Below, piece by piece: positions 1 through 64,000 of a stretch of DNA of 64,000 bases (positions within the stretch are counted from its first letter, which is position 1; each line of letters starts with the position of its first letter). The notes under the pieces are model-generated. The model had not been told where the DNA came from. It searched no databases and worked only from the letters and a program-made list of their open reading frames with translations. Both the position numbers and the translations under genes were made by a program. Source of the DNA: Rhizophagus irregularis (taxonomy: Eukaryota; Glomeromycota; Glomeromycetes; Glomerales; Glomeraceae); contig NC_089442.1 in assembly GCF_026210795.1 (NCBI RefSeq), positions 1,054,001-1,118,000 of the forward strand, in the 5' to 3' direction.

Positions 1-2
1 CA

Positions 3-1541
3 ATACCAATTTTATTTATTCCTTTTAATCAAAACGATGATAAATGTAATAATTGTGGAAATAAATATTCCGAGACACTTTTATTTAAACAAAAATATTG
101 TAGAGAATGTTTATTACGTTATATTACGGATATAACTGATAATTTTACATACTTAGATATACACATAAGTACTATAAATTCTAAATGTAATGAACATGAA
201 ACGATCAGAAATGAAGAATTTTATACAAGAAGTATTAAAAAATGGTGCAAAAATTGCTCAATAATTTCATATTTCAAACAAATACCAACAAATTCTTTGG
301 CATATTATGATGATGATTTTAATTTTGAAAGACAAAATATGATAATTGAAAGTGAAAAAGATTGTAAATTTTGTGGAAAATTAATTTACAAAACCTCTTT
401 ATTATACGAAAAACTTAAAATATGTTCAGATTGTTATCCAATTTCTTATGAATTTATAATGTCTTCAACAACCGAGGAAACCATTCCAATCTTTTATTTA
501 CCATGGTGGGATACATTTTACGTATGTGTAAGATGTAAAGCAAAACTTTTATCTGGGGGTGCGAATCAAAAGTGGTGTTCATATTGCTTTATAATTTATT
601 GTGGATGCAGATATTGTTTAACGACCAATATCATTTTTGGGCTTACATGTCAAACTCATTGTAAAAAATGTAAAAGAGTAACTCCAATATTTATGGGCAA
701 TACAATTGTAAATATTGGAAGTAATGAAATAGACGATTTTGTTTATAAAAAAAGGAATATAGTTAATGATCTTAAAAACATATATATGAAGGATATAGAC
801 AATTATGATGATAATCCATTAAACGTTTATGACTTTTTTAAAGAAAAATTGTGTGTAAAGTCCGTTTCGGAAGCTATAATAGAATGGATACCGTATTCTC
901 GAATTACAAATTTAAAAGAAATTGCCAAAGGCGATTTTGGTATAATATATAAAGCAACTTGGTTAGATGGCGGAATAAGTGATGGTACAGGATACTCTAG
1001 AAAAAAAAATGAAATTGTTGCTATAAAAAGATTTATAGATAGTATAAATCATAAAAGGAATCTTTTAAATGAGGTAATTATACTTATTTAACGTCAAGTA
1101 ACGATACATAATTATTAAAATCTTTAATCAATTATTTAATTTTAGCTAAAATCATACTATCAATGTTACAATGAATACGGACATATTAATCGGTATTATG
1201 GTATTACAAAAGATCTTGAAACTAACGAATATATGTTAGTTATGAAATATATAAACATGGAAAATTTGCTTATTAGTATAACGCGGAAAGAAAAATTAGG
1301 TATGAAAAAGAGTTGGAAAAAATTATTGAATTTTATGGACGCGATGTTCGATACTTGGACCTGAATTTAATGAAAAACCTCATTAAAAAACAAAATATTA
1401 TTTATTTAAAGTCTTAATAATATAATTAACTTTTATCAATTTTATAGAAAATGTTTCAAAAGAATCTGAAGCCGATAAGATTAATGAAAAATCTCACTCA
1501 AAAGTAACTTACTCAATGAACTCATCTAATTTAAGAGAAGG
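3..1541 (+). pseudogene. Kinase gene, 5' cut by window edge, C-lobe deleted
   Basis: The open frame enters at position 3, upstream of any ATG, so the 5' end lies outside the window. The N-terminal part has CxxC pairs (CNNCG, CRECL, CKFCG, CSYCF) and a YLPWW motif, matching the intact gene at 30177-32581 along its length. A kinase N-lobe follows, with glycine loop AKGDFGIIYKA and lysine VAIKR. Exon 1 ends at 1073 (GAG|gtaatt); exon 2 starts at 1145 after TTTAG, gives YYGITKDLETNEYMLVM and stops at 1363. No HRD loop, DLG or APE segment follows. About ten codons of the family's C-terminal tail (GPEFNEKPH) appear in another frame directly at the stop, so the catalytic C-lobe was deleted. A tail exon at about 1446-1541 remains. 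It is a truncated gene or pseudogene. Confidence 0.8.
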
Positions 1542-2060
1542 TATTATTTTGTTTTTTTTAAAAAAAATAATAATTTTACACCAGTTCCAACATCTTTTGT
1601 TCTTCTCGCGCTTTAATATATCATAGTCGAAGATAATTTCATATTTGAGTTTCCGAAAAAGAAGAAAAAGAGTCCTAATGCGTTCATCATATACCGCAGA
1701 GAAATAGTAAATGAAATAATAAAAGCCTCTCCAAATACCACAATTAAGGAAATGTCTGGCATCGCTGCAGAAGGCTGGAAAAATTTAACTCCCAATGAAC
1801 GAAATAAATACTATAAATTGGCAGAGGAAGCGAATAGACATGATGAGAGAAAGATCAAAAAGACCATAAAACAAAAAAAAGAACACCCTTATAAGTTAGA
1901 ATTTGATGGTAATTTAACTAATCATTAAAAAGTTCTCATAATTATTTATTATTTATTAATATATGTTGACTTTTATTATTATTTTAATAGCGTATTTTTC
2001 AGAAGAGGGAGATAAAAGGTATTAAAAATCAAGACTTACCATATTGCTTAAGAGAAAGAA
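1386..2060 (+). repeat. Kinase-tail + HMG block, copy 1
   Basis: This block (tail exon, intron, HMG box, and the downstream stretch with GGGAGATAAAAG) matches 4330-4920 in the same order and orientation. Shared landmarks are ATTTCAAAAGAA, AAAATCTCACT, GGTATTATTTT and GGAGATAAAAG. Copy 1 keeps an open HMG frame and copy 2 does not. It is a direct segmental duplication with about 3 kb between copies. Confidence 0.7.
1617..1928 (+). CDS. MATA-HMG-box protein (partial gene model)
   Basis: The open frame of 103 codons runs from just after a TAA at 1614 to a TAA at 1926. It encodes a basic stretch (PKKKKSPNAFIIYRRE), then IKEMSGIAAEGWKNLTPNERNKYY, KLAEEANRH and a Lys-rich tail. This is the fungal MATA-HMG pattern: PNAFILYR start, a W in helix 2, and the K(Y)Y-LA-EA end. 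Such proteins bind the DNA minor groove, and arbuscular mycorrhizal fungi are known to carry expanded MATA-HMG families. There is no ATG in this frame before the box, so the N-terminus must be spliced in from upstream; an AG at 1583 is a possible acceptor, but in a different phase. It lies directly behind the kinase tail exon, and the two may once have shared a transcript. The box is convincing, the gene model is not complete. Confidence 0.72.
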   Translation, partial: YIIVEDNFIFEFPKKKKKSPNAFIIYRREIVNEIIKASPNTTIKEMSGIAAEGWKNLTPNERNKYYKLAEEANRHDERKIKKTIKQKKEHPYKLEFDGNLTNH

Positions 2061-3649
2061 ATACATTTTTAATCTATTATTTATTAACTTTAGCTCATCT
2101 CCAAGTAATATAATTAATACAGTTGAAATTCCTTCAGACACGAATTTGATCCATATTGACACCCACGATAATTTAAAATTTAACATCTTTTCCGAAGATT
2201 CTGTCTCTTACTTCTTCGATTAAAAAGGCAACCTACCCCGAATCTTTTAACCAAGTGGTAGATGTTTAATTCCTGTATATTCTTTTTTCTATTGATACAT
2301 CATTTTTCATTTATAATTATTCTGAAATAAGTATATAGTTTATTATAATATTTAAATAAACGTATAACAAAAACTTAAACTTAGATTATAATAAATTTTA
2401 GTCTTCTGAATATGTAAATACTATAAAAATAATATTTAAAATTTTGGATAAAAACCTTAAAACATAGGGCCATCTAAACTGTACGACAATTATTACAGAT
2501 CCGCGTACTTTAGATAATATAAAGTTGTTTAGCGAATGCGGAACTATTCAGACATCAATTTCTATCAAGTTTAAATATTCATGATTTTTTTCGCTTTATA
2601 ACATAATTCCATCATTTTGGTTAAATAAACAGAACTTGGAAGGTTAAGTAAGTTGTTCATTGGGCGTGAAACTTTTTAGATGTAAATTTTTATCAAATAC
2701 TTATGGAATTATGAGTATTTTTAATGGTATTAATCTTTCTAATGTAAAAAAATTATATTATTATTGTATACAAGCTTTATAAAGCCAAATTTTAAGATTT
2801 TTGAGCCAATTATATTTGAGAAAAGAGCTGTCTTATTTTTATTATTCAAATTACTGTATGATAGAATGATTTTAATATTAATAGTCAACTTTTTGGATAC
2901 GAAATATCATATGATATGAAATTTCTTTTGAAATTTTATTATTAGGTTTTGAGAACAGAAATATCTTCTTATACGGGTTGCTCTTTTAAATTGCAAAAAT
3001 GGGTATCCTCTATTTCGTAGTGATATAAATGACAACATAAAGGATTTTTTCTATAAATAAATTTCGATTTATAGAAACAAAATAGGATTTTAATTTTCCG
3101 CGCTCATTCTTTTTACCCAATGGCAAGAACAAATTAAACTTTATCAGTTTTGCATTTATAAATTTATTTACTATACAAATAAAGTTGTGCTACGAAGCTG
3201 AATAATTACTAATTTCGCAACAATCACCATATAATACTTATTTGGTTAACCCTTCTTACCGTTATCAGTGTATTTTATAGATTATTGTCAACGAAATAAG
3301 TCTTATATCTGGTGAACTATTACGACTTGAACCAACTTTCTGCAAAATAAAAACCTTGTTATCCAAAAGTATTAATCACAAACAACTTTACCGCTGTGAA
3401 ATGTTCGCCTATTATCAGAAAGAATACCCAAACAAGAATTCAGCAATGTGCAAAGATATGGATACAACGTAGGTTTTGAGAAATATTAAAGATATAAGTA
3501 AAATATTCTTTTATGCAATAATTATAGAGGGAAAGCGCCTCTTATTTAGAGAGTGTAAATATCTAAACCATTCTGTTCTTTGTAGACATTTTCGAAGCTG
3601 ATTTATACGAGTCTTGAAACTTATATTATTCTTCTTTTAATTCTGAAAT
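2061..3649. other. Intergenic, no gene seen
   Basis: This is A+T-rich sequence without a convincing ORF on either strand. A local inverted repeat (TTTCTATAAAT / ATTTATAGAAA near 3049-3080) is the only structure noticed. Confidence 0.5.
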
Positions 3650-4031
3650 ATGCAAAAAACAATTTATTCAACAAAGCGTGAAAAAGCAGCCAACGAACAG
3701 AGACTCATCTCAAAGCTCGGTTTGTAAGTGTATGTTTATTAGATCCTTATTGTTTCTACTACAAAAAACCAGATCACTTTAATCTCCGTTTTCTTTATAG
3801 ACAAATGAGCGCCACGAGATATCGAAAAGGTGTTGCCACAGTCGATGCAGACCATCGTTCACGTACCGAGGCTAGGGCATATGATAAAGATTATATTAAT
3901 AATAATAAGTAAGTATTGTTTCGTAATTATTTTCTTTTTCCTTTATTATTATATTAACTAACAAATGCTTTTATTTTAGCATTACACTTAACGATGTACA
4001 AAGTATTGAAGACTTAGGCTTATATGTGTAA
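3650..4031 (+). CDS. Hypothetical small protein, three exons (77 aa)
   Basis: This gene is found only by splicing. Exon 1 (3650-3723) starts at ATG, reads MQKTIYSTKREKAANEQ and ends before GTAAGT. Exon 2 (3801-3908) follows TTTATAG, reads QMSATRYRKGVATVDADHRS and ends before a second GTAAGT. Exon 3 (3980-4031) follows TTTTAG and ends in TAA. The phases agree (74 + 108 + 52 = 234 nt) and both donors are the strong GTAAGT. The product is basic and hydrophilic with no recognised domain. Beyond the stop, a shifted frame continues with KKSDYESWWEKTKTRI and then an acidic stretch, so the original protein was probably longer and this copy may have lost its frame at exon 3. The gene sits between the two copies of the HMG block. 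Confidence 0.5.
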
Positions 4032-4329
4032 TGTTTCGGTGCATAAAAAATCTGATTACGAATCTTGGTGGGAAAAGACCAAGACTCGCATTTAGGATAG
4101 TGAGGAAGCGCTAATTGAGGAACCAGGCAACGAGGGCGAGCCAAGTTAAATGTAAGTTGATTTTTTTTAATATTTTCGTCCTTTTATAGAACACGCTTAA
4201 TGTAATTAAAAGAATAAATTAAAACTTGATAATATTAATAAGAATTAATTTGAATTACGATATGTGGTTTAGATTCTGCCGTTCATTACTCTATTTCACA
4301 TTTCAAACGCAAAATTATACAAGTAATTT

Positions 4330-4920
4330 TCCTTGATCTGATAAGTTATTTGATGTTTATTTAAAAGTTTTATTAACAATCAACTTTGTTAACCTTATAA
4401 AAAATATTTCAAAAGAACATGAACTCAAGAATAATGAAAATCTCACTAAAACAATTAATTCATAATTTGAGATCAGGTATTATTTTATTCCTTCTGTAAT
4501 TATAATTTTTACGATATTTGTTCCAATATCTCTTTGCCTATCTCACAATTTATTATATCATACGAAGATACATATGAGTTTCCTGAAAAGAAGAAAAGGA
4601 GTGGTAATGTATCTTCACGTACCACGCAGAAATTTAAAATGATTATAAAAGACTTTTCAAGCGGTACGATAAATAATTTTCTGCCATCGCTGTAGCAATT
4701 TATCCAACAATGAAAAGATAAATACATAAAATTGGCTGAGGAAGAGGAATGATTAAAAAGAAAAGGATTAAAAAGAGTAATCATGTTAAACGTTTTATAT
4801 TAAGTTATTTATTATTCATTAATATATTGATTTGGTATCGTTTTTTCTAATAGCATATTTCGAAAGAAGGAGATAAAAGTTCTAAAACTCCTTTTATCGT
4901 TTAAAGAAAGAAATAAGCGA
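4330..4920 (+). repeat. Kinase-tail + HMG block, copy 2 (decayed)
   Basis: This is the degenerate partner of 1386-2060. Block order and orientation are the same, with many substitutions and small deletions. Confidence 0.7.
4541..4785 (+). pseudogene. Decayed MATA-HMG box
   Basis: The DNA aligns with the HMG box at 1617-1928. TATATCATACGAAGATA, GAGTTTCCTGAAAAGAAGAA and AAATTGGCTGAGGAAG correspond to the start, basic region and last helix of the intact copy. Frameshifts and a deletion remove the middle of the box, and no frame spans it. It is a dead duplicate. Confidence 0.7.
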
Positions 4921-5507
4921 TCGCTCGTGAAGGTTAGTGAATATATTTTATTTTATATGAAAAATGCAGACTCAGAGAAAAAAATTATAGATCAAAAATA
5001 ATTCATATTGCTGATATTAACAAACCAACAACTATCTTACATTATATTTCTAGGAACTATTGACAGGAAGCAACAAGGCAACAGGATAGTAGAAACCAAA
5101 AATTGAAAAAAAGGAATAAACGTAATAAAGCAAATGAATTCATTGGCTTTCTTTTGGGTTTCTTTTCTGGGGTCTTTTCTTTAGATTTTTCGGATTTTTT
5201 TTAATTCGTCAAAACTGCTACATTTATTTATTTATTCTTTACCGTATACGTTTACCGAAAGGGTGCAGTTAATGCAGTTACTAAGTTTATTGATAGTGTA
5301 TATTTAATTTCAGATATTTTTATGCTGACACGTCACGTTATATCATTTTATAATTTATAATACTTTGTAATATTACTTTTATTAATTTTATTATAACATT
5401 AAATAAACATATAATAATTATAATATGAAAAAAAAAATTTAAATTTAAATTATATTAGTTAATCCAAATGAATATTACTACCTAAATCCTAAAATGAGAG
5501 ATCACAT
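4921..5507. other. Intergenic, no gene seen
   Basis: A+T-rich spacer downstream of the pirin gene on the opposite strand. No supported feature. Confidence 0.5.
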
Positions 5508-6537
5508 TTAAGCCAAGTCAAAAAGAACAAATTCTGCAACTTCTTCACCGGTAGATTCAAAAATAACTTCTTCACCACTAACAACTTCGGTAATGAAAGC
5601 TCCATCACCAGGTTTCAATATGGTACCATCATTAACTTTTAATTGACCACCTGTACTAGTTAAATGAACATATAACCTTCTAGTTTTATCTCCACCACCT
5701 AAAGATCCTTGAACTGTATGTGCAACTTTATTTTCAGGTTGTAATATACTGGCAAACATATGAAAATCTGTATGAATTCCAATTGTCTTCGAATCTTGTT
5801 CGGATGCCGGGGAAATTATGTGAGTTAAATTATTGGTTTTAAGAGAATCAGGATACGTTTTCGTATTATAAGCTGGAGTAAGATTCTTGTCATCAGGCGA
5901 AACCCAGATTTGAAGAAAATGAACAGGATGAATTTTATTAATGTTATATTCAGAATGCGAGATTCCTGTTCCAGCTGTTGTGAATTGAACATCACCACGT
6001 TTAAGAATTTCTACATTTCCCATTGCTATTATAGAGAAAAAAAAAAATTTAATAAATATATATATTTTTATTTAAGAAAATACGCATGTAACAAATAAAT
6101 TTCACGTAATACTCACAATCTTTATGTTGCAATTCGCCGGAAATAATATACGAGAAAATTTCATATCCACGATGTGGATGTGTTCCAAAACCATTATTTG
6201 GTTGTACGATATCTTCATTAATTACACGTAATGCGCCAAAACTTTTATAATTTGGATCATAATAATCGGCGAAAGAAAATGTATGATGAGTATCTAACCA
6301 CCCATGATTTGCATAACCACGTTCTTTAGAAGGACGTACGACAATTTTTGCAACCATATTATTTAAATTTACGTTTTGTCTTAATGAACTAGTATTAAAG
6401 AATTCTTTTCTTTGATTAAATGGAATATTAATATTATTGATTTTTCTTCTTGAATATTGAAATATTAGTTTTGAAGAAGGGAATGAATTTATCAAGTTTT
6501 TGCCCATGGTATTTATACTTTTTTGACAATGATACAT
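5508..6537 (-). CDS. Pirin family protein (cupin)
   Basis: Two exons: 6117-6537 (start ATG at 6537) and 5508-6025, joined over a 91-nt GT-AG intron (GTGAGT...ATAG) with agreeing phase, giving 312 aa. The protein has the double-cupin pirin signature: THHTFSFADYYDP, the metal motif HPHRGYEIFSYI, HKDSMGN across the splice, and GTGISHSEYN. The last motif and HPH supply the three His and one Glu that bind iron in pirins. Pirins act as iron-dependent nuclear cofactors or quercetinase-like enzymes, and the sequence does not decide which. About 60 residues rich in Ser, Asn, Lys and Arg precede the conserved start (MVAKIVVRPSKERG), which may be a mitochondrial presequence or an upstream start choice. 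It is the one clearly housekeeping-type gene here, and is intact. Confidence 0.93.
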
Positions 6538-6546
6538 TGTAAACAA

Positions 6547-7620
6547 AAAACCGGATTTGTAAGATGATTTTCCTATTAATGATTTAGCTTAGTGATATGA
6601 TTAATAAACTGAAGTTTTTTTTCTGGGTGATTTTTCAAAAAAAAATTTTTATATATTTTCTTTTAAAAAATGAAAAAGGCATATATTTATAAAGGATTTT
6701 CAGATTAAGAAAATCAAAGCATTACTAATTACTAAGTTTTTTTTTTCTTGCAAAGAAGGAATTTAAAATTTATAATATCACATGACCAAATTTTCCAATT
6801 CATAATCAGAAGATCATGACAAATACATATACGTATTAGTAATACTCAGGAATTATCCACAAAATGCTGACTATCTGACAAACGATCATCATTTGTAGGT
6901 AAGCGACATACGAATTATTACTTACGATCCATCTAAATTAAGCGCTAATAATTCAAAATTAATAGTATATGATACATGATCCATATGAAAAAGAAAAGAA
7001 AAGAAATGGATAATACCCGCGTATTTCTAACTTCTGTGTCCGGAAAATAATCTTTATTTTTGTTTTAAAAAATTTTCGATCCAAAAATGTACAAAAAAAT
7101 TTTTCATGAAAAAAAAAAAATTTTACAATAGAATTTTGTATTAGACGATGCTGTTTTGCATAAATGTAATTTATTAAATATTTTAACAATATTTTTAAAG
7201 AAAATTCTAATGAATTTTTTTTTTTTAAATGATTAATTAATTTAAAGTTATATTTTTTATAAAAAAAAGGTTCGCGCGAATTTTTCTTTAAAAAATTTAA
7301 ATTTACGCGATTTTATCACTGATTAGTACTAACTTAATTTAGAGTGATAATCTTTTTTTTTTAATAAAAATGATCCTGAAAATTTTTTTTTTTTTTTTTT
7401 TTTGTATAGCTCAAATGCAAATATTATTCAAAAGCATAGTTTTTATACTTTGAGTTATTATAGACTATTTCTTTGTTTTTAAAGCTACCTAATTTTATTA
7501 ATTAAATTTAATAAAATATACAAAAAATTTTTTTCTAGGAAAAAAGAATGACATACAATTTGTTATAAGATAGGGATATGAAAATTTTTTGATAGTTTAT
7601 TACTAAAAGGGCGAGGTACA
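6547..7620. other. Intergenic, homopolymer-rich
   Basis: Upstream region of the pirin gene. It has many A or T runs (for example 23 T at 7381-7403) and no coding signal. Confidence 0.5.
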
Positions 7621-9420
7621 AATTTTGATGTTTAATATTAGGAAGAGATGGGGGCATGGAAGAATACATAAATTTAGTATTATTAGGAAGGTGTGGAAGT
7701 CATGGGATAATTATACTTTATTATTAGGAAAGCATTATCTGGGTAGATGGGAATCGAAAGAAAATCTTTAAGCATCATAAGATTAATTGTTTTCCAAACG
7801 ACGAGAGAAACTAATGCATTACACTCAATGAATTCAGCAATGAGAAACGTTTTGTCGATTATAGTGGAACCCCAATTTATTATCTCTTTAAACCTATCTA
7901 AGCCAATTGGTATTTTATCGCCTGCAAAGATAGTAGCGGTTCCCTCTATGAAGTATCGAAAAAAGATTAGACTCTGTTATGAAAAAGGATAAAGGGAAAC
8001 AAAGAATAAAAGTTTCTTTGTCCAGAATATATGGGATACGAAATTTATTAGTTATTAGGTTGATATTTTATTATTAAGGAGGTAAGGGCACGAAATTTTT
8101 TGGTAATTAATTACTGGGAAACTAAGTGCGGAAATCATGGGATGAAAAAATTTATTTGATCTTTTATTATTAATAGGAAAGTAAAAGTAAATAGGACTCA
8201 GGATATGGAATTTCTTTGATATCTTATCATTAAGGAGGTAGGAGCACGAAATTTCTTTTGATATTTTATTACTAGGTAACTAAGTGTGAAATTCATAGGA
8301 TACAAATTTTATTTGTATTTTATTATTAATAGAAAGGGTATAGAGATATGAGGATATGAGGTGCAGGATTTCTTTGATTTTTATTATTAAAGTGGGGATG
8401 AAAGAGACATGAGACACGAAATTTCTCTCGATATTTTATTACTATGAAGGTATGAAAACGAAATTTCTTATTACTGAGATGTGGAAATCGTGGGATGCAA
8501 AATTTATGTGATACTTTATTATTAGTAGGTGTAGAGGTATTGGTGCAGGATTTCTTGATTTTTTATTATTAAAGTGTGAATGAAAGAGACATGAGACACG
8601 AAATTTCTCTTGATATTTTATTATTATGAAGGTGTGGAACGAAATTTCTTATTACTGATATGTGGAAATCGTGGGATGCAAAATTTATGTGATGCTTTAT
8701 TATTAGTAGGTGTAGAGGTATTGGTGCAGGATTTCTCTGATTTTTTATTATTAAAGTGTGAATGAAAGAGACATGAGACACGAAATTTCTCTCGATATTT
8801 TATTACTATGAAGGTATGAAAACGAAATTTCTTATTACTGAGATGTGGAAATCGTGGGATGCAAAATTTATGTGATACTTTATTATTAGTAGGTGTAGAG
8901 GTATTGGTGCAGGATTTCTTTGATTTTTATTATTGGATGTGGATAGGGATGGAATCGGTTCAAAATGAGTTGACTCGAGTCGATTCTAGAACAAATCCTA
9001 AGTTTATAAGATTCTGGATCTCCTGGTTTAAAACTACTTTTAACCATAAAAACCGTTCTGAGCCGAAATCGGATTTCAAGAACCGACTCAAGTTGAGCCA
9101 TCAGTCAAGCTTTTGACGATAACATACCAACTATCGTTTGAAGGCCAATCAAAATTTTTCTAGCTCTCTGCCTGTGTCCTAAATTTGACACACGTAGTTC
9201 ATAACTTTATTTATTGGAGCCAAATTGGAGCCGATGTGGAACCGAATTAGAACCGACGAACCGATTTCCATTCCTAGGTGTGGACGACTAGGACTCAGAT
9301 TATGGAATATCTGATGGGAGTATAAGAGACACGGACACGAAATCTCTTTTAATATTTAACTTCTAGAAATTTCTTGATATTTATTATTGAGTAGTTGTGA
9401 ATACAAGATTTCTTCTTATT
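7620..9420 (+). repeat. Minisatellite with 182-bp higher-order unit
   Basis: The text AAAGAGACATGAGACACGAA recurs with starts at 8401, 8583 and 8765, exactly 182 bp apart, and the bases between are nearly identical. Around this core, looser units repeat the words TTTATTATTA, GGTGTGGAA, ATCGTGGGATGCAAAATTT and ACGAAATTTCT from about 7620 to 9420. ORFs within it are chance. A hAT-like element is inserted at 8944-9276. Confidence 0.85.
8944..9276. mobile_element. hAT-like non-autonomous element (333 bp)
   Basis: Terminal inverted repeats are TAGGGATGGAATCGGTTC at the left and, reverse-complemented, TAGGAATGGAAATCGGTTC at the right. Flanks are GATGTGGA (8936-8943) and GGTGTGGA (9277-9284), an 8-bp target duplication with one mismatch. 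TAGGG ends with 8-bp duplications are typical of hAT elements. CGGTTC/GAACCG words recur inside near the ends. There is no transposase. It sits in the minisatellite. Confidence 0.8.
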
Positions 9421-10766
9421 TACTGTATATCCTGAGGTTTTTTTTATATCGGAACAACGTATCAAGAGCGATTTAGTAAAAATGAAACGATCAATTATTT
9501 AGCTAACCAAAAGAAGAATGCTCTTTAATTTTATTGAATAAAGAAAAAAATCAAATAATATTATGAGTCAACTCTTAATAATTTGATCAGGTGGTTTAGG
9601 AAAGAGGGAATTATCTGTATAGAATAGCGATCAACGCCATTCTTCTAGCGATACAAATAAAAGAAATTTTCTTTCCTATCTTTATTATATTGTTAGTCTG
9701 TACAATTAGCCAAGTGACGATCGCTGTGTAATATTTGGGATTTTATCTACTTATAATAAATAGTTACTGGATGATAGGAGGAATAGAGATATCGGTCGAA
9801 GACCCGTATCCCCGTCCAATAACTAAGTTATGTTAGGACTTTTACGTACTACCAAAGATTCGTCCTTGATTTGGACTAAATGCAGTTTTATATTAAATCA
9901 CAACGTGACAACGTAACACGATGATACAGGACCTTTTAACCCCTTAACTTTGTCATTGTGACCCCTTGCAGAAATTAACTCCGCAGCCAAATCGTAAACT
10001 TTAATAAATTATTGTTTATAAATATTACTTCATTGTTAATTGAAAAAAGTGATGACTGTACAGCAAAATCATGAATCAAATGACAAATAATTATATAATA
10101 AATAATAAAGTTCGAAGATAATAATACAATGAAATATATGAAATATTGGATGTTAACTCCGATTTACGTTTTTTTTGAAAGGCACGTGTAACAATTAAAT
10201 CGTTCATTATCTGGCCTGGCCCAAATTAAGTTAATACGGGTTTTACGTAATCTACACTGTACGCTGTACGCGTGTATATAGATATGCTGTATATACTGCT
10301 GTACTGGTAAAAAACAATAAATCAAAAAATGATAGAACATATAGAAAATCTTTTAAATAGTAGATACGGAAAACAAATATTTTATCAAGTATTTGGACTA
10401 TGTCCTGTTTGTAATCAACCAAAGACTAGTTATCATTGGTGTAAAATTTGTAATTCTATACGGTTTCAAAATGATTTTAATAAATGGACTAGTGGAAATG
10501 AAATTGTAGATAAATTTATTCAAAATGCTCAATCAAAAGCTAGAAATCGTCAAGAGGTTATAGAATGGATTCCGTATGAAAAATTAAGTGATATACAGTA
10601 CCTTGATAAAGGTGGTTTCAGTACCATCTTTAAGGCTATTTGGTTAGTTGGTGGGATCGAAAAATGGAATAATAAAATACAACAGTGGGAAAGATATGCT
10701 TTTACACGTGTTGTGTTAAAAAGTTTAAATAATTCCTCAAATGTCAATAAAGATTTTTTGAATGAG
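9380..10766 (+). repeat. Segmental duplication, copy A
   Basis: This block matches 13020-14680 in order. Shared landmarks are AATACAAGATTT, GAAACGATCAAT, AACCAAAAGAAGAATG, GATCAGGTGGTT, CCGATTT...GTTTTTTTTGAAAGG and kinase exon 1. The offset is about 3.85 kb. Copy A lacks the MITE present in copy B. Confidence 0.75.
10329..10766 (+). pseudogene. Kinase exon 1 only (zinc ribbon + N-lobe)
   Basis: The 146-codon exon starts at ATG 10329 and ends GAG|gtaaat at 10766, the same donor as its paralogs. It has a zinc ribbon (CPVC and CKIC, residues 25-41), the family motif WTSGNEIVDKFIQNAQ, then EWIPYEKL, a good glycine loop DKGGFSTIFKA and VVLKSL with the candidate Lys. Compared with the paralog at 14180 it lacks about 26 residues between AF and RVVLKS. 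No C-lobe follows: about 55 bp into the intron the sequence changes to an opposite-strand RING gene relic. The kinase cannot be catalytic as it stands; a stand-alone N-lobe protein is possible but unproven. Confidence 0.75.
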
Positions 10767-10822
10767 GTAAATGATAACATAACGATAATTTTTTATACAT
10801 AAATATTAATAATTAAAAATAT

Positions 10823-11310
10823 TCATCTTTTTTTTTCCTCGATAACTTTTGGCCCGTTGAATCTCATTCCTGTTTGTTTCAGCATATCTCCCCTCCATTC
10901 TCTTCTCATGATTGGTGAAGTTAGGATGAACCTTTCGCTCATTATGTTGGATAAAGCTGAAGTTCCACTCGAATGAGATAATGGCGAATCTTGAATCGCA
11001 GAAAATGGTTCTAAGATATCAACATTCTTCCCACCATCGGGAAATGGATATGTATTCGTCATGGTAAGTAGAAGCTTTTTGAAATACATATCCGGTGAAA
11101 GGTATGGCCACAGTTGGGCATAGTGATCGCTTTAGGAGGAAGCGTTAAAATTTCATTATTACATTCCGAACATTGGTCTAGCTCTGGAAATTCCTTTGTC
11201 TCCAATGATATCGTCCTCAAGATTTTTCTACAATTAACAAGAGACGATTTGTAAGATTCTGGAGTTTTACTTTTTTCTCTCGGCATCTTGATTGGTTTTG
11301 AGCTCGACAT
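10823..11310 (-). pseudogene. RING-finger gene, frameshifted, zinc ligands lost
   Basis: Read from ATG at 11310, the protein begins MSSSKPIKMPREKSKTPE and reaches a RING first half, CSECNNEILTL...MPNCGHTFHRIC. The frame stops soon after (SKSFYLP). The rest continues in another frame as PFPDGGKNVDILEPFS plus a Ser-rich tail ending at 10823. In a working RING the second half needs a CPxxxC-type pair here; this copy has YPFPDG, so both cysteines are gone. With the frameshift, this is a dead E3-ligase-like copy. It abuts the truncated kinase exon tail to tail. Confidence 0.7.
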
Positions 11311-12085
11311 ACTGGATCCTTTTCTCTTGGTACAGAATAAAGCTGAAGGAAGAATAATAGTAAGCTTTCTCTTATCTCGGACAAGGGGATTCAAAAAAAA
11401 AAAGATACTGGCCTGTTTTTATAGTGCAGGTAAATATCCAGGAAAAAGTGATTCCTGGATCTTCGCACTACATTTCATGTTAATCCCTCTTGCCACATCC
11501 CCAAATCCCCATCATGCGAAATATTGATTGCAGAAAAAAAATAACCATATCAAATATTGTGATAATAGCGTGAGACGCAAAAAATAAATGTAGCGCTGTT
11601 AAATATTTGCGCCTAATCACTAAACGTGATAAAAAAATAAATTGAAACTCAATGATCAAATTTACCATGTGACTGCGGCAGTTTGCGCAGCTGTTCGCAC
11701 ATAAATCGCGTACTGTTTATATGACGAAATAAGCCACTATCAAGCTTATTATATAAACTATATAAACACGTCTTTATATTTTTTTTCAAGTCCTAAGTTA
11801 AGTCGATATTATATTTTTCTTCTCGTCCCGACACGATTATATTTTTTTTTATTTTTTTTCTCTATCCAAGTCACTTGAACAAGTCTTATTTCACGATACA
11901 ATGGGAAGAGGTAAGCATAACAGTTCAAGTATGCTGTGTAAGTGTTGCTACACTGGCGAAAATACAAACAACTTCTCCTTACTCTTTCTTGTGAAGTGAG
12001 ATTAAAGGACTACTTGTTCTGGAAGAGGAACCGGTTATGTGCCTTTATGATAAAGTAACTTGACTGAGAGTTTGAGAAGGTTATC
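11311..12085. other. Intergenic; possible orphan first exon
   Basis: Mostly non-coding. A short ATG exon with a good donor (ATGGGAAGAG|gtaagc, at about 11901) could join a frame after TTCTAG near 12538 (GCKVKVPKKVYWQIYSTSR). The joined product would be only about 33 aa, and I do not recognise it. Confidence 0.3.
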
Positions 12086-12232
12086 ACCCTCCCCTTGTGG
12101 GAGTGCAACCACCCTCCCCTTCGTGGGAGTGCAACCACCCTCCCCTTCGTGGGAGTGCAACCACCCTCCCCTTCGTGGGAGTGCAACCACCCTCCCTTTG
12201 TGGGAGTGCAACCACCCTCCCCTTTGTGGGAG
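12086..12232 (+). repeat. 26-bp GC-rich tandem repeat, about 6 copies
   Basis: The unit runs ACCCTCCCCTTCGTGGGAG plus TGCAACC, 26 bp, repeated about 5.7 times with few changes. Each unit carries CTCCC...GGGAG arms, so each can form a hairpin, and the C-runs stand out in this A+T-rich DNA. Because 26 is not a multiple of 3, the ORFs through it pass through all frames and are not coding evidence. Confidence 0.92.
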
Positions 12233-12839
12233 TTCCTTATATAAGAGTGCAACACTTTCCCAGTTTCCCTTGGGTTTGTCTAATGCTTATTGTTTTTTTA
12301 TAGTGTGCTGCGGAAATCCTGAGCTTGCTGTTATGGTGGGGTGATAGTTAATAGTCACGACTTTTTAATATTGATTGTTTTTGTAATATCTTGAATAATA
12401 TCAAAAGATGTTTCCTGTAAAGTAACTGTTTCATGAATTTGTACGTAAGATAAAGAAATCTTTTTTATCAATTCAATTAATAATTTTCTTTGCAAGTTTA
12501 AGTTTAATAATTTTTGAATCAAGTTTTCCTATTCTAGGTTGTAAAGTTAAAGTTCCTAAAAAAGTTTATTGGCAGATCTACAGTACGAGTAGGATTGCTT
12601 TGGGGCCGCAATGCGACCGAAATTGAAAAAAAATTTCGGCCACATGTATAGATAAAATAAAGATATTAGTCCTAGTCAAACTTATTAAAAAATTGAGAAA
12701 ATTTTATTATAAAGATAACGAGCGAAGCAATATGTCTTCGCACTAAAAAAATGTTCGATCACGTGACATTATCCAATGAAATCGCAAATTTTAGGTTCGG
12801 ATTTACATCGATTTCCATTTATTGATAGGAAGTGCAAAG

Positions 12840-13060
12840 AGATATGGGCGTAGGATTTTTTTGATTCTTATTAATTAAGATGTGGGCGATTATGTGTCAG
12901 AATATAGAATTTCTTATTTTTTATTATTTAGGGGGGTAGAATGAAGCATGGAATACGAAATTTCTTTAGATATTTTTTACTAGGTATGAAAACGATATTT
13001 TCTTGATATTTAATACTAAGAAGGTGTAAATACAAGATTTTCTTAATTTAACTTCTTGTG
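12840..13060 (+). repeat. Minisatellite words, second block
   Basis: The same words as in 7620-9420 (GATATTTTTTACTAGG, ACGAAATTTCTTT, AAGGTGTAAATACAAGATTTTC) precede copy B of the segmental duplication, so the minisatellite edge was part of the duplicated block. Confidence 0.65.
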
Positions 13061-14680
13061 TACTGTAAAAATTCTGAAGTTGGTTTTACATTAAAACAAC
13101 GTGAATCAACCAGACTATAGGAAGTTGAATTGGAAAGTATTACTGTATGCTCATCGCTTCGTGTTTTTTTTATCCGTTTCTCTCTTTAAAGATGGATTTA
13201 TGATGAGCCGACAAGGTTACTTTTTTTATTATATCATCATTTAATAATAGATTATGAAACGATCAATCATTTAGATAACCAAAAGAAGAATGTGCTTAAA
13301 TTTTGTTGAATAAAGTAAATATTTTGATCAGGTGGTTAGGGGAAATGACATTTATTACGTAATATTTAGGGAGTAGGGTAAATAAAGGTTTTTTAAATAC
13401 ATAAGATTTTATATATGTTATGTGGGGATGAGGACTAATACTTATAACAAACGAATATTACGTAATAAATGTCACTGCCCTTAGGAAAAACGAAATAAAT
13501 TTTAGGTCATTTACGTTGATATATTAAGTTAGTATTAAGTCTGTACAATTAGCCAAGTACATATATACCTACTAGTTTATAACTGAATTATACCTAGATC
13601 TTTTATTCTTTTACGCCAAGACACCTTTAAGATTCAATTAATTAAATGTCTATTTTGAACTATAAAAATTGTGCTATCATTTTAATTTCTTTATTCGGAC
13701 TAAATGTAGTTTTTATTAAATCACTTTATTATGTCGATTGTTCCTTATATACGTTCCATGGAAGTCCCGTGCACATCGCACAATGAAACATACCCCTGAA
13801 CTTTATTATTGTGATAAATTAACCCCTTGCAAGACGTAACTCCGCAGCCAAACAATATTACGTAATCGTTAGTTTATGAAAGAAATTAATGATATTATAA
13901 TTTTAAAACAATTATTATTTACAGAATATTTACTTAAATATCCAAAAATTCATTGAAAGAATGATGACGGCGCACTAATCAAATGACAAAATAAGTTTAG
14001 TAATAAAACACAATGAAATATTTGATGTTAAATTCCGATTTGCGGTTTTTTTTGAAAGGGCACGTGTTAATCATGTTACGATTAAAAATCGGTCATTATC
14101 TTTACTAATATAAGTTTTACGTGTAATATATATATATATATATACATACAGTTATACGTAAAAAATTCAATAGATTAAAATGCCGGAAAATATTGAAAAT
14201 TTTTTAAATAGTAAATACGGACAACAAATATTTAATCAAGAATTTGGACGATGTCTTGATTGTGATCAATCAAAGACTAGTTCTGATTGGTGTAAAAATT
14301 GTAATACTAAACGATTTCAAAAAGATTTTAATAAATGGACTAGTGGAAATGAATTTGTAGATAAATTTATACAAAATGCTCAATCAAGAGCTAGAAATCG
14401 TCAAGAAGTTATAGAGTGGATTTCATATGAACAATTAATAGATATAAAGTACCTTGCTCAAGGTGGGTTCAGTACCATTTTTAAGGCTATTTGGTTAGTT
14501 GGTGGGATCGAAAAATGGGATAATAAAAATCAACAGTGGGAAAGATACGCTTTTCCACTTGAATATGATTATAAGAGCAATATTAAACCATCTCTCAATG
14601 AAAAAGAAAAAGCCGGAAGACGCGTCGTGTTAAAAAGTTTAAACAATTCCTCAAATATCGAGAAAGATTTTTTAAATGAG
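13020..14680 (+). repeat. Segmental duplication, copy B
   Basis: Partner of 9380-10766. It is longer because of a MITE at 13339-13480 and other small insertions. It ends in the second kinase paralog. Confidence 0.75.
13339..13480. mobile_element. PIF/Harbinger-like MITE (142 bp)
   Basis: Terminal repeats contain a perfect 21-bp match (TGACATTTATTACGTAATAT plus T at 13346-13366, inverted at 13454-13474). Outer ends are GGGG and CCC, flanked by TTA on both sides (13336-13338 and 13481-13483). A TTA duplication with GGG ends is the Tourist pattern. Copy A of the duplication has the empty site (GTGGTTTAGGAAA). Confidence 0.8.
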
Positions 14681-14783
14681 GTAAATGATAACATAATGAT
14701 AATATTTATTATATAAAAGATTAATAATTAAAATGTTCATCTTTTTTTTTCATCGTTAAATTGGTATTTTAGTGGGAAAATTA

Positions 14784-15036
14784 TTTATTGCACTTTTCAA
14801 AATTGTGCTACCCCCTGCAGGTCATCTAATAAAAAAGATTATGAGATTATGATTATAGGACGATTACTGGACAAAAACTGGACAATTTTGTCCGGTAATC
14901 GTCCTGTAATCGTCCTATAATCGTCCTATAATCATAATCACTCAGTAATTGTCCAGTAATCGTCCAGTTATTGTCCTGTAATCATAATCATCAAGTAATT
15001 ATAACGTATACAGAATTCTGAAAACTGCGATAAATT
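14784..15036. mobile_element. MITE inside kinase exon 2
   Basis: Ends read TTATTGCACTTTTCAAAATT and, inverted, TTATCGCAGTTTTCAGAATT. The inside is made of inverted and tandem copies of a 12-bp word (TAATCGTCCTGT and variants). The kinase frame matches on both sides (WENYL before, MYSARN after), which marks it as an insertion. A related fragment (AGCACAATTCTGAAAAGCGC) lies at about 55190-55215. Confidence 0.65.
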
Positions 15037-15200
15037 TTATGTATTCGGCTCGAAATGATAATTCGGATTCTATTAGAATATTTGGAATAACCCAAGATCC
15101 AAAGACATTAAATTATATGGTTGTAATGAATTATATGGAACTTGGTAGTTTAAGGTCAAATTTAATGATAAAAAAGTATAATCCGGGTGATAAATATAGA

Positions 15201-15403
15201 AATCCCCTGTCGCACTAAGTGTCACTCATGATCACCTTCATACTAATTTTTAAAAATTGCGAGTGATTAGTTGAGTTTATAAATGACCGGGAATCTTCGT
15301 TTAGTTATTTCCCGGTCTCATATAGATAGCCGGAAAATTACTAATTTTAGTTTAAAATAGTTAAAATAGTTGATATTTAATGAGTGACACGCTCCAGGGG
15401 ATT
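15201..15403. mobile_element. Second MITE inside kinase exon 2
   Basis: Inverted ends are AATCCCCTG...GTGTCACTCAT at the left and ATGAGTGACAC...CAGGGGATT at the right. Kinase codons stop at DKYRNP and resume just after it at PFISWEGK. No clear target duplication could be set. Confidence 0.65.
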
Positions 15404-15407
15404 ACCC

Positions 15408-15492
15408 ATTTATTTCCTGGGAAGGAAAACAATAGGGCTTTTTTCCCTTCGGGAAAAAAACCCTATTATTTCCAACTCCCCATGAAATAAAT
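15408..15492. repeat. Foldback containing inverted kinase codons
   Basis: An 85-bp inverted repeat with a GGGAA/TTCCC loop region. The left arm is the kinase codons for FISWEGK followed by CAATAGGG; the right arm is a diverged reverse copy (CCCTATTATTTCC...GAAATAAAT). It adds sequence between WEGK and the next conserved codons. Confidence 0.65.
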
Positions 15493-16251
15493 AATACAAA
15501 TTTTTATGATATAACTAAATCACTATCAGCTTTACATGAATGTAATTTAGTTCATGGTGATTTTCATAGTGGTAATTTACTTTTGTTAACCCATGCTATT
15601 GCTTATATAAGTGACTTGGGATTAAGTCGACCAGCAGATAAACCTAATAAATCAAATGAAATTTATGGAATACTTCCTTATATTGCACCCGAAGTATTAC
15701 GTGGTAAACCATATACTAAAGCTTCTGATATATATTCTTTCGGTATTATAATGTGGGAAATGATATCTGGTGTTCCTGCATTTAATGATGTACCTCATGA
15801 TTTTAATCTTTCCTTAGCTATTTGCAAAGGATTAAGACCAAGAGTTATTGATGACACAGAACCTGAATATGTAGAATTAATGAAAAGATGTTGGGATTCT
15901 GACCCTAGTAAAAGGCCGACAGCCAAAGAGTTGTTTGAATATTTTAGGAATTGGCGGAAAACGTATAAATTTAATAATAATAGAGTACCTGTACCAGGTA
16001 AAATATGCGCGTTTGAATGATGTGTTTTATTATTTTAACGCAATTTATTAATAAATAATGGCCTTTTTTTTTTGTAGAAAATAAACTTTCCGTTATAAAC
16101 TATTCAAGAACTTTATATACAAGCAGAAAAATCAATTATTCTGCGAAGTTAAATGAAATCTTGAGTCAAGAATTAAGTTCAAGAATTATAATGTATAGTT
16201 ATAATGATGATTATAGCGATGAAAATAATTCCGATAATTATGAAGATCTAG

Positions 16252-16940
16252 GTAAATTTTTACATTTTATTTTTTCTATCTTTCTCTCTTTTTTTTTAGC
16301 TATTAAATATTAACTAATGGTGATTTATTTTAATAATATTCTAGATAGTTGTTTAATAGGTAATTATAATTCATTCTCTTTTTACTTATTAAATTTTTTC
16401 ATTTTTTACAGCGTTTAAACTATTATTATTTTTTTTAATAGATCCTATATATGAATTTAGAGGATTTATAATTTAAAATTTGGATTCAAACATTTAAATG
16501 TTAGTAGTTACGAATTTTAAATTTTAAAACGATTGTTTTATTGTTTTTGTATGACTTGAACGATATCAAAAACTGTTTCTTGCAAATTAAATTTGGGTGT
16601 TATCATTTTATCAATCTATTGTATTGTGCTTGTATAAAGTCACTTAATTACAATGAATGTTTTAATTTCAATTTTATTTTTTATTTTTACTCTTATTTTT
16701 TATTTACATAAATAAAATCTCTGGAAAATTTTAATTAGAATATGTAAAGCCACACAAGCCATACATTATAATCAAGTATTAAAAGACAAATATTTGCAAA
16801 TAAATAAATAGCACAAAATGTTGTGCATTACGCCACAATAGGATCGTTGCCATAATTCAATCCTTATATCGGGCGTGTGTAACATAAACTTCAAAAACTA
16901 TTAATACTGCGAATTTCAGAATCTTACGATTAGATAATAA

Positions 16941-16975
<35 letters not shown>

Positions 16976-17288
16976 AATTGAATTGATCAAAAATTCTTCA
17001 TTTTGGTATACCAATTTATTATACAATTTTTTCATATTATTTTTTTCAACCATTTCGAATGAAATAGGTCATATAACGTGAACCCCCACTAGAGGATATT
17101 TAAAACTTATTTTCGTATTAAGTACTATTCCAGAACTTAGAGTTATTTTTCGCTAGCGTCACTTCTTTTATATATACGGTACACAATCTTATTTGACCGC
17201 CTCGTGTTCAGTTTGAACGTTATTTTCAAATGAAATAATAAAGTTACTGTATCTATTGAGTTAATTACGTTTATGAATACGTAAAAGG
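16252..17288. other. Intergenic with long T run
   Basis: No coding signal apart from the weak possible end of the kinase tail. A run of about 30 T lies near 16946-16974. Confidence 0.5.
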
Positions 17289-17289
17289 T

Positions 17290-17930
17290 TAAGTTAAACT
17301 TAATAGAACTCTATCCCCAAAGATTTTATTTGAATATTTAACAAACTTTCTAAATGATTTAGTACAATAATACCACGATAACTTATAACGTGAATTCCAG
17401 AAATCTTTTTTATTAATCCATTTAAGAATTATTTTTACGAAATTTTTTTTTCTATTATGGTAATAATATTTTTGGCGTAGTACCTTTATTATAAAATTCT
17501 TCAATTTATTTATAAATTTGATAGGAAAAATATCCTTACAATTAAAATCATCAGGAGCAATTTCCGTAAATCGAATGAGAGGAATAAATTGATTCAATAT
17601 CTTATTTAACGCTTCAAAATCCTCATTATTCCATTTGTTTATATATATTATTTTTAAATAAATTAAATAATTTATTAATAAATACCAGATACTCTAATAG
17701 TATATAATTCAATCAAAATAACTTTATCATAAAATCACCAAATCACATTTGGCTTATTGAACATAATAATGTCATTCTTTTTTGTAGCTCAACAAGATAA
17801 AAGAGCACCTTTAAAATAAGGAGAACGAGTGCGTAAAATTACTGAATGTGCATGAAATATTTTTGTATTTTCGTTTTCACCAATTGAATAATAATATCAT
17901 AATCATTATCATTTGTGTCAAGATTAGTTT
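17290..17930 (-). pseudogene. Decayed BTB-BACK-TLDc gene
   Basis: Reading on the minus strand, two remnants match the intact gene at 19858-21378. 17290-17630 carries QFIPLIRFTEIAPDDFN, KIILKWINKKDFW and KIFGDR (end of BACK, linker, start of TLDc). 17760-17930 carries the BTB exon (FHAHSVILR, RSPYFKGALL) with stops. Most of the BACK region is gone and frames shift several times. It is the relic of a tandem copy. Confidence 0.75.
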
Positions 17931-18234
17931 AACGCTCGATAATTTAGCAACTGCTTTTGTAACTACTTTATAAATAAGCTAGCTATATATTCCCATGCGA
18001 TATTTTTCAGGATAAAAGCTCGTGATTAATAGAAATCTTAACTTTCGCATGCATTGACTGAATTAATACCAATTTCGATCAATGATTTTTTACACAAATT
18101 ATCCTCGAAAAAAGTCATATAAATCATATAATGATAATTACCGTAAATGAATTTTTTAAATTATATGAAAAAATCTTAATAGTATAATAAATTATTATCA
18201 ATTTTATTTGTGTCTAAATTGAAACGTCAGGAGT

Positions 18235-18367
18235 CATATCGGCTGATCAGAAAAGCCTCCCATAATTTTATATGCTAAATGACAATAAGTAACCCATCAG
18301 TTATATAATGAACCCATCAACTGAGCTTAAATATTAATTGGCTTGATTTTTCCAATCAGCCGATATG
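18235..18367. mobile_element. Small inverted-repeat element (MITE-like)
   Basis: Arms CATATCGGCTGATCAG (18235-18250) and CCAATCAGCCGATATG (18352-18367) enclose about 100 bp. The same word TCGGCTGATC forms the centre of the palindrome at 23752-23874, and a variant occurs near 27101. No target duplication was set. Confidence 0.5.
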
Positions 18368-18639
18368 TATATCCACGCACTATGAAAAAATGATCTATAA
18401 CGTGAATTTCTCACGTCGTACAATGAAATCTTCAAATTTTAGTTTTAACTTTTTTCATTCCGGACTAACAACGGTTTCCGATTCCCAGTCTAATAATAAA
18501 ATCATTGACTATTATTATAAACACGTAAAAGATTATCTTTACTCGAATAAAAATATATCCGTAAAAGATATTGTTTTATAGTCTATATAGAATATGTGTT
18601 ATGAAGTTCTATAGCGTATGAACTTAAATTTTCGTTTTG

Positions 18640-19240
18640 TTCATTACCAAATTGAAAAGAAGACATAGGAATATTGCGGATCACCGTAACATACAATATG
18701 AAGAGTCCAGTACAATTTCAGATGAAGCTGCCAAAAAATTAGTCTTTTGGAGGTGAAAGTGAAAGTGTTTTTAGATCAGTTGAAGAATAAAGGTCTAGAT
18801 CTTGAGTTAACGGAAATAGAGGAAGTCGTGGAGATAGATTGTACCACGAATCAGACGCATCCGAGTATCGTATTTTGAATAAAAAAATAGATCGAGCTGA
18901 AACTTTATACTAAAAAAACAATGGCAAGTTATGTTTACGAGCGTGAGGAATTGAAGAAAATACGTCCGATTGGAAGTTCACGTAACATTTTGAACATGGT
19001 GATTAAAAAGAAACCAAATGACGCCTCTCCGAGCGTCATTAAAAAGAGAATTAGGACCGCAAAAAACATATACGAAATTTTTTCTGCCATTGGTTATGAA
19101 AAAATACGCTTGACTACATTTACCGCCTCATCCATCAAAACATTTACAGATGACAATATTAAATATATTAAAGGTGAAAAAACTAACAAGGACAGTAGTA
19201 GCGTCTAGATGGGATAAGTGCATGCGATTAATGAAACTTC
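18640..19240 (+). pseudogene. Hypothetical gene remnant
   Basis: The best frame is 18921-19208 (95 aa, ATG start): a basic protein with KKRIRTAKNIYEIFSAIGYEKI, ending KGEKTNKDSSSV. Just upstream, two further frames look coding (NIADHRNIQYEESSTISDEA, then FLDQLKNKGLDLELTEIEEV), in a different register. Together they suggest one longer gene now broken by frameshifts, or a multi-exon gene whose introns I could not place. No domain recognised. Confidence 0.4.
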
Positions 19241-19857
19241 TAGGGTAAGAATCCAATATCACGTGCTTTTTAGTCCAATATGGTCATGCGATATCGATAC
19301 CCGAAGGTCTCATGTAGCCATGTTGAATTAATCTATTTGATTATATCAACTTGACTAACTGAATAACATGTTTATTAATAATCATAGGAAGATTCTAAGA
19401 TTCTAAAATGCCAATGTGTTATTGAAGGATCTCGGAGTTTTAAAGACCATTTACTGTACAAAGAGCTGAAAAACGAAAGGAAGAAAAAAAACGAAAAAAT
19501 AAAAAAGAAAAAAAATGACGATTTGGTGAGAAATATTTTATTTATTCATTAATGATTTTTTTTTTTTTGAATAAATATTAATTAAATATTACTACATTAG
19601 AATGATAAGAAAGGGCGCTCTCTCTTAAGAAGAGGGAGGATTTGAAGGAACAAGAAATTTGCTTAAAGGATGAGAGAGGCAAAACTTCGCAATGAATCAT
19701 AATTGAAACTTCATTTAAAAACTCTCATTATGATTCGATTAATTGCATGTTAAATTCATTAATATAAATACTTTCTCTTTCGATCTTATTAATAAAATTT
19801 GTTTATTCTGTTAAATAAATTTGAATTACATGAAAATTTTTCGAATAAATAATAAAA

Positions 19858-21378
19858 TTATTGTTTAGTTATAATAAATGTTTCGATTTCTTCAATATTA
19901 TAAATTTCATATGTAGTTAAATTATTTTCATAATTAAAATCAAGATTATGAGCTCTTAAACATTGACAATTATCTATAAACAATGAATTATAACCAAAAT
20001 CAAATCCAACGTTAGGATGATCATATATAGCCTTATCATAATTTATCACACGACTTATTCTCATATTTTGAGTATCTTCATCATTTTCAAATGAAAAAAT
20101 AAAATTATTAGATGAATAATAAAATCGTTGACTACCATTATAAATACTTAAAAGATTATCTCCAATTGAGTTAAACCCAATAGAACTATATCCACCAAAA
20201 ATTCTATTTGTTTGTTTAACTTTAATTAAAACTAAACTTTCTATTTGTCCTTTACATTTATTTTTAAATGATTCAGTACAAATACCATCAATACTACCAC
20301 GATAAATAAGATCAAACTTATAACGTGAAGTCCAATAATCTTCTTTATTAATCCATTTAAGAATTATTTTTACGAGATTTTGTTTGATAATTTTTGAATC
20401 AATTTTTCCTGTTCTAGGTGGTAATGCTGGTAATGTTGTTATTTTTGGGAAGGTACCTTTATTATAAAATTCTTCAATTTCTTTATAAATTTTATTAGGA
20501 ATAATATCCTTATATGGTCTGATTTTATAATTAAAATTATTAGGAACAATTTCCATAAATCGAATTAGAGGAATAAATGGATTCAATGTATTATTTAACG
20601 CTTCATAATCCTCATTATTCCATTCATTTCTGTCATAGTTTTCACTTCCTAAACCAGGAGTTTGTTCAATACCCCATTTAATTAAACAATCCCAGATTTC
20701 TGATTCATCAATCTGCAAGTCATCTCGTTCAAGTAAACGATAGAGAACACTTTTATCTAATGAGAGGAAGTCTTTTGAAGTAAAAAATGGTTTTGGATTT
20801 TCACAAATAGACTCGAGACAAAATTTTTGTAGCTTATCGCAGTCGTAATCCGAAAGTTTAAACACAATATGAAAGAAGAGATTAAAATTTTCCTGAATCC
20901 AAGTTATATGATTTTTTAATAAATATTCTTGAATAGGTTCAAATAATTCTTCAAGAAGTAATTCATCAGAAGCAATTAGAAGCTCAAGTAAATCTTTTCC
21001 TAGATATTTTTCCAAGTCAAGTTCACCCGTGTAAATATATCTAAAAAATAAATTGTATATTAATATTGAACCTATAAAAACTGACCGAAAATATTATAAT
21101 TAAACAATAAAATTAATATCTTACCTTAGAATTATATCAAAAACAGTTGAATTAATATTTGGTTTATTAAAAATAATCATATTATTCTTTTTTGTAATCC
21201 ATTCAGATGAAAGTGCACTTTTAAAATATCGAGAACGAGCACGTAAAATTACCGAATGTGCTCTAAATTCTTTTATATTGTTATTTTTATCGACTTGAAT
21301 AATAACATTATAATCATCTGCATCATTTAATATTGAAGAAAAATCTTTTGAAAGACCGGAATGAAATATTGAAGTCAT
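19858..21378 (-). CDS. BTB-BACK-TLDc domain protein
   Basis: Two exons: 21125-21378 (ATG at 21378, 254 nt) and 19858-21040 (1183 nt), with GTAA...TTAG intron and agreeing phase, giving 478 aa. Residues about 10-100 are a BTB/POZ domain (DADDYNVIIQV, FRAHSVILRARSRYFKSALS, YIYTGELDL across the splice). Then comes BACK (LLIASDELLLEEL, NFFT-like FTSKDFLSLDK, WDCLIKWGIEQTPGL). About 280-475 is TLDc (RYKFDLIYRGSIDG, LVLIKVKQTNRIFGGYSSIGF, FIFSFENDED). BTB usually dimerises and recruits Cullin-3, and TLDc is linked to stress response; the substrate is unknown. The frame is intact and the closest paralog is 36412-37937. Confidence 0.92.
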
Positions 21379-21936
21379 TATTAAAAAATGAATGAAAAAA
21401 AAAAATTAAAAATGAATAAGTGATAAGGTTGAACATTTATATTATTATTTGTATGATAGCAGTAGCACAAACCCAGCCGTCACCTAGTGGTCAATTTTCA
21501 TTAATGCTCTCTGATTTTTCTATGCATAATGTCTAAAAATTATGAATACTGATTTAAAGAACGAAAAATGCTATACTTTGATATCATTTTTCTTTAAATT
21601 TAACGGATTTACTTATCATTTGTTAATGATTTAAACACGCCGAGAGATTTATTATGACGAAATTGATGATCATATCCTGAAATGCTTTAGATTCTTGACT
21701 ATCATATCTTGAAATGAAAAACTGGGATTATCCCCTGATCGACACCATTTACACGTTTATGCAAATATAGTTATACCTACTGGGTAGCAAATTTTATATG
21801 TATTTATTTATCCGTTCCTAGGAGATTTTGCACTAAAATTAGCTACTATTTTATACTATTGATTATACTATTGATTATACTATTATTTATGCTACAATAA
21901 CAAGTTATTTATTAAAATAACAAATTATAATAAAAA

Positions 21937-23607
21937 TTATTCTTTTGTAATATTAATGGTAATATTAGCACATTTAATGAATTTAAGCTTAAAATTTTCA
22001 GCCAATTCTAAGTTTTTATCTTTACGTTTCAGAGGAATTGAAATATTTTGAATTTCAGAGAGTGTTTTTCTTGAAGATGAGTGAAATTCATTATTAGAGT
22101 CAACTTTATTTATATTTTCTTCATCACTGTCTTCGTGCACATACCCTGCAATATTGTCGCTAACCTTTTCTGTATCCTATTAATATAATAAATATTATGT
22201 AAATTAAAAAAGAAATTATAAATATATTAGAAAAAGAAAAATACCTTGTGTACGCCTGGAAGTGTTAGTTTCGCAACTTCTAATTTTTGAATTTCATTTT
22301 GTGAACGATACCTAAAAATACAGTGTGATTATAAAAGTTAAATAAATAAAAAATTATTATGAATTGGAAAAATAAGATACTTACGAATTTAACCCTGCTA
22401 AAGATTTATGCAATGTTACATTCATAATAGCCTGAGGATCCAACCCTTCATCATTTAATTTTTGGGCAGTACGTTTTCGTAAGGAATGATTTACGACTCT
22501 TCTATTTGTACAATCAATACTAGTAATGGTGCAAATTTCTTTTAGCATTCTGGATAGTTTATCTCGACCCATATGCTGTGAAGAATACCACTTTCCCAGT
22601 TTAATATCTAATAGTATAGATTAATAAGCAATTAAAAATTAATTACATTAATAACATATCTCAATAAAAATAATATTACCTTCAGGATCTTTATTAACAT
22701 GAAGGAAAAAATTTTTTTCAGCATTTTTTGGTCGTAAATTAAGATATTTTTTAATATCATAACATGCGCCACATTCTTTAGATTCATCTGGAGGAATAAT
22801 ATGTGTAGGTGTTTGATTAGAGGTTGGTCGATGATAATAGCCCCCCTGATGGGTTTTATCATGAATTGTAATAATATCAAAGCCTCCATCATCACGTTCC
22901 TTAAAATGTTCAGCCATAAGATTATAATACGACCCTCCTCTTTGCGCTGTACAACATCCTACCCATAGAAAAACTCTTTTAAGTAATCCATCTGGCGTTT
23001 CATTTGACATGTTAGGATGCTCAAAGATCTTGACCATTTCATCATCTGTAAGAGCATCAGCACCATTATATTTACCATTGTTAATATCTTCAAGCTCAAT
23101 CATTCTAGTATGTAATGTATCACGAACTGCCCCAAATTCAAAGTCTTCATGTATGTTAAATGGCTCTTTATCTTTAAACAATTCTTGGTAACATCTATTT
23201 ATGGCACAAATTCCATTGTATAGAGAATTTGCTTTATAATCCTTTTTTTCTCTTGTTTTAATAATTACAATAAATTCGCATAACAACATTGCAATAACCT
23301 TCTTATCATAAAGAGTTAATAAATCAATATCTGGTTGTGTGTCATTCACAAATTCCTCAAATCTAGAGAACCATAATCTAGTATTTTTCTTGGTATTTTC
23401 AGGTTTTGCTTTAGTGACATATCTTTGTAGAGTTTTTAAAGAAGGACGTTCATATGATTCTTTGGGAATAGATGGCTTTGAAATTTCGTGTATATTAGAA
23501 ATATTTACATTCTGCAAATGAGTAAAATTTTCTTTTAATTTATCTGTAACGTCAATATTATTTTTTGAGTGTAATAGTTCTGAAGCTTTTTTAAAATTTT
23601 GACTCAT
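21937..23607 (-). CDS. Tyrosine recombinase-like protein, four exons, catalytic set intact
   Basis: Exons 22680-23607, 22385-22607, 22245-22311 and 21937-22176, all with GT-AG introns and agreeing phases (928, 223, 67 and 240 nt), give 485 aa from ATG 23607. The N-half is a core-binding-like helical region (NTRLWFSRFEEFVND, CAINRCYQELFKDKEPFNI). The C-half has the catalytic set: Arg in CCTAQRGGSYY, Lys in HDKTHQGG, His and Arg in NHSLRKRTAQKL, His in LHKSLAG, and Tyr in NS|YRSQ, read across an exon joint. This is the fold of phage integrases and Cryptons and of DUF3504/KIAA1958-like eukaryotic proteins. A Lys/Glu-rich tail follows. No terminal repeats or attachment sites were found close by, so a live Crypton or a domesticated gene remain possible. 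Confidence 0.82.
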
Positions 23608-23751
23608 TTTTTAAAATGAAAAAATAGAAAATAGCGGGTGAAAGAAATTAGGATGCAACAATAAACTATATTTTATAATTACTGATTAACACGTGATATA
23701 CTACAATAAAACAAATTTTTAATATTGTGTAAATGGCAGGGGATAAATCAA

Positions 23752-23874
23752 TTATATCCTGGCTAATTGGAATAGTAAAATTTTACTTTAGAATCGGAAC
23801 ATGATCAGCCTATCGGCTGATCATTTATCCGATCCTAGTAAAATTTTACTTATTCCTAATTAGCCAGGATATAA
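23752..23874. mobile_element. Near-perfect 123-bp palindrome (MITE)
   Basis: The arms run TTATATCCTGGCTAATTGGAA inward, with AGTAAAATTTTACT, to GATCAGCC, mirrored on the right to GGATATAA. A TA at each edge could be the duplication, as for Tc1/mariner MITEs. It lies 144 bp upstream of the recombinase start and could form a cruciform. Confidence 0.7.
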
Positions 23875-24331
23875 CTAATACTTATATTTCACATTTAATC
23901 ACATTTAATCAAACCGACCATAATTCCCAATTCGGATGAAGAAATCCCGACTATGAAAAATAATTTAATATACCAAAAATATAAATTATACTTTAAAATT
24001 TTAAATAGCCAATTTCTATTTTTACAAGGTTGTTCAAAACACGAGTTTCCAAAAAGGTAAATTTTTGCATCGATCACCGATCACTTAATGTTGACCGGAA
24101 TTAAATTTAACGAAAAAAAAAAAATAAGAAAAATGTCAGAGATGGTTTTGAATATCATTTTGACTTATTTAATAAATCTTTTTTAAAGTAAACTTGCGTA
24201 ACAGGCCAAAATACACTTAATTTACCTTTTTTTTTATTAAATTTTTTTTTCATTATTTTTTTGTTATAAGGTCACGTGATGTGTGTATGATTAACCTTTT
24301 TTGCGATTACAATTCCACAATCGAAATAGGG

Positions 24332-25266
24332 TAAAGATGGTCATCGGTCCTAGAAGACCGCGGTCCTACGGTCCTAAACCATAAAAAGACGGACCGGTCC
24401 GTCTTAGTGTAGGACCGCGGTCTTTCGGTCCTGTATCACATATAATAAGACCGTCGGTCTTTTTAAGGACCGCAGTCTTTTTAAGACCGATCGGTCTTTT
24501 TTCTTTTTTTTGCAAATAAAAAAAGATTTTCTTCCCTAACTTTATTAGGAATAGCCTTGTTTTATAAATGAACACTAATTGGAATGATTTTTAATATAAA
24601 TTTTTTTTTTACAAATCACCTGGATATCATCACAACGTCATGCAAAATTTAAAGCTTTGAGAAAAAATACTTCAAAACGCAATATCTCGCTATCCAGTGA
24701 TTATAAAAGGATGATTTTACCACCATTCGAATCGTCTCGCTGCGGCGCGTCGAATGGTATCAAAATCATGATTTTAGAATCGATAAGAAAAAATTACGTC
24801 GGCAAAACTATTTGATAATAAATTCAATAATTACCGATTATCTATCGATCCTAGAAACATGATTTAGTCACCATTCGACGCGTCTCGCTGAGACGATTCG
24901 AATAGTGGTAGTTTCATCCTTTTATGATCACTGGATGACGAGATATTCCGCTTAAAGGCTTTTTTGGAGTTTCGGAGTTTCAGCGTTTTGACAAGCAACT
25001 CTACAAGTGGGAAGAGTGATTGTCATTATTTATTAGTTTGGAAATGGCCGGTCTTTATATTATTTTATGAAGACCTTTGTCAGATTAATAGGTTTATTCA
25101 ATATAAAAATCATTTATTATATGAAGACCGGTATGAGGACTGGTCAGTCCACAGGACCGGTCCTACTGCGCCACAAAAAAATGCAAGACCGCGGTCCGGT
25201 CCTACAAGTCCTGGGACCGACCGGTCCAGGACCGAGTAGGACCGGTAGGACCGATGACCATCCTTA
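24332..25266. mobile_element. hAT-like element with GGACCG subterminal repeats (935 bp)
   Basis: Ends TAAAGATGGTCATCGGTCC and, inverted, TAAGGATGGTCATCGGTCC are flanked by a perfect 8-bp target duplication AAATAGGG (24324-24331 and 25267-25274). Both subterminal regions are packed with CGGTCC/GGACCG words in both orientations, as hAT transposase-binding repeats are. The middle holds a second, nested inverted repeat (about 24640-24970; arms with AATATCTCG and CCAGTGATTATAAAAGGATG). The ORFs inside follow the repeats and are not coding. Confidence 0.88.
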
Positions 25267-25314
25267 AAATAGGGGGCATCAACCATTCTACATAATAAAC
25301 GGATACACAATTAC

Positions 25315-26089
25315 TAGTGCTCCGAACGATACGAGTCGACCCGGGCTAATTTGACCCGACTCGACTTTTAAATCGGGTCGGTACTAACGATTTTTAATGA
25401 CTCGTGACCCGCATGACCCGCATGACCCGACCCGCCGGGTCGGGTCATAAATTTCCTTGACCCGGGTTTGACCCGGGTTTTAGCCCGAGTTGTCAGCCGG
25501 ATGTTTTTAATTCTGGCAAAATTATAATTTTGGCCAAAATTAAGCCAAGAATTAGTTTTAACAAATATTAAGCATAGCTTAAGCAGAAAAATAAAAAAAT
25601 TAACCTTTGGCTTTTGAGAATAATATTTTTCTGATAGCTTTAGAATTCCAATTTATCTTTGATTTGAATATCTGCTAATTATTTTGCCTAATTCTTTGAC
25701 TTTTATTACAGTATATTAAACCAGGTTCAAAATTCGTATTTTTAGTTAATTAGTCAAGGAGAAAAATAAGAGCTAGTGTTACATGTTTTGTATAACCATT
25801 CATGATACAAATTTCAGGTGGCTACTAGTGGTTAATCACTAAGTCACCTTTTTTTCAAATAAAAGGAAATTAATTTTGTTATTATTATAAGAAATCCTCA
25901 GTTAGTACCCATTTTACTTAAATGTTCGGGTCTAACCCGGGTTACACGAGTTAAATTATACTCGGTCGAGTCAAGGGTCGGGTTACGAAAATATGAGACC
26001 CGAATAAATCCGAGTCTTATATTTTTTTATTCAGATCGGGTCGAATATTTCCTCAAAACCCGACCCGACTTGACCCGGTAGGAGCACTA
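25315..26089. mobile_element. hAT-like element with GGGTC repeats, copy 1 (775 bp)
   Basis: Ends TAGTGCTCC...GGAGCACTA are flanked by a perfect 8-bp duplication ACAATTAC (25307-25314 and 26090-26097). The first 190 bp and last 170 bp carry dense GACCCG/CGGGTC words. The inside is A+T-rich with no transposase. A relative with identical ends is at 53895-54749. Confidence 0.9.
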
Positions 26090-26524
26090 ACAATTACTCC
26101 ATTAGTATTAATTTATGACGTATCAGTTTCGCATAATACCATAATTCGTCGGATTTTCTCCTATAAGGCAACGCAATTATAAAAATAAATCTACGCAATT
26201 TTTACCTCACCTAATTAAATCTGGTTAAATTCTCATTTCCAATGAAGTAAATAAAATATAAAAGAATCTTTTTTTCAGCGCATTTGCGTAAGATAACTAC
26301 TGCTATTATAAAAAAATTACGACGAACCAACTATCAAGCTTGTTTCTCAATAAATTTACCCCACATTGAATCATGTCCAATTCAGCCCTTCGGGAAGCAT
26401 GCCATTTTTGGCCTTACCCACTGTTTTTTGATCACGATTTCGATGATATTCATGGGGATCGTTGTTTCTATGTGGTTATTTCTCAAACAAAAAAATCTCC
26501 GCATGTGTATCTGAAATTAATACA

Positions 26525-27060
26525 AGTATTTTAATGCGGAGATCAGCGTGAAATTAACGGTAATCTCACCGCAGAAATCAATACCAAGTCACCAATAAAC
26601 TCTCCGCAAGTGTCTCAGAAATTATTGATAATTCCACTGCAGAGATCAGCAAAATTAAGAATGACTTCACTGCGGAAATCGAAAAAATTAATGCACGTGA
26701 TAACTCTTTTTCTTCAGGATGAGTGGAATTTTAGCATCGCTCAATTCCATCGCAAGTAAACTTAGTGAGATCGAAAAACTACGGAACAACACCATAATAA
26801 CTTTTGTGAAATTTCATCTAAATTCACACCGAACAATAATTCTTCAAAATGATATGTTTCAACGTCATGCAGTTGTCCAAAGATCCGACTTTGATCGACC
26901 AATGATTCAGCTTCAACTTCAAGTTCTTCTTCAGGATCTTCTTCTGGTTCCGGTGAGAAATATTCTTGATACTGTAATTACACTGTACATATTACTGGGA
27001 ACTTTCGACTAACATTTTTTAATTGCAGAAAATTCGCGAATATCATTTCTGTAACCCGGG
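26525..27060 (+). pseudogene. Coiled-coil gene remnant with Ser-rich end
   Basis: Translation in shifting frames gives heptad-like TAEISKIKNDFTAEIEKINA, then MSGILASLNSIASKLSEIEK, then a Ser-rich run SASTSSSSSGSSSGS ending at a good donor (gtgaga) whose intron closes at TTGCAG; a short exon SRISFL and stop follow. Frame breaks near 26720 and a TGA near 26897 separate the pieces. The DNA words CTGCAGAGATCAGC and CTGCGGAAATC repeat. It was probably a coiled-coil protein. Confidence 0.45.
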
Positions 27061-27590
27061 GACGATATTCGGATTAGGGGGTATTATCAGATGTATGCTG
27101 TCATATCGGTTGATATTTTCCATGGGCTGATATAAAAAGCGAAAACTTGGAAAAAAATAGGTGCTTGAATAAACAGCTTTACTACTGATTAGCGGAGAAG
27201 GAACCGCCGGCGGGTAGGTCACGAGAGTGATATTTCACACTTTATTACTCTCTTGAAATTCTACTTCTCTATCATTTTATTACTTCTATTTTATTAACCG
27301 GCTGGCTCTCTTTCATGTATTGCTTACGAAAAATATTGAATAAATTTGTGAATGCGTGTTTATAAGTGAGTTGTTTAAACTTATTTTTTCTCGGCCAATT
27401 TACTCCAATGTATTAGTTAAAATATTCTTTATTTTGATTTTTAAACTTGAGTTATTATACATAAAATAAATCGTACTACTACATATGACAGAAATAAACT
27501 AGCTAAGTAATAACTGCATTATTTTTTTCTTATTCATCTATTTTTGGACTTTCTTTATCACCTATTAATTTTCAAATTATTCTCTTTAAA
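27061..27590. other. Intergenic, no gene seen
   Basis: No supported feature apart from a short imperfect inverted repeat near 27100 (ATATCGGTTGATAT / GGCTGATAT). Confidence 0.45.
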
Positions 27591-28066
27591 TTAGCATCTC
27601 TTAAAGAAATCATATATTTTAAGATTCAAATTAAGAGCAATGAAAAGTTTATCTAGTACAATTTTAAAGACTTCCATGTCTTTAGGAAACAATCTATTTA
27701 GTTTTTCTCGTGCCTCTGTTCGTGTTTGAGATCTGTAACCGTGAAATTCGCAGTTACTTTTGCGTTTCATCAATATCAAAAGTTCATATTCCTCAATCGC
27801 TATATGAACGTTATTTAGAGCAATTTCTAGTTGTGAAACATAACTTTTCTCTAATACAGAATTACATTCGCATCTACTTGACCTCTTAAACATTTATTAA
27901 AAAAAGTTATCCAATCTTTATATTCACTTAATGCATTTTTTTTCCCTAGTTCGTTTAGTAGACTTTTCGCAAGGACAATGATTACTAACGGTTCTTTGTC
28001 GATCCATTCATTATATTGACGAACTATTTTGTGTTGACTTTTAGATCTTTCAAGGGTTTTGTACAT
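27591..28066 (-). pseudogene. Hypothetical helical protein, one frame break
   Basis: A first frame from ATG 28066 gives VRQYNEWIDKEPLVIIVLAK and ends near 27851. A second, overlapping frame from about 27893 gives LEIALNNVHIAIEEYELLIL and RTEAREKLNRLFPKDMEVFK, stopping at 27591. Both look helical and alike in style, so one single-base break of a roughly 155-aa protein is the simplest reading; an intron at the joint would be too short (about 35 nt). I recognise no family. Confidence 0.45.
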
Positions 28067-29127
28067 TCATTAAAGTTTTTCGTCATGTTTTGCTTGAGGG
28101 TTTTCATAAGTCCTATATTCTCAACACGTTTCTCTTGAGATTAGAGTCTTGTCGCACCAATCTAAAGTTTGAGGTATACTGTACTTTATATACCTTTCTG
28201 AAATACATAGACTATTGCATAAACTTTTGGTGACTTGTTGTGACGTAATATGGCAAAAATATAGATACTTCGATAAAAATTAATTAAGCATATGATAGCA
28301 AAAAAAAAATAATTTATCAGTACGCGAAAAAATTTGATTAATGCGGTCTTATTATTACTCATTAGATTGTAATTCTCTTATTCTTGGAGTATCTATTAAA
28401 AAGATGAATTAATGGTGCGTAATTTTTCGCTTGTATGACAACCTACTTGAACTAATGTAAATGTAGCTTTTTGTGTGATACCACCTGATCGTAAAAGGGA
28501 TTTCTCACGCTATACACTGTCAAAGCCGTTGTATTATTTTCTCTGAGCCTGGATTGTTTGAAGAAACCATTGAACGGTTTTAAGTATATTTTAAAATTTT
28601 AGGTATATTTTAAGTCTATTTTAAAGTATATAATTTTATTTTAAGTAAATATTTTTTTTTCACACTGGAATATTTATATAATGTTAGTATAGATGAACTA
28701 ACCTTTTTTAAATATTTTTTAAAAGAAATCACGTACCATTTTTTTTTGATTTATATCTTTTTTTTGTAAAAAAAAAATTTCAAAAAATTAATATTTTTTC
28801 TCCTTCTTTTTTTGCAAAAGAAAATTATTATAAAGTTGGAATTAAATTTATAATTATAAGATTAATTTTAATTTTGAAAAAAAAATAAAACCATTAAAAA
28901 TTCGGTTGAAAAAATCTTAGTAAAAGGAGTAGTAACTAAAATTCGTTATTATTGATTTGAACAATATAGATAAACAAATTGTTTAAGTGTAAAAAAATGT
29001 CAAATGGATCATATCAAAAATCTATTCCATCCATAACGATAATCGTGCAACGCTGCTATGACAATAAGACTTTTAGTCGATAAATCTATTTCCTGTTTTA
29101 ATGAAATTTAAAATTTTTTGGGATTTT
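28067..29127. other. Intergenic, homopolymer-rich
   Basis: No coding signal on either strand that could be supported. Confidence 0.45.
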
Positions 29128-29463
29128 ACAATATACCAAGAATTATAAAAATGATGAAAATATAGAAATCAATAATATCAAATTAAGAAATTTTAATGAT
29201 GCACATTTTGATAATGAAAATTTAATTGAAAAGCGATTTACTACGGATTCTTATATAATGTTTTTTTTCGTAATCTAATCCACGAAAGAGCTTTTTAAAA
29301 GTTCTAAGAGAGTTGATACAAAATTATTTTGTCTCTAAATTTAATAGTAATATTAAATCACGTCTATCATCGAGTAATTCAGTTGAGATAAAAATAATTA
29401 ACTTTTTGCAAGGAACGATTCGTGAATCGGGAGAAACATTTTTAAATTCAAGTGCTTTGTAAC
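29128..29463 (+). pseudogene. Unidentified coding remnant
   Basis: Two open pieces in different frames look protein-like: NNIKLRNFNDAHFDNENLIE (about 29165-29260), then FLKVLRELIQNYFVSKFNS followed by FLQGTIRESGETFLNSSAL up to a TAA at about 29461. No domain recognised. It is probably a decayed gene. Confidence 0.35.
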
Positions 29464-30176
29464 TCAACGCTTTAGCGTTTTAGTTAAATTGGTAAATCTT
29501 CGATTTTGTAAAATGTCATTCCGTTTCTCATACCGTTAACGTTAACTTCGGATGAGTTGAAATTCGTCATTACATATTTTCAACGATATTTTACCGGTTC
29601 AGTACGATTTTTGAGAATAAAAATTTCCCTAAATATTATTTTTTTCGCAATGAAAATTTTTCACTGAAAATTATCATCCTTTGTCTACTAAAAACTTCTA
29701 AGAATGCAACTTACTTCATTTAAAAAGTTCGTTAAGAATTTTATATTTGATATTAATTTATAAAATATTTTAATATTGGTTATAATCATTTAAAACACAA
29801 ATTAGGTAAAGTTAATAAAGTTAAGTGATATTTATTATGAATATATAAAATAAATACAACAAAAGTCTTATACAAATAGTTAAATATTGACTTCTATTGA
29901 TAATCGTAAGTTTTTATCTAGTTTTAATACGTTTTCCTACTTTAAATATTTTAGAATTGTTTAAAATAAAAAATATATATATTAACATAAACAAAAAAAA
30001 ATGAAAATAGGCATCATTAAAACCAAATAAATATTTACCATTATCGTCATCGGCTTCAAAATTCAATTCTTCAATGTTTCGTTTTGATGAATTTTGAGTT
30101 TTTATACTTAAATTTTGTGATGATATCAATTAATTAGTACACAATGTAATACCACTTAAAATTATAATTGAAATAC

Positions 30177-32581
30177 CTTTCAGTATCTATATCAAGCTCT
30201 AAATCTGCTGAGATATAATTAGAATCAAAAGAGGCTGAACAAGTTTGAATCTTGGAACTTAAATTTTGTGACGACAAACTAAACAAATAAATTGAAAGAT
30301 TCAAAATAATAATTAGTTATGTCATTAAAAAAACAAAAATTTTTTGTTTAAATACCTTTTAGTAACTGTATTAAGTGAGATATAATTAGAATCTAAAGTA
30401 TATAACAATAATCTTATGAATTATAGGATATTATTTAAATTATAATTATCTTTATTTTTAGTAATACCTTGTTTATTGTCATATGAAATTGTCGAGGATG
30501 AATTGGTAGATGAACATTTAGAAATTAAATCACTTAATGGTCTACTTGTATAAATTGCTTCTGAGTGATATTTTTCAGCAAATTCAGGTCCAATCTTTTT
30601 TAATTCTATCAGTTTCTTCCGTTTTGATTCAGCTTGATCAAATTCTACCTTATTTTTACCTCTAAAAGCCCAACTACCAAAAGTTAAACGAATATCTTTT
30701 ATAGAAGGTCTTTTTTTTGGATCATGATCCCAACAACTTTTCATTAAATTAGCATAACATTCTGGTGTGTCTTCTGTAATTTCAGGTCGTTCTCCATCAA
30801 GAATTTTATAAACAAGACTATGATCATGTTTAACATTAGCAAAAGGTTTACAACCTGTTGTAAGTTCCCACATAATCATACCCAAACTATAAATATCAGC
30901 TTTTTTAGAAAATGCGGCCCCTTTAAATATTTCTGGTGCAATATAAGGTATAACTCCATAGATTTCATTATTTGATGATTTATTATTTACAGGATGTGAT
31001 AATCCTAGATCCGCAATTTTCCATTGATATCTTACTTTAGTTTTTTTTTGGTCATTTTGGTCATTAAATAAATCAAATAATATATTTCCGCTATGGAAAT
31101 CTCTATGTATAAATTTATTTTTATGGATGTGTTCAAGTCTAAATTAAAAAAAATTAATAATTTTAAATTTGTGGATATAATGAATACGTTTAAAATATAA
31201 TTACCCTTCTGAAATTTGCCATAATATACGTAATTTTTGGTTATTCCATGTAATATTTTTAAAGCTCTTTTGTAAGTATTTATGTAAATCTCCTTCTGAC
31301 GCATATTTTATAACCAATATATAATCTTCTGATTCAGGATCTCTTGTAAAACCATAAATTTTGATTATGTGACTATAAAGTGATTTATCAATACAATGTC
31401 GATATGATTTTAACTATAAAATTTAAAGATTTTAATTAACGATTAATTTTTGACAAAAAATTATTCAATAAATATATTAAAATATTTACCTCATTCAAGA
31501 AATAATTACTACTATTTTTGGAATTTTCAAATCTTTTTAAAATGACAGTTTCATTATTACTTAACCAAGTTGCTTTATGTATAACACCATAACCTCCTTT
31601 TGTCATTTCTTTTACATCTTTAAATTGAGAATACGGCGTCCAATTAATTGGTTTTGCGCTATTTCGTGTTCTAAAAATAGAATTTAATATAGACCTTAAT
31701 ATATCCCATGGTTCATAATATTTATTAATATTTTTTACAATATTTATAGTGTCGGCTAACTCAAAGATATCGTGTAAAACATTATTAAAAAGAAAATCAT
31801 CAATATCGCTGTGTTCAATATTATTTATGATAAGTGATATTCTTTTACATTTTTTACATTTAGATTCAAGTATAGATCCAAAAATAATGTTTGTTGTTAA
31901 ACAATATCTGCATCCAACATAAAATATACAACAATTTGTACAATAACTTTGACAGTCTGATGTAAATGTTAACTTTGAATGACATGAGTTACAATAAATA
32001 TAATTATGCCACCATGGTAAGTAAAGAATCAAAGTTCGCTTTTTAACCAAAGTTGATTCTATCCATTCAGAAGAAATTAGATAACAATCTAGACATAATC
32101 TAAAATAATTGCCTTCTTTAAATGGACATTTAAATGACTTTCCACATAATTTACAATAATTTTCACTTTCAACCACCTTATCACATATGTTTTTATCAAG
32201 GTCACATATATTTCTACCAATAATACCCCCAACCATTTGTTTAAAACATAAAATTCTCACACAATTTCCACAGCATTCTTGAATATTTCGTGGTACAATT
32301 GTTCTACTTATTTCATGATTACTACATTCCAAGTCCATTGTGTAAATATATACGTCCAAGTATGTATTATTATTATCAGTTATATCATTAATATAACGCG
32401 ATAAACATTTTTTGCAATATTTTTGGTAAGAACAAAGAAATGTCCCAGTATATTCTTCTCCACAATTAAAACACTTACTATCACTTGCATTAAAAGGAAG
32501 AAATTTAATTGGTATAGGACTAGATTTTAATCTTGGCGTCGGGTCAAATGAATTTTCATCATTTGTATTCACCAATTCCAT
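30177..32581 (-). CDS. Intact tyrosine-kinase-like protein with Cys-rich N-terminus
   Basis: Exons 31490-32581, 31205-31413 and 30421-31138 (1092, 209, 718 nt) join in frame to 672 aa from ATG 32581. Residues about 35-270 are Cys-rich, with CxxC pairs (CFNCG, CKKCL, CKLCG, CNSCH, CTNCC) and LPWWHNYIYC. The kinase domain follows: KGGYGVIHKA, VILKR (Lys), KNKFIHRDFHSGNILF, IADLGLSHP (DLG for DFG), IPYIAPEIFKG, and CWDHDPKKRPS. All catalytic residues are present. After the tail motif EAIYTSRPL, an alternative donor at 30468 leads in frame to exons 30356-30392 and 30177-30278, which repeat the words DSNYIS and SSQNLS. The substrate is unknown. It is the best-preserved relative of the broken gene at position 3. 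Confidence 0.9.
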
Positions 32582-34512
32582 TTTATTATGTTAATTATTA
32601 GTATATGTTATAAACAAGTATCAATAATGAATAATGAATTTGAAAAAATTTGAACGTATTTTATTTATATCTGAATGATCAATATTAAGAAGATGGAACT
32701 TTCTGTTAGTGATACGAAAATATTTCTAAATTTCCTCATGGAATTTTTAAATAACGGAAAAGTCCGTTTTAAATTTATAAGTTCTTTATCGAAGAGCTAA
32801 TACATAACAATATGTAATTATAAAATTGGCTTTATTATTTTTTACTTATTTAGTTGAGATACATATGATCAACTAGAGAAAGTATTTTTTAAGGTTTGGC
32901 GTAGAAAATAATGAAGGAAACAGAAATGAAACACAGACCAAGAAAGGTAACAAATAAAAAGCGATGTTTGAACAACATAATGTTATACAATCACCTGATT
33001 GCTGCTCTGATCACATGATTGTTGCGCCACTCCTTATTGCGTATTATATTACTATGCCAAAAGGATTTTGTACGACCAATTGGGCATGTAATAATTTTCA
33101 TTCCAAAGCTCGTTACAGTAGCCATACAGTAGTACCTCTTTTTGAGCCTTCGTATGCTTTCTTCTTTTCTGGATCTTGATAACCAATCCGGATTTTTTGT
33201 TTATTTTTTTTTGAACCTGCCAATCTGTCAATCTATGAACCAATTTTTTCTTGCTCTTGCAGATTAACAGATGCTGATTCAGGTGACCGATTTCTTGGAT
33301 TCCCTCTAATAATTTCACTCTTAAAACAAATAATACACTATTGCTGATTGCATTCACGATTCCTTTAGCTCACTCTTCAGTAGTAGCCGGTTTCGCAAGA
33401 TATATGTTATAACCCACAAAGCAAGTATAATCGGATGCTTTGACCATTTTTTTTAATAGCTTTGGTTTTATTTTTTAGCCTTTCTTCGATTAAAGGTCTC
33501 AGAAAAATTAGCTAAAAGTTTGTGTAAAAAAATTTGGGGTCAAAAATTTTTTACTTCCAAAATCTTTGATTGAGGCAGTCCACTTTTGTCACTTTTTTTG
33601 ACCAGATTTGATACCTTTTGAAGCATGCGGTTTTGGAGGCAACCAGCATAGCAAAATTGGTGCCACAAAAACAGACTAGAAATACTATATCCAATAGTTT
33701 TAATCCTGACGTTCTAGCTGACTAATAATAATTTCATTACGTGAAATTTTTTGACCTTCTATAGCAGTCCGAAACTGCCTTCCTAATGGGTGAAAAATTT
33801 TGGTATAAAAGGAAATATTTGGATTATGGCCAGAACATTGTATATTATAATGTATTTCTTTTAAGGTTACAGTCCTTTTTTGAAAGCAACCCGTATAGCA
33901 TAAAATTATGGTGTATAGGAAGCGTCTGGATCGTGGGTTGCAGGGCCGATTTTGAGGGCAACCAGCATATTGACCTCCTCGAAGTGTCCGTTCCCTGCTT
34001 CTCTATCATTGATGAATTAGGAACAAGAACTCACAAAAGGTCATGAAAAAACGGATTTAAAATAGTTTCAACCTGCATGGTAGATGGAACCAAACCTTCT
34101 TTCCGTATAATCTTCAAGCACAAAAAATTTTTAAAAGGAAATTTTCCACCAAAAGTTATTTTTTTGAAATTTCCAGATTTTTGTAATGTTTGGATGAGCG
34201 AAAGTGAAATATTGTATTGGATTGAGAATAAGCATGCAAGACTTTCCGATCCACAATCATTGCTATACATTGTTTGATTTTGTAAACGGCGTTTTGGTAT
34301 AAAATACTGTTATTCCTGAAGGATTAACATCTCATTTACAACTTCTGAACGTTTAATAAGAAAATCGTTCAAAGCAAAGATAAATTTATTAATGAATTAT
34401 TATTATTATTATTATTTTTAATATGCATAATTTTAACCATATTTACTTTTTATAAATGCGAAAAAATGGACGTCTGAATCTGTGAGAGAGGTAGCATTTG
34501 CTGGTAGGATTT
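32582..34512. other. Intergenic with loose repeats
   Basis: No supported gene. The words GGCAACCAGCATA (about 33641 and 33957; variant GCAACCCGTATAGCA near 33886) and GGCAGTCC / GCAGTCC (about 33563, 33764) recur, suggesting an old duplicated repeat of roughly 200-300 bp. Confidence 0.4.
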
Positions 34513-34662
34513 ATGAAACTATTGTGGATTTGGGCTAATAGATTATGGAACGTGGTCGATAGTAGTTTAATCCAACGATCTTTCAAATGCTATGGCGTTT
34601 CTAATAAGCGTGATGAGACAGATGATTGGATTTTTGATTATAAACGTCTTGAACAAGTGTAA
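34513..34662 (+). pseudogene. pogo/Tigger-type DDE transposase, C-terminal relic
   Basis: A 49-codon frame reads LLWIWANRLWNVVDSSL, IQRSFKCYGVSNKRDETDDW and IFDYKRLEQV. The pattern W-x-n-W-n-IP/VD-x-L-I-x-SF-KCCGIS is the end of the DDE domain in CENP-B-like pogo/Tigger transposases. An acidic Asp/Asn-rich remnant follows to about 34770 in other frames. Only this tail is left. Confidence 0.65.
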
Positions 34663-35222
34663 TCAAAGTGACGAAGCAGACTTTTGGATGATAATAGTAA
34701 CGACATTAATGATAAAGATATTGAAATAATAATAATGAGAAAGAAGAAGATTATGATAATGAATGGGATAATTAGAAAAATATATTAATCCATTGTACAG
34801 TAAATACAAATATGAATCATAAAAAAATTAATATAATATGCAGAAGTTCAAAATTAATAAAATTACGGTTTGGCCGGATAATTTAATTTGAACGGGTATT
34901 TCCATAACAAATTTAATTTGCTTGATTAGTTACAATCAAGAATTATAATTACTATTGGGTATTAACGACAGCGCTATACGACAGTTTAAGTTTATATTTT
35001 AACGAATAACGATGGCTCAATTAGAGCTAGATCTTGATTCATCATTTGGAAAGTTCCTTATTTTAATTTGTTGTGAATAAACTAAGTAAAACATTGTTGC
35101 TATTATTCAATTTTTGACGAACATAATGAACTTTATTTTTCATTCTACATTTGATTTCTTACCGCCGGTTCTATGATATTTATTTAGCTGATTGCTACAG
35201 ATACATGATTATAAGGATTATT

Positions 35223-35660
35223 TATATCGATTCTGCCAAAATCGAATTAATCAAAATCCAATTAAACTCGATTATCGAATAAAAAATCGAAACTATAATG
35301 CCGGCCCGAATTACGAATTTATAAATCACGTGACATCGGATCTACACTAAAGTCTTAATTCCGGCCGGAATTATAAGCTTGGCCGGAGTTATCGCCGATC
35401 ACTGATTATTCGTGCAATAAACGTTTATTTTAAATGCAAAAGCATAAGATTTAATAATCAAATGGATTGTTTATATGTTAAATTTGTGATCATTGGAAAT
35501 TTTTCTGCCATAAATTTAATAATACACAATCGATTAGAAATTAGAAACTACTGATCGAAATCGAAAATTGAATTTTTGAATCGAAATTTGAGAAACGATT
35601 AATCGCGATTAGTCGATTCTAAAATCAATTCTAATTATGGAAATCGATTCCAATCCCACC
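35223..35660. mobile_element. hAT-like element with TCGATT repeats (438 bp)
   Basis: An exact 8-bp repeat GGATTATT lies at 35215-35222 and 35661-35668. Between them both ends are rich in AATCGA/TCGATT words in both orientations, as in the other hAT-like elements here. The outermost terminal repeat is poor, so the call rests on the duplication and subterminal pattern. A second inverted repeat (GGCCCGAATTA / CCGGCCGGAATTA, about 35303-35395) may be nested. Confidence 0.55.
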
Positions 35661-35939
35661 GGATTATTTTAAAATCGTGCTTTCCAATTTCCTTTCGATT
35701 CTTATCTATAATTTGTTTACAACAGTTCATCTTATGTTTGGTAGTGACATTTGCTTGCCCAATGATGAAAAGTCCATCCAATAATGTTTATTATGTGACT
35801 TTCTTAATAAAATAATCTATTTTTTTTTTGTCAATAATTTTTGGTAATAAATAAGTTAATAAATATACTAGAATCAAGTTTTTGAGCATGATTACTCGAT
35901 CAAAATAATTCAAAATTGAAAAAAAGGAAAATAATCATA

Positions 35940-36255
35940 ACAAATATGCATGAATTCTTTCGTAATTTTGTTCTTAGACTCGGATTACAGTATAATGACA
36001 TTAAAAATATATAAACAAATTTATTTTAATTTTTATTTATTAATTAATTCTTTAAATTGAAAAGAAAACATTAGATAAAATAAAATTAGTATTTAATTAT
36101 AATGAACGTGAAATTGTTTTTTCTTTGTAATCCATGTATAAATGAAAAAAGGCTTAAAATTACAAATATCGATATTCACGATGTATTTTCGTTCTTAGAC
36201 TCGAGTTATAATATTATATTCGTCCGCATCATTTAAAATAAAGGAAATGAGATTA
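35940..36255 (-). pseudogene. BTB exon relics
   Basis: On the minus strand, pieces near 36105-36245 still match the BTB exon (ILNDADEYNII, then WITK-like codons next to AAAATTTCACG). Part of it recurs near 35950-36000 (both contain TTGTTCTTAGACTCG-like text). They lie just downstream of the intact gene at 36412 and are dead fragments. Confidence 0.45.
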
Positions 36256-36411
36256 AATCAAGTTATTTAAAATAAAAATGAATGAGACGCAAGTTAACAA
36301 AGTAAACAATAAAATGATTTGCTTAAATACACAAATGAATTTATTGTAAATCTAACTAATAAATAAACAGTATTAATTTAATTATGATCTCACTAAAATA
36401 TATCAATAAAA

Positions 36412-37937
36412 CTAATGTTTTATTATAACGAAGGTCTCAATTTCTTCAATATTATAAACTTCATTTGTATTTAAATTATTTTCGTAATTACGGTCACTAT
36501 TGTGAGCTTTTAACCATTGATAATCGTTTATATACAATGAATTAAAGCCAAAATCAAATCCAGTGCCATGATAATCGTAAATAGCTTTATCATAATTTAT
36601 CACACGACTTATTTTCATATTTTGAGTATCTTCATCGTTTTCAAATGAAAAAATAAAGTTATCTGATGAATAATAAAATGGTAGATTATTATAATCAATA
36701 CGTAAAAGACTATCCCCAATTTTGTTAAACCCAATAGAACTGTACCCTCCAAAGATTTTATTTGTTTGTTTAACTTTAATTAAAACCAAACTTTCTACTT
36801 GACCTTTACATTTATTTTTAAATGATTCAGTACTAATACCATCAATACTACCACGATAAATAAGATTGAAGTCATAACGTGAAATCCAGAAATCTTCTTT
36901 ATTAATCCATTTAAGAATTATTTTTGCGAGTTTTGGTTTGATAATCTTTGAATCAAATTTTCCTATTCTAGGTGGTAATGTTGTTAGTTTTGGATAGGTG
37001 CCTTTATTATAAAATTCTTTAATCTCTTCATAAATTTGTTTAGGAATGATATCTTTGTATGGTTTGATTTTATTGTTATAATCATCAAAAGTAATATCCA
37101 CAAATCGAATGAGAGGAATAAATTGATACAACGTTTCATATAATGCTTCATAGTCCCCTTTATTCCATTTGTTTCTGTCACTATTTTCGCTTTCTAAACC
37201 AGGAGTTTGTTCAATACCCCATCTAATTAAATGATCCCAAGCAACGATTTCTTTAATCAATAGGTTTTCTCGTTCAAGTAGGTCATAAAAAATATGTTTG
37301 TCTAATGAGAGAAAATTATCTGAAGTAATCAATAGCTCTGAGTTAAGGCAAATTATTTCAAAACAATAATCTTGTAAAATCATACAACTTGTAAGTTTAC
37401 ATGCAGTATTAAGAACAAGAACAAGATTTTTTTGAACCCAATTTCGTTGATATTCAATCAAATAATTTCGTAAATATTCAACTAATTCTTCAAGGAGTAG
37501 CTCATCAGATGCGATTAAAAGTTTAAGAATATCTTCACCCGGTTGTTCTATCAAATCCAGTTCACCTGTGTAAATATATCTTATCATAAATATATATATA
37601 GGAATAAATTTATTTAATATTTTTCAATAAATAGTAAATTTAATTTAAGTTACTAAATAAATAAAAAATTATTTTTTTTTTACCTTAAAATCATGTCAAA
37701 AATATTTGGAGTAATATTTGGCTTATTAAAGATGATCGTATCATTTTTCTTTGTAATCCAAGTGGATGAAAGAGCACCTTTAAAATAAGGAGAACGAGCA
37801 CGCAAAATTACTGAATGCGCATGAAATTCTTTTGTATTTTCATTTTCTCCAACTTTAATAATAACATTATAATCATCAGCATCGCTTAAGATTAAGGAAA
37901 AGTCTTTCGAAAGATTAGAATAGAAAAATGAAGTCAT
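36412..37937 (-). CDS. BTB-BACK-TLDc domain protein (second copy)
   Basis: Two exons: 37684-37937 (ATG at 37937, 254 nt) and 36412-37579 (1168 nt), same intron position and phase as in 19858-21378, giving 473 aa. An upstream in-frame extension exists, but the internal MTSFFYSNLSKDF start matches the paralog. BTB (FHAHSVILRARSPYFKGALS, YIYTGELDL), BACK (IASDELLLEEL, WDHLIRWGIEQTPGL) and TLDc (RYDFNLIYRGSIDGI, VLIKVKQTNKIFGGYSSIGF, FSFENDEDTQNM) are intact. A likely Cullin-3-adaptor architecture with a TLDc end; partners unknown. The two paralogs are close in the TLDc part and more different in BACK. Confidence 0.92.
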
Positions 37938-38589
37938 TTTAAAAAATGAAAACAAAAATAAAAGGTACAAGAAGCACAAGCTATCAATGACAACTTTTTT
38001 TATACAAATTAAGTTCATTATAAAGTTTAACTAGGAAATAAACATTGATGATCAATAATGGCTTCAATTCATGCGCCAATTATTATATATAAATTTAAAA
38101 AATAATAAAAATACCATTTTAGTAAAGTTGCATTTCGATGATTGCTCATTAATTTTAACGTAAAATTTGTAGTGTTTTGTAGGTACGATTTATTGTGCCA
38201 TATTCCCGCACTGCATTAACAATATGGTATGGTGGTACTAATTGTACTGTACAACTTTTTCAGTATCAGTATTTACAATCGGCATGAATAATTCTATCCG
38301 ATTTGTAATCAATTTCCTAAAATATTTGAAAAAAAAATTTAAATAACATGTAATATTTGTATAAAAAAAAAATTTTCCTCGATTATCTAAATTCTTCAAT
38401 AGATATAACTCTTTTTTTCATTTGGTTAAGCCATTTTTTTTTTAGATAAAACATGCCAGATTGAATGTTAGGATTGCATACTGACAATAGGGTTATTCTG
38501 CATTAAAAATTATTTCTGGATTTCTTACCGAGTAATTAAAGTAAATATCCAAGTTTTATATTTGTATAAGTTTTGAATAATACAAAAGA

Positions 38590-39235
38590 TGATAGATGAC
38601 CAATCCTTGAAAAAAACGTCAACATGCATTCGTTGGAGTTTCCGAACGTAATTTTATAAAATAAATAATATAAAATTATTTTGATCTAGTTAAAATCAAG
38701 TAAAAATTGATCATAATATCAGATATTCTCTGCGAGAAATGAGCTAGAGGTTATAGAGGTTTCAAACTGCGTATCCTAAGCGACAATGCACAGACATCAC
38801 GTCACGAATTGTTGATCTCTAATTTTATTTTATTGATTTTTCTTTTTTGTGTGTATAAAAATTTTAAAATTGTGTATGACGTGTTTCACATATATTGTAC
38901 CATTAAAAATTAGTTAATTCTAAAAGTTATTAATATATTTTTATAATAACGACACAAAAATGGGTCTTTTGATCTTTATTTTTTGTATTTTTTGAGATTT
39001 GGCGATCCTATTGTTTTCTCTTTGTAGCTAGTGAATTTTTTTAGGCGCCTAGAACATACTTATAGAATCTCCTAACCCTTTGCTGTTAAAATCCCAAAAG
39101 GGTAATCGCGATTTAAAAATTCCGGCCCGCATTAGAATTCCTTTTGGCCTGCATTATCATGATTTTGCAGAATCCAAAAAGGAATAGCTGATTAAGTTAT
39201 ATTTGTTATATTCGTAATTTCAATAATACGATTTA
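38590..39235 (+). repeat. Interspersed repeat, copy 1 (inverted partner at 46.3 kb)
   Basis: Shared with 46329-46765 in inverse orientation: ACATGCATTCGTT, GAGTTTCCGAACGTAAT, AATTTTAAAATTGTGTATGA, CCTATTGTT, GTAGCTAGTGAA, TTCCGGCCCGCATTAGAATT and GGCCTGCATTATCATGAT. This copy has about 110 bp that the other lacks. No ORF. Confidence 0.75.
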
Positions 39236-39424
39236 TATAATTTAAGTAATAAATTATGCTATACGGAACAAATCTTCCTTATCCCCCTTTCCTTATTAGT
39301 TGTTCATGTTTATTATGCTGGAAAAAGGGTGTGTTTTGACATTTGGTGGATGTATATAATTTCGCGATGTAACGTATACCGATACTTTTTCTCGGACCCT
39401 TTATAGTAACATATATTACAGCTG

Positions 39425-40082
39425 ACACATGACAAATTTGATGCCGAGAATTTTGTCGGTTGTCGGGTTGTCGGTGTACGCGCACATTATAAAATAAGCT
39501 TTTTTTATATAACTATAATAATTATATATAGTATATTAACTTTATTTTATCAATATCAATAGTTTTTTAGAGCATCAATAATGACTCATCCCTTGACATT
39601 TCATTTGAAAATTTGCTCCATTTGTCTTATTTGCTTAGATTGTAAAAATCTATATGTCCAACTGTACTTGCCAGTCAAGAGAAATTGAATGGAAGAAGAA
39701 AAAAATTGAACGTGACTATACAGTAGATTTTTGCCATAAGCCACTTACACAAAAAGGTGCCACAAAACAAAAGGTTGCATTGGAAATAGAATTTCTCAAC
39801 TGGTTTTTTGTCAATGCTTCTCCACATATCGAACTTTCACCAACCCCAAGTAATGTTAATATATGCAAAAATTGTATGAACAGATATCGCAGAAAAAATT
39901 ATTACTCAATTTATTTAAAATTTATATATTCAATAAAGCCATTAAAGACAAACAGCTTACTCAAAATGAAACCGCAAAAACTACAAATTTGATCAATTTG
40001 GAAGATAATGTTAGGAGTAATAGATATCACGTGCTTATTTAATTGACCGACAAAATTCTCAGCATCAAATTTGTCATACATT
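39425..40082. repeat. Inverted repeat pair around the Cys-rich gene
   Basis: TGACAAATTTGATGCCGAGA and following AATTTTGTCGG at about 39428-39460 match, inverted, CGACAAAATTCTCAGCATCA and AATTTGTCA at about 40043-40073. Both translate (in opposite orientation) to DKFDAENFVG, so they may be two fragments of one older gene family rather than transposon ends. Confidence 0.45.
39654..40041 (+). pseudogene. Hypothetical Cys-rich protein, frameshifted end
   Basis: From ATG 39654 the frame gives MSNCTCQSREIEWKKK, KPLTQKGATKQKVALEIE, FLNWFFVNASPHIE and CKNCMNRY. After that the frame becomes low-complexity, while another frame continues KDKQLTQNETAKTTNLINLE and ends at a TAA near 40041. This fits one protein with a frameshift near 39900. 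CTC and CKNC could bind zinc. No family recognised. Confidence 0.45.
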
Positions 40083-40427
40083 ATGAAATCAGCTGTAAGA
40101 TGTACCGATATTTTAGCTACACTAATTCGGCCAGCACTATAAAGTTGGCTCAAGTAAAAAGATTTAATTTGAACTCTTGCGGTTTATTTTGCCGAAATTT
40201 GATTACTGGCCCATTAATTGGTTGCATCTGCTCCGCATTATGAGTTACTCATAATATATTCAATGTACCGATACTTTTTCCCTTCAACAACCTCATCAGT
40301 ACATACAGGTTTGCTTGTAAGCAATTTTTGCAGTATATTTGTGATAAACTGTAAATGAGTATTCATTTTCACAATTACATTCAATCTCATTTATATATTA
40401 AAAGGGATGAAAAAAAAATTTGAATAG

Positions 40428-41460
40428 GGCTAGATATTAATCTTGGTGTCGGTTCAAAAGAATTTTGTTATTCATAATTTCCATAAAATAAAAATTTAAC
40501 ATACGAAGAAATTTATTATATATTCGTCAAAATTCTATAAATAGAAATTTTCTTGAAATTTTAGAATAGAATTCTATGGAAATGTAACGAAATAAAATTG
40601 GAAATATGGCATAAAGTTTAAATCACATGTATCTGAGAATATTAAAAAAAAAAATAACTAATTTTAATACATATTTAGACATTAATGGTGGAAATGAAAA
40701 ACGTTTGCATATACGAAACATTAACGCTCGAGGGTTCATAGTTTAAACAAATAGTCACTAATAAATCATTTCATATTAATTATACATATTTTAAATTACT
40801 GTAAATTATGTTGTAATGGATGAAATGGTATGTATTATTTGTTCAGTTATTATTTAATCTCTTTCACATGGATAGAATTGACTTTTACTGCTGTTCCAAT
40901 CATTTATTTACCATGGTGGGGATACTCGTAATCAATGTATAACTTGTGATTCAAAACTAGAATTTAAATCAAATTGCCAAAAATGGTGCACAAATTGCTT
41001 TATAATTTACACTGTGTTAGATACTGTTTAACACCAATTATTGTTTTTGGAATTACAGAAAAATCTCATGTAATAAGAATTTCATTAATTACTATTAATA
41101 TGACTAATATGAAAAATGATGGAGAATACTTTTTAAAACTCAACACTCATAACTATAATCAAATGGCTATTATGTGCATAATATAGATAAATATTCTAAT
41201 CTATTAGAGATTTATAGTTTTATAAAGAACGCTTAATTATATTCCTTTAAATGTTTTTTATTCTCATATTGCAAATTTAGTAGAAATCAATGAAAATTCT
41301 TTAAATTCAATTATATCAATTATGTTTATCCCTTTTAATATCGATGTTATTGTAAGGAAATTTATCATGAAACAACTTTATTCAAAAAGGTTTTGCAAGA
41401 ATTGTTTTACAATTGTATATTAAATATTCAATTAGTAATAGTATGGATATTAGCTAAAGT
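40428..41460. pseudogene. Kinase N-terminal fragments in mixed orientation
   Basis: Three pieces match the Cys-rich N-terminus of the kinase at 30177-32581. 40428-40490 matches its first codons, on the minus strand. 40900-41100, on the plus strand, matches YLPWW...KWCTNCFII...RYCLTPIIVFGIT across frameshifts. 41335-41410, on the plus strand, matches IPFN and KRFCKNCF. The order is scrambled relative to the gene, so this is a rearranged relic. Confidence 0.6.
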
Positions 41461-41590
41461 ATCCCTAGTTATTATTTACAGTATAAATATAAATTAACTG
41501 AGAATTTTTTTAGTCCTAACAAGATTATTCTTTCAACTTGTTTTAAAAATTCAATGGAATAATCTGTCATGATTTTATAATGTTTGTGAC

Positions 41591-41996
41591 TAGGGATGCC
41601 AACGGCCAGTTCGGTTCAGTTTCGGTTTTAAAACTGCAGTTTTCAACCAAAACCGAACCGACCGCAAAACCGACCGATAAAACTGAACTACAAAACCGAT
41701 TGCAAAAATACTGCAAACCCGAATAAAATAATGCCACAAAGTATCAACTATAATTTTTTGGATAACATTCTTAATTTTTTTACGAAATAACGCCGATGTT
41801 GCGATTTACGAAAAATCACGTGATCAACGCGTAAATTCGATAATTTCAAAAATGAGAACACTAACCATAAAAATAGTTTTAATGGTATTCTCAATAAACA
41901 AAATCATTTTTTCCCCGAATATATTAAAAATTTACAATTTTTTTATATATAAAACTGACGGTGGTATCGGTTATAACCGAACTTTTGGCATCCCTA
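41591..41996. mobile_element. hAT-like element with AACCGA repeats (406 bp)
   Basis: Ends TAGGGATGCCAA...TTGGCATCCCTA; flanks TTTGTGAC (41583-41590) and TTTATGAC (41997-42004), an 8-bp duplication with one mismatch. Subterminal AACCGA / TCGGTT words lie on both sides. No transposase. It is inserted beside the kinase relics. Confidence 0.85.
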
Positions 41997-42208
41997 TTTA
42001 TGACATTAAATTTACAATCAATATACGGTAGTAAATACATTTAATAATTTGAATAAATTTATTAAAATTATTTAAATTACAAACTAAGAATTTTGTAAAA
42101 CATTTACTATTCTAGTCTTAGTGTTTAAATAATTCATGATAAAAAAATAAAAAAATAAATAAATGATAATAATTTAAAATATAAAAAAAAAAATTGTTAA
42201 ATGATTAT

Positions 42209-44499
42209 TTAAAATCCATCTAAAGTTAAAAAATAGCAATTATAAATTAATTATTTGGTTTAAAAAGAAATCTTATTTATTTAAGAACTTACCATCAGAA
42301 ATTTCCAGTTCATCTTGTTCTTTTGAATGAAGACTTGGATTATTATATACTTCGTCATCATCTTCTATAAGGAGAAAAAAATAATAAAATTAAAATAGTA
42401 CAAAAATTGTTTGTTATTACATAAAATTTCCACCTACCATTGACATGTTGTTGAGTTATTTCTCTTTCATCATCTAAATTTTAAATAAAAGTCACGTTAA
42501 ATAATAAATTGGAAAAAATAATGATTTTATTTGTTAGTAATTTACTTACCATTTGAATTTATTTGTAACTTTATAAATTCTTCGGGTAATTTTTCACTAT
42601 CACCTAAAATTAAGATATAGATTTAATATATATATAAATCAATCTCGTTTTGACAATACTTAAAATATATTACCTCTAAAAATGGTAATTACTTTTGATG
42701 ATTTGCTACTATTCTGCTCATTTGATTTATTCAAGTCGTTAACTAAAATAAAAATTAATTATTAAACATCATTATGTAATAATTCAACGCTGTAATGTTA
42801 ATAATTACTTACTATTGTTAGGAATGTTAAAATCATACAATTTACTATGAAACCCTATTAGTAGTAAAATAAAGTATTTTAAAAACTAAATTATTATAGC
42901 CACCAAAAAATGGTAGAAATTATTATTTATACGGCTATACCTTCTTGTTGTTCTATTATAATATAAATTCAAAAAAGATATTATTAATGTATTTTAAAAT
43001 AAATACATTCATTAATAAAATATTATGATCTTATACCTTCTGTTGCATTTCTTGGTTCAGGTAGATTTGCAAAGTTGTGAATTTTACTTGTAAATAATCT
43101 GCTACTTGTATAATTTTCTTCTACTTTATTCATTTCTAAATTATCCATTTCTGATTTGAATAATTCATCTGACATATTTTGATAATGTAAGTTAATATTG
43201 TTTATTTTGTTCCAAAGTGTAAGTATATTAGGTCTTTTTAATGGATCAGCATCCCAACATTCTTTCATTAAATTTTTATATTCTAATGGAGTTCCTGGCA
43301 CAATTTTTGGTCTTATACCGTTAATAATATTCATTACAATATCATTTTCATGTTCATAATTTATAAATGGTGTTTGTCCAGATGAAATTTCCCACATAAG
43401 AATTGCAATACTATAAATATCTGATGCAAAAGTATATTCTCTTCCAACAATAACTTCGGGTGCTATGTAAGGAAGATTTCCATATATACTTGTTGAAGAT
43501 TTATCAGCAGGTCCACAAAATCCAAGATCACTAATATACCAGTAATCATTTGTTTGTGAATATAATATATTCCCAGAATGTAAATCTCTATGATTTGCTT
43601 TCTCTTTATGAATATAATAAAGTGCAACAATTATTTCATAAATAATATTAATTCTCTTTTTCCATGTAAGTTGATTATGATTTTGTTGTAAATATTTTCT
43701 TAAATCTATATCAAATTTCTCCATTACAAGCATATAATTTCCATTTGATGGATTTTGCGTTAAACCAAAACATTGAACAACAACAGCACATTTATTACTT
43801 ATAGTTAAATGTGATTTAGCCTAAAAGGCAATAATTTGTAAAAATTCTCATATTAATACAAAGCCTGCATAATTTTATACAATAAATTTAGAATTTAATT
43901 ATACAAACCTCTTCAAACCAACTTTGATTTGCACTTTCAACATTTTCTAATTTTTTAAGCACTATATTATGATTTCTGAGTCTCGTTAATTGTTTTTTTT
44001 CGGAATCCCATTCATCACATGGTCCGTCAATCCAATATGCTGTATAAATTTCTGAGAATCCACCTTTTGTTAAATATTTAATATTTTCTAAATTACTATA
44101 TGGGATCCATTCAACTACCTTATTTGGCATAAGTGATTCCATTTGACATTTCTGTATTAAATTATCAATATCATCATTCCCGGATGTCCAATTTGGAAAA
44201 TTTTCTTTTAAATAATTTCGAATACAATATTCACAATATAATGTGGCTAAACATTCTTGGTTACAATTTTCACAAATTCTTTTTGTACCATCATTTTCCA
44301 TAACTTTATTTCGATCATAATTTTTAGTTAAAAATCTTATTGCATAAGTTTTTTCATCATTTGTAAGAATTTTATCAGTAAGGACTATTTGTCGTTGGTA
44401 TTCAAATTGTTTGTGTATATTATTGTAAATATTAGTATCTGTTAATGTTGCTATTCTATTAATTGTTGCACCAATTAATTTATATCGAAGAGTGGACAT
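42209..44499 (-). CDS. Intact tyrosine-kinase-like protein with modular tail exons
   Basis: The start is ATG 44499 (MSTLRYKLIGATINRIATLTD); no in-frame ATG exists further up. Exon 1 (43909-44499) has a zinc ribbon (CENCNQEC, CEYC), NWTSGNDDIDNLIQ, EWIPY, glycine loop TKGGFSEIYTA and VLKKL. Exon 2 (43037-43820) has HRDLHSGN, ISDLGFCGPAD, LPYIAPEVIVG, CWDADPLKRPN and YTSSRLF. Seven short exons follow: 42941-42952, 42813-42854, 42674-42742, 42550-42603, 42438-42473, 42293-42364 and terminal 42209-42219 (12, 42, 69, 54, 36, 72, 11 nt). All join in phase 1 and give 556 aa. The tail is acidic and Asn/Gln-rich. The kinase residues are complete. The tail-exon model is by eye, but the consistent phase is strong support. 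Confidence 0.85.
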
Positions 44500-44579
44500 A
44501 ATGTAATCAATAAGTTCGTTACTCCGAGATAAATTAGTAAAATACAAATTGTTGATCAAAACTTCATGTTGTGCCACAT

Positions 44580-46005
44580 GACATAAATTTTGTGACCTTG
44601 AGGCGTAATATTTTACGCCTCATAACCAAAAAAAGAAAAATATTTAACAAATTTGATTGTCATACTTTAATGAATAGATAGTATCCTTATTAATATTCAA
44701 ATAATTTTATAAAAAAATTATTATTATTTTTAAATCTTATTTAAAAAAATCAATAAAGACATGATTGATGAAAAGGCAATTTAGTTATTTTCAATTGAAT
44801 TTATTTTAAATAAACAACGTGGCGAATAATGAACATGAAAGATTATAAGAAACCATCCAATTTATTATTTCCGTCTAAAAAAAGTCATATCTAAGAGAAG
44901 AATTTCTGTAGAATTATTATTATTAATTTTTTTTTAAGATGTAATGATTGATCGTAAATATAGGGTTAAATAAAAATATATGGTTTAATAAGTTTGAATG
45001 AAAGAAATTATTACGTAACGTCGTAACGATTTAGTGTAATAATAAATAAGGAATATATCAGGCGCAAATTATTTATATGGAGACTATTCTAAATGGCAGA
45101 CAAATTTTTTTAGTTAGATTGGGATATTTTGGCTACTAGTTCAAGTGGAAATCATTTTCATAAACTCGAAGAAATAACAAAACTTCCAATAATTTTAGAT
45201 TTAGAATGAAATCATCGTCAATTAGATAACTATGAAAATTTTACTTTGACGAAAAAAAAAATCTCAAAAATATTTATGTGCGTATTAAAAGTAAATAAAT
45301 AAATTGATAATCATAATTACTATGATGACTTATATAATAAACGAAAATAATCAATTCAGTTAATAAAATCTAATATGTTCTGTAATAATTACCGTTTACT
45401 TTTTATTTTATTTTTATTTTGAATTATTTAGAAAAAAGAAAGTAAAAAAAAATTTAAACATTTCTCAGTAAATTAATAAGTTTTTTTTTTCGTTTCTGGA
45501 TTTTTTTATTTTTTTTATAAATCAATTATCTCAAGAATAATATAAAGGTTTTTAGCGTTATGCAAAAAAAAGTAAAGATTTAAAAGAAAGATGAAAATCT
45601 TGGATAAATAATGAATGATTATAAGAAATATATAATGGTTTATTCATTTTCTTGTAAAAAAAAATAGATTTTATTTATTATTAAAAAATATTTAATAACG
45701 TTCATACAGAATATGTTTTTTTATGAAAAAACCAATAAAATATACTGTATATAATTGTTCATTGTAAAAAAATTACTAAATACAATTATAAATTTAGTAC
45801 AAATTTTTTTTTTTTGTAGAAAAAACCAATAGATAAGATCTCCCTTTTTTTTTAAAAAAAAAAATTTTAAAAAAATATAATAATAAATCTTTTTTCTTTG
45901 TTGAATAAATAATAATAAATAAACACAATGCCAGCAAAACTCGCCCTAATTGTGTAATTCATTCAGTTTCCGAATGAGATATCATAGCAATAATTTTGTA
46001 AGAAT
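44580..46005. other. Intergenic; one weak coding remnant
   Basis: A+T-rich. Near 45094-45245 (+) a frame with one stop reads DWDILATSSSGNHFHKLEE and ITKLPIILDLE, which looks like a decayed gene of unknown type. Nothing else supported. Confidence 0.35.
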
Positions 46006-46011
46006 TCTTCA

Positions 46012-46114
46012 GTTCCAAAATGGATTCTAGATTTTACGTCTGGGATGTACTCAGATTTACGGGAAAAAAAATTTGATCTTAGTGAAGAACCTCTTCATGA
46101 TGATATTTTGGAGG
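46012..46114 (+). pseudogene. Orphan exon-like fragment
   Basis: The frame SVPKWILDFTSGMYSDLREK followed by FDLSEEPLHDDILE ends at a donor-like GAG|gtaact. No flanking exon was found and the family is not recognised. Confidence 0.35.
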
Positions 46115-46328
46115 TAACTCATAAACTTTCAATTAATTGTTTAAAAAAAAAGTATTATCATCTAATAAAAAATAAAATAATTCTGTTTAGAAATTATTAT
46201 TTATCGCGGATGTGATTTGTAGCTAGTCCCGTTTGTCGCATGATTTATGTAGTAGTCATGAGATTTATACTTTTTGATCTCTAGAGTGGTGTTGGTCTGG
46301 AGTAGCTTAAGGTTAGGTTAGGATTATA

Positions 46329-46765
46329 CTTATTATTGAAATTATAAATGTAACAAATATAACTTATCTGAAAAATCAACTATTCCTTCGTGCCAAAGAT
46401 CATGATAATGCAGGCCAAAAAGGGATTCTAATGCGGGCCGGAATTTTTTAAATCGCGATTACCCTTTTGCATAAGTATGTTCTAGGCGTCTAAAAAAAAT
46501 TTCACTAGCTACAAAAAGAGAACAATAGGATGGTACAATATATACGAAACACGTCATACACAATTTTAAAATTTTCGCACACACAAAATAAGAAAAATCA
46601 GGAGGATTTTAAAAAAAAGAAAAATATTTTTTTTACTTGATTTTATTAATTTTAACTAGATCAAAATAATAAATATATTATTTATTTTACAATATATATT
46701 ACGTTCGGAAACTCAAACGAATGCATGTTGGCGATTTTCAAGGATTGGTCATTTGTTAAATAATT
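46329..46765 (-). repeat. Interspersed repeat, copy 2
   Basis: Inverse of 38590-39235, lacking about 110 internal bp. It ends near GAATGCATGTTGGCGATTTTC. Confidence 0.75.
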
Positions 46766-46769
46766 TTTT

Positions 46770-47630
46770 TTTTAAAAAAAAAAATTATCGCCAATGGTCA
46801 TATATGAACAAATTTAGATGATTTTTTTTATCTTTCAAAAAAAAAAACAATTAATATTTATTTTAAAAAAAAAAGAATTTTAGAAGCTATCATATCATCT
46901 ATATCAAGTTCTTCGAACTATTTGACTCTTGTCGTTTATCCATTAGGAGAATATCTCCTAAGACCTCTAGTAAATAAGATCTTCGGTCTTATGATGACGG
47001 TTGACATATATAATAAATGATTGTTATCGATAACATAGATCATGTATCGTAGAGACCACTATTCTTTAGGAACGAAGTTACTAATCTCTCCAGTGACCGT
47101 CTTGCCGCTTAACCACGCTTTTTTATTCATTCTTTGACCGTTCATATACAAATCTATAGTTTTACTAAGCAAAAAATGTATATAAAAAAATCATGATGAT
47201 TTTCAGAGGAACGAGAAGAATTATGAAGGATGGAATCTAGTATCATTTGACGAGATGTATGCAAAAAAAATCCCCACTTCCTTTGGAAGGTCCATTTCAT
47301 GGACTGATTTTCTGAGGAACGAAGAAAATCATGGAAGACCGAAGCTCTTATGATAAGGGTTGACACGTTTAGTATAAAAAATAAGTGATTTTTTTAAATA
47401 AAAATCAATGCATGAATTTTATTTAATTTTTTTTATACATATTAGCAATTATTTATCCAGAAAGTACATCTGTAAATCTAACATCTATAAAACGTGTCTG
47501 ATTCACATTTAGATAAATGACTTTAGATCGTAGAAATTGGGGAACTTACATGAAGCTATCTGAGCTGGTGTCACACAAGAAATATCGCCTTTTTTCTTTG
47601 GCTCAAATCGTAAGAGCAGTTGGGGTTAAA
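46770..47630. other. Intergenic with short direct repeat
   Basis: TTTTCAGAGGAACGAGAAGAATTATGAAG-like text near 47201 recurs as TTTTCTGAGGAACGAAGAAA near 47310, and AGGGTTGACACG / ACGGTTGACAT near 47355 and 46998. This is a loose direct duplication; no gene. Confidence 0.4.
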
Positions 47631-47631
47631 G

Positions 47632-48287
47632 TTATTTGTCGACAGGGTCCTCTTCTGATGATGATTCGTCGGTGAGACATAATTCAAATTCTTCGTAGTC
47701 AGAAACATTGTCGTCCTCTTCAGATAGATTCTCTTCCTGTAATGATTCTTCGTCAGAACCTACTTCTTGGTATGTTCTTCTTAAAAAGTTTGCCAGGTGC
47801 TCCAAAGGGGTGATATTTTCCTCTGTAAAAAATAAATTATTAAAAAAGTATAATCTAGTAAAGCAATATTAAATTTAATACTTACTTCTTGACATAGAAA
47901 TGTGCGATTTGAACCAAATTTCGTTCCGAAAATCTATTATGTAATATATAGTAACCTTTAATACAGATAAATAACTATATTCAAAAATAATAATAAACAA
48001 ACCTCTTCCGTCTTTATTGAGCTCTGCCCACTGTTCTTCTAATCCTTCAAAACAAGGTGGAATTTCGGGAGTTGTCAAAATATTGTTCGATGGAGTGTCT
48101 TCTGAAGTATTGTTTGAGGTCGAGGTATTACTAAAGAACCTGTAAATAAAAAAGTTGGTATATCAGATGGTATAATATGCTTTGGCTTATATATCTAATA
48201 ATACCTGAGAAGTAGTAAATAAAAAATAACCAATGAAAAAATGATAAAAGGAAGAAAAGGAAGAACGGTAATGCAGCAGAGATTCAT
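47632..48287 (-). CDS. Single-pass membrane or secreted acidic protein, four exons (152 aa)
   Basis: This gene has no long ORF but splices cleanly. Exon 1 (48205-48287) is MNLCCITVLPFLPF plus a hydrophobic run IIFSLVIFYLLLL, a signal peptide or membrane anchor. Exon 2 (48003-48139) is Ser/Thr/Asn-rich, then EIPPCFEGLEEQWAELNKDG. Exon 3 (47886-47933) holds RNEIWFKSHISMSR. Exon 4 (47632-47822) holds EHLANFLRRTYQEVGSDEES and a strongly acidic end. Lengths 83, 137, 48 and 191 sum to 459 nt, and all introns are GT-AG. Exon 4 alone has one long Asp/Glu stretch. No known domain. It starts about 285 bp from, and divergent to, the decayed gene at 48573. It could be a secreted effector-like protein, but this is only a guess from the signal-like start. 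Confidence 0.65.
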
Positions 48288-48559
48288 TTTTTTTTTTGAT
48301 GAGATGAGCGTCTTGATAAAAAATTGTGTGACAGGACCATTTATATATGACGCGCTAGGCACGTGATAAGTCACGTCAACGTTACAGTCGTGACAACTGA
48401 CAACGGTGACATCGTTGATAATCACGTTGAAAGATCGTGGTCGTTAATACTAGCACGTAGAATATGCGAAAAAAAACCAACGAATTAATATTAAGATTAT
48501 ATAGGGTATTGAAACTTTCAATTTTGGAAAAAAATTTCTGGAAAAAATTCTTCGTCCCC

Positions 48560-49754
48560 CGCAGCGATGGTGCAAAGTCACGTAAATTTGAAGAGACGTC
48601 AAACAAAAAGGAGATTGAAACAACAGACAAAGAACAATAATATCAAAGCTTAATGATGAAATAGAAAAATATAAACGGACGATAACAGATTTGGAAAATC
48701 GTGTTAGAGAATTAGAAGTGGATGTAACGGTGAAAGAACGAATAAAATTAGAGAAGAAAGAAGAAGTGAAATAGTTAAAGAGCTAGAGCAGAAGAAGAAC
48801 CAAGACACAAGTTCACAGAACAAAAATATTCAAGGAAATTCGTGTCAAACAAAGAAAAAATTCTCTAAGCAAAAGACAAAAAATATCCAAATGGAAAGAT
48901 CACATCCGATGAGAAATTTCTGGATAATAATTTTGCCGAGAAATCACATGATATGACATTTTACGATTTTCCGTGGTTCTTGAAAGATGAAGATATATAC
49001 GAAATATACGAACATTTAAAGAAAAACATAAGATACGTCGAACAACTAAGAATTGAAAAATGCTATAATATAAGATGGTTAAGGCTAAACTTCGTTATAC
49101 CAAAGCTTACGAAGATATATATAAACGAGGTGGCAATAACAATAAATGGCCGTAATTACTTCTTCAGAATGTTTGACACGAGAAATAAAAGACAAATTTA
49201 GCTGGCAAGCGTTCAAGAAATTAGAAATACGAAGGAAGAAACTGACGGTACAATAATCAAAGATCAGATAGATAAAATAAATTAGAATATATTTGATTTT
49301 GTTAATCCTAATTATTTTTCCGAAAACCCGCCATATTTAACAACAAAAACGATATGATGCAAGCCATATAAAAGTCAGCAATGGAAGAAGACTTAGGAAA
49401 GTACATCAAGTAAAGAAACGAGACGATTTGATAGATAAAGACGGGAACTTTAAACAACGGAGAATTCAAAAAACTATGTCGATGCCAGACACGAATAACA
49501 ATAATTCTTCGGGTCAAGAACAATCTTTAGAAGCTTCGGTAAGGATAGAGAATTCACCGGGTAATGGAAAAGACAAGGTGGAAGAATTTAACAAAATATT
49601 CAGTGATCGAGTTAAAAGAGTTAACGAAAAGGCAGAAGGATCCACAGGTAAAAGAAATTCAAAGAAAAAAGAAAGTGTATTTATGTATGGAAGTAAACGT
49701 ATTGTACCGCAGAAAAGGGAAAAAAACTTTAGAGACGGAAGTTTTGCCAGATAA
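48560..49754 (+). pseudogene. Decayed coiled-coil repeat-family gene
   Basis: Pieces in shifting frames give KSRKFEETSNKKEIETTDKE, a coiled coil SKLNDEIEKYKRTITDLENR, KELEQKKNQDTSSQNKNIQG, then 48953-49201 TFYDFPWFLKDEDIYEIY, YVEQLRIEKCYNIRWLRL and NGRNYFFRMFDTRNKR, then 49428-49754 KDGNFKQRRIQKTMSMPD and a Lys/Glu-rich end. The order coiled coil, compact FYDFPWF domain, basic tail resembles RNA-binding ORF1-type proteins of retroelements, but no reverse transcriptase is near, and that resemblance is inference. At least four frame breaks. Confidence 0.55.
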
Positions 49755-49789
49755 AAGAAACGTATTGCAACCGAGCAGGGTGAGATGAC

Positions 49790-50374
49790 AGTGATTAAAC
49801 ATCAGACGGACATTTTTAATCTATTAATTCTATCTAGTATCCCCGAAAAAAAACTTAGCTAGTGTAATTATGTTACGAATGACGATACGAATCTTTTGCA
49901 TAGAATTGGTATAGATGGACGCAAATTCTCTTTTATATAATATAATATTTATTTTGTTATTTACTTATTGCTTATTCCTTGAAGTATTATTTTAATTTAT
50001 CATGATTAACAGATTAAATTGGTATTTGATGTATTTGATGTTAAAAAAATTCTTTCTATAAACAATAATCCGTTCTAATTTCACCATACATCGGTTTCAG
50101 AGTCCAATTATGATTCAATAATTAGTAAATCAGTTGTTGATACACTATAATTGCACTTCCTTCTACTGTGAATATATAAAATAATATTTTTGATTGTCAT
50201 TATTTTATAATTTTTCAATAAACTTTGTCATCTGACTTCTTGATTTTTATTAGCCAATAATGAGGCTATTTTAAATAATTTAAGTGCAAATGAAATTAAT
50301 GTAATTGAAAAATCGAAACATTTATTGTAATAAATTTAATAATTACGTCAGGAGTCATAAATCCAAACATCAGG
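49790..50374. other. Intergenic, no gene seen
   Basis: A+T-rich; no supported feature. Confidence 0.45.
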
Positions 50375-50382
50375 TTTCCTGT

Positions 50383-50559
50383 AAGGGTGGCTACCGACCG
50401 GGTTGCAACCATAGTTGTGATCTAATTTCAACGGTTGTAAACCGATATTTGATATATGGGTTACATAAAGTAGTAAGGTTGCAATATTTACGACATATGG
50501 AGTTGTAAATGGTTGTAATCCAAAATGTTGTAATTATTACTTACGGCAACCAACACTAA
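50383..50559. mobile_element. Small hAT-like element (177 bp)
   Basis: A perfect 8-bp duplication TTTCCTGT flanks it (50375-50382 and 50560-50567). Ends AAGGGTGGCTACCG and, inverted, TAGTGTTGGTTGCCG are imperfect. GGTTGCAA / GGTTGTAA words repeat inside. No coding capacity. Confidence 0.7.
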
Positions 50560-50567
50560 TTTCCTGT

Positions 50568-53500
50568 ATACAATTTTAGCTATTTATAGACTCTGAACAA
50601 TCTTTTAACTAATCATCATTTGTATCAAAAAAAAAATCATGGGGAAACTACGTGTTTGAGTTTGAGGGTATTGAATTTATTTACTTCAATTTAAAGAAAT
50701 TATTAGTAATTTTTGAATTATATTGATATATTGAATACTAAACTACTCCAGCACTAAATATCTCAACTATTTGTAAGAGATTTTAATTTTATTTTAATAT
50801 TTAGGACTTTACTTGATACATGATTTTTTATTTTGTAGATTTTGCTTCTAGTTATTAATGTAAATTTATATTAATTAATAAGCTATTATTTGCTGCAATT
50901 TAGTAATTTGACTATTTTTTATATATTATGTATTTTAGAACTAGTGAAATGCATTTATAAATACATTAAATATAAAAAAGAGAGAGATATATATTTTATT
51001 GTGTTAATGATCATAACCTGGGTCTTGATGATGATTTGGAGATAATTAAATGATCGATAATAATCTGATATAAAGAAAAAAGGAGATGTTAACCTATGAT
51101 CACTCAGATAAATGAGTTATTGAATTACTAGGCTGATATCCACGCTTACTCAGGCACATATACCAGATTTCATCTGAACTCACAAAGAATCCCGACAAAT
51201 ATAAGTATATTTGGAAAACCTTAGACATATATATGTGTGAGCAGACCCATGAACTAAATCGTAAAAAAGCCTTCATTGCAATTAAAGCTCAACCTCCAAA
51301 TTTGAACACAATAACTCACCAATTATCTAAATAAATTCCTGGTGATAAAATAAATTCCTGTTGATAATTTTCAAGAATAAAACAGTGTCAACCTGATTGC
51401 AATAACGATTAGTATATAACAAAATGACAAATTTCAACAATTATATAAAAATATTAATTGATATATTTGTTTTAGGTCTAAATCACTCCTATTTATATTA
51501 AATTTCTACAACTATTCTACAAATGTTTACTCTACCTTTTCAATAAAATAACTCATGATGAGTATAATTATTAATATGAACAATATGAACAATTGCAAAC
51601 CCTGATTATTTACATCAGAATCAAGATGAGTCTTAGTTACTAATTTCCACAATGAAATGGTTTGTTATGAGTCACAATAACTATATTGTATCGAAATTTC
51701 TGAATATATTTTAACGTGTTTGCTGTGCCATAATATTTCATAAGACTTTCTGTGCATGTGATTTGAGCTAATAAGTATATATATTTTATAAATAAAAAAT
51801 TTTTATGCATGGTAGTTACTAGTAGTTTATACATATATAGCAAATCATTAATTAGAATGAGTACAAATTTTAGATAACTACTATTAGTATACCTCTAGAT
51901 AGGCGAAATGAAATAAAAAGATAGAATCTATAATTACATAATTTTTTTTAAAAAAAAAAATCCGTAATTTTTAAATCATATATATCAAATTAAAGTTCTA
52001 TATTGACTCCATATAGCCAAATAGAAACTAGACTGTCAAACAGAAAAAAATGCACAGCAGTCGACTATAGTCACGGGATATTCACATGCCAGGAAGCGTT
52101 AAAGTTGCTAAATCAGAGGTTTCAGCAAAGAATTTGAGCTTATTATTAAATATTAGTAATTAGGATATTACATATCATTTTTTTTTCTTTGATACATTGT
52201 TGGTACAGTACTTAGTGACGAGCCATTATGATCTATGTCCAAAAAAAGAAATTATTGACATATTTGTATTCCCAAAACTTCCTTTTTAAAAAAGCTATGC
52301 GGTGTAAATCTTTTTCAATTTCGAAAAATCCGAAATTTCAAATTTCAAAACTTTATTATTATAAAAGGAAATTATATTCCATTATAACAATATAAGTACT
52401 GTATAATTATTATATAATTTTTTCTAAGATTATCTTAAATCACGGATAATGATTTTGCTAAATTAAATTTCATGAATGTACAGTATATCTTTTCTTATGC
52501 CATTTGGTTGGAATAATATCAAAAAATGAGATTACTATAGCTCACAAATTGACTGTTAAAAATTTATTGCGAATTTATCAGATAACTTTAAGAAAATGAC
52601 GATTAGTGATAAGGATAGTTTTACGTCTATATTCTAGAACTAGTAAAGGTGGTAATAATAACAAAAAGAATAAGAAAAGTAAAAAAAAAGCAAATAGTTT
52701 GTTAAGCTAAGCATAGTTAAATGTATTTATTTATTTTTTTTTGGACTAGTCAAAAATATATTATATTAGTTAATAACAAAAATGTATGTTATTTTGGTTT
52801 GTATACTTTATTGAGGTGACGCTTAGCGTTAAAATTGTGGTCCCGTGATTTTTCGCAGGGTCACAATACTAATAAAAGGATTTTTTTTTTTTAGAAAAAA
52901 AAGAATATACGTTACATATGTAAATTTTTCTGTCAAATTTACCAGTATTAGTATTAATTAATATTAAAGAAAATATTTTGAAAGACCGGAATAAAATAAT
53001 AGATAAATTATAATAGGAATGTTAAACTTAAGATGTATGTAACTTATTTTGTAAAATAATAGCTTTTATTGAAGTACTATTGATACTATTATATTCCCTT
53101 GTAAATGGATTAAGTAATCAAGAAGTATAGCGTTGATCGATTATTTCCTTTAGATATTAAAAGATTTGATAATTTATTTTACTATATTTTTCTGCTTCAT
53201 CAAATTGCTTTTTAATTCTTCATTTTCATCTAAAATAAACAATCTCTATAATTCTTCTATTTCAATAACACTTGGTATGGATTTGAATCCTAACATATTT
53301 TCATCATCAGTAGTATTTTTTTGTACTTATTTTTTATATGTTATTTATTTTTTATATTTATATTTAATATATAAAATAATGGTTTCGTAACTTTTCATAA
53401 CATATTTGTATAAATGACCTTTAATTAATTTTTTCTTAAAATATAGGATATATCTCAAGTTTAAGGATATGTAAACTTGATACTATTTATCTGCGCCAAT

Positions 53501-53886
53501 ACTTTATAATATACGTGTAACGTCTGGATTTTCTGCTTAAATGAGTATTTAACAAAATATAAAATAAATGCGAAATTTATTCCTTCATATATTGAAAAGA
53601 CATCTAGTGTCTAAACCTTTTTTATTCATATAACCATATTAATTCATATTCGTTATTATTAATATTGTTTACTTCAATGATTCTTGTTTATTAGAATAAT
53701 TAACAAACCAAAGATAGTTAGTTTGAAAACAGAATAAACTATATATCAGTTCAATGTATAGTTTCTTTGGAATTTATGTATATGAACGGTATGTTACTTG
53801 AAAAATGCGTTGTGTAACAAGTAATAATTTATTTTATTTCTGTTTGTTTCTTTTAAACACATCTGTGATTTTAATCTATTTTATAT
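50568..53886. other. Gene-poor stretch
   Basis: Over 3 kb with no convincing coding signal on either strand. The ORF at 53166-53390 is low-complexity Phe/Tyr/Ile/Leu and not supported. Confidence 0.45.
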
Positions 53887-53894
53887 GGTTCCAT

Positions 53895-54749
53895 TAGTGC
53901 TCCGCGAAATTCGGGTCTAACCCAGATAATTCAACCCGAGTGAATTTTAAATCGGGTCGGTATTAACAATTTTAATAACCCGTGACCCGCATGACCTGAC
54001 CCGTCAGGTCGGGTCATTCATTTCCTTGACTCGGGTTTTGACCCGAATTAGACCCGGATGATAATTAAAATCACTGATCACATATTGATTACGCGTTAAT
54101 ATTGACTACGTTTATATAATATTGTTAGACGAATGAGGTAGTATATCCCCACTTAGCGAAAATAGCTAGAGACTACCTTGCAATTACAGGTATGTATATG
54201 AATTATTGTTATTAATTATTAACATTATATTAACTAATAAGTTGATTTTGATGGTTAATAAAGCCCATTAGAAAGAGTATTTTCCAGTGGAACCGATTTG
54301 ATAGCTGCAAAAAGATGTAGTCTTTAAACACATGCATGTTCTAATTGTATCTGCTTTAAGTCCTGGCAGACGCAAAATATAGTCAAATTTCTGTTAAAGC
54401 AAGTGATTTTATAGTTCAAATATAAATAGGAATTGAAGATATTGTTAAATTCGTGCTTAGCATTAATTTTAATAAGAAAAAGTTGTGAGACCTATATGAT
54501 TATCTTGTAGATCAATTGCCTTGCATTAATGAAAAAATTATATTTGAAAAAAATATTTCTGATATATTACTAAGAGTACAGTATATTATCCAATATATAT
54601 ATTGAAAATTACTAAAATTTCGGGTCTAACCCGGGTTATTCGAATTAAATATATTCGGGTCGGGTCAAAATCGGATCATTTCTATTTTTGCCAGGTCAAG
54701 TCGGATATATTCTCCAAACCCAACCGAATCCGACCCGGTAGGAGCACTA
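53895..54749. mobile_element. hAT-like element with GGGTC repeats, copy 2 (855 bp)
   Basis: Ends TAGTGCTCC...GGAGCACTA as in 25315-26089; perfect 8-bp duplication GGTTCCAT (53887-53894 and 54750-54757). Subterminal GGGTC/GACCC words match copy 1, but the middle is unrelated to copy 1. No transposase. Confidence 0.9.
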
Positions 54750-54757
54750 GGTTCCAT

Positions 54758-55498
54758 GTGATTGTTTTTTGGCAAGAACATTTGTCCAAAGTCTTTTATC
54801 ATAATTATTCTCCTATTTGGTACATGTTACAATTTAAAAAATAATACAGTAAATATCATTTTAAATAAATATATTGATAAATATTTTGAAATTTGGTTAT
54901 GCTTGCACTATACATTCCATCAATTTAGTTATACAAATTCCATTACGAGTTACGACCTGCGTTCTTAATTTCCTTTTGCTATTATTCCAAATAACCTGAC
55001 TCTTAATAAGTAAAAAAAAAATCACACATATTGGAAAAGCTAAGAAATTATTTAAATTTCTAAAAGAATAAATACATTAAATAATATTTAATGTTCCTGA
55101 TTACTTAAATTATGACGTTAAACAATTTAAAAATTTAATTATAATTTTAAATCTTATCGTTGTGCTACCCATGACAAATTACTTAATAAAATTAGCACAA
55201 TTCTGAAAAGCGCGATAAATATATTTATTTAAATTGATTATTTATTTCATTTTCATAACCTATTACCTGTTAAAATGTACGCAGTACAATTTGTGTTCAG
55301 TTACTGTTTGACAAATATTGGGCGTATTGGGCGTAACTTCCTATACAGTCACTGTCATACAATGATTATTAATCTTATTTAAAAATTTGTGTAACGTTAA
55401 CGTAATTTGTTCAACATCACCTATGTTGATCACCATTAACGTTGAATAATTTTTTCTATTAAATAATCTTTATTTTTTTAAAAAAAAATTTCAGAATC
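54758..55498. other. Upstream region of the poly-N-lobe kinase
   Basis: Contains a fragment of the MITE seen in the 14180 gene (GTTGTGCTACC...AGCACAATTCTG at about 55158-55205). An acceptor-like AAATTTCAG lies just before the start codon at 55499, so a 5' leader intron is possible. Confidence 0.4.
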
Positions 55499-58400
55499 AT
55501 GTCATCTCAAGACAATTTTGTATGTAAATATTGTGGTAAATTATATATAATGAGATGGATTAAATGGTGCAAACAATGCCAAATAGATAATTTAAGAAAT
55601 AATTTTAAAAACTGGACCAGTGGAAACGAAAAAATTGATGAATTAATTCAAGAAATGCAATTAAAAATTAATCATTTTGGAGATATAATATTTGAATGGA
55701 TACCATATAATCAATTTGAAGACATCAAAGAAATAGGTAGAGATGATTCCACTGCACTATATTCAGCAATATGGATTGATGGCCCATTACAATATGATGA
55801 TGATGATAAAGAATGGACAAGGGAATCTAGTGTAGGAGTTTCTTTAAAGTGTTTATATAACTCACAAAATATCACCAATGAATTTTTAAACGAGGTATGA
55901 AAATATAAATTCTTTGTAATTTAATTTTTAAAGTAGTACTTTTATTAAAATTACTTTTCATTATATAAAATGTGTAGGTTAATTCACATCCTATTAATTA
56001 TAATAATATAAGCAATGATAATATTCCTAAAATATGTGGAATAACCCAAAATCCAGAAACAAAAGATTATATTCTGGTATTTAGATGTTGTTATTGTGAA
56101 TACTGTGGCAAAATATATACAAATTTAAGATATAACATTTGTATATGTTATATGAAAAATGATTGTATCAGTGGAAATGAAAAAATTGATAAACTCATCC
56201 AAGAAATGCAATTAGAAAATATTGGTAAATATGCTGCATTTTTTGAATGGATACCTTATATCCAGTTTAATAGTATTAAACAAATAGGCAAAGATGATTC
56301 TACTACATTATTATATTCAGCAATATGGATGGATGGGCCATTAGAATATATATATGAAGAAAAGTCATGGGTAAGTGTGCCTAATAAGGAAGTTGTTTTA
56401 AAGTGTTTATATAATTCACAAGATATTATCAATGAATTTTTAAATGAGGTATGAAATTCTAATTTTTTTTTGTAATTCAATAATTTATTTAATTTTTAAA
56501 ATATTTGTTTACTATAATAATTAAATAATATATGTTTTAACAGCATAAATTACATGATGAATATGATTTATTAGATGATATTCCAATAATATATGGAATA
56601 ACTCAAAATCCAGATACAAATGATTATATTATGGTACTTCAAGATGGTTATTGCAAATACTGTGGCAAAATATATACAATTGAAAAAAATAAATGGTGTA
56701 CAACATGTCAAATAAATAATTTAAAACAAAATTTTATAAGCTGGACCAGTGGAAATGAAAAAATTGATGAACTTATTCAAGAAATGCAATTGAAAATTAA
56801 TGATACTAATGATGTAATAGTTGAATGGATACCTTATAACCAGTTTATTGAAATTAAAGAATTGAATAAGAATAGTTCTGGTACATTATATTCAGCAATA
56901 TGGATGGATGGTCCATTAAAATATGATACTTCTAAAATAATGTGGGAAAGAGTGCCTAATAAAGAAGTTGTTTTGAAATGTCATTCACAAAATATTATCA
57001 ATAAATTTTTAAATGAGGTATAAAATTTTAATTTTGTGTAACTTAATTTGAGTGCTTACAATATATAACATTTTATATATTTATGTTTTAACAGATTAAA
57101 TCATATACTTTTTGTAATTATTTTAATGATGGAATATATGGAATATCCCAAGATCCAGTTATAAAAGATTATATTATAGTGTTATATATAGATAATTATT
57201 GTAAAACCTGTGGTGAGATATATATAGTAGGTAGGAGAAGATGGTGCATGTTATGTCAAGTAAATATTTTAAAAGAAAATTTTGCAAGGTGGACTAGTGG
57301 AAATGAAAAAATTGATAATTTTATTCAAGAAATGCAATTAAAAATTAATAAGTTTAATAATACAATAGTTGAATGGATACCATATAACCAGTTTAATTAT
57401 ATTAAAGAAATAGGAAAAGGTGGGTTTGCTACAGTATATTCAGCAATATGGATGGATGGTCCATTAAGATATGACTATAATAAAAAGGAATATAAAAGAA
57501 AGCCTAATGAAGAAGTTGCTTTAAAACGTCTAAATAATTCACAAAATATTACTGATGAATTTTTAAGTGAGGTATGAATTTTTCCTTAAATTAACTAATC
57601 TTTTACAATATAATAACTTTATTTTTACTAGGTTAAAAATTACTCTATTAACCATAATGAACATATTCTTCAAATATATGGAATATCACAAAATCCAAAT
57701 ACAAAAGACTATATTATAGTTCTTCAGTATGCAAATGGTGGAAATTTTGATAATTATATTAATGATATTATAAATTGGTTTTGGTTTGAAAAATTGATAG
57801 CATTAAAAAATATTATTAAAGGGCTAAAAAAAATTCATGGAAATAAAATGGTTCATCGTGATTTTCATACTGGAAATATATTAACATCATTTGATCTTGA
57901 CTCTTGTTATGAACTTTCTTGCAATACTGCAAGTGATATATATATTTCAGATATGGGTTTATGTGGAGAAATTAGTAATATAGGTCAAACAAAAATTTAT
58001 GGAGTTATGCCTTTTGTAGCACCTGAAGTATTAAAAAGAAAACCTTATACTCAAGCAGCAGATATATATAGTTTTGGTATGATTATGTATTTTGTAGCAA
58101 CTACAAAACAACCTTTTGCCAATTGTGCTCATGACAATATATTAGCATTAAATATATGCAATGGAATTAGACCTGAAATAAATGAAAAGGAAGCTCCAAA
58201 ATGTTATATTGATTTAATGAAAAAGTGTTGGGATTCAAATCCGGATAATAGGCCAAATGCTATTGAAGTAAGTGAATTGATTGAATTATTTTGTAAATCT
58301 TGCAATGCATCAGAAGATATGATAGAAGATGAGAAAATTGGGAAACAATTTGAAGAAGCAGAAGAATATAGAAAAGCAAATCTTTTATCAGTTAAAAATA

Positions 58401-58513
58401 GCAAATTAACTACTCAACATCCACAAGCTTATTATACTTCTCGATTGCTCAATCCATTTACAAAAGATCTTTCAAATGATACTGATTGTTTAGACTGTAT
58501 GATTGATGATTGA
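55499..58513 (+). CDS. Kinase with four tandem zinc-ribbon/N-lobe modules and one C-lobe (899 aa)
   Basis: Five exons, 55499-55894, 55978-56448, 56544-57017, 57095-57571 and 57632-58513 (396, 471, 474, 477, 882 nt), all joined in phase 0. Exons 1-4 each end in a zinc ribbon plus N-lobe (CKYCGK...; SGNEKID; EWIPY; glycine loop; LKC/LKR; FLNE or FLSE); exons 2-5 each start with the next N-lobe strands (GITQNP...DYIxV), so the ribbon of the next module sits where a C-lobe should begin. Modules 1-3 have poor loops (GRDDSTALYSA, GKDDSTTLLYSA, NKNSSGTLYSA). Module 4 is good: GKGGFATVYSA (about 554), VALKR (Lys about 591). Exon 5 has HRDFHTGN (about 681-688), SDMG (713), VAPEV, CWDSNPDNRPN and YYTSRLL. 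The module 2 ribbon is altered (CEYC, CICYMKNDC). There are no stops, so it looks functional. Splicing by eye. Confidence 0.85.
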
Positions 58514-60202
58514 ACTAAAGTTAGTATAATTATTATTTATTTTTATTGCTTCAGTCAAATAGTTTAAAAAAGTAATTACTGTATTTATTGAATGTTGGTA
58601 TATATGATATATATGATAATATTTGCTTTGATAATATTTGATATATTTTTTATTTTATATTTATATCATTATTTGTAAGAATTATTGGTCGTCCTTGTAA
58701 TGATGATAAATCTTCCACACATCCGTCCATATTTTTGAAACTTCAACAAAGTTTTAGAAACAGTAAATTTGCCAATATTAATTTTACATGAGGATTTTAA
58801 AATTCTATTTATCATATTATAGCATGAAATATAAAAGGTCAATACATTATGAAAACTTATATATTCTAATTACAATTTGATCCTAAACTCCTTATTTTAT
58901 ATAGAATGCAACAAATTTAGCCTACTTATTAAATATTAACTAGGATTTAGGAAATTATTAATATTTTTTTTCTTTATTGATTGATATCATTGTATTTTGC
59001 TCAACACTAATTATAGAGTATTATATGTGATTTTTTTTGCATAAGTAAAATTAGTTTGTAATTGAACAAATAAAATACAAGATTTGAATATGAACTTATT
59101 GAAAGTATATTTATATTTATTATTAACTATAAGCAAATTATAATCATCATAACATTTTTTTGATCTATTATTATTAGCAACAATTATATATTGTAATGAA
59201 ATTTTAAAATTATTATATATTTTACAGATTTTACTTTTAATTGAATATATAGAAAGTAAGTAACGGAAATTGGCTAAGTAAGTAATATAAGGTCACATGA
59301 TCTATTACGTTACTTCTCTTATATATTAAAGGTGTGGAACGTAAATTTTTTGGTAAATACTTTATGTTACTCTTATTGCTAGGGTCTTTGATCACACGAC
59401 GGATTTAATATTTTTGATTGGCCAAATTGGCCACATGATTCGCGTCATGTTTATTTGTTAATGAATCTTGTTTTCAGTATAGGTTCATTTCATCAGTTCT
59501 TTCGGCCTCTCTTTTATTTTTATTTCTAACTTTGCATTCTGCTTACGCTTTGTTTCTTACTAACTCTATTTCATCATTTTTAGGTAGTTCTGCAATTAAG
59601 GTTCAGTTGTTTTTCACTTTAGCTTATATTCATTATATATTTCATTGGGTACAACAAAATAAAATCATTATTTTGGGTGCGAGCATATTTTCAACTAGCT
59701 CAACCTGTTTGTTAGGTACCAACACCTGATATTCCGGTAAGGAGAAACTTGTGTTTTAGATTTGAAGCCTTTACAGATCAATATTTTACCAATAATTCAT
59801 AGATATTTACATATGTCTTTCTCACATATAGTGAGGATTTCTCATTCACTGGAAGATTCAAATCACTAGGATGTTTAATTATATCTTTGGGACCAGGTTC
59901 TTGAAACTGGCGTTTTGTTGTTGATAACTGAAGTTGGTACTGTAACCGAGCTTTATTGTCTGAATCTTATAAATGTAAGTGAAAGGGTGTTAGCTCACAT
60001 GCTTCTAGTAATTACACATCCATTTATTGATATTACCTATTAATTTTCGTCTCTTAGTAAATACTTCAAAGGTCAGAAGTTGATATTTCCCTAGTGGTTA
60101 ATAAAAAAATGTTGCGTTAGAAACTGGCTACATATTGGGTTACTAGGAGACTAAAAAAACAAAATTAATTAATATGTATCGAATATGAAAAAGCTTTCAT
60201 GT
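58514..60202. other. Intergenic, no gene supported
   Basis: The frame at 59532-59729 (HYIFHWVQQNK, FSTSSTCLL) is open but uses no ATG and has no partner exon. The sequence from about 59460 is less A+T-rich than its surroundings and may be an older repeat. Confidence 0.35.
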
Positions 60203-60219
60203 ATTTTTTAGATTATGGA
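60203..60219 (+). repeat. 17-bp target duplication, left
   Basis: ATTTTTTAGATTATGGA, identical to 62906-62922 and immediately before the element. Confidence 0.8.
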
Positions 60220-60371
60220 AAAAAAAAAACTCTTTCCCCTTTCCGTTTTTTTATTAAAATTCTGCAGTATCCTATTTTTCTCACGAATAAAATAAAAAAA
60301 AAATTTTTTCCAAGAGGAGAGGACCACGAGGTGGCCTCTACGGAAAGGCTTCCTCTCACTTTAACTGTTCT

Positions 60372-60977
60372 TTGAAAGAGCTAGAGATGGAAAATAGTAC
60401 TATCTCTATAGAACATATGCCTCTAGAGGCTATTTCTTTTCTTTCTTTACAAAATACTTTTCGAAAACCCACTTCTCATTATGAATATAGTCTCCTTATT
60501 TCGGTGGAAAAATTTCATGTGAATATTAATAATCGTACCGATTATAATAAGATTTACGAAATAAGACGCTCAAAAAGTTACTTTTTTGAGCTGGCCGATC
60601 AATTTTCAGGCACCAATGATATTCATCTTATCATACACACAAATGATTACCACATGCAGACTAAACCGATTCGGTATACTTCATCGAGTCCATTTCCCAA
60701 CAAGAAATACCAAATTAGTAAAATGCTCACGCACTTCTTTTCCTTACAACGAGTGATTCCACGTAGAATACAACAAAGATATTTTAACCTTATCCGCCGC
60801 AAACTATTGGATCAGTTTGATATTATCCGATCACGTGCAGGCAATACTCTTTTACCTGACAATGAAGATCACCCTCACCCCGGAAGTCAACATAACAAAT
60901 CTTCCAAAACTTTCTTCAATTTCTTGTACAAGAGATATCATTTTCACTTCGCTGTTATACCCCTTGCCAACATTTAA
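60372..60977 (+). CDS. Element ORF A, unknown function
   Basis: From about 60387 (MENSTISIEHMPLEAISF) to TAA 60975-60977. It reads EYSLLISVEKFHVNINNRTD, RSKSYFFELADQF and RRIQQRYFNLIRRKLLDQFD; basic, His-rich toward the end. The stop overlaps the ATG of the next frame in the string TAATG. No family recognised. The frame shift to ORF B may instead be a mutation. Confidence 0.55.
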   Translation: MKELEMENSTISIEHMPLEAISFLSLQNTFRKPTSHYEYSLLISVEKFHVNINNRTDYNKIYEIRRSKSYFFELADQFSGTNDIHLIIHTNDYHMQTKPIRYTSSSPFPNKKYQISKMLTHFFSLQRVIPRRIQQRYFNLIRRKLLDQFDIIRSRAGNTLLPDNEDHPHPGSQHNKSSKTFFNFLYKRYHFHFAVIPLANI

Positions 60978-61579
60978 TGACTCTAAAAAAGTCCAAAGAT
61001 ATATCTTTTTGCCGTGTACCTAGTCCTTTCGTCATGACTAATGATCGTCATGCTTGTGTCGATCATCAGAAAGAGTTTTTTCGTAATCGACTCTTCCATT
61101 CTACAAGACATTATGTTTTACGAGATCAAGTCCCGCCTAACTCCAAAACCTCCCATGCTCAACTACTCTACAATAGATGGAAAGAAGGCACCGGAAAACA
61201 AATCTTTTCGCGACGCCTCGGCATTGAATACTCTATGAATTACCTGGCTGGAAGTAATAAAAACATCATCCGCCTACATCACCGTCACATGTATATGAAA
61301 CGGTTTTCTAACTTCAGATTCATTCCCTTTCCTAATCCAAAGACTAAAAAGGATCAACAAAAGCGTTTCAAACGAAATTGCAATAGAGTTTTTAATACCC
61401 GTTACGATTCAGCATGTACTAGTTTCGAAGCGAAACTTAAAGCTGCTTGGAAAAATCATTTTATTTTTCACAAATCTCAAACTGTTCACAAGACCCTTTC
61501 ACATCTCACTTATTCACGGAAATCGGTAATCCCGATGCTAATGTTTACAAGTTTAACATCCCATTTTACGAACCCCTAG
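60977..61579 (+). CDS. Element ORF B, unknown function
   Basis: Starts at the ATG overlapping the ORF A stop (60977-60979). It is very basic: RHYVLRDQVPPNSKTSHAQL, FSRRLGIEYSMNYLAGSNKN, RHMYMKRFSNFRFIPFPN, KKDQQKRFKRNCNRVFNTRY. The last about 40 codons lose protein character where the overlapping frame 61447-61953 gains it, so a frameshift lies near 61500. It might bind nucleic acid; that is inferred from charge only. Confidence 0.5.
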   Translation: MTLKKSKDISFCRVPSPFVMTNDRHACVDHQKEFFRNRLFHSTRHYVLRDQVPPNSKTSHAQLLYNRWKEGTGKQIFSRRLGIEYSMNYLAGSNKNIIRLHHRHMYMKRFSNFRFIPFPNPKTKKDQQKRFKRNCNRVFNTRYDSACTSFEAKLKAAWKNHFIFHKSQTVHKTLSHLTYSRKSVIPMLMFTSLTSHFTNP

Positions 61580-62445
61580 GTGTACCTCCAGTCTCTCAAG
61601 AAGACCTCTCATTAGATGAACCTAAACTCAGGTTCTCTGGTATATTCAAAGTTGATCTACCCTCTAACGCACCCCGACTTAATTTAAATTCATCAGGAAT
61701 CCAGATGAATAATTTTAATTTCAACCAATTGACAGACGCTTCGGCGTCTAACGACATTATTACTTTCTCTCCACATCCTGCACACACCATGGTCGCCACA
61801 GTGGAAAATTACGACCCACATCAAAGGAACGTGTGCGATCCACTTAAACCTTTCGTCCCTAGATCTCCCATCTATGATGAATACGGACATTACTTACCAC
61901 CCGATTCTGTTGGATGGTTAAGTGTTGTCGAGAATTCCTTCATACTAAGATGACAACCCGACCTAGTGGCCGAGGTACAGGAATTACAATCAGATAGGCG
62001 TACTAAATTGAAGCCTAAAGAATTTCAATGTCGGCTAGATAAGGCCAAACGTAAATCAACCCTACACATTTATCATGGCACTAGTGCCAAACACCTTCAA
62101 CGTCGTCTAGATACTACGACCCACCTTACCACCGTACAAACTACCTATCACCGGTACATGAACTATGCGACCGGCACTTGTTCAGACCGCCTTTACGAGC
62201 GTGAACGACAACGTTACCAGTCTTATCTGGATTCTCTCCCTAAAAAATATATGCTCCCACACCTCGAGGACATCGCCTATAATGACACCTCTGACGATAC
62301 TAAACGCCTCGAAGTTCGTCTTAAGAAACGGGACACTCTTAATAACCTCTGCGATCGTTATCTTCACAGAGACCAAATTAAACGTATACGACTGGATACA
62401 GATTACCCTATTGACTCCCCTGTTTCTAGTTCAAACAAATCTTAG
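61447..62445 (+). pseudogene. Element ORF C, one in-frame stop
   Basis: One frame from 61447 to TAG 62443-62445, with a single TGA at 61951-61953. Before it: HLFTEIGNPDANVYKFNIPF, YEPLGVPPVSQEDLSLDEPK, FVPRSPIYDEYGHYLPPDS. After it: LVAEVQELQSDRRTKLKPKE, RERQRYQSYLDSLPKKYML and RYLHRDQIKRIRLDTDYP. It is probably the C-terminal half of the protein begun in ORF B. The stop marks this copy as dead, unless it is read through. Confidence 0.5.
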
Positions 62446-62905
62446 ATTTTGTTAATTTTCATTAGTTTTGTATACACATTTGTAATGAGTTCAAATTTTG
62501 ACAGCTTTCTTTCCTTTATCTTACACTAATCAACCTCTACCCTTATTAGTGTAGATTGAAGTTTAACTAAATTAGAACAATTAAGAATAGTGTGAATCAT
62601 TCCACCTCTGACAGTATTTACAGGTGGTCACCCTAGTGGGTGAAAAGAAAAATACGGGCTGTTTCTCTTTTTTTGTTTCAGTTGTTTTTTTAGTTCTTCT
62701 TTTTCATTCGATAGTACTTTCTAGACTCCCGGTTATGCCTAATTGTTCTAATGAATAAGAGGCAAGATGACCCCTTCGGGCTCCTCCCGAGAGGTTGGGT
62801 TTATCATTAGCTTAGAATTTATTGTTTTTTTAAATCATGTTTATTCTTATTTAGTGTTTGACCCCAGTCGAGTCTATATTTTAAAAATAAAAATAAAAAT
62901 AAAAA

Positions 62906-62922
62906 ATTTTTTAGATTATGGA
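62906..62922 (+). repeat. 17-bp target duplication, right
   Basis: ATTTTTTAGATTATGGA, directly after the TAAAAA-type tail. Confidence 0.8.
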
Positions 62923-64000
62923 TTATAATTACTTTTGCTATAAAAAAGGTTATTACAATGCGAAAGGCTTAGATTTGACATATCTCTTCGAGAAGTCAGC
63001 TTTTTCATTATTTTTTGATGGTTGAAAGGACTCCTTTGTTGCATCTTTATCAATGAAAAAAATATGTAGCTCAGTTTTTCTTTACATGTATAAAGAAGGT
63101 TATAAAGATAGAACTTGTATTATTGACTTAAAAGGATTTTAAAAAAGAAAAATAAGATTTACGTATGATTTATCAAGTTATGTGATTGCGTCTTAAATCT
63201 GAATAAACTTTTGATTATGGGGACGCACTTCTTATTAATATTAGCTGATCGACACAAAAGAATTTGTCATCGTAAAATATTAGCGGGGCAGAATGACTGC
63301 AGATTATGTATTGTAATGCTTTGTGATATGGTCCTTACCACATTGAGTCGGTAACAAAATATTCTTTTATTTAATAATAAAATATGATAAAAATATAAGA
63401 TAATAATAATAAATACATTAAATTTATGTGAAAATTTAAAAAGATTCTAAAAACATCTATATTGAATTAATCCTCTATTTATAATAAATCATAAATCGGC
63501 AATATTTATTAAATGAGGCTCATGATTTATTTGGGGCTTAGGAAAGACCAAAATACGAAAGTATTTTAATAAGATATAAAGACCTAAAAATGGAAATCTA
63601 AATTAGAAAAATTGATGTGAATAATATTTGAATATTCATTTTCATATGTCCAGTTTATACTCATGTTGACAGGAGTTCTATATACTTAAACTAAATATGA
63701 AACTGCGCGTCTGCGCCATATACTTAATAAATTCACTAGATAATTCCAGCATTAATCACTTGTGTTTTCTGTAAACTGATTGGTTAAAACAATGATTCCT
63801 TGTTATATATAAATGGAATAGGTTATCACCTCATCACCATATATTAATTATAAACTAGAGTAACTTGGTAATTGTTAGTGAGTTATAATCATTATACTGT
63901 CAGATTGACTCGAAAATTTTGGGTCGGGTCATCAAACGTTTTTATAATTAAATATAAAAAAAATTGATTTTTTTTTATTAAAAACGTCAGACTTGACGTT
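62923..64000. other. Intergenic to window end; possible element start
   Basis: No gene. Near 63914-63930 TTTTGGGTCGGGTCATC resembles the GGGTC subterminal repeats of the hAT-like elements, so another copy may begin here and run off the window. Confidence 0.35.

Follow-up and report, generated by a model that had tools for sequence, protein, structure and literature searches.

Arrays of protein kinase N-lobes ahead of a single C-lobe in a large gene class of the fungus Rhizophagus irregularis

INTRODUCTION

A kinase is usually pictured as a complete domain of two lobes, and a pseudokinase as a complete but dead copy of one. In JAK and GCN2, a whole pseudokinase domain and a kinase are found in one chain, with a regulatory effect, and plant tandem kinase-pseudokinase proteins contain two or more whole kinase domains. 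In Roco4, RIPK1, B-Raf, MLT, and TAK1, each kinase domain has a single N-lobe, and none of them is known to carry a zinc-ribbon array. The genome of R. irregularis has been described, in the passages that deal with its kinases, as carrying expanded Ser/Thr/Tyr (TKL-like) kinases and high-copy signaling genes, with 2,533 kinase genes (PMC8647823, PMC10234402). Among open-licence papers in PMC, we found no description of arrays of N-lobes. Here, we analyze one such array, located in a window of 64,000 bases (contig C14, positions 1054001 to 1118000), together with its relatives in the 146.75-Mb genome (32 contigs).

RESULTS

A gene with four N-lobes and one C-lobe

The gene is found at positions 55499 to 58513 of the window (+ strand). 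Its five exons, each of a length divisible by 3, join into a translation of 899 amino acids with one terminal stop and are separated by four phase-0 GT..AG introns of 83, 95, 77, and 60 bases (55895 to 55977, 56449 to 56543, 57018 to 57094, and 57572 to 57631, + strand), all four with in-frame stops. The five phase-0 exons and the single 899-residue frame of the original prediction were confirmed, with correct exon coordinates, as was its architecture of four zinc-ribbon/N-lobe units ahead of a single C-lobe.

The exon unit runs from beta4-beta5 of the previous N-lobe through a zinc ribbon and a helix (WTSGNEKID..IQEMQ) to EWIPY.., beta1, the glycine loop, beta2, the beta3 Lys, and the FLNE of alphaC, where the strand names were assigned by analogy with kinase domains and not from a structure. 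Exons 2 to 4 open with beta4-beta5 of the preceding N-lobe and close with beta1-beta3/alphaC of the next one and, since this unit is out of register with the fold, each N-lobe straddles an intron and is split at alphaC. All on the + strand, exon 1 (55499 to 55894, 132 amino acids) begins with the ATG, has no beta4-beta5, and encodes a zinc ribbon, the WTSGN helix, and beta1-beta3 plus the start of alphaC of pseudo-N-lobe 1 (loop GRDDST, beta3 Lys present); exon 2 (55978 to 56448, 157 amino acids) contains beta4-beta5 of N-lobe 1, a degenerate zinc ribbon, the helix, and beta1-beta3 of pseudo-N-lobe 2 (loop GKDDST); and exon 3 (56544 to 57017, 158 amino acids) contains beta4-beta5 of N-lobe 2, a zinc ribbon, the helix, and beta1-beta3 of pseudo-N-lobe 3 (loop NKNSSG). 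Exon 4 (57095 to 57571, 159 amino acids) follows the same plan, with beta4-beta5 of N-lobe 3, zinc ribbon, helix, and beta1-beta3 of N-lobe 4, in which the loop GKGGFATVYSA is intact and accompanied by VALK. Exon 5 (57632 to 58513, 293 amino acids plus the stop) carries beta4-beta5 of N-lobe 4, the only C-lobe (HRDFHTGN, SDMG, and APEV), and a C-terminal tail. At the DNA level, copies spaced about 550 bases apart were found across the array, far beyond chance, with direct repeats of up to 300 nucleotides.

In full, the glycine loops of units 1 to 3 read GRDDSTALYSA, GKDDSTTLLYSA, and NKNSSGTLYSA, against GKGGFATVYSA in unit 4, while the beta3 motifs of units 1 to 4 are VSLK, VVLK, VVLK, and VALK, with the Lys in all four. 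Only the last N-lobe had been thought to keep both the loop and VALK; the loop is indeed lost in units 1 to 3, but the Lys is not. Loss of VALK as a mark of dead units was rejected, given that the beta3 Lys is mostly retained in upstream units (163/179 in the first set described below).

Among single exons, only exon 5 gave a Pfam kinase match above the cut-off (PF00069, 3e-29; PF07714, 9e-29), with exon 4 alone remaining below it (PF07714, 15.7 bits, cut-off of 23.1). Among spliced units, only unit 4 was above the cut-off (PF07714, 32.9 bits, E value of 5e-8). No Pfam kinase was recognized in units 1 to 3, even when spliced, and these were therefore placed by their identity to other units, which within this gene is 52 to 63% (five pairs shown). 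AlphaFold, run on exons 3 and 4 singly with a four-row alignment, gave poor models (pLDDT of 38.6 and 55.8), and Foldseek with the poor exon 4 model found no match at an E value of 0.001 or less.

The array gene class in the genome

To collect related loci, exon 3 was compared with the genome, and the best 150 of 4,703 candidates fell into 65 clusters, 37 of them with at least two matches. The first set covers 36 multi-match clusters plus the window's own, the 28 single-match clusters being left out. As it was selected by likeness to a pseudo-N-lobe, control sets were taken from C-lobe and general kinase matches: a random set of 18, drawn with 3 kb of upstream sequence from the 120 C-lobe matches outside the fetched loci (among 150 listed), and a general set of 5, roughly every 29th row of 147 general kinase matches, counted by hand. 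Profiles for the unit (A), beta4-beta5 (B), and the C-lobe (C) were run on the loci.

A and B alternate in all 37 first-set loci, and C ends 33 of the fetched pieces and lies just beyond the piece in three more. Split matches having been merged, there are 3 to 9 units per locus, and some arrays may be longer, as eight pieces start less than 700 bases from the first match. Each N-lobe meets the next zinc ribbon where the hinge would be expected, with a profile gap of 2 to 5 residues at 176 of the 182 junctions. Long gaps are found inside L001 and L024, the latter of which, from its sequence, may be two genes. Locus L006 has seven units that resemble those of L003, followed past the last beta4-beta5 matches by unrelated sequence with no recognized C-lobe exon, and is a decayed or rearranged copy.

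At least two N-lobes were present in 16 of the 18 random-set loci, with one N-lobe in L041 and none recognized in L046, and the general set yielded two arrays (L060 and L062) and three single-N-lobe genes. Altogether, 55 array loci were read (37 by similarity to exon 3, 16/18 random, and 2/5 general), all with the A-B-A-B...-C plan, so that a one-off or a local assembly artifact was rejected. The window gene is therefore one of a large gene class, which goes beyond what the original prediction saw. The splice signals are alike across the units, nearly all of which have an AG acceptor and a phase-0 donor, in most cases GAG|GTATGA. All four zinc cysteines were found in 171/179 upstream units of the first set. 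However, 6 of the 16 random-set arrays (L040, L045, L047, L049, L050, and L051) include units without a ribbon, in which the WTSGN helix directly follows beta4-beta5, indicating that the zinc ribbon is not essential to the design.

Among the matches listed in the genome search, two units, at C14:947001 and C14:829419, had 83% identity to exon 3, and 15 of the 37 multi-match clusters, the window's included, were located within about 1 Mb of the window's contig (C14:254886-1201206). A scan of viral contigs for relatives found none.

The glycine loop is kept by position

The first set gave 226 unit matches, 213 of them near complete and aligned and 13 dropped. GxG was found in every last unit (34/34) but in 1/179 upstream units, and GxGxF in 34/34 and 0/179, respectively. 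These counts treat the sixth unit of L036 as last, since its C-lobe follows; without this reassignment, the GxG values are 33/33 and 2/180 (Fisher P of 1e-36). The same pattern appeared in the random set, with 16/16 last units, including one from the single-N-lobe gene L041, and 3/69 upstream units (P of 1e-14, 85 matches long enough to score), and with the beta3 Lys in 55/69 upstream units. The upstream exception in the first set is unit 4 of L036, which has a nearly intact loop (GKGGITTVYLA). Among the 13 dropped matches are unit 1 of L012, an upstream unit with GNGDF, the last unit of L019 with GKGGF, and the last unit of L032, whose match was split at the loop.

Dead upstream loops of the first set frequently contain Asp or Glu (134/179). 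We do not claim this preference as an evolved phosphate-repelling trait, because Gly to Asp/Glu is a single transition in an AT-rich genome. In the tree of units, last units do not form one clade (the best split holds 20/33 of them plus 5 others), and loop state changed 14 times under equal-cost parsimony, against about 33 with shuffled labels. With units this short, these figures give no more than a rough idea of how often the loop was lost independently.

The terminal kinase

Every catalytic residue is present in the terminal unit of the window gene (GKGGFATVYSA, VALK, FLSE, HRDFHTGN, and SDMG). The class as a whole is similar in this respect, with GxG accompanied by the beta3 Lys in all 34 last units of the first set and, in the C-lobes, the DFG Asp in 33/33 and 18/18, the catalytic Asp in 31/33 and 17/18 (first and random set, respectively), and the Asn in 33/33 (first set), the HRD Arg being less frequent (26/33 and 13/18). 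The terminal unit has the residues of an active eukaryotic protein kinase and is predicted to be active. When it was compared with the PDB, Roco4, RIPK1, B-Raf, MLT, and TAK1 accounted for most of the best 60 rows (E values of about 1e-18 to 1e-15), although the top row belonged to EGFR, with IGF1R high in the list as well. The window gene most likely belongs among the expanded TKL-like kinases of R. irregularis.

Arrays and single-N-lobe genes outside the window's group

In the single-N-lobe genes of the general set (L058, L059, and L061), the loop is GGFG with Ala-Glu or Ala-Lys in front of it, and strict GxG is therefore inapplicable to them. Four related units elsewhere in the window have GGFS (three) or GDFG (one). 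In L062, the upstream units read EDDFG, EDEFG, a deletion, and EDDLG, and the last one KGGFG; in L060, the two scored upstream units have EGKFG (unit 2, AEGKFG, nearly intact) and a deletion, and the last one GKGGF. Upstream units of these two arrays share 55 to 61% identity with the last unit of their array, and none of the first-set upstream units exceeds 49% identity to them. In a tree with seven first-set arrays, L060 and L062 grouped with L059 and L061 (support of 0.89). On two loci and a small tree, this fits a putative second origin of arrays with a like loss of the loop.

The window itself contains other related kinase pieces, at 843 to 1241 (+), 10398 to 10766 (+), 14249 to 15945 (+), 43200 to 44277 (-), and 30688 to 31377 (-), of which those at 14249 to 15945 and 43200 to 44277 resemble zinc-ribbon kinases that have one N-lobe and a GGF loop. 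Downstream from the array gene, a run of overlapping open reading frames of 163 to 228 amino acids (60291 to 62442, +) had no Pfam match at an E value of 0.01 or less. Outside the array gene, Pfam matched none of five open frames of the 64-kb window.

Frame integrity and selection

In 16/37 first-set loci, automatic modeling gave a frame that stays open over the full array, from the ATG to the stop codon; the other 21 models failed, nine being incomplete, four having the C-lobe outside or absent, and eight presenting stop, frame, or start problems. Broken units were few among both upstream (5/185, one of them, in L024, a gap and not a frameshift) and last units (2/36), and the C-lobe is split in L028 and L029. 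Adjacent upstream units are up to 99% identical, indicating that duplication has been recent in places.

We estimated dN/dS (omega) by codon maximum likelihood, which replaced noisy NG86 estimates. For the upstream units, three pairs of older arrays gave low values (L008-L009, 0.23, 2dlnL of 79.1; L011-L025, 0.25, 74.7; L012-L035, 0.23, 78.0). The two closest paralogs of the window gene are L017 and L020, which resemble it over about 90 bases upstream of the ATG. Here, upstream omega was 0.84 against L017 (2dlnL of 0.4) and 0.63 against L020 (3.1), neither significantly below 1, and 0.48 between the two paralogs (8.3). Values for L016-L021 and L021-L030 were 1.06 (0.0) and 0.57 (5.1). C-lobes gave 0.13 to 0.43 and last units 0.19 to 0.39, except for a value of 2.07 in L017-L020 that was not significant. 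The proposal that the array is maintained is backed by many paralogous arrays, in which frames are open and splice sites kept, but weakly by the upstream dN/dS of the gene itself; purifying selection is seen for upstream units of the older arrays (0.23 to 0.25), whereas modules 1 to 3 of the window gene (0.63 to 0.84) do not clearly escape neutrality.

Indels were multiples of 3 in 97/97 cases in upstream exons, 21/84 in introns, 14/16 in last exons, and 24/32 in C-lobe exons, rough counts from nine non-independent pairs that partly follow from how the loci were picked, as those compared are the ones with open models; the counts of broken units above do not depend on that choice. Divergence between paralogs was alike in upstream and last units for the zinc ribbon (0.31 and 0.29), the helix (0.17 and 0.19), and beta1 (0.15 and 0.17) and was looser upstream for the glycine loop (0.34 versus 0.11), beta3 (0.23 versus 0.06), and alphaC (0.21 versus 0.05).

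Exon 4 of the window gene (57095 to 57571) differs from those of L017 and L020 by 3 to 4%, compared to 9 to 14% for the other exons, which may reflect strong constraint or gene conversion. In young paralogs (the group of window 55499 to 57017 and L016/L021), upstream exons diverged more than introns, e.g., 0.107 versus 0.049 in L017-L020. Diversifying selection or a slow intron clock could produce this, and positive selection is not claimed for either group, because short AT-rich introns are a poor clock.

DISCUSSION

We favor, with a probability of about 0.5, the reading that the gene encodes an active TKL-like kinase whose non-catalytic pseudo-N-lobe repeats would act as a multivalent regulatory or scaffold arm. 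The five exons would be joined in one mRNA and translated into one protein, in which N-lobe 4 and the C-lobe would make up the sole catalytic unit, that of one TKL-like kinase, and the upstream units would fold as pseudo-N-lobes without normal ATP binding. What upstream units retain is the WTSGN helix and the EWIPY strand, in most cases along with the beta3 Lys; those of the window's group have the zinc ribbon too. Since the helix and beta1 are best kept and the Lys is mostly present, we infer that they are folded, non-catalytic docking repeats. The face formed by the helix and beta1, to which the zinc ribbon would add in units that have one, might then serve as a repeated docking surface, either for partners that it would recruit or for the terminal kinase itself, which would be held and released. 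As candidate pseudokinases, the upstream units lack both the loop and a C-lobe; they nevertheless mostly keep the Lys and are half domains only. The original prediction had suggested decoys, scaffolds, or regulatory pseudo-N-lobes, and the non-catalytic part of that suggestion is strengthened by the genome-wide rule of loop position. Arrays probably grew by tandem duplication of the fused exon (beta4-beta5 joined to the zinc ribbon); as this exon is in phase 0 at both ends, the reading frame survives however many copies there are.

The main competing explanation, particularly for the window gene, is that the arrays are a neutral by-product in which the phase-0 fused exon duplicates by unequal crossing-over and extra N-lobes that keep the frame are tolerated without doing anything specific, selected at most against misfolding. 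The decay of upstream loops, the variable number of units (3 to 9), the recent duplications (up to 99% identity between neighbors), and the upstream omega of 0.48 to 0.84 in the window group and 1.06 in L016-L021 would all be expected from it. We consider it unlikely, given the omega of 0.23 to 0.25 (2dlnL of 75 to 79) in three older pairs, the small number of broken upstream units (just 5/185), and the equal conservation of helix and beta1 in upstream and last units.

The exon phases would allow any combination of units, and donor and acceptor signals are alike among them, as in a cassette system where splicing skips phase 0-0 unit exons and chooses the N-lobe for the C-lobe, giving active (unit 4) or dead (units 1 to 3) isoforms. 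However, several catalytic N-lobes would predict that more loops are kept than the 1/179 and 3/69 found upstream, and phase-0 symmetry is expected from tandem duplication anyway; such a system seems improbable to us. Breaks in a few arrays and the C-lobe exon missing at the expected place in L006 could suggest that the array is not one gene and that its modules are separate transcripts or remnants, the working gene being exons 4 and 5 or a similar 3' part. This we find very hard to reconcile with internal exons that follow a splice acceptor and open with the beta4 part, exon-1-type starts at the 5' end only, introns of just 60 to 95 bases, and 16/37 loci open from ATG to stop in the automatic model.

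Beyond the active kinase with a regulatory or scaffold arm that we favor for the window gene, a wider and more tentative idea, which we put at somewhat under even odds, is that a half-kinase modular binding repeat, made of the helix and an N-lobe that lacks the ATP loop and usually accompanied by a zinc ribbon, has been placed several times before one working kinase in many genes, with more than one origin (the window group and L060/L062), as an expandable recognition repertoire. If true, half a kinase domain would be a new class of repeat protein in an arbuscular mycorrhizal fungus. The multiplication of a single lobe, with the ATP loop lost by position in dozens of genes, is a natural experiment on what a non-catalytic N-lobe needs. 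Moreover, some of this plant symbiont's very large kinome may be of a type hidden from Pfam-based annotation, as units 1 to 3 are not recognized by Pfam.

Compared with known systems, JAK and GCN2 are similar in having a non-catalytic kinase-like part beside an active kinase, and they differ in that this part is a whole pseudokinase domain and in having no zinc-ribbon repeats. Roco4, RIPK1, B-Raf, MLT, and TAK1 are sequence relatives of the terminal kinase. The expanded kinases of R. irregularis belong to the same superfamily as the window gene, and the passages that describe them treat them as kinase-domain genes and leave N-lobe arrays unmentioned (PMC8647823, PMC10234402). Plant tandem kinase-pseudokinase proteins, e.g., wheat Yr15 (PMC6170490), likewise have kinase-fold copies fused to an active kinase. 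However, tandem proteins of this kind are defined by at least two whole bilobal domains, whereas the class described here has one C-lobe per array and repeats the N-lobe alone, 3 to 9 times.
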